Part shown: positions 1 through 40,397 of the stretch, piece after piece
Layout: the number at the start of each line of letters is the position of its first letter
Numbering within the stretch: position 1 is the first letter of the stretch
Origin: Candidatus Pacearchaeota archaeon
GTDB taxonomy: Archaea; Nanobdellota; Nanobdellia; Pacearchaeales; GW2011-AR1
DNA length: 40,397 nt
NCBI GenBank assembly: GCA_016186425.1
Contig: JACPLR010000013.1
Coordinates: 1 to 40,397 of the forward strand
Reading direction: 5' to 3'
Translations under genes and position numbers: made by a program
Notes under the pieces: model-generated
The model's database searches: none
Told to the model about the DNA's origin: nothing
Seen by the model: the letters and a program-made list of their open reading frames with translations, nothing else

Positions 1-605
1 ATCGCAATGCTTATGGCATTTTTGCATCAAACGGAATTTTATTTAATCATGAATCGCCTCGAAGGGGAATTAATTTTGTAACGAGAAAAATAACTATAGA
101 GTTGGCAAGAATTATTACAGGAGAGATAGATCACATAACTTTGGGAAACCTTGATGCAAAAAGAGACTGGGGTTTTTCAGGAGAATATGTTCAAGCCATG
201 TGGAGGATTTTACAGCATGACAAGCCAGATGATTTTGTAATATCTACTGGAGAAACTCATACTGTAAGAGAATTTTTAGAAGAGGTTTTTTCTCTAGTTG
301 GTTTAAATTATTTGGATTATTTAAGAACAGAAGAAAGATTCAAAAGACCTGCAGAAGTTCCCGCCTTATTGGGAGATTCGTCTAAAGCAAGAAGTATTTT
401 AGGTTGGGATCCAAAAATTAAATTTAAAGAACTAACGAAAATGATGGTTGAAGCTGATTTAAAAGATTATTTTGAAAGAAAAGCAATAATTCCAATAGAA
501 CCAGGAGTGGAAAGGCCAGAAGGTTATTATATTGAAATTGCCAAGAAACTCATTGAGGAAAGAAAAAGTAAAAAATTAGTTAATCCAACTATTATTACAA
601 GTTAA
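1..605 (+). CDS. gmd: GDP-mannose 4,6-dehydratase, 3' part (partial)
   Basis: This is the C-terminal ~200 residues of an NAD(P)-dependent SDR that converts GDP-mannose to GDP-4-keto-6-deoxymannose, the entry point to GDP-6-deoxyhexoses. The open frame begins before the window: read from base 3 it gives [19 protein letters not shown], then FVTRKIT, which is the Gmd-specific nucleotide-sugar binding block. A TTG at 102 is only an internal codon, so I do not use it as the start. Further Gmd signatures follow: [17 protein letters not shown], then the conserved [15 protein letters not shown] segment. The product is cytosolic. The gene ends in a convergent intergenic region holding a copy of the dispersed repeat. 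The family call is firm; only the 5' end is missing. Confidence 0.93.
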
Positions 606-930
606 AATTTTTATAATATATTAGCTAAATTTCATTTTCCATAAAATATCTCCATTGAATCAATCAACTTAAAAATAGACATTTGTTTGATAACAATATA
701 ATCGCCAGTTCATTTATAGTATATAAACTATAGAAGAATAGACTAAAACTTACTAGGTCTAGAGTAAAAATGAGGGAAAAATATTGCAGTATTTCAAATT
801 TTTGAATTATTACAATATAAAATTTTTCTTCTGCGAAAAATTTTGCATAATTTAATAAACGCTTAAATTAAATATGATTAGTTGCTTCAATGTTCAATGA
901 TGTTTTGCAACTTTATTTAAATTATAATAG
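606..930. other. Convergent intergenic region
   Basis: About 325 bp lie between the convergent 3' ends of gmd and the cupin gene. I see no convincing ORF or tRNA. It is AT-rich and holds copy A of the dispersed repeat (about 728-869), including a perfect 10-bp hairpin at 819-844. Beyond about 870 there is a weak inverted pair of GTTGC and GCAAC motifs around 880-910, and nothing else I can name. Confidence 0.6.
728..869 (+). repeat. Dispersed 3'-end repeat, copy A
   Basis: This is a diverged copy of the intergenic element best seen at 28460-28645. It keeps the TATTGCAGTA start of the core, the inner hairpin TTCAAA-TT-TTTGAA, the closing TTACAATA, and a second perfect hairpin at 819-844 (AAAATTTTTC, 6-nt loop, GAAAAATTTT). 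Compared with copies D and E the stem is changed on both arms (CTC/GAG to TTC/GAA), so pairing is preserved. The segment after the hairpin (TTTTGCATAATTT) is identical to that in copy B. Confidence 0.7.
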
Positions 931-1338
931 CTAATCGATATATGTTTTATCTTTCTCCCTTCCTAAATAAGGACCAGGTTTTAACTCATAGAATATTGTA
1001 TCATCTTTAGCTTCAAAACTATGTCCACCAGCTTTGAAAATTGCGCAATCTCCAGGGTTTAATTCTCTTTTGCATACTTCACTATTGTCAGTATCTAAAA
1101 CTGTAAGAATTAATTTACCTTTAATAACAATAAAAGCTTCATGCGTTGTAAATGTTGTTCTTTCTATAGGGTTATGATAGTGTGCCTGGAAGGTTTTCCT
1201 GTTTGGAACATTATAAACCATTCCTTGTAAAGGATCATCTACATGGCTTAATTCCTCTCGTTCCTCTTTTATATCTTCAGCTCTTTTAACTATATGCAAC
1301 AATATTTTTGGATCTATTTTTGAATATATTTTTTCCAT
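931..1338 (-). CDS. Cupin-fold protein (WbuC-like)
   Basis: This is a small single-domain cupin, 135 aa from the chosen start. Metal-binding motif 1 appears as AHYHNPIERTT followed by THEAFIVIKG (H-x-H, then E-x6-G), and motif 2 as GDCAIFKAGGH. This resembles the WbuC-type cupins found in O-antigen and glycosylation clusters; a sugar-modifying or metal-binding role is inferred, and the substrate is unknown. The frame also has an ATG at 1359, but the TATA-like box at 1360-1368 is centred 26 nt from the ATG at 1338, so I prefer that start (MEKIYSKIDP). The gene is divergent from the nucleotidyltransferase at 1384 and shares its short promoter region. No signal peptide or membrane segment is seen. 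Confidence 0.75.
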   Translation of the reverse strand: MEKIYSKIDPKILLHIVKRAEDIKEEREELSHVDDPLQGMVYNVPNRKTFQAHYHNPIERTTFTTHEAFIVIKGKLILTVLDTDNSEVCKRELNPGDCAIFKAGGHSFEAKDDTIFYELKPGPYLGREKDKTYID

Positions 1339-1359
1339 AACAAACCTTATTAATTTCAT

Positions 1360-1383
1360 TTTATATAGATTTCTATATAAAAA
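1360..1383. promoter_or_regulatory. Shared divergent promoter for cupin and nucleotidyltransferase
   Basis: A near-symmetrical A/T block contains TTTATATAG at about 1359-1367 and CTATATAAA at 1373-1381. The first box sits 26 nt before the cupin ATG at 1338 on the minus strand, and about 21 nt before the plus-strand ATG at 1384. One short TATA region therefore appears to serve two leaderless divergent transcripts. Confidence 0.5.
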
Positions 1384-1878
1384 ATGGTTTTTATAGGGGT
1401 TAAAGATTTAACAGAAATAAGAAAAAAGTTTAAAGATAAAAAGATTGTTTTTTGTTCAGGGACTTTTGATCTTATTCATGCAGGGCATGTGCTATTTTTT
1501 GAGGATTGTAAGAAATTGGGAGATATTTTGGTTGTTGCAGTAGGGAACGATAACTTAATAAAGAAGTATAAGGGTAAAAATCGACCGATAATAAATGAAA
1601 GAGCTCGATTAAAAATGATAGATGCTATTAAACCTGTTGATTTTTGTCTTATTGATTTGCCTGTTTTAGATAACGACCTATTTTCCCCGATAATGCCAAT
1701 TTTAGAGAAGTTAAGGCCCGATATCTGGGCTGTGAATGATGATGCTTTTGATATACCCCTAAGAAATGATTTAGCCAAAAAATATTTAATTGAATTAAAA
1801 ATATTAAAAAGATACTGTCCACAGGAATTTGGTAATATTTCAACTACAAATATAATCAATAAAATTAAAGATCTATAA
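1384..1878 (+). CDS. RfaE2/GCT-like nucleotidyltransferase
   Basis: This 164-aa cytidylyltransferase-fold enzyme forms nucleotide-activated intermediates by attacking CTP or ATP with a phosphorylated alcohol or sugar. The first signature is FCSGTFDLIHAGHVLFF, with the HxGH nucleotide-binding motif as HAGH near residue 33. GNDNLIKKYKGKNRPI follows, and the C-terminal ISTTNIINKI is the equivalent of the ISSTxxR/K motif. Length and layout match stand-alone HldE C-terminal or glycerol-3-phosphate cytidylyltransferase relatives; the exact substrate cannot be read. It is cytosolic. A second family member is at 24839-25321. The gene belongs to the sugar-activation group at the left of the window. 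Confidence 0.8.
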   Translation: MVFIGVKDLTEIRKKFKDKKIVFCSGTFDLIHAGHVLFFEDCKKLGDILVVAVGNDNLIKKYKGKNRPIINERARLKMIDAIKPVDFCLIDLPVLDNDLFSPIMPILEKLRPDIWAVNDDAFDIPLRNDLAKKYLIELKILKRYCPQEFGNISTTNIINKIKDL

Positions 1879-1929
1879 TATATTTTATATAATATATAAC
1901 TTTTTATACTTCTTGAATTGCTTTGTAAT

Positions 1930-2592
1930 ATGGACAAGTTAAAAGCAAGGTATCATTCTCCTGTTGTAATAATTGGATCGCAAACAAGCGATAACTTATT
2001 CATGTCTAGATATGATGATGGTTACCCATTTAATTTATATCGGGGAGCATTTAATCCTTTTGGAGGAAATCCTACTGTTAAAGAGAGAGAAAGAGGTTTA
2101 GGTCCTTTAGAAACCTTAAGCAGAGAGATTGAAGAAGAAATTGATCCTGCAGCTTCAATTGATTCTAATTGGCTGCCTCAAGAAAAAATTTTAACACTTC
2201 AAAAGTCTGTTTTAAAAGGACTAATACCTGTAGTAGATTTATATGTAAATGCTCCGCAAGTAGAAGGAGGCAGACCTGTACACCAATTTATTTATAGCGT
2301 TTTCCAAACCAGTATTCCTGAAGGAAATATAGAAATAGCTAGACAAGGAATAGAAGAAGGCAAAAAAATAATAACAGAAGGTTTTCCAGGAATCACAACT
2401 TTAGATGATCTTAGGCAAGGAAAAGATAGACTTGCTCATTCTTCAGCATTAATTTTTAAACATGTTTTTAATGATAAAAAAGGTTTTCCATGCTTAATTC
2501 CCGGAGCTACAGCTACTCCTATTGGCATGCCAAGAAAATCATACAGAGATTATGCAGAAATTGATTACGATACAAAGGCATTTAGGGAATGA
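1930..2592 (+). CDS. NUDIX-like hydrolase
   Basis: This 220-aa protein contains a recognisable second half of the NUDIX box, GPLETLSREIEEEID (REUxEE), preceded by FNPFGGNPTVKERERG. The first glutamate of the canonical Gx5Ex7REUxEE pattern is not in place, so the box is degenerate. It probably hydrolyses a nucleoside diphosphate linked to another moiety; nucleotide sugars would fit the setting, but this is inference. The ATG at 1930 is preferred to a TTG at 1918 in the same frame. The C-terminal half (about 120-220) has no motif I recognise. The product is cytosolic, and the gene lies 51 nt after the nucleotidyltransferase, possibly in the same unit. Confidence 0.6.
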   Translation: MDKLKARYHSPVVIIGSQTSDNLFMSRYDDGYPFNLYRGAFNPFGGNPTVKERERGLGPLETLSREIEEEIDPAASIDSNWLPQEKILTLQKSVLKGLIPVVDLYVNAPQVEGGRPVHQFIYSVFQTSIPEGNIEIARQGIEEGKKIITEGFPGITTLDDLRQGKDRLAHSSALIFKHVFNDKKGFPCLIPGATATPIGMPRKSYRDYAEIDYDTKAFRE

Positions 2593-2648
2593 CCTTTGTT
2601 TTTTGAAAAGATACATTTCTTTCTTGAATTAAGTAAATTACAATAATA

Positions 2649-2657
2649 GTTAAAAAG
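2649..2657 (+). promoter_or_regulatory. TATA-like box for the epimerase-transketolase gene
   Basis: GTTAAAAAG is centred about 25 nt before the ATG at 2678, which fits a leaderless archaeal promoter. Confidence 0.4.
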
Positions 2658-2677
2658 CCGCATATTTCTTATTAATT

Positions 2678-4468
2678 ATGATTTCAAGCATCATTAAAGA
2701 GGATATAGAAAAAGAGATTATGTCAGAATTTAGTCAATATCTGGAAAGTTTAAATGGCAAAACAATCCTTATAACTGGGGGAAATGGGTTTATTCCAAGC
2801 TATCTTGTAGACACTTTTATCATGAACAACAAGCGCCTTAAAAATCCGTCAAAATTAATCATTATAAATAAAAATCCGTCAAATAATTTCTCCAGGCTTT
2901 CGCATATATTAAATGATGAAAATGTCAAATTTATTGTCCATGATGTTGGAAAGCCGTTTAATGTGCCGGAAAAAATAGATATTATAATTCATGCAGCTTC
3001 AAGAGCGAATCCAACCTCTTTTTTAGCAGATCCAATAGATACTATAGATGCTAATGTTAATGGGGTTAGAACTCTTTTGGAATATGCAAAGGATAATCCA
3101 GTTGAAGAGTTTTTATTTTTCAGTACAAATGAAATATATGGAAATCCTCTTCCAGAATTCATTCCCACTCCAGAAACTTATCCAGGTAATGTTGACTGTA
3201 CTGAAGATAGGGCATGTTATTCTGAATCAAAAAGATTTGCAGAAACATTATGCATGACTTTTTATAGGAAATATAATGTACCTGTTAAAATATTAAGGAT
3301 TCTTCTTGCTTACGGTCCTGGGATGAGGGATGATGGAAAAGTTATTACCGATTTCTTTAATAAGGCAATAAAAGAAAAAAAGATTTCTTTTAAAGATAAG
3401 GGCGATGCCTTGAGGTCTTTTTGTTACATTTCCGATACTGCTAGAGCTATTTTTAAGGTAATGTTTGAAGGAAAATCTGGAGAGGCGTATAATATTGGTA
3501 GCGATTTAGAAAATATTCCAATAAAAAGCCTTGCAGCAAAAATAGCGAAAACATTAAATAATAATACCGTTATAGAATTTAACTTAGATGTCTTGCCAAA
3601 AAAAATATATGGAGCTAATAACCGGCATCCGGATATAACTAAAATAAGGAATCTTGGATTTAAACCTAAAATTAATATGGAAGAAGGACTGATTCGATTT
3701 AAAATGCATAAAGAAGAGGAAAAAAATTTAATCATAGAACATTTAAATGAAAAATCCAAGAGAATAAAAAGAGATATCCTTGATCTAGTTGCAAAACGCG
3801 GGGAAGGGCATATAGGGGGGGCATTTTCTATAGCAGATATGGTAATATCCCTGTACGATCTTATTCTAACTAAAGAAGATAAATTTATTTTAAGCAAAGG
3901 GCATGCCTGGCTTCCACTTTATTTTTTATTAAAAGAGAGGGGCCTGAATCCAAAGTTATCCGGGCATCCAGAGATAGACAGAGAAAATGGAATTGAATGT
4001 ACTACAGGAAGTCTCGGACACGGATTGCCAATGGGTGTTGGCATGGCTTTAGCAAAAAAAATTAAGAAGGAGCCAGGAACAATTTACGTGATGATTAGCG
4101 ATGGAGAATGCCAGGAAGGCACTGTTTGGGAATCATTGCTTTTAGCTTCGCATTACAAGCTTGATAACTTAAAAATAATACTGGATCATAATAATCTTCA
4201 GACATTAGGTAAAGTTGAAGATATACTTTCTTTAGAAAATCTTGAGAATAAATTCAAGGCATTTAATTGCGATGTCTTAAATATTAATGGTCATTCCTAT
4301 TCAGAAATCTTGGAGGCTTTCCAGAGTAAAACATCTGAGAAACCCTTAGTAATAATAGCCAAGACAATTAAAGGCAAGGGAGTAAGTTTTATGGAAAATG
4401 CCTCTGGGTGGCATACGATGGTCCCAAATCAAGACGAACTTCAAAAAGCATATGAGGAATTAAAATGA
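2678..4468 (+). CDS. NAD-dependent epimerase/dehydratase fused to transketolase N-terminal subunit
   Basis: This 596-aa protein is a fusion. Residues ~25-345 form an extended SDR nucleotide-sugar epimerase/dehydratase: the Rossmann motif TGGNGFIPSYL is at 33-43 (P replaces the usual second G), with FSTNEIYG and YSESKRFAET (YxxxK) and a substrate-domain tail. Residues ~355-596 are a complete TPP-binding transketolase N-half: GHIGGAFSIADM, ILSKGHAWLP, TGSLGHGLPMGVGMA and the TPP/Mg motif SDGECQEG with a following N. Its partner Pyr subunit begins at 4465, overlapping the stop codon (ATGA). The fusion suggests that a nucleotide-sugar made or bound by the SDR half takes part in two-carbon transfer, but this is inference. 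Both domains look intact, so a split or sequencing artefact is unlikely. Confidence 0.88.
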   Translation: MISSIIKEDIEKEIMSEFSQYLESLNGKTILITGGNGFIPSYLVDTFIMNNKRLKNPSKLIIINKNPSNNFSRLSHILNDENVKFIVHDVGKPFNVPEKIDIIIHAASRANPTSFLADPIDTIDANVNGVRTLLEYAKDNPVEEFLFFSTNEIYGNPLPEFIPTPETYPGNVDCTEDRACYSESKRFAETLCMTFYRKYNVPVKILRILLAYGPGMRDDGKVITDFFNKAIKEKKISFKDKGDALRSFCYISDTARAIFKVMFEGKSGEAYNIGSDLENIPIKSLAAKIAKTLNNNTVIEFNLDVLPKKIYGANNRHPDITKIRNLGFKPKINMEEGLIRFKMHKEEEKNLIIEHLNEKSKRIKRDILDLVAKRGEGHIGGAFSIADMVISLYDLILTKEDKFILSKGHAWLPLYFLLKERGLNPKLSGHPEIDRENGIECTTGSLGHGLPMGVGMALAKKIKKEPGTIYVMISDGECQEGTVWESLLLASHYKLDNLKIILDHNNLQTLGKVEDILSLENLENKFKAFNCDVLNINGHSYSEILEAFQSKTSEKPLVIIAKTIKGKGVSFMENASGWHTMVPNQDELQKAYEELK

Positions 4469-5091
4469 GAAACGAATTTGGAAAAATTATTGCAGAGCTT
4501 GCAAAAAAAGATGATAAAATTATATTAGTAGTTGGAGATATAGGTTTCGGCATATTTAACGAATTTATTAAGAATTTTCCAGACAGGTATTTTAATTTTG
4601 GAGTTTGCGAGCAAAGCATGGTTAGTGCTGCAGCAGGAATGGCCTTGCAAGGATTAAAGCCATATGTTTATACTATTACACCATTTATTACAGATAGGGC
4701 TTTTGAGCAAGTTAAAAATGATATTCATCATCAAAACGTTAATGTAAAACTGGTAGGTTATGCAGATTACCCTAATTTTGGCCCAACCCATGACGAATTT
4801 GCTGGAAAAAAAGAAGTTATGCAGTATTTTACAAATATTGTCAGTTATTTTCCAAAAACAATTGAAGATGTTAGACAAGCGGTTTTAGAGTCGTATGAAT
4901 CCGAAAAACCTGCTTTTATAAGCCTTAAAAAAGCACCAAAAATATCATTGAATGCTCATTACATATGCCTTGGAGAATGTGGGGGCAGTTCAAACAATCC
5001 TGGAAACTGCCAAGACTCTAGTTGTTCACTTTACGGAAAACCGCTTGTCTTGTGCAATTGCGAAGATGGGAAGCATATATATAATAAATAA
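4465..5091 (+). CDS. Transketolase C-terminal (Pyr) subunit, short, with Cys-rich tail
   Basis: This 208-aa protein supplies the pyrimidine-binding half of a split transketolase. The N-terminal ~165 residues match the Pyr domain: VVGDIGFG, then FNFGVCEQSMVSAAAGMA, where the Glu of GVCEQ activates TPP, then GPTHDEF. Usual archaeal C-subunits are ~310 aa; here the third domain is absent. In its place is a ~40-residue tail with the pattern CLGECGG, PGNCQDSSC, YGKPLVLCNCEDGKH, which looks like a small metal-binding knuckle. Translation is coupled to the upstream fusion gene (overlap at 4465-4468) and a GAGG Shine-Dalgarno-like motif lies about 8 nt upstream. The stop codon lies inside the putative target duplication of the MITE-like element that follows. 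Confidence 0.85.
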   Translation: MRNEFGKIIAELAKKDDKIILVVGDIGFGIFNEFIKNFPDRYFNFGVCEQSMVSAAAGMALQGLKPYVYTITPFITDRAFEQVKNDIHHQNVNVKLVGYADYPNFGPTHDEFAGKKEVMQYFTNIVSYFPKTIEDVRQAVLESYESEKPAFISLKKAPKISLNAHYICLGECGGSSNNPGNCQDSSCSLYGKPLVLCNCEDGKHIYNK

Positions 5092-5308
5092 GAATAAGAT
5101 ATTGTCAACTTATCAAGGCATAACCTATCTTTTAATAGATAATCAAAATTAATTTAATTATACAACAATTATAATTGTATTCAGTTTCAGAAATTACGAC
5201 GATATATTTACTTAATTCATAATATAATGATTAATTCAAATTTTATCAAGTTTATTTCAAATATTATTTATTTCTATATCACTTTAAGTTGACAATACCT
5301 AAGAATAA
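5089..5308. mobile_element. MITE-like element with TIRs and 9-bp target duplication
   Basis: The span 5098-5299 begins with GATATTGTCAACTTA and ends with TAAGTTGACAATACC, which are inverted repeats matching at 14 of 15 positions (13 consecutive). Immediately outside, TAAGAATAA occurs at 5089-5097 and again at 5300-5308, as expected for a 9-bp target-site duplication. The interior is ~170 bp of AT-rich DNA with no transposase and no credible ORF. The left duplication overlaps the stop codon of the transketolase subunit without changing it. A near-match to one end (one mismatch in 13) is seen at 8060-8072. An AT-rich coincidence is possible but less likely given both features together. Confidence 0.5.
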
Positions 5309-5363
5309 TAGATTTTATAAATGGGCTTTTTTTCTGAATTAAGTAAAACTTATTATAATTAAG

Positions 5364-6998
5364 ATGACTAAAAAGAAATTAATTTTTGCTGCATGGACAT
5401 CTTCAAATACCAGCTATTTTGCACACAATACTTGGTATAAGCCTTTAAAGAGGATTTTTGGAGATTTTATAATTTTTGATCCTCAGCAGCTAATTTACCA
5501 GTACGGGCATGAAGAAATGAATAGAATGTTCTTAGATTTGGTGGGAAAAGAAAAGCCAGATTATATCTTTTTTTGGCTGATTTACGACGAATTTTCCGTA
5601 GACACTTTTATAAAATTAAGAGAGATTTCGCCAAAGACAAAACTGATTAACTTTTTCGGAGATGATGATACAAGATTTGATATATATTCAAGATATTATT
5701 CTTTATTTATAGATTTTCCATTAATGAGCCAGAAAAACTATTTGAATGACTATTATAAAGAAGGAATAAAAAATGTCCATTATTCTTGCGGTGTTAATAC
5801 GGAGGAATTTAAGCCATTGAAATTGAAGAAAAAATATGATGTAACATTTATCGGCACACCGAATCAAGACAGGGCAGAATATATAAGATTTTTACAGCAG
5901 AATGGAGTAAATATAAAGGTTTTTGGCTCAGGATGGGATAAATATCCAGAGTTTAATGAAATTAATGGGGGGAAAGTAAATAATGAAGAGTTACTAAATA
6001 TAATAAATGAAAGCAAGATAAATATCTCTTTTACTAAGAACTATGTAGACAAGCCACATTTTAAATCAAGAGTTTTTGAAATTTGCGCATGCAACGCTTT
6101 TTTATTGACAGAATTTTTTTCCGGATATTACGACTTTTATAAAGAAGGAAAAGAGATCATTACATTTAAGACTAAAGATGAAATGCTAGAAAAAGTTAAT
6201 TTTTATTTAAAAGATAATAAAAAAAGAGAAAAAATAGCAAAGGCCGGGTATATAAAAACAATTAAGAATTACGACCAATACAAGCATTTTGAAAAATTAT
6301 TCAGCGAGATATTTTCAAAAGAGAAAGAGCCGTCAAAGAAAATATTGATAGGGAAAGATTATAAAATAGCGAAAATAAAAAAAGAAGAATTGAATGATAT
6401 TGATTCCATAAAGGAAAAATTAAAGGATTATGATTATATATCCTTTTTTAATAAAGATGCCATATATTCCAAATACTGGGATTTCTTTCATGTATATCCT
6501 ATTAAAAATACTAAGAAGCCGATCTCAATATGCGATCCTTATTTATACTCAAATTCACTAGGAAAATTTCTTTCTATATATGCCCCATACTCTTTTCAGG
6601 TTTTAGACAAGAAGGATTTTTACAAAATACTTGATCCTAGCCAGATAGTTGTAGAAAAAAATTATTTTTTAAAAAATATTAATGAATTCAAATTGCTTTT
6701 AGACAGGAAAGAAGTAGATATTATTAATGAAAATAATACATCGTTCATACTAATACCTTTAGTGAGCATTAAAAATATTGAAAATCTAGGACATGAAAAA
6801 ATGACTAAAGTTTCTCTTCCGACATATGAAGTAAAAATCCATGTTCTTGCACGCCAAAAAAAGCTTTTTTATGACAAGTTTATTTATTTTCTTATATTTA
6901 AGTCAATACTAAGTTATCCATTTATCTTAAGATCTCTAATATTAAAAATTTTCTTGAAGAAACAAAAAATTAAAGAATCACTTATTAATCAATTTTAG
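5364..6998 (+). CDS. CgeB-like glycosyltransferase
   Basis: This 544-aa protein has residues 1-~320 resembling CgeB/Glyco_trans_1_2 GT-B enzymes: an N-terminal Rossmann half with KPDYIFFWLIYDEF, a CGVNTEEFKPL linker, YDVTFIGTPNQDR, and a C-terminal donor-binding half with SRVFEICACNAFLLTEFFSGYYDFY. In related enzymes the RxFE(A/I) segment contacts the nucleotide-sugar. Residues ~330-544 form an extra, lysine-rich domain I do not recognise; it ends in a hydrophobic stretch (FIYFLIFKSILSYPF) that may attach peripherally to the membrane. The 3' end overlaps that of the convergent methyltransferase by 21 bp. Start ATG 5364; a TATA-like ATTTTATAAAT lies ~50 nt upstream, giving a short leader. Confidence 0.75.
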   Translation: MTKKKLIFAAWTSSNTSYFAHNTWYKPLKRIFGDFIIFDPQQLIYQYGHEEMNRMFLDLVGKEKPDYIFFWLIYDEFSVDTFIKLREISPKTKLINFFGDDDTRFDIYSRYYSLFIDFPLMSQKNYLNDYYKEGIKNVHYSCGVNTEEFKPLKLKKKYDVTFIGTPNQDRAEYIRFLQQNGVNIKVFGSGWDKYPEFNEINGGKVNNEELLNIINESKINISFTKNYVDKPHFKSRVFEICACNAFLLTEFFSGYYDFYKEGKEIITFKTKDEMLEKVNFYLKDNKKREKIAKAGYIKTIKNYDQYKHFEKLFSEIFSKEKEPSKKILIGKDYKIAKIKKEELNDIDSIKEKLKDYDYISFFNKDAIYSKYWDFFHVYPIKNTKKPISICDPYLYSNSLGKFLSIYAPYSFQVLDKKDFYKILDPSQIVVEKNYFLKNINEFKLLLDRKEVDIINENNTSFILIPLVSIKNIENLGHEKMTKVSLPTYEVKIHVLARQKKLFYDKFIYFLIFKSILSYPFILRSLILKIFLKKQKIKESLINQF

Positions 6999-7814
6999 CT
7001 TACGAAAATCAACTAAATCACTTCTATCTATGAAATATTTTTTTATAAACTCGTTTTCTTTTAACTTATTAAAGAATGTTGGCATATTCTGGAAAATTAT
7101 AGGATAACCTACTAATGGAGGATGGTATCTGCCGTCAGCCATTGTTTGCTCGTGCGTGTATTTAGGAAAGAGAACATTATATTTATTTTTTCTATTAAAC
7201 TTAGGGATTATTAGCTCTAATGAGCATATTTTATCTGCATAAAAATCAAATTTAAACTCGGGATTATCGGGAACCTTGAAATCATCAATAAATATAACTG
7301 CTGAATCTGCTTTTTCACTAATTATCTTTATTTCATCTTCTAATGGCCAGTTATTCAGCCAATGCGCATCTAGAAAGAAAAGAGGCATATTTCCAACCAT
7401 TTTTTTATCAAATAATATTTTAAGAAAATCTGGAGAATTATCATTAAAAACTTCAACATTTTTATATCTTGCGAGTTTCTTTAATGCTCTCTGGTAATTT
7501 TTGCTGCTTATTTCTCCAGTGTATATTGGCTTATCCGGAAACATTTCAGCTATCAGGCTGGTGCTCGCTCCCAAGAATGTTCCAGTTTCTATTATGCTTG
7601 AGGCATCTATTTCATTACCAAGAAGCTTAAATGATTTTTGAAGAAATGGATCTCCATGAAGCCTGTGTTTATACGGAAAATACTTCCATAAAAATACACC
7701 AATACCAATTTTTGTCCTTCTTAAAATATTTATCTTTTTCAAGTTAGAATACAATTCACTTTTAGTAAATTTCTTATAACTCATCAGGAAAGCAACTCTA
7801 ACCTTTTTTAACAT
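6978..7814 (-). CDS. Class I SAM-dependent methyltransferase (Methyltransf_24-like)
   Basis: In this 278-aa protein, residues ~70-200 form a Rossmann-like fold: SSIIETGTFLGASTSLIAE (motif I, ETGxxxGAS), YTGEISSKNYQRA (acidic motif II), FNDNSPDFL and LFFLDAHWLNNWPLEDEI, then VIFIDDF. The conserved D-A-H and IDDF resemble Methyltransf_24 and sugar or rhamnosyl O-methyltransferases of polysaccharide loci. A glycan O-methyl role is inferred from the neighbours. A short basic N-terminus precedes the fold. A TATA-like TTTTTAAAAAG is centred ~26 nt upstream of the ATG at 7814. The gene ends 21 bp inside the 3' end of the CgeB-like gene. Confidence 0.7.
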   Translation of the reverse strand: MLKKVRVAFLMSYKKFTKSELYSNLKKINILRRTKIGIGVFLWKYFPYKHRLHGDPFLQKSFKLLGNEIDASSIIETGTFLGASTSLIAEMFPDKPIYTGEISSKNYQRALKKLARYKNVEVFNDNSPDFLKILFDKKMVGNMPLFFLDAHWLNNWPLEDEIKIISEKADSAVIFIDDFKVPDNPEFKFDFYADKICSLELIIPKFNRKNKYNVLFPKYTHEQTMADGRYHPPLVGYPIIFQNMPTFFNKLKENEFIKKYFIDRSDLVDFRKLKLINK

Positions 7815-7960
7815 TAATCTAGATTTATTTCTGCCTTTTTAAAAATTATGGCATTAGTTTTACATAAATTGTAAATATATAAGCTATAAAAAATAAATAT
7901 CATCAAATTACTAATTAAAATTAGGCAAAGATGTGGCATGATTAATTAAAAGGAGATGTA

Positions 7961-8083
7961 ATAAGAAGAACCTTGGTTCTTTTTATTTTGAAAGTAATGC
8001 AATATAAAATTTTTCACATAGAAAAATTTTGCATAATTTGTCATCTGTTTAAACTATTTTAAGTTAACAATATTATAATGAAG
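7961..8083 (+). repeat. Dispersed 3'-end repeat, copy B
   Basis: The copy lies between two minus-strand genes. It contains a hairpin at 7966-7981 (AAGAACC, TT, GGTTCTT) followed by a T-rich run, a block AATGCAATATAAAA, a perfect 10-bp stem at 8006-8030 (AAAATTTTTC, 5-nt loop, GAAAAATTTT), and the tail GCATAATTT and TGTTTAAACT ending near AATGAAG. The 21 bases 7967-7987 recur exactly at 35676-35696 in copy G. The rest of the 7815-8086 gap shows nothing else nameable. Confidence 0.65.
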
Positions 8084-8086
8084 TTT

Positions 8087-9202
8087 TCAAGAAAGATAAT
8101 TTAAAATTTTCTTTATATAAAATTTTATTCTGCTAATTAAATTATATTTTCCAGGATATTTGCTTAATTTTTGATTGTTGAATTCGTAAAGAGGCAGAAC
8201 CCCGTGTCTCCAGCTTAATGTTAAACAAGATGAAAAAGGATTAAACCTTGTTACAATCCCTTTTTTATACCAATCACTGCTGAGTTTTGCATCTTCTCCC
8301 TGATTCCAGAAAAGAGTTTCATCCCACCTAACTTTTCTCCATATTGATTTTTTTAAAATATACAAGGCCCCGTCTATATATCCATTTTTATCCCAATCCT
8401 TATGATCTAACAATCCTATTCTACCAAACATTCCAAATACATTCCCATAAGTAATCCAGTCTCCACATCTTTCTCCCTGATCATTATACACTTTACAGGA
8501 AAGCACTTCAAAATAATTCCCGTATTTTTTCATCCCTTTATACCACTCTTTATCTAAAACAATCCTATCATGTAATACCATAAGGTTTTCATATTTTGCA
8601 TTTTCAACTAGTTTATTTTTCTGCCCAGTTATCCATCCTGTATCATATTTTTTAAAAAAAACATACTTGAAATTTTTTTCATTCCTTTTTATGTATTTTC
8701 CACATACAATTATCTCATAATGCGGTATTTTTTGGGCTTTTATTGATTGTATCTGCTTTTCAACCCAATCATTCTTTTTTCCATTGGTAATTATTCCGAA
8801 AGTCCATTTTGTTATAGAATCATTTTTCTTAAGAAATGGTTTTGTTTTTTTAATCACAATTGTTTGGTTTTCATTATCATTTTCTATAATTTCTCCTTTA
8901 TCATACATACACAATTTAACTTCTTCTATTAACTGGTTAAATTTGAGCATTTTATTATCAGTAAGTTTGATAATAATATTCCCATTTACCTTGCAGTAAA
9001 TTAACATTTCTTTTATTAAAATTCTATAAAATTTTGTAGCATTTATATCATTAATAAACAGAAAGTTAAGGCTTTCTGGCTTTAAATGTTCCCTTAGAGA
9101 ATATAAATTATTTGGTTCAATATAAATATGCTTTGCATTTTCTACTTCTTTTTCTTGTGATAAGTCTACACCCTTGCCAATTGCGTATTGTTTAATGTCC
9201 AT
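8087..9202 (-). CDS. GT2-like glycosyltransferase with extra N-terminal domain
   Basis: In this 371-aa protein, residues ~130-345 resemble a GT-A glycosyltransferase: KWTFGIITNG, WVEKQIQSIKAQKIPHYEIIVCG, LMVLHDRIVLDKEWY in the DxD region (HDR here), IDGALYILKKSIWRKV and NQGEDAKLSSDWYKKG, the usual acceptor-side ED motif. Residues 1-~125 form a separate segment (VNGNIIIKL, KTKPFLKK) that resembles the end of a methyltransferase fold but lacks motif I, so it is probably not catalytic. Its 3' side faces repeat copy B. A TTAAAAA box lies ~27 nt before the ATG at 9202. The donor sugar is unknown. Confidence 0.6.
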   Translation of the reverse strand: MDIKQYAIGKGVDLSQEKEVENAKHIYIEPNNLYSLREHLKPESLNFLFINDINATKFYRILIKEMLIYCKVNGNIIIKLTDNKMLKFNQLIEEVKLCMYDKGEIIENDNENQTIVIKKTKPFLKKNDSITKWTFGIITNGKKNDWVEKQIQSIKAQKIPHYEIIVCGKYIKRNEKNFKYVFFKKYDTGWITGQKNKLVENAKYENLMVLHDRIVLDKEWYKGMKKYGNYFEVLSCKVYNDQGERCGDWITYGNVFGMFGRIGLLDHKDWDKNGYIDGALYILKKSIWRKVRWDETLFWNQGEDAKLSSDWYKKGIVTRFNPFSSCLTLSWRHGVLPLYEFNNQKLSKYPGKYNLISRIKFYIKKILNYLS

Positions 9203-9268
9203 ATATAAATAATCAAATTAGAAGGTTTTTAATGTTTTGTGTATTATTTGTTAAGGAGATATTAAAAT

Positions 9269-10354
9269 TTATTCTTTTACCTTTCTGGCAATTGCAACAA
9301 ATGTTTTTTTTAACACAGGGAACAACTTTGCTTTATCAAATTCTCCAAAACGTTCGTCTAAAGAATCAACAAAATGCTCGGTCCCATCTGAAATAAGCAT
9401 TTTAGCATTACTTGGAACTTTATAACTATCTGTTGGACTATCATATACAAGGGTTAATTCAACAGGATAAATTTCTACAGTGTATAGACTTTCTCTCTTT
9501 CCAAATTCTAATATTTCCAAATTATTATCAACTAAATTTTGATAAAGTCTTTGGCATAATATATTTTCACAATCAATTGTTTCACAATCAATATTTTCAG
9601 AGAGGATAACTTTTTGAATTTCAAGATGATTGGATAAGGAAAAACTATTTTGGAACCGGTCTAATAACGAACTACAAGCTTGATAACCCACCATAGACAA
9701 AGGATCCTTTATATATTCTAAAAAAAATTCTTGAGGCGTTATATTACTGAACAATAGTTTAGGTACCTCCTTAAGTTTATTAGCAATATGTTCCAAATCT
9801 TTTCTTTTTACTAGAACTATTCCATCTACAGTAGAAAGCTCATTAAATTTTGGAAAAGGAATTGTTTCTGGTGTAAGATAATCTTTAAAAATATTATCTC
9901 CCCTAAATCCTTCATCGTTAATTAATATTATTAAACCAGCTGTTTTTGAGTTCATTGATTGTGGCCTATATAGACTAATAACTCTAGACATTTCCTTACA
10001 TACCCTGTCTAAGTCCTTAGGAAGATCAAGAAAATTTATTCCAACAACTGCATCAAAATAGCTATCTGGGTAGGGGATGTTATGTGCATCAACTACTTCA
10101 ATAGTTGTATTATCCCATAGGCCGCTACCTCTTCTCAATCTTACAACCCTAGGATCAACATCAGACTCTTTTATTTGATATCCCTCGCTATTCATTAAAC
10201 GTGCTAAGATACCTCTTCCAGAGCCCAATTCAAGTATTCTTGATTTCTTAGTTAAACGTTGCTTAAAAATAGATTTTACTAGTTGGTCTAGACTTTTTCT
10301 AGAATAAGTTTCTATATATCTCTCTTTATCTGTAGCTTTTTTTTGTATGGCCAT
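9269..10354 (-). CDS. SAM-dependent methyltransferase with unknown C-terminal domain
   Basis: In this 361-aa protein, residues ~35-130 are a Methyltransf_11-type fold: SRILELGSGRGILARLM (motif I), KESDVDPRVVRLRRG (acidic end of strand 2), IEVVDAHNIPYPDSYFDAVVGINFL (motifs II-III) and KEMSRVISLYRP. Residues ~150-361 have no motif I recognise, and the protein is much longer than simple methyltransferases, so the C-terminal half may bind the substrate. It is cytosolic. Promoter: a TTTAAAAAG box lies ~25 nt before the ATG. The gene is divergent from the inositol-monophosphatase-family gene. The methyl acceptor is unknown. Confidence 0.7.
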   Translation of the reverse strand: MAIQKKATDKERYIETYSRKSLDQLVKSIFKQRLTKKSRILELGSGRGILARLMNSEGYQIKESDVDPRVVRLRRGSGLWDNTTIEVVDAHNIPYPDSYFDAVVGINFLDLPKDLDRVCKEMSRVISLYRPQSMNSKTAGLIILINDEGFRGDNIFKDYLTPETIPFPKFNELSTVDGIVLVKRKDLEHIANKLKEVPKLLFSNITPQEFFLEYIKDPLSMVGYQACSSLLDRFQNSFSLSNHLEIQKVILSENIDCETIDCENILCQRLYQNLVDNNLEILEFGKRESLYTVEIYPVELTLVYDSPTDSYKVPSNAKMLISDGTEHFVDSLDERFGEFDKAKLFPVLKKTFVAIARKVKE

Positions 10355-10445
10355 TAAATTTACTTAACTGCTTTCTTTTTAAATCTTCTCTTTTGTTACC
10401 ATTTCATAATAATCTTTAAAAAATATATCTTATAGCACATATTAA

Positions 10446-10454
10446 TTTATAAAG
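10446..10454 (+). promoter_or_regulatory. TATA box for the IMPase-family gene
   Basis: TTTATAAAG is centred about 26-27 nt before the ATG at 10477, indicating a leaderless start. Confidence 0.5.
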
Positions 10455-10476
10455 TAATTATTTATAAATATTATTT

Positions 10477-11355
10477 ATGACATCAAAAAAAGTAGAGGTT
10501 GCAAAACAAGCTTTATTAACTGGTTCTGTCCATATACTTAACCTTTTTGGTAAGTCTATGGAAGAGATCGGTGCTGAATACAAAGTAAAAGATGGCGATA
10601 CTCCGAGAACGTTAATTGATACTCACTCTCAATCTGCAATTCTTGAAGAAATAATAAGGCATCAAGAATTTAAAGGAGATAGGTTTAATGCAGAAGAATC
10701 TGGTGCTTTTGGTTCAGGAGACAGGGTATGGTATGTTGATCCATATGATGGAACAAGCAATGCTCAAATAATCATGCCAATGTCCACTTCAGGAATAGGT
10801 ATTGTTGAAGAAAGCAGGTTAGTGGCATCAGTTATGTTGCAACCCTTTGTTCAGGAAAGAAGAATTTATTGGGCTGAAAGAGGAGAAGGTGCGTATAGCG
10901 CTCAATTAGAATTGGTTGAAGGCAGGTTAGTAGAGAAAGAAGATACAGTAAAAAGATTGTCTACAGACACTAAATCAGGTAAAGCATCAAATAGGTACGC
11001 ATGGGTTGATGCCTTATTCAATGCGAAGACAACTGACAGAAAAAATCTTTGGATAAAACAAATGGTTGAAGCAGGTTTAACTCAGAATGTTAGGGAAACA
11101 GGTAGTAATATTGATTATTCAATTATGGTCGCTTCTGGCAGAGGCCATTATCAGTTAACAGATGCTGTTGGAGGGTTTTTTGATTTATGCGGGTATAATT
11201 TAATAGAAGAAGCTGGCGGCAGAATGGTTAATATTAATGGAGAAGAGCCAAAGCCAGGAGACCAAGTAGCGATAGCTGTTGCAAATCCAAAAGATTTAGA
11301 TACTGTTCTTAGAATAACTCGGGAATGTTATAAAGATTATAAAGGCTTTAGGTAA
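10477..11355 (+). CDS. Inositol monophosphatase-family phosphatase
   Basis: This 292-aa Mg-dependent sugar or nucleotide phosphatase belongs to the IMPase/FBPase/bisphosphate-nucleotidase superfamily. The metal ligands are all visible: NAEES at 71-75 (Glu of site 1), WYVDPYDGTSN at 85-95 (DPxDGTxN signature) and the second Asp in FFDLCGYNLIEEAGGRM at ~234-250. In archaea this family dephosphorylates inositol-1-phosphate, fructose-1,6-bisphosphate or 3'-phosphoadenosine phosphates; the substrate cannot be told here. It is followed 22 nt later by the 2H-phosphoesterase-like gene, with a TTAA tandem repeat between them, so the two may be cotranscribed and act on related phosphates. Confidence 0.88.
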   Translation: MTSKKVEVAKQALLTGSVHILNLFGKSMEEIGAEYKVKDGDTPRTLIDTHSQSAILEEIIRHQEFKGDRFNAEESGAFGSGDRVWYVDPYDGTSNAQIIMPMSTSGIGIVEESRLVASVMLQPFVQERRIYWAERGEGAYSAQLELVEGRLVEKEDTVKRLSTDTKSGKASNRYAWVDALFNAKTTDRKNLWIKQMVEAGLTQNVRETGSNIDYSIMVASGRGHYQLTDAVGGFFDLCGYNLIEEAGGRMVNINGEEPKPGDQVAIAVANPKDLDTVLRITRECYKDYKGFR

Positions 11356-11376
11356 ATTAATTAATTAATTAATTAA
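11355..11376. repeat. TTAA tetranucleotide tandem repeat
   Basis: About five consecutive ATTA/TTAA units fill the 22-nt gap between the stop of the phosphatase and the ATG of the next gene. Slippage here would alter the spacing between the genes, not a coding frame. Confidence 0.7.
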
Positions 11377-11377
11377 A

Positions 11378-12112
11378 ATGGATCTTGAAGAATTTTTAGC
11401 AAAGGAAACTCAAATTCTTGATAAAATGCAGGAAGCATGGAGAAATGTTTCTGAAACAGGACTTGTTTCTAAAGTTCCACAAGATGGAACTATGGCGGGT
11501 TATCTTGTCTATTTAACTTTTCAAGAAGATCGTATAAGACCAATAGCAGAGATGTCTAAACGAATTAACAGAACTTTGAACGGCAAATCAATAATTTACC
11601 AATTAGAAAATATTCATCAGACCATAGCAGATTATGAAGTTAGAGTAAGAGAAAATATTAAACCCGAAGAATTTTATCCAGATAAGGATATTTTGGGCAC
11701 ATTAGCTTATGCTTCTCTTGAGTCTTGTCCAGCAATGGATCTAACAAGTCCATTTACGATTTTTGGAAACTATATTTATAATTCAGATTCAGTAGTATTA
11801 AGACCACAAACTGCAACATGTAATAGAGAAAATTACGGATTAATAGAGTCGTTCGCTGAAAATGCTGCAAAAGAAGGTTTAGATGTTAGAAAAGCATGGG
11901 GGAGGCATATAACTGTAAGCAGGTTCACAGAAGATGTTCCCAACCAAGATTTAGGGAATTTTATTAAGTTAATGAAAAATACTTTAGGTTTCCCAAATGT
12001 TTCTCCAGATGGAGACCCTGTTTTTGCAAATGCCTTAAATGTAGGTTATTTTACATTAAATAAGCAGGGATTTTCATTATATAGAGAAGCAGAATTTCCT
12101 TTAGAGAACTAA
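11378..12112 (+). CDS. Putative 2H phosphoesterase-like protein
   Basis: This 244-aa protein carries two HxTx motifs, HQTI at 80-83 and HITV at 177-180 (in WGRHITVSRF), about 97 residues apart. This is the arrangement of the 2H superfamily (LigT/2'-5' RNA ligase, cyclic phosphodiesterases). The N-terminal ~70 residues look helical and have no match I know. The second His block sits in a conserved-looking strand, supporting the call, but overall similarity is weak. In this context it may act on a nucleotide-sugar by-product or an RNA end; this is inference. It directly follows the IMPase-family gene and ends before repeat copy C. Confidence 0.45.
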   Translation: MDLEEFLAKETQILDKMQEAWRNVSETGLVSKVPQDGTMAGYLVYLTFQEDRIRPIAEMSKRINRTLNGKSIIYQLENIHQTIADYEVRVRENIKPEEFYPDKDILGTLAYASLESCPAMDLTSPFTIFGNYIYNSDSVVLRPQTATCNRENYGLIESFAENAAKEGLDVRKAWGRHITVSRFTEDVPNQDLGNFIKLMKNTLGFPNVSPDGDPVFANALNVGYFTLNKQGFSLYREAEFPLEN

Positions 12113-12127
12113 ATAACTCTTAGTATA

Positions 12128-12300
12128 TAATTTATAATATATTAGGTAACACTACTATTTCTAGCGGATAAAGTAGAGAAGATATTGCAGTAATTAAAAA
12201 TCTTGAATCATTACAATACTAAATTTCTCATTTAGGATAAATTTAAAATAATATATAGTTGTTTAAATTAGGCTTTTAAAAATTAATGAAACGGTTTTAA
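12128..12300 (+). repeat. Dispersed 3'-end repeat, copy C
   Basis: This fairly complete copy reads TTTCTAGCGGATAAAG, then GATATTGCAGTA, then CTTGAATCATTACAATAC, then the second hairpin at 12220-12245 (AAATTTCTC, loop ATTTAG, GATAAATTT; one mismatch). The tail is ATATAGTTGTTTAAATTAG followed by TAATGAAACGGTTTTAA. It lies between two plus-strand genes, just after the 3' end of the first. Confidence 0.75.
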
Positions 12301-12345
12301 TTTTTGAACATAAAACTTTTTAAACTTATTAATTCTTTTCTAAAT

Positions 12346-12669
12346 ATGAAAAAGTTTCATATAGATAATATGAATCGAGGGTGGTTTATTGGTGATTTTC
12401 CTTCAGCCTTTAATACAAAAGATTTTGAAGTTGCCTGCAAAAAATACAAAGCTGGAGATTATGAAGAAAAGCACATGCATAAGATTGCTACAGAGATAAC
12501 CCTAATTGTAAAAGGCAATGCTTTAATGAACGGAGTAGAACATAAAGAGGGAGATATTATTATAATGGAACCTGGAGAAGCTACAGATTTCAAAGCTTTA
12601 ACAGAAGTAACTAATTTAGTAGTTAAGATACCAAGCATTACCGATGATAAATATATAGTTACAGATTAA
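12346..12669 (+). CDS. Small cupin-domain protein
   Basis: This single-domain cupin has 107 aa from the chosen start. Motif 1 is textbook: HMHKIATEITLIVKG (HxH, x4, E, x6, G). Motif 2 is GDIIIMEPGEATDF, where the usual final His is Asp. Such proteins range from sugar isomerases to small-molecule binders; no substrate can be assigned. The frame extends back to a TTG at 12304, but the added residues are hydrophobic filler and the ATG at 12346 begins the natural domain. It follows repeat copy C and precedes the 189-aa orphan. Confidence 0.7.
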   Translation: MKKFHIDNMNRGWFIGDFPSAFNTKDFEVACKKYKAGDYEEKHMHKIATEITLIVKGNALMNGVEHKEGDIIIMEPGEATDFKALTEVTNLVVKIPSITDDKYIVTD

Positions 12670-12723
12670 ATATAAGGATATAAAGACTTTCTTCTAAGAT
12701 CATCGAAGAATTAATCAAATACA

Positions 12724-12732
12724 TTTAAAAAG
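12724..12732 (+). promoter_or_regulatory. TATA-like box for the 189-aa orphan
   Basis: TTTAAAAAG is centred about 26 nt before the ATG at 12754, fitting a leaderless start. Confidence 0.4.
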
Positions 12733-12753
12733 CCAATAACCTCAGAAATAACT

Positions 12754-13323
12754 ATGAGATTATTAAAATATTTAAGAGCAAGACTTCCTTTAAAGAAAGA
12801 TTTAGATTTGACTCAATACTTAGATCCATTTATGGATAGTCTAAATGAAAATGCAGGATATTTTTTACAATTAGAAGGTCTAAATCATAAAGGATTTAAT
12901 GATTTTGGTTTAGATTTAATGTTTCAAGATACAACTTTCGCTTTGGCGCTTAGGGGTTCTAACGTTCCAATAATTGTTGAAGGGAGTCCAAATTATGGAG
13001 GCAGGGTAGCTTTAATTGGTTTTAATAATATTGGAGATGATTTAAGAATAGAGCAACTTCAAGCAAATTCGAGAGCAAAAGAATTTATTCCAAGGAGGTT
13101 TGATAGAATGTTAGTGAATGTTCTTAAGAAGTTTTCTTCAGATAGAGACTTTAAAAGATTAAGAATGCAGGTAGCAAAAGATCATAAAGGGTATTATCAT
13201 GTACCTCATGGAAGAACTCTTGAAGAATATCAAAAAAGTATGGAGCTTAGATACGATGTAACTGCTAAAAGAAATGGTTTTAGATTTGATGAATCTCTAG
13301 GAGATTATGTTTTTGATCTATAA
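12754..13323 (+). CDS. Protein of unknown function (189 aa)
   Basis: I do not recognise this protein. It is soluble, with no signal peptide or membrane segment, and has a basic N-terminus (RLLKYLRARLPLKK). Distinctive stretches are FNDFGLDLMFQDTTFALALRG, which ends in a likely beta hairpin, VEGSPNYGGRVALIGFNN, and a C-terminal KDHKGYYHVPHGRTLEEY and MELRYDVTAKRNGF. Codon use and base composition are like the neighbours. The box 26 nt upstream argues that it is an expressed gene. Together with the NUDIX, 2H and cupin proteins it forms a group of small enzymes of unclear task between sugar genes. Confidence 0.6.
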   Translation: MRLLKYLRARLPLKKDLDLTQYLDPFMDSLNENAGYFLQLEGLNHKGFNDFGLDLMFQDTTFALALRGSNVPIIVEGSPNYGGRVALIGFNNIGDDLRIEQLQANSRAKEFIPRRFDRMLVNVLKKFSSDRDFKRLRMQVAKDHKGYYHVPHGRTLEEYQKSMELRYDVTAKRNGFRFDESLGDYVFDL

Positions 13324-13361
13324 TTCTACTCTAATAGATATCTTTTATAAATTTCATTATA

Positions 13362-13958
13362 TTACTGATTAAACTTTTCCAATTCCTCCAATACCCTCTT
13401 TATATCAGAGGGATTTTTTATCTGGCATACATTTGCCCCGGATTTATTGGCTGCTTCCATACCAACAGGCGAATCTTCTACAATTAATATCTCGCTTTTG
13501 TCAAGTTTCAGCCTTTCTATCGCCTTTAAATACATTTCAGGGTCTGGTTTAGGATTTATCACTTCTTGGTTAGATATAATGAATTGAAAGCCATCTACCC
13601 CTCCATGGAGTAAAAGCAATTCAGTGCTTTTTCTAATTGAATTACTGCAAACACAAAAAGGTATCTGCAATTTTTTAATTTCATTTATAACCTCTAAAAC
13701 CTCGGGAATAGGGTTTATCATTTCTGGGATTAGCTTAAAGGTTATTTCTTGTTTTTCTGCATTTATTTTTTCAATTAAATCAGTATAAAATCCAAGTTTT
13801 TCAAGCTTCTTTTTAGTTGGTATGCCGTTTAGGTATTTCATATGATACTCTTCTGTTATTTCTTTATACGGCTTTACAGCCTCAATAAAAGCTTTTTGAT
13901 GCAATTTTACAGCATCAACCAACACACCATCTAAATCAAATAACACCGCTTTTATCAT
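13362..13958 (-). CDS. HAD-superfamily phosphatase, beta-phosphoglucomutase-like
   Basis: All four HAD motifs are present in this 198-aa protein: FDLDGVLVDA at 7-16 (nucleophile Asp and acid/base Asp), VCSNSIRKS (motif II Ser), PKPDPEMYLKA (motif III Lys) and IVEDSPVGMEAA (motif IV). The alpha-helical cap after motif I fits subclass IA beta-phosphoglucomutase-type phosphatases that act on sugar phosphates. It lies ~50 nt downstream of the sugar nucleotidyltransferase on the same strand, a pairing often seen where a sugar phosphate is dephosphorylated and reactivated as a nucleotide-sugar. A TTATATAA box is centred ~26 nt before its own ATG, so it can also be transcribed alone. Confidence 0.85.
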   Translation of the reverse strand: MIKAVLFDLDGVLVDAVKLHQKAFIEAVKPYKEITEEYHMKYLNGIPTKKKLEKLGFYTDLIEKINAEKQEITFKLIPEMINPIPEVLEVINEIKKLQIPFCVCSNSIRKSTELLLLHGGVDGFQFIISNQEVINPKPDPEMYLKAIERLKLDKSEILIVEDSPVGMEAANKSGANVCQIKNPSDIKRVLEELEKFNQ

Positions 13959-14008
13959 CTTAACTAAATATTTTTATTATTTATATAATTTACAATATGA
14001 ATATCTAG

Positions 14009-14779
14009 TTAAATATTAATGCTGGAAAATTTATGGGGTATTTCCTTATTTTTTAGAAAACTTAGAAACTTATCGACATCTTTTGGAGTCCCTAATCCGT
14101 ACACAAATCTCGGTCTTGATAATTTTATTGCTTTCCCCCTTCTAATTGCATAATTATAAACCGGAGCCACATAAAACTCTCCATTAGTTTTATCGTTTTC
14201 TTCAATCATTTCTTCTGCAGCCCACACAAAATCTCTCCCTTTTGAAAAATAATAAGCTCCAATGTTCGCATTTCTTGATATTTGGACTTTTTCCGCAGTT
14301 TCTGTAACTATGCCTTCTTCATCAGTTTTTGCAAAACTCCATTTGGGGTTATTTGCATAGAAAACAGGTATTACTCCATCAATTTTCTCATAGTTCTCGA
14401 TTACCTTGAAATGAGTATTGCCATCTATGTAATGATCTGAATCAGTTATTAACAGCGGAGTCTCATTATTTATGAATTCTCTTGCAAGCAATACAGTGCA
14501 TGCAGCGCCTGTTGGAGGGCTATCCTGTATTATTATTTTTATATCATCTCCAAAAATCCTTCTTAATTCTTCGTCTATTCTTGCTTCTTCAACATGCTCT
14601 CTTCTTACTATAAATATCAAATTTTCCTCTCCTGTTAAAGGATAAGAGGATAATGCCCACTCAACCATGGTGTGCCCGGCTATATTAATTATTGGTTTTG
14701 GCTTTTTATACTCCGGATTTTTGTCAGATTCTGCCAAAAACCTGCTTCCCCTCCCAGCGAGAGGAACAACAATATTCAT
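14009..14779 (-). CDS. Sugar-phosphate nucleotidyltransferase
   Basis: This 256-aa protein activates a sugar-1-phosphate with an NTP. The N-terminal signature MNIVVPLAGRGSRF is the glycine-rich NTP-binding loop (PLAGxGxRF), followed by KPKPIINIAGHTMVEWAL with the conserved Lys. LLITDSDHYID supplies the metal-binding Asp, and FAKTDEEGIV and NIGAYYFSKG are typical later blocks. There is no C-terminal beta-helix domain, so it is a short NTP_transferase. An ATG at 14785 exists in frame, but the TATA-like ATAAATAAA is centred 25 nt from the ATG at 14779, which I choose. Its partner is the HAD phosphatase downstream. Confidence 0.83.
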   Translation of the reverse strand: MNIVVPLAGRGSRFLAESDKNPEYKKPKPIINIAGHTMVEWALSSYPLTGEENLIFIVRREHVEEARIDEELRRIFGDDIKIIIQDSPPTGAACTVLLAREFINNETPLLITDSDHYIDGNTHFKVIENYEKIDGVIPVFYANNPKWSFAKTDEEGIVTETAEKVQISRNANIGAYYFSKGRDFVWAAEEMIEENDKTNGEFYVAPVYNYAIRRGKAIKLSRPRFVYGLGTPKDVDKFLSFLKNKEIPHKFSSINI

Positions 14780-14899
14780 TTTCATCTCTTTTGCCCTTTT
14801 TTATTTATTCTATTAATAGTAATTGCGAGTTTTTATCATTTATAAATATAGTTGTTATTCTGATGTATATATTGCCGAGGATTATCTCTATAAATAAAC

Positions 14900-14908
14900 T
14901 TTATAAGT
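14900..14908 (+). promoter_or_regulatory. TATA box for GT4 gene
   Basis: TTTATAAGT is centred about 27 nt before the ATG at 14931, giving a leaderless start. The divergent nucleotidyltransferase has its own box about 100 nt away. Confidence 0.5.
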
Positions 14909-14930
14909 ATAATTTAACCTGTAAGAGATC

Positions 14931-16118
14931 ATGGAAATGCGAAAAAAGAGAATTTACCCGTATTTTATTGCCCCAAGGATGCATACTTCTTTGAAGATTA
15001 TGATTAATCATCCACCAGAAGGATATGAATTAATCTTGCCTAAAAACAAGACAAAAATGAATATTTTGTCATTTAGCCTGAATTCAAAATTAATAAAGAT
15101 AGTATATCAAAATTTAATAAAAAAATTATTTAATTCAAGAAAACTTTACGAAAAAGCTTATTCTACAAAAATTCCTGAAAACATAGATTTAGTATTTTCA
15201 ACTGGCGCAGCTCTTGATATTAAAAAGCCGTGGGTTGTTGAGATTCTTGATTCGCCATTTTCTTTAGCTGGTTACGATTACGGATTATTCCTAAAAAATA
15301 AGCAAGATATTGAAAAAAAACTATTATCTGAATATTGCAGGAAGATTATAGTAGTTAATGAAGCAAGTTACAAAGTTATGAAGAAATACTTTTCTAAAGC
15401 AGTTATGGATAAAACATTATTGATAAGAGCAGCTATAGAATTGCCAGAAAGCAATTCTATTAAAAAAATAGGAAAGAAAAAAGATATTCAGATAATATTT
15501 ATTGGTTCAATTGCAAATCCTGATGATTTCTTTATTAAAGGGGGTTTAGAAGTTTTGGAGACATTTAAAAGAATATCTGGAGAGTTTAATAATGTGCAGC
15601 TAGTAGTCAGATGTAAACTTCCTGAAGATATAAAAATAAAATATAAAAATATAAAAAATATTAATTTTTTAGAAGAACAATTAAGTAATGAAGGATTTAC
15701 CAAATTAATGGGCAATTCTGATATAATGCTTAATCCTGGACACATCTATGTTTTGATGTCAACGCTAGAAGCTATGAGTTACGGAATACCGGTTATCTTT
15801 CTCGATACTTATGGCGTAAGAGATTATATTAAACATATGGGCAACGGTATTTTAGTAAAACCCTCAGAAAATATTACAAGTTATAAGTCTCCTGCTTATC
15901 CTTCAAATATAAGGTCAGAAAAATTTATTTCAGAGATTCAAAACATTGATTCAAGAGTTGTAGATGACTTGTATACTGCAGTTAAAAAATTAATTGAAAA
16001 TCCAAGATTAAGAAGCAGGCTAGGCATAAATGGAAGGAAAATGGTAGAGGCAAAGTTTTCATTGAAAACAAGGAATGCTAAACTGAAAGAAGTATTTGAT
16101 GAAGCCACAACTTATTAA
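14931..16118 (+). CDS. GT4-family glycosyltransferase
   Basis: This 395-aa GT-B glycosyltransferase has an acceptor half that includes NIDLVFSTGAALD and IVVNEASYKVMKKYF. The donor half begins at IQIIFIGSI (~residue 185) and contains GGLEVLETFKRIS, NSDIMLNPGHIYVLMSTLEAMSYGIPVI, where the usual EGFGLxxxEAMA block is altered to HIYVLMSTLEAMS, then the GNGILVKPSE loop and a final KLIENPRLRSRLG helix typical of GT4. It probably transfers a hexose to the growing lipid-linked glycan at the cytosolic membrane face. Its 3' end faces repeat copy D and the convergent methyltransferase. Confidence 0.8.
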   Translation: MEMRKKRIYPYFIAPRMHTSLKIMINHPPEGYELILPKNKTKMNILSFSLNSKLIKIVYQNLIKKLFNSRKLYEKAYSTKIPENIDLVFSTGAALDIKKPWVVEILDSPFSLAGYDYGLFLKNKQDIEKKLLSEYCRKIIVVNEASYKVMKKYFSKAVMDKTLLIRAAIELPESNSIKKIGKKKDIQIIFIGSIANPDDFFIKGGLEVLETFKRISGEFNNVQLVVRCKLPEDIKIKYKNIKNINFLEEQLSNEGFTKLMGNSDIMLNPGHIYVLMSTLEAMSYGIPVIFLDTYGVRDYIKHMGNGILVKPSENITSYKSPAYPSNIRSEKFISEIQNIDSRVVDDLYTAVKKLIENPRLRSRLGINGRKMVEAKFSLKTRNAKLKEVFDEATTY

Positions 16119-16125
16119 AATAATT

Positions 16126-16300
16126 AATGTTAAAAAGTTTAACTTAAACAACTATAAGTCATTTTAAATTTCTCCTAAATGAGAAATTTAGTATGGCATA
16201 GATTTCGAAAATATTGCAATACTTTTCCCTGATTTATCAGCTAGAATTAGTTAGTTTTATCTAATCCATTGCACATTATATACAACAAATTACTAATCTT
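16126..16300 (-). repeat. Dispersed 3'-end repeat, copy D (inverted)
   Basis: This is the only copy in reverse orientation. Read on the minus strand it gives AATTCTAGCTGATAAATCAG, then GGGAAAAGTATTGCAATATT, then the hairpin at 16165-16190 (TAAATTTCTC, loop ATTTAG, GAGAAATTTA; perfect 10 bp), then TATAGTTGTTTAAGTTA. The first two blocks are nearly identical to copy F at 28.5 kb. It lies between two convergent genes. Confidence 0.8.
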
Positions 16301-16314
16301 AAAGTGCCATAAAA

Positions 16315-16896
16315 CTAGCCTAATTGTTTTTGCTTATCAGCAATAATTATGAGATCTGGCCTTAATCGTTTTAATATTAATGATACATATTCTAAGGGAT
16401 TATTGATCCAGAAAGCATTAATATAATCACTATATATTATTCTAAATCCTTCATCAGTCAATATTCTTTTTATCATATCAATGGTAAATGCTTGTGTATG
16501 CCCTCTGTAATTTTCGTAATAAACGCACCATCCAGGGTTTCTTAAATATTGGATCCCAGTAGCATTTGGGGTTGTGATTATTATTCTCCCGCCATGTTTA
16601 AGCAAACTCTTACAATACTGAATAAATTTGATTGGCGATTTAACATGTTCTATTATCTCTCCTGCAATTAGGGTATCAAATTTTTTATTTATTTTTTTAG
16701 GTTTATCTATATTAACCTTAAAATCAGGATTTCCAGTATTATCCAATGTAAAGAAATTTTTCCCAGGATTATTTTCCTTTAAAAGTTTATGTAAATGCCC
16801 CTCATTAGATCCTATGTCTAAAACCTCTGACCCATTTATATACGAATTTATATACTTAAATCTTAATAAATCGCTTTTATATCTTTTATCTGCCAT
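16315..16896 (-). CDS. SAM-dependent methyltransferase (class I)
   Basis: This 193-aa protein has a Methyltransf_11/23 fold: SEVLDIGSNEGHLHKLL (motif I, DIGSxxG), FFTLDNTG (acidic motif II), FDTLIAGEIIEHVKSPIKF (motif III with the EIIEH signature) and HGGRIIITTPNA (motif IV). The C-terminal part (GHTQAFTIDMIKRIL) matches small-molecule or sugar methyltransferases with a short lid. Such genes sit beside GT2 genes in surface-glycan loci and probably methylate a glycan residue or an acceptor. It lies one base from the GT2 gene upstream (16898-17749), so the two are surely cotranscribed. Confidence 0.82.
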   Translation of the reverse strand: MADKRYKSDLLRFKYINSYINGSEVLDIGSNEGHLHKLLKENNPGKNFFTLDNTGNPDFKVNIDKPKKINKKFDTLIAGEIIEHVKSPIKFIQYCKSLLKHGGRIIITTPNATGIQYLRNPGWCVYYENYRGHTQAFTIDMIKRILTDEGFRIIYSDYINAFWINNPLEYVSLILKRLRPDLIIIADKQKQLG

Positions 16897-16897
16897 T

Positions 16898-17749
16898 TTA
16901 TCTAAAGTTTTTATCTAAATATATTTTTCTCATTAATCCATTAATTGTTCCAAAATATCTTACAAATATAAAGATTATCATCCAGGGAATAAGTATCGCA
17001 AAATTTTTATTTTCATAGCACTTTTTTATAGAATATATTGGTATTAAAATTGGTGATAATATGAATAATGCCGGCGGCAAAAAATATTTTAGTATTGGGT
17101 TAGAAGTTAGTTTATTATCAATTGATGCCCCTATCCATCTGCTTTGTTTGTACACCCCATTTAAGGTTTCAGGGTTTCTGTGATAGCATATTGTTTTTGG
17201 AGCAACAACCGGTTTTAGTTTATATTTGAACCAAAAAGTTTGATCGTCTGCATAGCCATATTTTGGGTCAAAACCTCCTAGATTTAAAAATTCATTTTTC
17301 CTTGCCGCACGGAATACTTTAACTTTTTTGGCATTTTCCTTTGAAACCCTAATTCTGCCCCAACATTTGCTCCAGATATTTTCAATATTTTTGACAATTT
17401 CTTGTTCATGAGTAGTTCCTATCACTTTTTTATTCTTCATAATTGGGTCAACTAGGTTTTTTATATAATCTTTTTCAAACTCCATATCAGAATCAATAAA
17501 AACTAAAATTTCCCCTTTAGCTATTTTTGCCCCTATGTTCCTTGAATAGCCAGGACCCCTATGTACTCCATTTATTAGTTTTACTTTACTGAATTTTTTA
17601 ACAATTTCTCTGGTTTTATCTGTTGACCCGTCATCAACTACTATAATTTCAATATTTTTTAAAGACTGATTACCCAAACTTTTCAAGCAATATTCAATAT
17701 CGTATTCTTCATTATATGTAGGTATTATTACTGAAACTTTTTTTTTCAT
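16898..17749 (-). CDS. GT2-family glycosyltransferase, membrane-anchored
   Basis: This 283-aa protein is a GT-A enzyme with VSVIIPTYNEEYDIEYCL, IIVVDDGSTDKT (nucleotide-binding Asp), RGPGYSRNIGAKIA, VFIDSDMEFEKDY (DxD metal site) and GGFDPKYGYADDQTFWFK (catalytic ED-like DD). After ~residue 225 there are two hydrophobic segments (YFLPPALFILSPILIPIYS and FAILIPWMIIFIFVRYF), so the enzyme is held in the membrane with its active site in the cytosol, as in dolichol-phosphate or lipid-linked-glycan enzymes. It lies in a three-gene minus-strand unit with the GT2 at 17751-18551 and the methyltransferase at 16315-16896, with 1-nt gaps. Confidence 0.87.
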   Translation of the reverse strand: MKKKVSVIIPTYNEEYDIEYCLKSLGNQSLKNIEIIVVDDGSTDKTREIVKKFSKVKLINGVHRGPGYSRNIGAKIAKGEILVFIDSDMEFEKDYIKNLVDPIMKNKKVIGTTHEQEIVKNIENIWSKCWGRIRVSKENAKKVKVFRAARKNEFLNLGGFDPKYGYADDQTFWFKYKLKPVVAPKTICYHRNPETLNGVYKQSRWIGASIDNKLTSNPILKYFLPPALFILSPILIPIYSIKKCYENKNFAILIPWMIIFIFVRYFGTINGLMRKIYLDKNFR

Positions 17750-17750
17750 A

Positions 17751-18551
17751 TTAAACTGTCTGCTTTCCTGTTAAAAAACCTTTCCAGAATCCATAAAGGT
17801 AGTAGGGATGGCTAACAATTGACGCGATTATAAAATACGGAAAAAGTCTGACACTTTTTTTGAAAGGATAGTTAAAAAATTGCGGAAAAATTCCTATAAT
17901 TGGAGTTGCATTCACAAAGCCAACATACCAGTGAGGCATGTTTGTTTTATGTATTCTGGTTAGGGCTCCGAATCCATTAGAATATTGGTAAGTTTTCATT
18001 AACCTTTTTTTGAAAGTTATGGGATGTATATGGAATACTTTACACTCGGGGTGTTTTATTTTTCCTAAATTTTTTAATTTTATATACATATCAAAATCAT
18101 CTCCAGCTGTTCTGAAATTTTTCTCATCAAAAAATCCTGCCTTTTTGAGGGCAGATTTTCTATACGCACTTCCTTTCCCATCAAGCAATGGAGAAATTAC
18201 TCCTCTTTCTTTTAAGGTCATCGCTTTTGCAAATGAATCAAATTCTTCCCATAAATCTTCTGGCAAATGCACTTTTGATGTTGTAGCTACAACTTCTTTA
18301 TTCTTGAACGGCTCAATAAGGATAGATAGCCAATATTTGCCGTCAGGTAGACAATCCTGTATAATCATGACAATTATCGGATATTTTGCTTTCATTATTC
18401 CCCAATTCATCTGTTTTGTTATTGCCTCTTTCCTGTCTACAACAATAACTTCTATTTTCCCATTAAATTTCTGATTTTTTATTGTTTTTACAATTTTATC
18501 AAGTAGTTCTCTATCAGGATTAAACGCAGGAATTATTACAGATACGTCCAT
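17751..18551 (-). CDS. GT2-family glycosyltransferase
   Basis: In this 266-aa GT-A enzyme, VSVIIPAFNPDRELLDKIV, VIVVDRKEAITKQMNWGI, IVMIIQDCLPDGKYW (DxD region, QDC) and FFDEKNFRTAGDDFDMYIK (GDDFD, catalytic) are visible. A basic HPITFKKRLMKTY stretch and a C-terminal hydrophobic region around 220-255 (FPYFIIASIVSHPYYLYGF) suggest membrane association. It is first in the minus-strand unit that continues with the GT2 at 16898 and the methyltransferase. A TATATAAATA box is centred 25 nt before its ATG, so this is the promoter-proximal gene. The sugar transferred is unknown. Confidence 0.85.
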   Translation of the reverse strand: MDVSVIIPAFNPDRELLDKIVKTIKNQKFNGKIEVIVVDRKEAITKQMNWGIMKAKYPIIVMIIQDCLPDGKYWLSILIEPFKNKEVVATTSKVHLPEDLWEEFDSFAKAMTLKERGVISPLLDGKGSAYRKSALKKAGFFDEKNFRTAGDDFDMYIKLKNLGKIKHPECKVFHIHPITFKKRLMKTYQYSNGFGALTRIHKTNMPHWYVGFVNATPIIGIFPQFFNYPFKKSVRLFPYFIIASIVSHPYYLYGFWKGFLTGKQTV

Positions 18552-18663
18552 ATCTAAGCAATATCCAGTCTATTTATATACTTTTTTAGGGGAAGAAAAT
18601 ATTGATTTTCTCCATATAAATAAGAATTTTTAACCTGCAGTAGTTACATTAAATGACAAAAAG

Positions 18664-18673
18664 GTATATAAAT
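18664..18673 (+). promoter_or_regulatory. TATA box for the 18694 methyltransferase
   Basis: GTATATAAAT is centred about 26 nt before the ATG at 18694. A separate minus-strand box at 18571-18580 serves the divergent GT2 unit. Confidence 0.5.
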
Positions 18674-18693
18674 AAAATATTTTACAATAGACT

Positions 18694-19266
18694 ATGGATA
18701 AAAAAGAATTAATAAAAAAGCTTAACTTGGGTTGCGGAAAAGACCTAAAAAGAGGTTATGTTAATCTTGATTCTGTCAAACTGCCAGGAGTAGATATTGT
18801 ACAAGATTTAAATAAATACCCCTGGAAAATAAAAAGTAATGAATTTGACGAGATTTATTGTGACAATGTCTTAGAGCATCTGGAGACAATTACTAAGCCA
18901 ATGGAAGAAATATGGAGAATAACTAAGAATAGGGGTAAAATTATTATTAAAGTCCCCAACTATCCAAGTATATGGGCATTTTCAGATCCTACACATAAAA
19001 GCGTATTTACTTACACAAGTCTTGATTATTTTAGGCCTAATGATGGCTTGAATTATTATTCAAAAGCCAGATTTTTAATTGCAAAAAAGCGGCTTGAATT
19101 TGGGACATACACGAAAATTACAAAGAAGCTACAGAAGATAAATCCAATATCTTATCTAGTTAATCTGAATAAAACAACCCAGAAAATATATTTCTTGTTT
19201 TTTTCAAATATTTATCATGCTAGCTCACTTTATTTTGAGCTTATTTGCCTAAAAGAAGGTAGCTGA
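18694..19266 (+). CDS. SAM-dependent methyltransferase (small)
   Basis: In this 190-aa protein, KKLNLGCGKDLKRGYVNLD carries motif I (LGCG) and is typical of the family that includes WbmW-like and YcgJ-like methyltransferases, with VDIVQDLNKYPWKI, FDEIYCDNVLEHLETITKPMEEI (VLEH motif) and RGKIIIKVPNYP following. The N-terminal placement of motif I, with almost no leader before it, fits the small glycan-locus methyltransferases. It is followed by the C-methyltransferase gene on the same strand, 72 nt downstream. The acceptor is unknown. Confidence 0.8.
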   Translation: MDKKELIKKLNLGCGKDLKRGYVNLDSVKLPGVDIVQDLNKYPWKIKSNEFDEIYCDNVLEHLETITKPMEEIWRITKNRGKIIIKVPNYPSIWAFSDPTHKSVFTYTSLDYFRPNDGLNYYSKARFLIAKKRLEFGTYTKITKKLQKINPISYLVNLNKTTQKIYFLFFSNIYHASSLYFELICLKEGS

Positions 19267-19338
19267 ATTTTAATTATAATATTAAAGTATAGTAATTATT
19301 ATAAAGCAATATTGGAATTATAAACTAGTAATTAAAAA

Positions 19339-20565
19339 ATGGAGTGTCGATTTTGTAAAAGTTCTTTAGAAAATTTATTTATAGATTTAGGTCACGCTCC
19401 ACCATCAAATTCTTTCTTAAGTGAGGAAGATCTTGACAAGCCAGAATTATCTTTTCCTTTAAAAGTTTTTTTATGCGACAAATGTTTTTTAGTTCAAATA
19501 CCAGAATATAAAAACCATAGGGATATTTTTGGCCAGGAGTACGCTTATTTTTCTTCAAGTTCAAAGGGATGGGTAGAGCATGCTAAGAATTATGTTGAAA
19601 TGATGCTCCAGAGATTTCCTATTAATGAAAGAAAAAAAGTTGTGGAAATAGCTTCAAATGATGGGTATTTGCTTCAGCATTTTCATGCAAGAGGAATTCC
19701 TGTTTTAGGTATAGAGCCTTCTACAAATGCTGCAGAAATTGCGCGAACTAAAGACATAAATACAGTTAATCAATTTTTTAACCAAACGCTTGCTGAAACC
19801 TTAAAAACAGTTGGTACTAGAGCTGATTTACTTATTGGAAATAATGTTTTAGCCCATGTTCCGGATCTGAATAATTTTGTTTGTGGCATGAAAACTCTCT
19901 TAAATGAAGACGGGTTAATTACCATGGAATTCCCACATGTAATGAGAATGATTGAAAATTGCGAATTTGATACAATTTATCACGAACATTTTTCTTATTT
20001 TTCTTTTTTAACAATAAATGAGATTTTTGAGCATCACGGGTTTAGCATTTTTGATGTTGAGGAGCTTCCAACTCATGGAGGCTCGCTAAGAATATATGCA
20101 AAACACAAAAATGATGACACTCAACAAATATCAGAAAATGTTAACCAGCTATTATCTAAGGAAAAAGACGGGAGAATGGATAGAATAGAATATTATCAAG
20201 GTTTTAAAGACAGGGTAGAAGATACTAAATATAAGCTTCTTGAGTTTTTGGTAAGTAGGAAATTAGAAGGAAAGAAAACCTTTGCATATGGTGCTGCAGC
20301 TAAATTAAATACTTTATTGAATTTTTGCGGGATAAGGGACGATACGATTCAGGCAGCTGTTGACACCACTCCTTACAAACAAGGAAAATACCTTCCAGGA
20401 AGTCATATTAAAGTTCATCAAGAATCTTACCTCGCAAGTGAAAAGCCAGACATCATTCTAATAGGTCCTTGGAATTATAGAGATGAAATTGTTTTAAGAT
20501 TGAGTTATACCCGCGAATGGGGGGCAAGGTTGTTTACAGCAATCCCCTCTCTTCAAGAACATTAA
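19339..20565 (+). CDS. NDP-sugar C-methyltransferase (TylCIII/TcaB9 type)
   Basis: This 408-aa protein is the usual length of the family. Its N-terminal zinc-binding module has ECRFCKS and LCDKCF (two CxxC pairs, near residues 3-6 and 51-54), and LGHAPPSNSFL is the family signature. The SAM domain has VVEIASNDGYLLQHF (motif I), LGIEPSTNAAEIA, NNVLAHVPDL and IYHEHFSYFSF, the YHEHFSY block holding the active-site residues. A C-terminal Methyltransf_14-like domain contains YGAAAKLNTLLNF and IILIGPWNY. Family members add a methyl to C3 of a 4-keto-6-deoxy NDP-sugar, so this enzyme could act after Gmd. Branched deoxysugars would then decorate the surface glycan; the exact product is inferred. Confidence 0.9.
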   Translation: MECRFCKSSLENLFIDLGHAPPSNSFLSEEDLDKPELSFPLKVFLCDKCFLVQIPEYKNHRDIFGQEYAYFSSSSKGWVEHAKNYVEMMLQRFPINERKKVVEIASNDGYLLQHFHARGIPVLGIEPSTNAAEIARTKDINTVNQFFNQTLAETLKTVGTRADLLIGNNVLAHVPDLNNFVCGMKTLLNEDGLITMEFPHVMRMIENCEFDTIYHEHFSYFSFLTINEIFEHHGFSIFDVEELPTHGGSLRIYAKHKNDDTQQISENVNQLLSKEKDGRMDRIEYYQGFKDRVEDTKYKLLEFLVSRKLEGKKTFAYGAAAKLNTLLNFCGIRDDTIQAAVDTTPYKQGKYLPGSHIKVHQESYLASEKPDIILIGPWNYRDEIVLRLSYTREWGARLFTAIPSLQEH

Positions 20566-20621
20566 ATTTATTTATTTTAAGATTTAAATAGATTTATTAA
20601 TATTTGTGTTGACTAATCTAT

Positions 20622-21755
20622 ATGAGAATACTAGAGCTTACAAATTTTTCAGCTGGAGCTTGCGGAGTATGGCAAAGAGTTTTTCAGGAAAGCATTGAAT
20701 TAAAGAAAAAAGGCCATGAAATACTAATTTTAAGCTCGAATTCTGTTAAGGGAACAAAAGAAACTGCCAAAGAACATGAGGTTATTCAAGGATTGGAAAT
20801 AAAAAGATTTCCATTTAAGAAAATAGGCGGAGAAAGTTTTATGCATTGGCTTGATAAAGAAGCTGAAAAACTAGCTATGGAATTTAAACCTGATATAATA
20901 ATCGCTCATGCATATAGGCATTTGCATACAACAAAGGCATTAAAAATAAAAAAAGAACTAGCAAAACAAGGCATAAATTGTAAGATTTTTCTTGTAACCC
21001 ATGCACCATTTGAAAGAGAGAGGAGATTATTGCAGGAAACAGTTGTTTTGTTTTATGATAATATAATTGGAAGGTTTAGTTTAAAAAAATTTGATAAAAT
21101 TATTGCAATAACCAAATGGGAAATTCCCTATCTTAAAAATCTTGGATTGAGAGAGGAAAATATAATCTATATACCTAACGGTATACCGAATAACTTCTTT
21201 GTCCAGAAATCTGTAAAAGAAGAAAATAAAATACTTTATTTGGGAAGAATCTCTCCAATAAAAAATCTGCAAGTTTTAATAAAAGCCATATCTTTAATAA
21301 GTGATAAAGAGGCGTTATTAGAATTAGTTGGTCCTGCAGAAGAAGATTATAAGGAATATTTAATTAGTCTTGTAGAAGAGTTAAATATTAAAAATAGAGT
21401 TATTTTTTCTAAGCCAATATATGATTTAAAAGAAAAAATAAAGAAACTTGATTCTTGCAATATTTTTATCTTGCCAAGTTTAAGTGAAGGTATGCCCCAA
21501 TCTCTTATTGAATCAATGGCTAGAAGGAAAATTGTAATAGCCAGTAATAATAAGGGAAATTCCGGCATAATTAAAGATAAGGTTAACGGTTTTTTATTTG
21601 AAATAAAAAATGAGAAACAGCTAGCCGAGGTAATAAATTATTGTATGGATAATAAAAACAAGAAAAAACTAGAAAAAATAAAAAAACAAGCCAAATTGTC
21701 AGTTTTAAGGTTTAAGTTAAGTAAGATTGTTAATGATCTGGAAAGATTGTTTTAA
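20622..21755 (+). CDS. GT4-family glycosyltransferase
   Basis: This 377-aa GT-B enzyme begins MRILELTNFSAGACGVWQRV, where the GG of GT4 enzymes is replaced by CGV. The acceptor half contains KPDIIIAHAYRHLHT and ITKWEIPYLKNLG with the linker YIPNGIPN. The donor half starts KILYLGRISPIKNLQVLIKA (donor phosphate contacts R and K), followed by LLELVGPAEEDY, FILPSLSEGMPQSLIESMA (E-x7-E motif) and GIIKDKVNGFLFE. All GT4 landmarks are present, so it should be active; it acts at the cytosolic membrane. It follows the C-methyltransferase by 56 nt and is probably cotranscribed. Confidence 0.88.
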   Translation: MRILELTNFSAGACGVWQRVFQESIELKKKGHEILILSSNSVKGTKETAKEHEVIQGLEIKRFPFKKIGGESFMHWLDKEAEKLAMEFKPDIIIAHAYRHLHTTKALKIKKELAKQGINCKIFLVTHAPFERERRLLQETVVLFYDNIIGRFSLKKFDKIIAITKWEIPYLKNLGLREENIIYIPNGIPNNFFVQKSVKEENKILYLGRISPIKNLQVLIKAISLISDKEALLELVGPAEEDYKEYLISLVEELNIKNRVIFSKPIYDLKEKIKKLDSCNIFILPSLSEGMPQSLIESMARRKIVIASNNKGNSGIIKDKVNGFLFEIKNEKQLAEVINYCMDNKNKKKLEKIKKQAKLSVLRFKLSKIVNDLERLF

Positions 21756-21774
21756 AAATTTAGGGTATATAATA

Positions 21775-21930
21775 TATAGAAAATAAATTAATACTTAATA
21801 TGTCTAGCATGAAAATTAGGAAAAGGAATAGTTATATTTCAAAATTATTCTTGAATCTATACTATAATAAATTTCTCATTTTAAGAGAAATTTGGCTTAA
21901 TCTATAATATGTAATAATGATTTAGATAAA
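21775..21930 (+). repeat. Dispersed 3'-end repeat, copy E
   Basis: A diverged copy in a convergent gap. It keeps TTCAAAATTATTCTTGAATC (inner stem TTCAA/TTGAA), a degenerate TATACTATAAT core and a perfect 9-bp stem at 21869-21893 (AAATTTCTC, 7-nt loop, GAGAAATTT). The tail after the hairpin is weak. Confidence 0.65.
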
Positions 21931-21946
21931 ATATTTAGTATTTATT

Positions 21947-22693
21947 TTAATGTCTGTTTTTTAATTGATTCTCCGGGAAATCTTTCATTTTAATTTCATA
22001 ATTAGTCGGGTCTTGTAACCCTGCCCAATAAAATCCTTCCTGCCTTAGTCTGCATGATAAACAGGTTCCGCAATGTTTATTGTTTTTACTATTAACTCCA
22101 ACATAACAGCTATAGGTGTTTCTAAAATCAACGCCAAATTCTTTTCCTAATTGAATAATATCTTCTTTATCTTTATTTATTAAAGGAGCAATTATTCTTA
22201 TGTTCTTTTTTACAGCTGTTGCTTGTAATTTATTCATAATACTAACAAATTCAGAAGTTGCATCAGGGTAAGCTTCTTTTCCTTCATTTTTAAATCCAGT
22301 AAATATATCATATTTTTGTTTGTTTTTTATTAACTTACTTTCAGCAATAGCTAATGCATAAGTTAGAAATATAATATTCCTGCAAGGAACATACCAATTC
22401 AAATGCTCTTTCTCAGTATTTTTCAGCTGTTTCCTTGATACTTTATTAGCTTTTTTAGCACTATTTATCAGAGAGGTTGATATTTTATTTAATTCAGGAA
22501 GTTTTATTTCAATAAATTTTCCATTTAACTTTTCGGCACATAATTTTGAAGCTCTTTTTTCTTGTTTTAATGTTCTTTGTCCATAATTAAAGAATAAAAT
22601 ATAAATTTTACCATATTTTGCCTTATTCTTAACATAATATGCAGTTACTACACTATCTAATCCTCCAGAACATAAGATTATTGCGTTTTTCAT
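21947..22693 (-). CDS. queC: 7-cyano-7-deazaguanine synthase
   Basis: This 248-aa ATP-dependent enzyme makes preQ0 from 7-carboxy-7-deazaguanine, the step needed for archaeosine in tRNA. The PP-loop is ILCSGGLDSVVTAYY (SGGLDS at 9-14). The family-specific NWYVPCRNIIFLTYA, DATSEFV and the zinc site SCYVG followed by HCGTCLSCRLRQEGF complete the signature. It is a little longer than bacterial QueC (~230 aa). It is cytosolic. Its ATG at 22693 is preceded by TTTTATAAAA centred 25 nt upstream. No tgtA, queD, queE or DNA-modification partner is present, so this is a housekeeping gene inside the glycan region. It lies just downstream of the orphan at 22740-23315. Confidence 0.95.
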   Translation of the reverse strand: MKNAIILCSGGLDSVVTAYYVKNKAKYGKIYILFFNYGQRTLKQEKRASKLCAEKLNGKFIEIKLPELNKISTSLINSAKKANKVSRKQLKNTEKEHLNWYVPCRNIIFLTYALAIAESKLIKNKQKYDIFTGFKNEGKEAYPDATSEFVSIMNKLQATAVKKNIRIIAPLINKDKEDIIQLGKEFGVDFRNTYSCYVGVNSKNNKHCGTCLSCRLRQEGFYWAGLQDPTNYEIKMKDFPENQLKNRH

Positions 22694-22713
22694 ATAATTA
22701 AATAGAAGTAGTT

Positions 22714-22723
22714 TTTATAAAAA
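22714..22723 (-). promoter_or_regulatory. TATA box for queC
   Basis: On the minus strand, TTTTATAAAA is centred about 25 nt before the queC ATG, giving a leaderless start independent of the upstream orphan gene. Confidence 0.45.
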
Positions 22724-22739
22724 TATCTAATAACTATAT

Positions 22740-23315
22740 TTACAATAAAGAGTTTATAGATGACTTATACTGGGCGGGCAATTCTCTTAAATCAAAAATC
22801 ACTTTAAAATCATCAAATTTTATCTCTTTTCCGCATTTACTAAAATATTTACTAAATCTCCCTTTAAATTCTTCAGCAGTTCTTATATCATTCCCATCTT
22901 TAGGCATATAGCCTGCACCATATCCTGTAAAAAATACCCCATATTTAAATAATCCATTTGCAAAATTAGCTTCACAAACCGGCCAACCATCCATACCATC
23001 AGAAGCCACAATCATAAAATTCGTATCTATAAGTGTTCTTTCCAAAGGACCTGTAGCAGAAATTCTTGCTTTAGACCTTAATTTTTTAGGAATTGGTTTT
23101 ATTGCCTTTGGTTTATTATATCTTGTAATCTCTAAAGTATGGTATGTAATATTTGTTCCATTTGTTCCAATAAATGTTAAGCTGTAATTTTCTTGTCCGC
23201 TTTTTGAAAGAAAATCTTTTTTACCCCAAGAATCCAATATTTTAATCTTAACTCCTTTACTAAGTCTTATGGTTTCATGGCTTTCAGGTTTTTTTAATAT
23301 AACTTTATTTTTCAT
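22740..23315 (-). CDS. Protein of unknown function (191 aa)
   Basis: I do not recognise this family. It is soluble and has a beta-rich N-terminal part (KGVKIKILDSWG, YSLTFIGTNGTNITYHTLEI). The strongest-looking conserved region is NFMIVASDGMDGWPVCEANFA, with a Cys, an Asp pair and a Trp, followed by FFTGYGAGYMPKDGNDIRT, a glycine-rich block that could be a ligand-binding loop. The C-terminus is FDDFKVIFDLRELPAQYKS. It ends 46 nt before queC starts and shares its strand, but queC has its own promoter, so a link to deazaguanine metabolism is only possible. Confidence 0.55.
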   Translation of the reverse strand: MKNKVILKKPESHETIRLSKGVKIKILDSWGKKDFLSKSGQENYSLTFIGTNGTNITYHTLEITRYNKPKAIKPIPKKLRSKARISATGPLERTLIDTNFMIVASDGMDGWPVCEANFANGLFKYGVFFTGYGAGYMPKDGNDIRTAEEFKGRFSKYFSKCGKEIKFDDFKVIFDLRELPAQYKSSINSLL

Positions 23316-23391
23316 AAAAAAATATATCAGATATCACTATTTAAACATATCTCTCTACTAACTTGTAGTGAAGAATTTTCAATAGAATAAA

Positions 23392-23400
23392 CTTTATAAG
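23392..23400 (+). promoter_or_regulatory. TATA box for the eIF5A-like mini gene
   Basis: CTTTATAAG is centred 26 nt before the ATG at 23422, giving a leaderless start. The following GT2 begins 1 nt after the mini gene's stop and would be read from the same transcript. Confidence 0.5.
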
Positions 23401-23421
23401 TTTACTCAAGTTTCAGTATGT

Positions 23422-23613
23422 ATGAAAAAACAAGCTAAAGAACTGAAGAAAGGGGATAAGCTTAAAATCCTTGATAAAGTATGGACAGTTGCAGGTATTG
23501 AAATTTCTGCAATTGGCAAACAAGGGTCAAGCAAATGCCGTTTAGAACTCGAGTCTGGAAGTGAAAAAATAGCGATTATTAGGCCAGCAGAATATCCATT
23601 TGAGGTTGTTTAA
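23422..23613 (+). CDS. eIF5A N-domain-like mini protein (63 aa)
   Basis: This short basic protein looks like the SH3/KOW-type N-terminal domain of translation factor aIF5A, standing alone. ELKKGDKLKILDKVWTVAGI aligns with the KKGxYVIIDGEPCRVV strand region, and IGKQGSSKCR (32-40) matches the hypusine loop SKxGKHGSAKAR, with Lys33 in the place of the hypusinated lysine. The C-terminal OB domain of a true aIF5A (another ~70 aa) is absent. A full aIF5A is expected elsewhere in the genome. A ribosome- or RNA-binding role is inferred. The gene is followed by a GT2 in what looks like an operon. Confidence 0.6.
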   Translation: MKKQAKELKKGDKLKILDKVWTVAGIEISAIGKQGSSKCRLELESGSEKIAIIRPAEYPFEVV

Positions 23614-23614
23614 A

Positions 23615-24532
23615 ATGAAAAATAGAAAGATTAGTATCATAATAACTTCTTATAAAGAGCCAAAATCAACAGAAAGAGCTGTCAGAGCTCTTTTATCCCA
23701 AAAAATTAAAGAGAAATTTAAAATAATTGTTGTTGACCCATTTCAAGAAGTTGAGGAGCATATTAAAGCGCATATAAAAAACAAAAATGTTGATTTCTTT
23801 TTAGATCCTGGAGAGGGGAAGAGTTATGCTTTAAATATGATTTTAGAGGCGATTTATTCAGGAAATAAAGATGATATAATTATTTTTACAGATGGAGATG
23901 TTTATGTTTCTGAAAATGCTTTAAATGAAATAATTAATTCATTTAAAGATAAAGAAGTCGGTTGCATTACAGGCCATCCAATTTCAATAGATAGTAGAAA
24001 TACCAAATATGGTTTATGGAGCTACATTGCCTTTGAAAGAATACATCAAATAAGGAAAAAATTATCAGAAAAAAAAGAATTTTTTGAATGTTCGGGATAT
24101 TTGTTTGCAATTCGCAATGGCATAATAAAAGAATTTCCCTTAGATGCTTCAGAAGATTCCATCATACCGTATTTATTCTGGAAAAAGAATTACAAGATAT
24201 CATACCTCCCAAATGTTGAAGTTTATGTGAAAAACCCAGATAACTGGAAAGATTATTTAAATCAAAAAGTAAGAAATATTAAAGGGCATGAAAACCTAAA
24301 TAAAATTGCTCCGGATATGCCGCGAACAAAATCATTTAAGAATGAGATAAAATACGGAGCTTTATTTGCAATAAGCCAAGCAAAGAGCATTAAAGAATTT
24401 TTTTGGATAATCCAGCTTTATTTTGCTAGATTGTATATTTATCTTAAAGCATTTAAAGAATTAAAGAAAAAGAAAGAATACTCTGATGGCTGGAGAGAAA
24501 CAGAAATAAGCTCGACTAAAACACTGGATTAA
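23615..24532 (+). CDS. GT2-family glycosyltransferase
   Basis: In this 305-aa GT-A enzyme, ISIIITSYKEPKSTERAVRAL, FKIIVVDPFQEV, FFLDPGEGKSYALNMIL, IIFTDGDVYVSENAL (DGD metal site), FECSGYLFAIRNGI and DASEDSIIPYLFWKK (ED catalytic motif) are in canonical order. The frame extends back to a TTG at 23600, but the ATG at 23615 is 1 nt after the preceding stop, the natural coupled start. The C-terminal quarter (EFFWIIQLYFARLYIYLKAF) is amphipathic and may lie on the membrane. The donor is unknown. Confidence 0.85.
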   Translation: MKNRKISIIITSYKEPKSTERAVRALLSQKIKEKFKIIVVDPFQEVEEHIKAHIKNKNVDFFLDPGEGKSYALNMILEAIYSGNKDDIIIFTDGDVYVSENALNEIINSFKDKEVGCITGHPISIDSRNTKYGLWSYIAFERIHQIRKKLSEKKEFFECSGYLFAIRNGIIKEFPLDASEDSIIPYLFWKKNYKISYLPNVEVYVKNPDNWKDYLNQKVRNIKGHENLNKIAPDMPRTKSFKNEIKYGALFAISQAKSIKEFFWIIQLYFARLYIYLKAFKELKKKKEYSDGWRETEISSTKTLD

Positions 24533-24584
24533 TCTATATCATATAAATATTTAAAAAGGAAGAAAGAGGATTATTTAATTTATA

Positions 24585-24842
24585 ATGGAAAGACAAAAAT
24601 CATTAGAAGATGAAATAGGGGTTCTTACTTATAAAGAAGCTGGCTATAAAAAAGAGTTTGATCGGGGGTATTGGACAGGATTTTCTCAAGGATCACTTTC
24701 TTTATTGGGTCTTTATGCTCTTGTTCAAGGAGGTATTGAATTAATAAATGATAAATATTATTTAGGAAGCTCTTTGTTATTTTTCGGAGCTTTAACAGGT
24801 TTATCCTTACTTTTGAAACATAGAAAGAGGAGATTGGATTAG
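24585..24842 (+). CDS. Small membrane protein, two TM segments
   Basis: This 85-aa protein has a charged N-terminus (residues 1-28) followed by two hydrophobic segments, roughly 33-50 (SQGSLSLLGLYALVQGG) and 60-77 (LGSSLLFFGALTGLSLLLK), with an Arg/Lys-rich C-terminal tail HRKRRLD. The loop contains an NDKYY turn. I recognise no family. The arrangement is consistent with a small integral membrane protein with both ends inside. The stop overlaps that of the convergent nucleotidyltransferase by 2 nt. A TTTAAAAAG box lies ~31 nt upstream. Confidence 0.55.
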   Translation: MERQKSLEDEIGVLTYKEAGYKKEFDRGYWTGFSQGSLSLLGLYALVQGGIELINDKYYLGSSLLFFGALTGLSLLLKHRKRRLD

Positions 24843-25321
24843 GAATATAATGAAATTATCTTTTCAATAATATTTGTTGTTGAAAACCCATCTTCAATTT
24901 CAAAAATTATATGCTTTCCTCCAAAAGATTCTATAAGATCCTTCTCTTCTTTCACTTTTTCAGGTACAAAGCTTCCACCTTTTACATGCACATTTGGTTT
25001 TAATTGCCCAAGAAGTTCTAAAGGAGTCTCATCATTAAATATAATAATATAATCAACAGATTCTAAAGAGGATAACATTTGCGCTCTTTCTATTTCATGA
25101 ATTATGGGTCTTTTTTCCCCTTTAATCCTTTTAATTGAAGAATCACTATTTAATAAAACAATTAAAATATTTCCTTCTTTTTTAGCTTTTTCAAGAAGAT
25201 TGACATGGGCATAATGCAATATATCAAAACTGCCATTTGTTGTGACAATTCTTTTATTTTCTTTGCGAAATTCATTAAGTAACTCTTTCATTTCCTCTAA
25301 ATTTTTAATTTTATTTGGCAT
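24839..25321 (-). CDS. RfaE2/HldE C-terminal-like nucleotidyltransferase
   Basis: This 160-aa protein has the nucleotidyltransferase signature IVTTNGSFDILHYAHVNLLEKA, with HxxH as HYAH (the usual HxGH Gly is Ala), then LIVLLNSDSSIKRIKGEKRP, SVDYIIIFNDETP and LKPNVHVKGGSFVPEKV. The tail GFSTTNIIEKI matches the ISTTNII tail of the enzyme at 1384. It closely follows the layout of D-glycero-beta-D-manno-heptose-1-phosphate adenylyltransferases (HldE C-terminal half). It may make an NDP-heptose-like donor for the GT9 nearby; this is inference. It overlaps the upstream deoxyribosyltransferase gene by 11 bp, so the pair is cotranscribed. Confidence 0.83.
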   Translation of the reverse strand: MPNKIKNLEEMKELLNEFRKENKRIVTTNGSFDILHYAHVNLLEKAKKEGNILIVLLNSDSSIKRIKGEKRPIIHEIERAQMLSSLESVDYIIIFNDETPLELLGQLKPNVHVKGGSFVPEKVKEEKDLIESFGGKHIIFEIEDGFSTTNIIEKIISLYS

Positions 25322-25730
25322 TTTTTATTTTAAACATTCTTAGTTCTTCATTTAGCTCTTCAAAAGAAGAAACAATTTTCATGCTTCCAAGAAGTATTGC
25401 ACTTAGTTGATCAAGGCAGTTTTCAATAGGCTCGTCTGTTTTTAATCCAATGGCAGGTATTTTATTAGCATAGGCATATCCCAATTCCCAGGCAGTTCCA
25501 GCGCCAACATGCAAGCCATCAAGAAGAGCAATAACTAAATCAACGTTTTTAAATCCATTAATAATGTCTCCTTGGAATATTTTAGAAACATCATTTATTC
25601 CTTTAGCAATTCCAATATCTCTGTGTGGCAGAAATGTATCAAAGCCAAGATCTTTGCACAATTTATCTACTTTTTCTAATTGCTCAAGCTCGTATTTTTC
25701 CCATATTTTGCCAGCGATATATACTTTCAT
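25311..25730 (-). CDS. Nucleoside 2-deoxyribosyltransferase-family protein
   Basis: In this 139-aa protein, MKVYIAGKIWEKYE starts the family's first strand, FLPHRDIGIAKG follows, and KNVDLVIALLDGLHVGAGTAWELGYAYA holds the catalytic Glu (AWELGYA) and the nucleotide-binding DG. Family members transfer deoxyribosyl groups or hydrolyse N-glycosidic bonds of nucleotides (RCL/DNPH1-like). In a sugar cluster it may salvage or remove a nucleotide by-product. It overlaps the RfaE2-like gene downstream, and is divergent from the GT9 gene across a 43-nt gap with one near-palindromic TATA sequence. Confidence 0.85.
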   Translation of the reverse strand: MKVYIAGKIWEKYELEQLEKVDKLCKDLGFDTFLPHRDIGIAKGINDVSKIFQGDIINGFKNVDLVIALLDGLHVGAGTAWELGYAYANKIPAIGLKTDEPIENCLDQLSAILLGSMKIVSSFEELNEELRMFKIKNAK

Positions 25731-25737
25731 GGTAATC

Positions 25738-25748
25738 TTTATATAAGC
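25738..25748. promoter_or_regulatory. Near-palindromic bidirectional TATA box
   Basis: CTTTATATAAG lies in the 43-nt gap between two divergent starts (25730 minus, 25774 plus). It reads as a TATA box in both directions, about 31 nt from the plus ATG and about 13 nt from the minus ATG, so it serves the plus side better. Confidence 0.35.
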
Positions 25749-25773
25749 ATGCTAGTTTTAAACTTTGCTAAAA

Positions 25774-26775
25774 ATGACAATTAAAATATGCATTATTAAA
25801 CTAGGAGCATTAGGAGATGTAGTCAGAACTACCCCATTGCTTCTGGGAATAAAAGAGAAATATCCTGAATCAGAGATAACATGGATCACAAAATCAAATG
25901 CTAAAGAAATTCTCGAGGATAATGAACTAGTGGATAACTTGTTATTTATCCCATGTAAAACAGCTGAAAATTTTGATATTATTTATAACCTAGATATTGA
26001 ACAAGAAGCAACAAAACTTGCTTTAGAAATCAATGCTGAAAAGAAGTATGGATTTTATGATAATGAAGGATTTCCAACAGCTTTTAATGAAGGGGCAGAA
26101 TATTATTTAAATACTGTTTTTGATGATGAAATTAAAAAATCAAATAGAAAAACATATCAGCAGATGATGTTTGATATTATGGAAATCACATACAAGCAAC
26201 AAGAACCATTTATTTCAGTACATAAAAAAAATAAGGAGGAAATGAACGAATTTTTAAGAAAAAATAGCTTGGTTGACAAAAAAATAATTGGGTTTAATAT
26301 AGGTGCTTCTAAAACCTGGCCATCTAAAGCATGGTCAAAACAGAAAATTATTGAATTTATACCAAGAGCTAAAGAAAAAGGTTATGAGGTTCTGCTTCTT
26401 GGTGGAGAAGATGAAGCTCAAGTAATGGATGAGATTTACAATTTTAATATTGGTAAGGAAATTAAAATTTACAAGAGAAATACAGCAAATTCTTTAAAAG
26501 ATTTCTTTGCAACAATATTTTTTTGCCACGTAATAATTTGCGGAGATACCTTAGCATTGCATGTCGCAACTGCCCTAAAAAAACAAGTTATTGCCCTATT
26601 TTTTTGCAATTCTCCTGATGAGATTGAATCTTATGGTCGCGTAAAGAAACTTGTTTCTCCCATACTTTATGACTTTTTCCCAGAAAAATCAGATGAATAC
26701 AGCGAAGTATTAGTTAATAGTATCTCTGTTGAGGAAGTACTGAAAGCATTAGATGAAATAAAGCAACAAGCATAA
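25774..26775 (+). CDS. GT9-family (heptosyltransferase-like) glycosyltransferase
   Basis: This 333-aa GT-B enzyme is of the ADP-heptose:LPS heptosyltransferase type (GT9). KICIIKLGALGDVVRTTPLLL is the hallmark N-terminal block (R/KxGALGDVV), with a central NIGASKTWPSKAWSK (GASxxWPxKxW) donor-binding region. LLLGGEDEA follows, and the C-terminal VIICGDTLALHVATALKKQVIALF matches the GD(T/S)GxxHxAxAxxxP(V)ALF block. GT9 proteins are classical in Gram-negative LPS synthesis, and an archaeal copy here is notable. Its donor could come from the RfaE2-like protein next door. ATG 25774 is chosen over a TTG at 25765. Confidence 0.9.
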   Translation: MTIKICIIKLGALGDVVRTTPLLLGIKEKYPESEITWITKSNAKEILEDNELVDNLLFIPCKTAENFDIIYNLDIEQEATKLALEINAEKKYGFYDNEGFPTAFNEGAEYYLNTVFDDEIKKSNRKTYQQMMFDIMEITYKQQEPFISVHKKNKEEMNEFLRKNSLVDKKIIGFNIGASKTWPSKAWSKQKIIEFIPRAKEKGYEVLLLGGEDEAQVMDEIYNFNIGKEIKIYKRNTANSLKDFFATIFFCHVIICGDTLALHVATALKKQVIALFFCNSPDEIESYGRVKKLVSPILYDFFPEKSDEYSEVLVNSISVEEVLKALDEIKQQA

Positions 26776-26843
26776 AAACCCATAATATAGAAAAGAAAAA
26801 GGAGAAAGTAAGAGAGTGGTTTAGAGAAAGGAGCAATCTGTAT

Positions 26844-28343
26844 TTGCTTGTCATACTTGCCTTTGCCTTTTTAATTAGGGGATATTACTTTTTTTTGACA
26901 AAATCTCAAGCCCACTGGTGGGATACTCTTGCTTATGGTGCCATTGCAAAAGAATCAGTCTATCATTTATGGACTGGCACGCATTTTATTGTAAGTGAAT
27001 CAATAATTAGAGCTCCGCTTTTGCCATTTGTGTGGTCTTTGTTTATGAGACTAAATTTATCAGAGGTATGGGTTTTAATATTCTTGGAATATCTGCCATC
27101 ATTAGCTTCAGTATACTTAGTTTATCTTATTGGAAAAGAGATGTATAACGAAAAAATAGGACTGATATCAGCATTTGTTATGAGTGTTTTGTGGATAAAT
27201 ATTTTTTATACAGCGAGAATTATGACAGATATCCCATCAAGTTTCCTGGTTTTGCTTAGTATTTATTGTTTCTTTAAATCATATGAAAATTTTAATTTAA
27301 AATATTTCTCAATATCAATATTCTCCATATCTTTAGCTATTCTTATGAGAAATTCTTCATTTCTCATAGGGGCAACATACATAGTTTTTCTTGTATTAAT
27401 TAAGAAACATAAATTATTTAAAGAAAAAAATTTTTGGATTGGCGGGATAATTGGGGCTATACCTCTTATTTTCTTCTTTTTAAGCAATTTTTTAACAAAA
27501 GGAGATTTTTTTCCAGCCCTAGGATCGTACGCTTCTAGTGCAGCCGCTAAGTCGTCTTACGCTTATTATATAATTGATCAGTTTTTCCCACATTTATTTC
27601 CAAGCTTATTTAAAAGCAATTATTCAACAATATTGAACATATTAAAAGGAAATCCATTTTCAATATTTGGGAATATTCTATTAACATTATTTGCCATTGG
27701 CTTAATAATTGCTATTTTAGAATTATTTTTAAGCAAAGGGTATATTTTCAAGTTGAAGAGGACAAAATCCCACATTTTTTCTTTATTGCTTTTAATATTA
27801 TCCCTTGCATTTTTTATATTTTATATAAAAGCTGCTGAAGATAGATATTTGCTTATCATAATTACCTCATTATTGTTTTTTAGTGCAATAGGATTAACAT
27901 ATATTTATGATAAGATTAAAAAATACAATAAAAATATTGCAGTAGTTTTTCTAGTAATAGTGCTGGCTTTATCCGCTTATTCGCAGTATTCTTACGGACA
28001 TCCGATAATTGAATCAAAAATACCTTCCTATTATAATTTAAAACAAGCATTTGTCTGGGTAAATGAAAACACTCCAGAAAATGCTGTTGTTCTGGGAGAC
28101 GGAATAGATCCGTATGTCATTTATTATGGCAATAGAAAATTTGAACACTGGAATTTCACAGATATAGAATCTACATTAAAAAATTCAGATTATATAGTTG
28201 TGGCTGCTTGGGAACACCAAGGGCAGCAATCCATGGAATTTATTAATGGCAATCTTTCAAATAGATTGTCACTTGAACAGGTATTTTTCTTTGACCAGCA
28301 ACAAAAACAGGTTTCGGCAATGGTATATAAAATTAAAAAATAA
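26844..28343 (+). CDS. PMT/ArnT-like multi-span glycosyltransferase (GT-C), start uncertain
   Basis: This ~500-aa GT-C enzyme has about 11-12 hydrophobic segments. Lipid-linked sugar transferases of this type carry an acidic first loop, here HWWDTLAYGAIAK, then IIRAPLLPFVWSL and ARIMTDIPSSFLVLL, and end in a soluble outer domain (AFVWVNENTPENAVVLGDG), as in PMT_2/ArnT. It uses a polyprenyl-linked donor and works on the outer face. The TTG at 26844 lies right at the first membrane helix. The same frame is open upstream back to 26757 and encodes a plausible basic leader (KEKVREWFRERSN) but has no ATG, GTG or TTG. The true start is therefore unresolved. Confidence 0.75.
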   Translation: MLVILAFAFLIRGYYFFLTKSQAHWWDTLAYGAIAKESVYHLWTGTHFIVSESIIRAPLLPFVWSLFMRLNLSEVWVLIFLEYLPSLASVYLVYLIGKEMYNEKIGLISAFVMSVLWINIFYTARIMTDIPSSFLVLLSIYCFFKSYENFNLKYFSISIFSISLAILMRNSSFLIGATYIVFLVLIKKHKLFKEKNFWIGGIIGAIPLIFFFLSNFLTKGDFFPALGSYASSAAAKSSYAYYIIDQFFPHLFPSLFKSNYSTILNILKGNPFSIFGNILLTLFAIGLIIAILELFLSKGYIFKLKRTKSHIFSLLLLILSLAFFIFYIKAAEDRYLLIIITSLLFFSAIGLTYIYDKIKKYNKNIAVVFLVIVLALSAYSQYSYGHPIIESKIPSYYNLKQAFVWVNENTPENAVVLGDGIDPYVIYYGNRKFEHWNFTDIESTLKNSDYIVVAAWEHQGQQSMEFINGNLSNRLSLEQVFFFDQQQKQVSAMVYKIKK

Positions 28344-28399
28344 TTATTTATGTAATCTATATGCTAATTGAGATTAGTAACTTAAGATGTATAAATAAG

Positions 28400-28462
28400 G
28401 TAAGATTATTGTATTACTTTCAATATTTTTGAATTCATATAACACTAAATTTTTGTATATAA
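28400..28462 (+). repeat. Dispersed 3'-end repeat, partial copy J
   Basis: A short copy just before copy F. It keeps ATTGTATTAC, TTCAATATTTTTGAA (TTCAA/TTGAA stem) and the CACTAAATTT that begins the second hairpin, then breaks off. This gives two copies in tandem. Confidence 0.5.
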
Positions 28463-28645
28463 ACTATAATGGCTTAGAGAAAATTACTAGTTCTAGCTGA
28501 TAAATCAGGGAAAAGTATTGCAGTATTTTCAAAATTTTGAATCATTACAATGCTAAATTTCCCATTTAGGAGAAATTTAAAATGGTTTATAGCTGTTTAA
28601 ATTAAACTCATTAACATTAATGAAGTGATTTTAACTTCATCTTGA
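28460..28645 (+). repeat. Dispersed 3'-end repeat, copy F (reference copy)
   Basis: The most complete copy. Order: TAGTTCTAGCTGATAAATC, GGGAAAAGTATTGCAGTATT, inner palindrome TTCAAAATTTTGAA, closing ATCATTACAATGC, second stem at 28554-28579 (AAATTTCCC, 6-nt loop, GAGAAATTT, one mismatch), then TTTATAGCTGTTTAAATTA and CATTAATGAAGTGATTTTAA. The first part is shared almost base for base with the inverted copy D at 16.2 kb and with copy G at 35.6 kb. Confidence 0.85.
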
Positions 28646-28696
28646 GAAAAATTTACTATGATTTATTATTTGTTTAAATTATTTTTGGATTAATGT

Positions 28697-29350
28697 TTAA
28701 TAGGGTAACTCACTTTTTCTCGCTAGTATTATTATTTCATTCCCATTTTGGTGATGCTTGCTATATTCTTTATCTCTTAGGTTATTAAATACCTTCAAAT
28801 TAATTATCCTTCCAGTTAAATATTTTATTAATAAATGTGTATAGAGATCCATTAATTCCCATAATTTCCCTCCAGAAAATAATTTTTCAATTTTAAACTC
28901 ATTACTTTTAAGAATATTTGATATCATTGAAATTGAATAATGCCTCTCATGCTGAGCATATCTTATAGGATTAAGAAAACTTAGCCAAGTATCATTTGGA
29001 ACAGAGATAACTAGTCTCCCATTTTTCTTTAATATTCTATATATCTCATTTAGAACCCCTTTATGATCTTTAATATGCTCCAAAACATCTAAAATAATAA
29101 CCTGATCGAATTCATTATTTTTAAAAGGGATATTTCTAGCATCAAAGATAACTTTATTTTTGGCGGTATTTTTATAACCAATATTTTTCTTATCAATATC
29201 AGAAGAAACTAGCCCATTATATCCTCTTAATAAACTATTTTCAATCCAAAGGATTTCTCCAGCGCCTATATTAAGCGTTTTCAATTTTGGGTTTTTATCG
29301 ATAAATTCAGCACATATCCTTTCTCTCCCAAAGTATAATTTATCTGACAT
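28697..29350 (-). CDS. SAM-dependent methyltransferase (Methyltransf_11)
   Basis: This 217-aa protein has LKTLNIGAGEILWIE (motif I, NIGAGE), VSSDIDKKNIG, VIFDARNIPFKNNEFDQVIILDVLEHIKDHKG (motifs II and III, DVLEH) and KKNGRLVISVPND. The C-terminal half carries HERHYSISMISNIL, typical of the glycan-locus methyltransferases. It is probably a sugar or lipid-linked-glycan O-methyltransferase, which is inference. It lies 10 nt after the GT2 gene upstream and is the last gene of a minus-strand run starting at ~34.6 kb; it ends before repeat copy F. Confidence 0.83.
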   Translation of the reverse strand: MSDKLYFGRERICAEFIDKNPKLKTLNIGAGEILWIENSLLRGYNGLVSSDIDKKNIGYKNTAKNKVIFDARNIPFKNNEFDQVIILDVLEHIKDHKGVLNEIYRILKKNGRLVISVPNDTWLSFLNPIRYAQHERHYSISMISNILKSNEFKIEKLFSGGKLWELMDLYTHLLIKYLTGRIINLKVFNNLRDKEYSKHHQNGNEIIILARKSELPY

Positions 29351-29360
29351 TTTGCATTTT

Positions 29361-30326
29361 TTATAATTTAGATGAAATGACCCCGTAGATTATTGAATAT
29401 GTAGACACTAAATTCAACAAAGGTTCGTTTAGAAAGCAGAAATCTTTGTTTTTAATACTTTTATATATTCCATTTATCACAGGAAATATTAAAATATGGG
29501 TATATATAAGCCATAAACCTATTTTTGGCCAGTCTTTTTTCCAGTTAATCCATCTGAACTTTCTTTCATTGATATTTGGATAATATGTTCTTCTTAAATT
29601 TCTTATCCTTTTTCTCCATAATTCTTTTAATGATCTTAAAATAAGGTGTTCAACTCCAGTGTCTGGCACAAATGCAAAATGCCTGTAACCCATTTCTATC
29701 AATACTGCGGGAATTTCATTATCAATTAACTGTTTTTTATTTTTTATATAATCTGAAATAAGATATTTTCTATAAATCATAAGTCCTTGGGGAGGGATAT
29801 GATTAATATCACAGTAACATAACAAATACCCTTCCTTTTTTTCTTTAACTATATTGTTAATGCCGATTGTAAAAAACCTAAATATTGGATCTCTTTGAAA
29901 CTCATCATATGAAAGTGTCCTGGTTAATGGCGGATGAGATTTATTAACTGTAAACTTCACAAAATTTCCTGCTATTTTTTTATTATCTTCAAATGGAAAT
30001 AACATTTTTTTAATAAATCTTTTATCATTGAGTCTCATGTCAGCATCGAGATACATAAAAAACTCTCCATTAGAATTATCAAACCCAATTTTCTTGCTCA
30101 CTTCAGCATCCTTTATTTTATTCATCAGTACTTTTACATTTATGAATTTAGAGAAGTCTTTAGCAATTTTTATAGTATTATCACTCGAGTAATTGTCAAT
30201 TATAATAACCTCTATAAGTTTTTTTGGATAATCTTGTATCGATATTGATTCTAGACATTTTCCAATATCTTTTTCTTCATTGTAAGTTGGTATGGCAATG
30301 CTTAACAAGCCCTTTTTTATTTTCAT
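29361..30326 (-). CDS. GT2-family glycosyltransferase
   Basis: In this 321-aa GT-A enzyme, LSIAIPTYNEEKDIGKCLESI, EVIIIDNYSSDNTIKIA, VSKKIGFDNSNGEFFMYLDAD (DAD metal site), DINHIPPQGLMIYRKYL and IDNEIPAVLIEMGY (acidic catalytic region) appear in order. An unusual SHPPLTRTLSYDEFQRDP loop may contact the acceptor. The C-terminal half has a basic WRKRIRNLRRTYY patch and hydrophobic segments around 270-320 (IGLWLIYTHILIFPVING), giving membrane attachment. It overlaps the upstream GT2 by 4 bp (30323-30326), indicating translational coupling. Confidence 0.86.
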   Translation of the reverse strand: MKIKKGLLSIAIPTYNEEKDIGKCLESISIQDYPKKLIEVIIIDNYSSDNTIKIAKDFSKFINVKVLMNKIKDAEVSKKIGFDNSNGEFFMYLDADMRLNDKRFIKKMLFPFEDNKKIAGNFVKFTVNKSHPPLTRTLSYDEFQRDPIFRFFTIGINNIVKEKKEGYLLCYCDINHIPPQGLMIYRKYLISDYIKNKKQLIDNEIPAVLIEMGYRHFAFVPDTGVEHLILRSLKELWRKRIRNLRRTYYPNINERKFRWINWKKDWPKIGLWLIYTHILIFPVINGIYKSIKNKDFCFLNEPLLNLVSTYSIIYGVISSKL

Positions 30327-31366
30327 TTAAAGTTTATTTCATTAAATTTTCTTTTTCCTTTTATAAAATAATCTAGCGCAATGCTTTCTTTAGCCATTAA
30401 TTTGCTCATTTCTTCATCATGAACTTTTCTTTCTAATTGTATCTTATTTCTTTTTTTGTTAGTTTTCATAATATAAATGAAAGGAAGATTAATGCAAGTT
30501 TTAAGTAAAGAGATGGTTTTTACAGGAAAAAATCTTATTGAGGAGATAATCTCAAGAATAATCCTTAATGGAAGTATTTTAATCAGGCTTAAAGCAGAAT
30601 AATTTTTTAAAAGTAGCAATATATGATTTCTTATTATAAGGTATTCTTTTTTGAAATTTATTTTTTCTTTTCTTACACTATAGCTCCCTACATGGTAGAT
30701 TTCTGATGTTGGGCAGTACCATATTTCCTTTCCGTAAATATTGGCCCTCCAGCAGAAGTCCAGTTCTTCTGCATACATGAAAAAATCTTCATCAAATCCC
30801 CCTGTTTTTATAAAGAAGTCTCTATTGACAAAAAAACAAACCCCACATGCCCAAAATATTCTTTTTTCATCATTATACTGCCCTATATCTCTTTCTACAC
30901 TGTCAAAAATTCTGCCCCGGCAGAATGGATAGCCATATTTATCTATAAATCCCCCGGCAGCTCCGGCATATTCAAACATTTCTTTTTGGCAATAAGATTT
31001 TATTTTTGGCTGGCAAACCACGCAATTTTTATGTTTTTTAATTGTCTCTAGCATTTCATTGAGCCAATCTTTTTTGACTTCTGTATCATTGTTCAAAAAA
31101 ACAATATAATCAGCATTTGATTTACTTGCAAGAAAATTACATGCCTCTGCAAAACCAATTGTTTTTTCCGTCCTATATATTTCTATATCTGGAAATTTTT
31201 CTTTTATTATTTCTTCGCTTTTATCACTTGAATTATTTAGGAGGATTCTTACTTTTATTTCACTATTTTTTTTATTTATGCTTCTAGTATTTTTATAAAT
31301 TGAGTTTAAACAATTATAAATAACTTTTTCTCCATTTAAATGAATTATCAAGATATCTATCGTCAT
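30323..31366 (-). CDS. GT2-family glycosyltransferase (rhamnosyltransferase-like)
   Basis: In this 347-aa protein, ILIIHLNGEKVIYNCLNSI, VRILLNNSSDKSEEII, KTIGFAEACNFLA, YIVFLNNDTEVKKDW (NND metal site), FWACGVCFFVNRDFF and FDEDFFMYAEELDFCWRANI (catalytic EELD motif) are the classical marks of rhamnosyltransferase-type GT2 proteins with the GFDExFFxYxEExDxCxR block. Hydrophobic stretches near 245-300 suggest monotopic membrane association. It is coupled to the GT2 at 29361. Upstream (31367-31492) lies a gap with a TATATAA element at ~31413-31423, giving a leader of about 25 nt. Confidence 0.88.
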   Translation of the reverse strand: MTIDILIIHLNGEKVIYNCLNSIYKNTRSINKKNSEIKVRILLNNSSDKSEEIIKEKFPDIEIYRTEKTIGFAEACNFLASKSNADYIVFLNNDTEVKKDWLNEMLETIKKHKNCVVCQPKIKSYCQKEMFEYAGAAGGFIDKYGYPFCRGRIFDSVERDIGQYNDEKRIFWACGVCFFVNRDFFIKTGGFDEDFFMYAEELDFCWRANIYGKEIWYCPTSEIYHVGSYSVRKEKINFKKEYLIIRNHILLLLKNYSALSLIKILPLRIILEIISSIRFFPVKTISLLKTCINLPFIYIMKTNKKRNKIQLERKVHDEEMSKLMAKESIALDYFIKGKRKFNEINFK

Positions 31367-31430
31367 TTTATCTTATTGATTTATTTTTTTTGTTTTGTAA
31401 TTTTTTCAAAAATTATTTATATAATTTTGG

Positions 31431-31476
31431 AAACCTTTAAAACCGATAGGTTTTTTGCTTGCCTTTTTAAAGGTTT
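31431..31476. terminator. Nested inverted repeat between GT2 genes
   Basis: AAACCTTTAAAA at 31431-31442 pairs exactly with TTTTAAAGGTTT at 31465-31476, and a smaller AAAACC-GATA-GGTTTT hairpin lies inside it. The stretch is downstream of the GT2 at 31493-32251 and upstream of the next gene, so termination is the simplest role. Confidence 0.4.
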
Positions 31477-31492
31477 ATTCTTAAAAGGTTCA

Positions 31493-32251
31493 TTAGTGAT
31501 GAAATTTAATTTTTTCAGGCATTTTATCATAAAACCTGACAATAAAGTTAAATAGGGAATGGACAAGCCTAAGTCTTATAACTGCTGCAGCCATTTGTAG
31601 AGGAACTTTTGAAGATACTTTTGATCCCTCTTTATCATACCATAGGGTTGGATGCTCTTTTATTTGGAATCCCTTTTTCCTGCATAGATAAAGAAGATTG
31701 ACATCAAAGGCCCATTTTATACTTTTAACCTTACTCGCAACTTCTTCTATTACATGTTTTCTGAATACTTTAGCCCCACATTGAGTATCTCTGTAAGGAA
31801 AGAAAAAAAGGCTTCTTACAAGGTAGTTAAACCCGATGCTTCTTATGTATTTGCCAAAAGTCCTTTTAGTTTTGGAATTTTCTAGCCACCTGCTGGCAAT
31901 TAATCCGTCATAATTTCTTATATTTTTATAAAGATCATAAAAAGCTACTTGAGGAGTTGACATGTCAGCATCAACAAATCCTATAAAATCTCCATTCGCT
32001 ACTTTAAAACCCTCTAAAACAGCATAACCCTTGCCACCATCTTTTAAATCAAGGTATTTTATCTCTTTAAATCTTCTAGAATACTTCTTTAATATGCTAA
32101 TAGTGTTGTCTCTCGAGGCATTATTTACTACAATAATCTCGTATTCTACTTTTTCTTGCTTCTTTTTTTCAGAGAAGAAATTAGCATAAGCTTCTAAAGT
32201 TGGGCCAATTCTTTTTTCCTCATTATGCGCAGGGATTATTATGCTTAGCAT
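31493..32251 (-). CDS. Dolichyl-phosphate beta-glucosyltransferase-like GT2 (ALG5/AglD type)
   Basis: This GT2 enzyme has 252 aa from the chosen start. It probably transfers a sugar to a polyprenyl or dolichyl phosphate. The marks are LSIIIPAHNEEKRIGPTLEAY, YEIIVVNNASRDNT, GGKGYAVLEGF, FIGFVDADMSTP (DAD plus the STP of the ALG5 group), RDTQCGAKVFRKH (the highly characteristic D-T-Q-C-G-x-K block) and IKWAFDVNLLYLC. The ALG5-like RDTQCG block makes this the best-supported donor-lipid maker in the window. A frame start at 32272 lies too close to the TATA-like CTATATAAAAG (centre 32286), so I prefer the ATG at 32251. A basic hydrophobic C-terminus may touch the membrane. Confidence 0.85.
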   Translation of the reverse strand: MLSIIIPAHNEEKRIGPTLEAYANFFSEKKKQEKVEYEIIVVNNASRDNTISILKKYSRRFKEIKYLDLKDGGKGYAVLEGFKVANGDFIGFVDADMSTPQVAFYDLYKNIRNYDGLIASRWLENSKTKRTFGKYIRSIGFNYLVRSLFFFPYRDTQCGAKVFRKHVIEEVASKVKSIKWAFDVNLLYLCRKKGFQIKEHPTLWYDKEGSKVSSKVPLQMAAAVIRLRLVHSLFNFIVRFYDKMPEKIKFHH

Positions 32252-32319
32252 ATTTAGACTCAGAAATACCATTTTAAAGGCTTTTATATAGTATATTTAT
32301 TATGTCCAAAGCACATAAA

Positions 32320-33558
32320 TCAACCCTTTTTTCTGATTATCACAAGGCTGCCTAAAAACAATAAAGCCGTGGATATAAGCATCCCGATAGATAAATTCAA
32401 TAAACTGCCCCGCATAAAAAATAGCAAAATTGCTTGTATTAAAATAAACGTCAACATATAGTGCGTTGGAATTTTCTTATTTATAGACAAACCATAAATA
32501 AGCACAAGATTGGAGAGGGAGATAAAAGAGAAGGCAATGCCAATATTAAGCAAAATATTGCTTGCATACAAATATTGCTCCCCAAAGAGAAGTGAGATGA
32601 TTGTTTCTGGAAATAATGCCAGGGCGAGCAAAGATATTATACAAATTCCGGAAACAATAATAAGCGATTTATAGAATATTGATTTAGTTTTCTTTCCATC
32701 GCCATTTCCCTCGAATTCTTCAGAGCTTAGAGGAAACATTGCTTTGCTTATTGATAAAGTTCCGAAAAATATCATTTTTCCTATAAGGTTCGCAACCGCG
32801 TACTGCCCTGCAATTTCTGGAGGGAAGAATTTTTTTGCAATAATCACATCAACACTCTGCATAAGAAGAATTGCAAGCAGGACAAATAATACAGGCCAGC
32901 TATACTTATAAATTCCATGAAAGTCCGAATATTCCTTATTTTTATTTAAAATAGTTTTTAAAGGCACCAGTGAAAAAACAAGCGCAATTAGGCTTCCGAG
33001 AATTATACTCAAAACTGCTCCATACACCTTAAGGCCTAAAAAGACAAACCCTATGGCTAAAATAACTTTTATTGATGAATCAATAACCATATTAGTGCCG
33101 AGAGCTTTAAATTTTTTTAATCCCTGCATTAAGCCCCTTGTTACAGGTATTGTAAAAAACATAAAAAGCATTAATCCGGAAAGTGTAACAAGCCAGAAAG
33201 AAATATCTAAAGTATATGAGAAAACAAAAAATATCGGCAGAAAAATTAAAAATAAGATCGTAGCTGCAATGAACCCCCTCTTAAGGGATTTAATCAGCAA
33301 TAATTTTATTTTTCCATACTCATTTTTAACTTTTAGTTTTGAGGTGTATTTTGAAATAATAGTTTGTATGCTGTCAGCTGGCACAGCCATAAAATAAAAC
33401 AAAGCCATTATTACTGCAAATACTCCATACTCTGCCGGCCCGAGCATCCTTGCCATCAAGAACTGAAAAATAAAGTTAAGAAAATTAAATATACTAAATG
33501 TAACAAATAATATGATGCTACCTTTTACTAACTCGCTAGAGGTTATTTTTTTAATCAT
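32320..33558 (-). CDS. Wzx-like polysaccharide flippase (MOP superfamily)
   Basis: This 412-aa integral membrane protein has about 12 hydrophobic segments and the opening FNFLNFIFQFLMARMLGPAEY, the MOP/PST family marker (LGPxEYG). Members flip lipid-linked oligosaccharides across the cytoplasmic membrane. The length is slightly short of the usual 430-480. It ends 1 nt from the AglH-like gene start side and is in the same minus-strand run, so the initiating transferase, flippase and GT2 genes form one assembly unit. Lipid-linked glycan transfer to the AglB active site outside would follow. No soluble domain is seen. Confidence 0.88.
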   Translation of the reverse strand: MIKKITSSELVKGSIILFVTFSIFNFLNFIFQFLMARMLGPAEYGVFAVIMALFYFMAVPADSIQTIISKYTSKLKVKNEYGKIKLLLIKSLKRGFIAATILFLIFLPIFFVFSYTLDISFWLVTLSGLMLFMFFTIPVTRGLMQGLKKFKALGTNMVIDSSIKVILAIGFVFLGLKVYGAVLSIILGSLIALVFSLVPLKTILNKNKEYSDFHGIYKYSWPVLFVLLAILLMQSVDVIIAKKFFPPEIAGQYAVANLIGKMIFFGTLSISKAMFPLSSEEFEGNGDGKKTKSIFYKSLIIVSGICIISLLALALFPETIISLLFGEQYLYASNILLNIGIAFSFISLSNLVLIYGLSINKKIPTHYMLTFILIQAILLFFMRGSLLNLSIGMLISTALLFLGSLVIIRKKG

Positions 33559-33559
33559 A

Positions 33560-34564
33560 TTAAGTTATTATTAAAATAAATCCAAGCATAATTACTATAA
33601 TTTGGATGGCATATAATAATAAAACAACCTCCCACTCATATGCTTTTCCGCTTTTTTTTGTTTTTTCCAGAATTCTTATTGCCAAATGCTCTAAACCATA
33701 AATTTTATCATATTTATTTTTTATAGAACCATCTTTTTGCGCAACTCCAAAAGACTCTTTCTTTAATTTTCCTCTTAATTTTAATCCAACTTCCAAAATA
33801 TATGGAATGAAAATAAAAATGGCAAATAACTCATAATTTCCAAGTATTGCCATTATTGCAATTAAAGCTCCGACAGAATATGTCATTACATCCCCCGGAA
33901 ATACTTTTGCAGGATATTTATTATAATATAAAAAAGCTATTAAAGAAGCAATCATGCATAATGCAATTAAGCTTAGCCATGTTGTGCCCGTTGCAGCAGA
34001 GATAATTGCTAAAGCAGCCAATAGAAGAATTCCTTGGCCAGCTTCTAATCCGTTATATCCTGCTAGAGTATTAAAACTGAATGAAGCTCCGATAATTCCT
34101 ATAGGAATTAATATTAACGGGTAGATAAGCCCGATGCTTATTTTTCCGACAAATGGCAAATAAATTGTAGGCGTTCCAGCATTAACAACTATTAGTGGTA
34201 TAGAAGCAAACAATACAAGCCATATTCTTGTTTTCTTGCCAAGCCCTATTTTCCATCCGAGAATATCATCAATCATGCCTATAAATGAAACAAGCAAAAT
34301 TGTGCTTAAAAGCGAGAATATTTCAATTAAATTATCTGATGATTTAAAATAAAAAGTTTTGATTGCAACATATATTAAAACTCCGAGGATAAATCCAAAT
34401 ATAACTGTAATTCCCCCAGCTTCAGCCACAATTTCTTTAGAGGATTTATTTACATCCTTTCCAACTAATCCGGCGTTTTTTGCTCTTTTTATCCATGCCG
34501 GAATTATTAAAAAAGTTGCCAAAAAAGATACCAAAATTGATGACATCAGCAATATTTCTACCAT
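33560..34564 (-). CDS. Polyprenyl-phosphate sugar-1-phosphate transferase (AglH/Alg7-like)
   Basis: This 334-aa membrane protein belongs to the MraY/WecA/Alg7 superfamily, with ~9-10 hydrophobic segments. The DD motif GMIDDILGW is at 96-104, with FNTLAGYNGLEAGQG (~164-178), equivalent to the NxxDGxDGLA block but in the Alg7/AglH form NxxxGxNGLE. FPGDVMTYSVG (~217-227) is the metal-binding GD. A C-terminal HLAI segment near RILEKTK is equivalent to the HxH loop. The enzyme starts the lipid-linked glycan by transferring a (probable) HexNAc-1-P to the carrier. A TATA-like TTTTAAAA is centred ~25 nt before the ATG and overlaps the hairpin at 34588-34613. Confidence 0.9.
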   Translation of the reverse strand: MVEILLMSSILVSFLATFLIIPAWIKRAKNAGLVGKDVNKSSKEIVAEAGGITVIFGFILGVLIYVAIKTFYFKSSDNLIEIFSLLSTILLVSFIGMIDDILGWKIGLGKKTRIWLVLFASIPLIVVNAGTPTIYLPFVGKISIGLIYPLILIPIGIIGASFSFNTLAGYNGLEAGQGILLLAALAIISAATGTTWLSLIALCMIASLIAFLYYNKYPAKVFPGDVMTYSVGALIAIMAILGNYELFAIFIFIPYILEVGLKLRGKLKKESFGVAQKDGSIKNKYDKIYGLEHLAIRILEKTKKSGKAYEWEVVLLLYAIQIIVIMLGFILIIT

Positions 34565-34587
34565 AATTCTACATGTTTCGTGGTTTT

Positions 34588-34613
34588 AAAAAACTTCTTA
34601 AAACAAGTTTTTT
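34588..34613 (-). terminator. Hairpin after the 34663 gene, overlapping the next promoter
   Basis: AAAAAACTT and AAGTTTTTT (9-bp perfect stem, 8-nt loop) follow a U-rich tract (minus strand) at about 34614-34661 directly after the stop of the frameshifted surface-protein gene. The distal arm overlaps the TATA-like element of the AglH-like gene. The U-rich tract and hairpin together are typical of archaeal termination. Confidence 0.5.
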
Positions 34614-34662
34614 AGAATATTAAGATAAATGAAAAAAGAAATAAAGAAAAATAAAAAAATAA

Positions 34663-35221
34663 CTAATAGGTTCTATACACATTACCTGTAGGATTACGAT
34701 AGCAAGGAGAACTACTTAATGCAGGTTCTGTTAGTTCACAAGTAAATGTAAGAGGACTTACAAGAGGGTTAACTTTACAAAAAACAGTACGTGCATTAGA
34801 AGTATAGAAACATATTCCCTCTGTTTTAATTGCTGTAGCACGAACGCTATTATTTATTTCTATAGTGTCTTTATTAATCATATTTGCGTAACCTGATATA
34901 GTACTTGGAACTAATAGATTGTCTCTTGACTTTATTCTTGAAATCTCTAAATCTCCATTAATTTTCACACCCTTTGGAGCTCCAGAATTAATTTCTAAAT
35001 AATCTGTACCAGAATCTATAATTTTAGATCTAAAGAGCTCTAATGCAGTTGGTCCATCTTTATCTCCAATAAAACAGAAAGTTCCAGTACTGGTATCGGC
35101 CTAAACTAACTCCCCCAATGCCCATCACAATATAACCTAACAGAATTATATTCAAGATAGCCAGAATAATAAAACCCCATAGCAGCCACTTGTTATTATT
35201 TGCCATAATTATTTTTGTCAT
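34663..35221 (-). pseudogene. Frameshifted surface protein, paralogue of the right-edge gene
   Basis: The ATG at 35221 opens MTKIIMANNNKWLLWGFII, whose hydrophobic stretch (residues ~12-35) is an N-terminal membrane anchor or signal, then GIGGVSLG. At about 35100 the frame shifts: the next bases belong to another frame that continues, after a stop in that frame at ~35103, as TDTSTGTFCFIGDKD and ends at 34663. Comparison with the gene at 39905 shows that ~26 nt (encoding PSGPASYCT-like residues) are missing here, explaining the shift. The predicted product would stop after ~53 aa. The C-terminal part has several Cys (GICFYTS, VFCKV, FTCELT, SPCYRN). It is either a pseudogene or an off-state or donor cassette. 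Confidence 0.7.
34948..35099 (-). repeat. Duplicated coding block, left copy
   Basis: 148 of 152 bases match 40208-40359, with 121 consecutive identical bases (34979-35099). The four differences, all in 34966-34977, fall at third codon positions and are synonymous. The two copies are in the same orientation, 5,260 bp apart, and flank aglB. Confidence 0.9.
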
Positions 35222-35404
35222 CACACCCCCTTTCAATCATTATTAAATGTAAATTCCAATTAGGAATTTTAGAATTTAATGGAATGATATATATATATCT
35301 TTTGGTTTATTTTTCTTAAGATTTTACAAGCGATTAACAATTGTTAAGGGGAATATAATAACAGAATAATATTAAAAATAAATAAAAGTTGATTAAAAAA
35401 CTAG

Positions 35405-35500
35405 TTAGGTTTTTTTGATATTTCAAGAATGTTTTTGAATCAATTCAATAAATAAATTTTCATTTTAGAAAATTTATGCCTGATTTAACATTGTTCCATA
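35405..35500 (+). repeat. Dispersed 3'-end repeat, partial copy H
   Basis: A diverged partial copy: TTCAAGAATGTTTTTGAATC (TTCAA/TTGAA stem) and a perfect 10-bp stem at 35452-35477 (ATAAATTTTC, 6-nt loop, GAAAATTTAT), changed on both arms relative to copies D and E, then GCCTGATTTAAC. It lies directly before copy G. Confidence 0.55.
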
Positions 35501-35549
35501 ATATTGGATGTATTATATATTATATTTTGGTATCTAATTTATAGAATAT

Positions 35550-35765
35550 GCCTTATAATTGATTAGGTAAAACCACTAGTTCTAGCTGATAAAGCATGAA
35601 AAAATAGGATTATATTCAAAAATTATTCTTGAATCCTTACAATACTAAATTTCTTTTTAAGGAGAGTTCATAAAGAGAACCTTGGTTCTTTTTATTATTT
35701 AAAATAATCTATAATTGTTTAAATTAAGCTTTTAAACATTAATGAAGTGATTTTAATTTGTCTTT
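35550..35765 (+). repeat. Dispersed 3'-end repeat, copy G
   Basis: It starts ACCACTAGTTCTAGCTGATA (nearly identical to copy F), then TTCAAAAATTATTCTTGAAT, CCTTACAATACTAAATTTC, a degraded second stem, an AGAACC-TT-GGTTCT hairpin at 35676-35689 followed by T5, and the tail CTATAATTGTTTAAATTAAG, AATGAAGTGATTTTAA. The tail is shared with copies C and F; the AGAACC hairpin with B. Confidence 0.75.
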
Positions 35766-35794
35766 ATTATTTAATTCAATAACAAAAGAAAAAT

Positions 35795-38575
35795 TTATCT
35801 CGGCTTTCTTACCGCGTCATTAGGGAAGTTTGTTTCAAGGTATGACTGATTAATTTTTACATTTGGAGGATAATTTATCTCCCATATCTTAATCGGCGCT
35901 AAAAACTGGCCTTGATAATATGCAAAATCATTTACTGGAAACCCTTGCCTTCTTAAATCAGCAGTTATAAAGCTTGGCTCATTATGAACCAGCTTGAAAT
36001 TTCCTTCTTCCCCGAATAAATATTTTCTCACAAGAAGCGAATTTACAGTTCTTTTGCTCAGGTAAATTCCAGCCCCATAATCTAATTTCTGTGGAGGATT
36101 TATAACCTCAACTAAAAAGAAACCTGCTTCTATTCCAGATTTAAAATCATGTAATTTATTGTTATAATATAAATATCTCATTGGAACCTGTGTTTGCTGC
36201 CCGTTATTCTGGACAATAATCGCTTTTGGCTGCAAAAACTCTTTTGAGTTATTATTTGATATTTCTTCAATTATTATTGCCCCAATGCCGGAACTTTCCG
36301 CTAAAAATCTTATTTCAGTGTTATTATCTTTCCATATTATATCTTCATCTAATCCACTTCCTCCAACATAGGCATACAGCGTTCCTTGAGAAGTTTCTTT
36401 TGTAGATCTCGGATCTAATGAAAACGTAGGCATATAACTAAATCTGTCATAATTTTCATCAGCTCCAATACTGCTGAATGCGGAATATTTTCCAATATCT
36501 GTAGAGTCTATTAGTAAATGTGTTGCATTATGTGTATAAAGAAAATTTAAAGCAGTGGCATCATCAGGTGTTGTCAGAACATATCTTCCCATTAAATGAT
36601 CCCAGTAGGTATATAAGTTACCTCCGTCTAATACAGTTGCTCTTCTGCCAATGCTTTGCAGCCAGTATCCGTAATCCCACCAATGGGCAAATACTGCATT
36701 TTCTTGAGTATTATCTCTAACCCAAGCCATTGCTTTTTGCCACTGCCACTGATATATTCCAGGATAAAATCCATTTGCCTGAGCCATACTTTCTTTATAA
36801 AAAGCATTAGCCGTATACATTGACAAAAGAATAATAATTATTACTAAAATCCAAAGAACATTTTTTATAACCTTATCTTTATATTGGCTAGCAATAAAAA
36901 ACATGGAAACAATAAAATAGCCCGCTAAAATGCTTGCTGGAGGGACAACAACCATTACAAATCTTACCCCGCTTCTTGCAGCAAGAATAGAGACAAAAAA
37001 TAATGTAAAAACAATTATATATCCAAAATCTATTTTTAATGGATCTTTTTTATTTTCCTTATTATATTTGTATAGTATGTAAATTGAGCTTCCAATGAAG
37101 ATAGCCATTCCGCCAAAATAAATCATTAAACTAGTTGAGCTAAGGCCGTTTAACTGGCTATTTGGAGCATATTTGCTGAATATTAATCCAATCATAGCAA
37201 AAGTATAAGTCGCTGTCAAAAGTATTTTATCTTTTTTCTCAAATTTTTTATTTATGTTATAGAAAAGAATAATTGAACCTATAAAAAATAAAGAGAAAAA
37301 TAATGGTGGAGTATTTATATTTTGACCAAATAAAGAAAAGCCGTTTGGGCCAAAACTTCCCTTCCACTCTTCTATGTAAGAAGGCTGCTTGTTTTCAGCA
37401 ACAGTCATTGAGAACCGGTCTATTGCAAGAGGGCGTATAAAAGAATCCATTAAGTTATCTAATTTGCTAGGGATAAATTTGACCCCAAGAATTGGGAGAG
37501 ATGCAAGTATAAGAATAACAAAAACAAATATAATTGATATAATCTCGCCAGAAATATGATACTTTTCATTTAATATCTTGCAGGCTTTAATATTTTTTAT
37601 TTTCGGGTAGGCAAATAAGTGAAATAAAATGAAAAACAACGAGGCAAATACAGGTATTGTAAATGTAGAAGTTAAAAAATTTATTATATGTGTTTGCGCT
37701 GAAAATTGCGGGCTAAAAATTATTGTTGAGACCAAAAAAATAAAAATCCATATTGAGTAAGCTAACAACTCTCTTTTTCTGATATTTCCTAAAGCAAATG
37801 CTACGAATACTGACAATCCCATTATGAGATAAACAAATGTCGCACCTCCCCAAGTGTAAGATAAGGCAACTGTAGCCAATCCAGCAAGTAGACTATAAAT
37901 TACTAAGGATTTATAATTTTTTGATTTAAAAGAGCATATAAAGAAATAAAAAGATAAAAAGATAAATAAAAATCCAGCAGACTCTTTTTCAGGTATTCCA
38001 GCAATTGTTCTAGGCAGTATAGAAGGTATAATTGCGAGGAATAAAGTGGAGATTAATGCAATCATGTTTGGAATATTTTTATTCTCAAAATTATCATAGA
38101 AAATTTTTCTTACAAGGAAGAAGAAAGCAATACAAGTTAGCGCAAACATGAATACTGGAAAAATTATGGCTGAATATGTTATACTAGGTTCGTTTGAAAA
38201 TATTGAAAATCCCTTATGGAACCAGGCAATTAAATAAGATAGAAATTTTTTTTCTAACCCTGTATCATGCCCGAGTGGCACATACCTCATTTTATCTATC
38301 ATGAATAATTTTCCATGCTCTACAATATACTCTGCCCACCTTAAGAATAAAAATGGATCTAAATCAGGCCCAAGTGTCCAAGTGCCTGTTGATATATCTT
38401 TCAATCTTGGAATATTTCTTGTTCTTATATAAACCGAAATGTAAACAATTGCTGCAAGAATAATATAATAAATCCATTCCTTGCCCTTGAGCAATTTAGC
38501 AATTTTATCCTTTCTTATTTCAATTACTTCATCTACTTTTTTTTCTTCACTTTCGGAATTTTCATTTTCTTCCAT
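35795..38575 (-). CDS. aglB: Oligosaccharyltransferase AglB/STT3
   Basis: This 926-aa membrane enzyme transfers the lipid-linked glycan to Asn of exported proteins. About 13 hydrophobic segments span residues ~30-590, followed by a C-terminal outer domain. The first outer loop carries the metal-binding LGPDLDPFLFLRW (DxD type, ~68-79). The acceptor-binding HWWDYGYWLQSIGRR is at ~630, the WWDYG signature of the STT3 family, followed by TVLDGGN. TAGIPEKESAGF is consistent with the second acidic EL1-type site. The N-terminal ~25 residues are highly charged (ENENSESEEKKVDE). Length fits archaeal AglB. It is preceded, 39 nt upstream, by a 49-aa zinc-ribbon gene, probably in the same unit. All key motifs are intact. 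Confidence 0.95.
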   Translation of the reverse strand: MEENENSESEEKKVDEVIEIRKDKIAKLLKGKEWIYYIILAAIVYISVYIRTRNIPRLKDISTGTWTLGPDLDPFLFLRWAEYIVEHGKLFMIDKMRYVPLGHDTGLEKKFLSYLIAWFHKGFSIFSNEPSITYSAIIFPVFMFALTCIAFFFLVRKIFYDNFENKNIPNMIALISTLFLAIIPSILPRTIAGIPEKESAGFLFIFLSFYFFICSFKSKNYKSLVIYSLLAGLATVALSYTWGGATFVYLIMGLSVFVAFALGNIRKRELLAYSIWIFIFLVSTIIFSPQFSAQTHIINFLTSTFTIPVFASLFFILFHLFAYPKIKNIKACKILNEKYHISGEIISIIFVFVILILASLPILGVKFIPSKLDNLMDSFIRPLAIDRFSMTVAENKQPSYIEEWKGSFGPNGFSLFGQNINTPPLFFSLFFIGSIILFYNINKKFEKKDKILLTATYTFAMIGLIFSKYAPNSQLNGLSSTSLMIYFGGMAIFIGSSIYILYKYNKENKKDPLKIDFGYIIVFTLFFVSILAARSGVRFVMVVVPPASILAGYFIVSMFFIASQYKDKVIKNVLWILVIIIILLSMYTANAFYKESMAQANGFYPGIYQWQWQKAMAWVRDNTQENAVFAHWWDYGYWLQSIGRRATVLDGGNLYTYWDHLMGRYVLTTPDDATALNFLYTHNATHLLIDSTDIGKYSAFSSIGADENYDRFSYMPTFSLDPRSTKETSQGTLYAYVGGSGLDEDIIWKDNNTEIRFLAESSGIGAIIIEEISNNNSKEFLQPKAIIVQNNGQQTQVPMRYLYYNNKLHDFKSGIEAGFFLVEVINPPQKLDYGAGIYLSKRTVNSLLVRKYLFGEEGNFKLVHNEPSFITADLRRQGFPVNDFAYYQGQFLAPIKIWEINYPPNVKINQSYLETNFPNDAVRKPR

Positions 38576-38614
38576 ATAAAAAGCACCTACAGTTCTTCTT
38601 ATGACATCTCCCTT

Positions 38615-38764
38615 TTAGTTGCTTTCTTCCAAAAGATCTTGAGCTGTCTGTTCTCTTAAAACAGATTCTCTCTCCCCACAATTTGGACACGATCTTGGAA
38701 GCTTATTGCTTTCAAGTTGCATGTTAAACTGATAGTTGCATCTTTTGCATCTAAAATTTGTCAT
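38615..38764 (-). CDS. Small zinc-ribbon protein (49 aa)
   Basis: A short ORF: MTNFRCKRCNYQFN, then RSCPNCGERESVLREQ, a CxxC...CxxCG zinc ribbon (Cys at 6, 9, 26, 29) with an acidic tail AQDLLEESN. The layout resembles FmdB-like or rubredoxin-like mini ribbons; no function is assigned. It ends 39 nt upstream of the aglB ATG on the same strand, so a shared transcript is likely. All four Cys are in place and the composition is coding-like. Confidence 0.65.
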   Translation of the reverse strand: MTNFRCKRCNYQFNMQLESNKLPRSCPNCGERESVLREQTAQDLLEESN

Positions 38765-38869
38765 TTTTATTCTTTTTTATTTAATTTTATCACCTTTTGT
38801 TATTAAAAGGTTCATTATTGATGGCAGGTAAAGTTCAAAGACGTTTTTAAATATTGTTACAAGTCATTT

Positions 38870-38953
38870 ATTCTATAATATAGATAATACGATTAAATGA
38901 GTGGCTTTATAGTGTAAATTAGGTAAAGATATAGTAGTGATTCAAGAATATTT
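38870..38953 (+). repeat. Dispersed 3'-end repeat, weak copy I
   Basis: A weak, partial copy next to the 3' end of the SpoIIM-family gene: TATAGTGTAAATTAGGTAAAG, GATTCAAGAATATTTTT. It lacks the second stem. It is supported by position as much as by sequence. The rest of 38765-38869 has only a 21-nt near-repeat TTAAAAGGTTCATTATTGAT (38803-) also seen once at 31481. Confidence 0.35.
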
Positions 38954-39808
38954 TTAAAATAATTTCGGAGTAATAAATACCTCCATTAATGCAGCCAGTA
39001 AAATTATAATTATTGCGCATATAATTAACAATAAAGAATCATGAAGTATATTCCAGAATTTATCTGTTCTGAATTCTTTTTTAATAATTGCAATTCCAAT
39101 TATCCCTCCTGCAAGCGTGCCTATAAAATAAGCAGCTATTTCAGGCAGGCCGTGAATCATGTATCTCGCCAAGCTCATGGGAAGGCTTGACAGGGTTGAT
39201 TTTGAGAATATTGCCATAGCTGCCGCGATAACGCTTGCATTCCAGGCAAGTATAAAAATACCTCCTGCCCCAAAAATAATAGAAAAGATAATTGTAAAAA
39301 TCAGGACATAAAGGTTATTTGTAAAAATTCCACCAAGTAGTTCAGTACTGGTTACTAATCCTGTAGCTCTTTTGTCTTTAACTCCGTATTGCGCTGCACA
39401 TCCATCGTAATTATTTGGATTGTTTATTGCACAGTATGTTTCTATCTGGGCTTTATAATTATCAGTAGAACCAAGAATAATGTATAATGATGAAAAAGCA
39501 ACTATAAATCCAAGGAACAGCCATAAAAATGCGTGAATTGCCTTTCCATGTTCTTTTAAAAGCCGGAAAGTGCTATCTATTTCAGCATCTTTTGACTCTT
39601 CCAGTTTAATTGTGTAGTATACAAATGGCATAGAGAACATTACTGCAAAAGTTACAATCAAAATTCCGGCATATTTTGCAAGAACAACATCTCCTGAAAA
39701 AATCCAGTTTACAAGGAGTACTGATAGGGCTGCATAAAAAAATCCAACAAAAAATAGTTCCCATGGTCTTCTTTCAGACCTTCTCGGGTTTAATATCATC
39801 TCTAGCAT
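38954..39808 (-). CDS. SpoIIM/DUF95-family membrane protein
   Basis: This 284-aa protein has 6 or so hydrophobic segments and the family hallmark in its second half: FILAWNASVIAAAMAIF (WNASV), MIHGLPEIAAYFIGTLAGG (HGxPEI) and a following IIGIAIIKKE. Archaeal SpoIIM-family proteins are poorly understood membrane proteins; bacterial members act in sporulation complexes, so the name is only structural. An outer loop (residues ~115-150) contains YCAINNPNNYDGCAAQYG with two Cys that could form a disulfide. The ATG at 39808 has a TTTAAATA box 26 nt upstream; that box overlaps a strong hairpin. Confidence 0.9.
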   Translation of the reverse strand: MLEMILNPRRSERRPWELFFVGFFYAALSVLLVNWIFSGDVVLAKYAGILIVTFAVMFSMPFVYYTIKLEESKDAEIDSTFRLLKEHGKAIHAFLWLFLGFIVAFSSLYIILGSTDNYKAQIETYCAINNPNNYDGCAAQYGVKDKRATGLVTSTELLGGIFTNNLYVLIFTIIFSIIFGAGGIFILAWNASVIAAAMAIFSKSTLSSLPMSLARYMIHGLPEIAAYFIGTLAGGIIGIAIIKKEFRTDKFWNILHDSLLLIICAIIIILLAALMEVFITPKLF

Positions 39809-39829
39809 GTTTAATGTAAAATTCCAATG

Positions 39830-39838
39830 TATTTAAAG
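39830..39838 (-). promoter_or_regulatory. TATA box for the SpoIIM-family gene
   Basis: CTTTAAATA on the minus strand is centred 26 nt before the ATG at 39808. It overlaps the hairpin at 39835-39860. Confidence 0.45.
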
Positions 39839-39860
39839 ATTTTTACACGTAAAAATCTTT
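39835..39860 (-). terminator. Hairpin and U-rich tract after the right-edge surface gene
   Basis: AAAGATTTTTAC and GTAAAAATCTTT (11-12 bp stem) lie ~45 nt after the stop at 39905, following a U-rich (minus strand) tract at about 39862-39903. This mirrors the arrangement after the related gene at 34663. Confidence 0.5.
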
Positions 39861-39904
39861 GATATAAAAAATTAAAAAGAAGAAGAAAAATAAATTAAAT
39901 AATT

Positions 39905-40397
39905 CTAAAAAATTCTGACACAAATGAATGCTCCATCATTATTAGGGTTACATAACCATCTATACCCATTCAGAGAGGTTAAAATAACTCCATTTGCCGT
40001 ATAATTTGCTATTTTTAATTTATTATCTTTTATTTCTGAGACAGTTAATGTACTAGCACTAATACTTGCCGCATTACGATCTGTCCCTTTAATACTACTG
40101 TAAGTCATAAGGCTTGGATAAATTGTTACAGATTCAATAGGCAGATTAATTCCAGATCTTGAACTCTTCAGGAAGCTAAAATCATTAATACTCTTCCCAG
40201 ACATATTTAAATCTCCATTAATTTTTACACCTTTAGGTGCTCCAGAATTAATTTCTAAATAATCTGTACCAGAATCTATAATTTTAGATCTAAAGAGCTC
40301 TAATGCAGTTGGTCCATCTTTATCTCCAATAAAACAGAAAGTTCCAGTACTGGTATCGGTACAATATGAAGCAGGTCCACTCGGGCTCAAACCAACA
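39905..40397 (-). CDS. Surface protein (partial, 5' end outside window)
   Basis: About 163 residues are visible, continuing off the window's right edge; a TTG at 40390 is unlikely to be the true start because the frame remains open as VGLSPSGPASYCTD. The conserved block FCFIGDKDGPTALELF, then DYLEINSGAPKGVKINGDL is encoded by the 152-nt region shared with the gene at 34663. After it the sequence diverges (NMSGKSINDF, RSGINLPIES and so on) and ends GYRWLCNPNNDGAFICVRIF. By analogy with the left copy, the missing 5' end should encode an N-terminal membrane anchor. The repeated short hydrophobic/Gly pattern suggests a beta-rich extracellular protein. It is a likely AglB target; no function is known. 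Confidence 0.65.
   Translation of the reverse strand, partial: VGLSPSGPASYCTDTSTGTFCFIGDKDGPTALELFRSKIIDSGTDYLEINSGAPKGVKINGDLNMSGKSINDFSFLKSSRSGINLPIESVTIYPSLMTYSSIKGTDRNAASISASTLTVSEIKDNKLKIANYTANGVILTSLNGYRWLCNPNNDGAFICVRIF
40208..40359 (-). repeat. Duplicated coding block, right copy
   Basis: Partner of 34948-35099 (148/152 identical; 121 consecutive). Outside it the genes diverge: toward the 3' end the two C-terminal domains differ, and toward the 5' end this copy has ~26 extra bases that the left copy lacks. Confidence 0.9.

Follow-up and report, generated by a model that had tools for sequence, protein, structure and literature searches.

The window analysed here, the whole stretch of 40,397 nucleotides from Candidatus Pacearchaeota archaeon, is contig C27 of a genome (G000) of 868,632 bases in 29 contigs. 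The original prediction had placed a recurrent element of about 150–200 bp in at least eight of its gaps, and every place that it named holds a copy found by an nhmmer model, the size being about 130–220 bp. The copies, with the parts of the focal copy at 28455–28637, are as follows.

731–873, plus strand: copy in a convergent gap (nhmmer, 80.6 bits)
7891–8060, plus strand: copy with a second small repeat inserted at 7950–7987 (nhmmer, 47.0 bits)
12123–12295, plus strand: copy with a canonical left end, its target TAACTCTTA at 12114–12122 (nhmmer, 89.3 bits; nhmmer start 12132)
16123–16270, minus strand: copy in a convergent gap (nhmmer, 89.8 bits)
21775–21904, plus strand: copy in a convergent gap (nhmmer, 62.2 bits)
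28364–28454, plus strand: older copy, 5′ part, model positions 14–104 (nhmmer, 31.6 bits)
28446–28454, plus strand: target motif TAAATTTTT (consensus TAAWTTWTW), directly 5′ of the focal left end (profile of 43 left ends)
28455–28637, plus strand: focal copy, 183 bp, with left end GTATATAAAC and right end GATTTTAACTT (deletion test and family left boundary; nhmmer start 28464)
28516–28552, plus strand: hairpin 1, TATTGC...TTCAAAATTTTGAA...TTACAATG, the inner part of module A and its partial inverted copy (read from the sequence)
28555–28578, plus strand: hairpin 2, AAATTTCCC-ATTTAG-GAGAAATTT, in the family AAATTTYTC/GARAAATTT (97.9% of cells paired, one covarying pair)
28638–28695, plus strand: older copy, 3′ part, model positions 105–165 (nhmmer, 11.3 bits alone)
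35418–35490, plus strand: partial copy, module B side (nhmmer, 26.6 bits)
35552–35750, plus strand: copy with the second small repeat inserted at 35659–35696 (nhmmer, 83.0 bits)
38896–38960, plus strand: weak copy, module A only (nhmmer, 20.5 bits)

Some of these places differ in detail from what had been predicted. The copy at 16126 is present and lies on the minus strand. Copies are also present at 28400/28460, but they are an older copy split by a younger one, and this nested insertion explains why a double position had been given. The copies at 7961 and 35550 both additionally carry a second, unrelated small repeat of about 40–48 bp (for example, AATAATAAAAAGAACCAAGGTTCTTCTTATGACATCTCCTTTTAATA). 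This repeat, which lies within copies of the element or close to them, sometimes in tandem, is also found inverted at 38566–38615 of the window, elsewhere in the genome (C3:76830, C4:47937) and in a sister species, and is reminiscent of the small mobile repeats that target the PATEs of Haloquadratum walsbyi. The window also contains a direct repeat of 160 bp with 96% identity (34940–35099 and 40200–40359), the second unit of which lies near the contig end; it may reflect a duplication of coding sequence or a break in the assembly.

The element is a genuine recurrent family. A profile built from its copies gives 150 nhmmer matches at E<0.1 in 432 kb of the genome, whereas a shuffled control yields nothing with the same profile, even when the threshold is relaxed to E<10. 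BLASTN alone detects 41 strong copies (E<1e-10), and with a sequence-only model the matches number 153 here and 133 in the genome of the sister species (G001), these copy counts being lower bounds. The wide search that had been proposed as a check therefore finds copies beyond the window and above chance, with at least 153 in this genome, and with the 150 profile matches set against zero in the shuffled control. The sequence read, as stretches, amounts to 678 kb of the G000 genome and 651 kb of the sister genome, and the DNA of the two is 86–88% identical where it can be aligned. Copy density is about one per 4 kb, and many copies are decayed or partial.

The sequence-only model has no match in five other genomes (species) of the genus, and in an order-wide search of 200 genomes the carriers are these two genomes only, the other 198 giving none under stricter filters by which weak relatives could be missed. 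No exact-pattern match to the element is present in viral contigs, and no blastn match in plasmids or phages. A weak R1 match was seen in genome G048. Record JACQNI010000063, assigned to Ca. Woesearchaeota archaeon NC_groundwater_1251, most likely comes from the same species as the G000 genome, because it is 100% identical to contig C23 over 7154 bases. At its positions 7112–7154 this record differs from C23 (near 53430) by one unit of about 42 bp, which suggests a variable tandem repeat.

The left boundary of the element is sharp: in a position profile of 43 left ends, conservation starts at −9, with background beyond. From the 5′ side, the order is the TAAWTTWTW target, the left end GTATATAACTTATA, a variable stretch, module A (AAATNAGGYAAARATATTGCATGATTTCA), hairpins 1 and 2, a tail (TTTAAATTAA) and the right end, which in the better-kept subfamilies reads TTGGTAACTYGTT or TTTTAACTCGTT; intact copies terminate in TAACTYGTT. 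Complete units measure 188–221 bp from end to end, or more when another repeat lies inside, and the focal unit measures 183 bp. The predicted order of blocks is thus upheld, as is the absence of an ORF and of obvious terminal repeats: the left GTATATAACTTATA and the right TAACTYGTT do not form inverted terminal repeats, and units of 183–221 bp contain no ORF and are too short for a transposase gene. Of the two hairpins that had been described, AAATTTYTC-n-GARAAATTT is well kept and has one covarying pair, but the other is not well kept. The main hairpins are central, some 60 bp from the ends. A minority of copies (8 and 9 cases) consist of module A followed by inverted module A; with these doublets and one good hairpin, the description as a palindromic repetitive element fits only in part. 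One subfamily (for example, C8:12327 and C4:19747) terminates with a distinct hairpin block, GGCAACAATAGTTATGCCTGAAGGGCATTAAC; this block adjoins other copies too and may be a module of its own.

The element is mobile: where the left end is intact, the whole unit has been inserted immediately 3′ of a TAAWTTWTW that was already there. When the 183-bp focal copy is deleted in silico, the older copy is rejoined with no extra base and scores 62.1 bits, compared with 31.6 and 11.3 bits for its parts taken separately; the target used by the focal copy, TAAATTTTT, is the left arm of hairpin 2 of the older copy. Among 70 copies with both flanks placed in the sister species, 41 sites are occupied and 29 are empty, 11 of the latter being clean enough to align. 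For canonical left ends, homology with the empty site reaches the target motif in several cases (for example, TAATTTAT, TAAATTCTA and TAAACCTT), and empty sites carry TAAWTTWTW or something close to it, for example TAAATTCTA at C7:14070. Some insertions in the two sister species are at orthologous places and others are in one species only. One flanking gene, compared at the protein level, has no ortholog in the sister species. Just before a copy in stretch L003, at about 1440–1490, there is a 3′ end (GAGAGTTCAATCCTCTCCGGAGGC) that is tRNA-like by appearance only.

These nested and empty sites bear out one of the readings offered in the original prediction, that of a non-autonomous mobile element that tolerates 3′ ends. 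The proposed check for mobility, a flanking target duplication, would have misled, since the element moves and yet no duplication is found. Within any one copy the left 9-mer is not the same as the right-end 9-mer, which is fixed as TAACTYGTT; the latter is therefore no target duplication. These differing 9-mers, together with the nested site that joins without extra bases, rule out duplication of the target.

With respect to genes, 177 of 184 copies are extragenic, and in 678 kb of the genome copies occupy 51 of 90 convergent gaps (57%), 83 of 319 tandem gaps (26%) and 17 of 119 divergent gaps (14%), the difference between convergent and divergent gaps having p=1e-10. The sister species shows the same trend (convergent 43%, tandem 19%, divergent 17%). 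Every copy in the window follows the 3′ end of a gene, as had been noted, but the divergent gaps occupied beyond the window mean that the association is a bias and not a confinement. Such a bias is what would be left if insertions sparing promoters were the ones to survive, and it is at odds with a transcribed 3′ element. The enrichment in convergent gaps would nevertheless be expected of a structured RNA or a 3′-UTR/terminator family, another reading that had been proposed, and the consensus structure from RNAalifold has a single 9-bp hairpin, in which one pair is compensated (C-G/U-A). Against this reading, 17 divergent gaps are occupied, and in tandem gaps the orientation of copies ignores the neighbouring gene (same/opposite, 54/45; also 40/26) and follows the contig instead. 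The covariation that had been suggested as a check amounts to about one pair: a first scan gave noise only, and for both hairpins together 3 pairs change on both sides compared with 3.1 in shuffles, a count reached by 360 of 500 shuffles. With almost no covariation, an RNA or 3′-UTR role is not supported. In the window, Rfam gives 0 matches at the gathering score, and a tRNA search found none. The focal copy folds only slightly better than its shuffles (z of −1.77 as DNA and −1.86 as RNA), which is weak evidence for any function and would agree with a substrate in the form of a folded single strand.

The orientation of copies is strongly polar along each contig. In the G000 genome, 89% of 184 copies lie on the majority strand of their contig (92% of those above 50 bits), compared with a null of 61% and a highest value of 71% in 5000 shuffles; in the sister species the fraction is 0.80 (null 0.68, maximum 0.77). 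Genes do not explain the polarity of copies, since only 62% of adjacent genes share a strand and 261 of 542 genes have the orientation of the copies. It is chiefly this polarity that refutes the RNA or 3′-UTR reading in large part, and we regard that reading as very improbable.

Copy orientation instead tracks the transcription-corrected GC3+TA3 skew (contig sign-flip p=0.001 in G000 and p=0.0002 in the sister species). On contig C12, the five nearest copies to the left of orc1/cdc6 (32.0–33.1 kb) are on the minus strand and the single copy to its right is on the plus strand, with a sixth copy, far to the left, also on the plus strand. The written strand lies on the strand that is rich in G and T and leading-sense, the one that is the lagging-strand template. 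The sign of the orientation is therefore the one expected if the written strand were inserted into that template, the fork direction being taken from skew and orc1, and the polarity suggests movement as single-stranded DNA at the replication fork. At several gaps shared by contig C8 of G000 and contig C15 of the sister genome, copies have opposite orientations, which would be expected if the segment had changed replication arm; independent insertions may also account for it.

A polarity this strong and linked to replication, with a copy every 4 kb or so, might also be produced by a polar chromosomal signal, for segregation, repair or a fork-related function, that was once spread by mobility and is kept in one orientation by selection. 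Such a signal is improbable, because neither five other species of the genus nor the remaining genomes among the 200 of the order carry the element, because many copies are decayed or partial and because 29 of 70 sites are empty in the sister species.

The explanation that we prefer, with a probability of roughly 0.62, is that the family is non-autonomous and PATE/REP-like, and that an HUH/Y1-like transposase carries it, as single-stranded DNA, into the lagging-strand template. In this model, the transposase would act in trans and the written strand would be inserted into the lagging-strand template 3′ of TAAWTTWTW; a circular single-strand intermediate, if formed, would have a junction of TAACTYGTT joined to GTATATAAC. 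The element would be selfish and serve no function that the host needs, and its 3′-end bias would be what remains after selection against insertions in promoters and genes. Three observations count against this explanation: the central position of the hairpins, the lack of a transposase tied to the element, and the agreement with skew, which holds for 13 of 17 contigs in G000 and 17 of 26 in the sister species and is weak on some contigs. The only Y1 transposase in the G000 genome is a 136-aa IS200-type protein (C19:42477), whose own GC-rich end hairpins are unrelated to the element, and each of the 7 genomes of the genus has Y1 genes, with or without the element. The resident IS200 was accordingly rejected as parent, since its ends are unrelated and the presence of Y1 does not track that of the element. 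A search of G000 for an autonomous copy (left end, ORF and right end) gave two spans, one with ORFs, none of them convincing. The driver may be an enzyme since lost, the resident one working on ends that differ from its own, or another agent altogether.

Rolling-circle elements, too, have one flank with a fixed motif and lack a duplication. Movement by another enzyme, whether IS91/Helitron-like rolling circle, a tyrosine recombinase acting on folded sites or a system with an RNA intermediate, is possible though unlikely: such mechanisms likewise give a 5′ target motif, polarity and no duplication, and no Y1 enzyme is tied to the element, but an unsystematic look found no candidate gene of these kinds, and the best-documented case of fork polarity is that of IS200/IS605 (PMC6006769).

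TnpA of IS200/IS605 inserts into the lagging-strand template and recognises subterminal hairpins, and among the Y1 enzymes surveyed, archaea show only the IS200-type subclass (PMC6006769). The element resembles IS200/IS605 in having hairpins and a target motif kept 5′ of the left end, in carrying another, fixed motif at its right end, and in lacking both duplication and inverted repeats; its orientation, as judged from skew and orc1, may also reflect a preference for the lagging-strand template. It differs in lacking an internal tnpA or tnpB, and the resident IS200 has different ends. To our knowledge, its target 9-mer and end sequences match no IS. It is small, non-coding, intergenic and high in copy number, as are classical MITEs, but unlike them it has neither terminal inverted repeats nor target duplication.

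The PATEs of H. walsbyi are archaeal and non-coding, lack inverted terminal repeats and target duplication, and have palindromes, 20–50 bp from the ends, that match IS605-type transposons of the same genomes (PMC3119063). The element is like them in lacking inverted terminal repeats, target duplication and an ORF of transposase size, and in having palindromes, a short conserved terminal oligonucleotide, diverged copies and strain-specific insertions, and in being often hit by other small mobile repeats (PMC3119063). It differs in that no parent transposon was found, its hairpins lie about 60 bp from the ends and the ends of the resident IS200 are unrelated; a replication-linked orientation was not found in the consulted passages of the PATE paper (PMC3119063). 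Bacterial REPs, which measure 20–60 bp and are linked to a RAYT gene, and REPINs number hundreds of extragenic imperfect palindromes per genome, are low in coding sequence and lineage-restricted, and in part form inverted doublets (PMC3116915). The element is likewise largely extragenic and lineage-restricted, but its inverted doublets are limited to 8 and 9 cases. The units of the element, in contrast, are about 200 bp with defined ends and a target, and no RAYT with matching palindromes was found, the sole Y1 being IS200-like. The element thus works like a PATE or a REP-type passenger; it is not filed as a member of either, because IS605-derived palindromes were not found in it and REPs need a RAYT. 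In the literature on Pacearchaeota repeats, no paper naming REP-like or PATE-like families was found, and we know of no archaeal family of either kind with a replication-linked orientation.

More tentatively, and doubtfully, the family might represent a DPANN system of single-strand transposition distinct from both IS200/IS605 and RAYT, in which a novel enzyme would join a folded strand of about 200 nt to the lagging-strand template 3′ of TAAWTTWTW, and the copies would mark fork direction. With these findings it can be put to the test whether DPANN archaea carry out transposition that is single-stranded and coupled to the fork, and by what enzyme. Should the polarity hold, the direction of the fork could be read from the copies, which would then help to locate origins and replication arms within the fragmented genomes of uncultured archaea.
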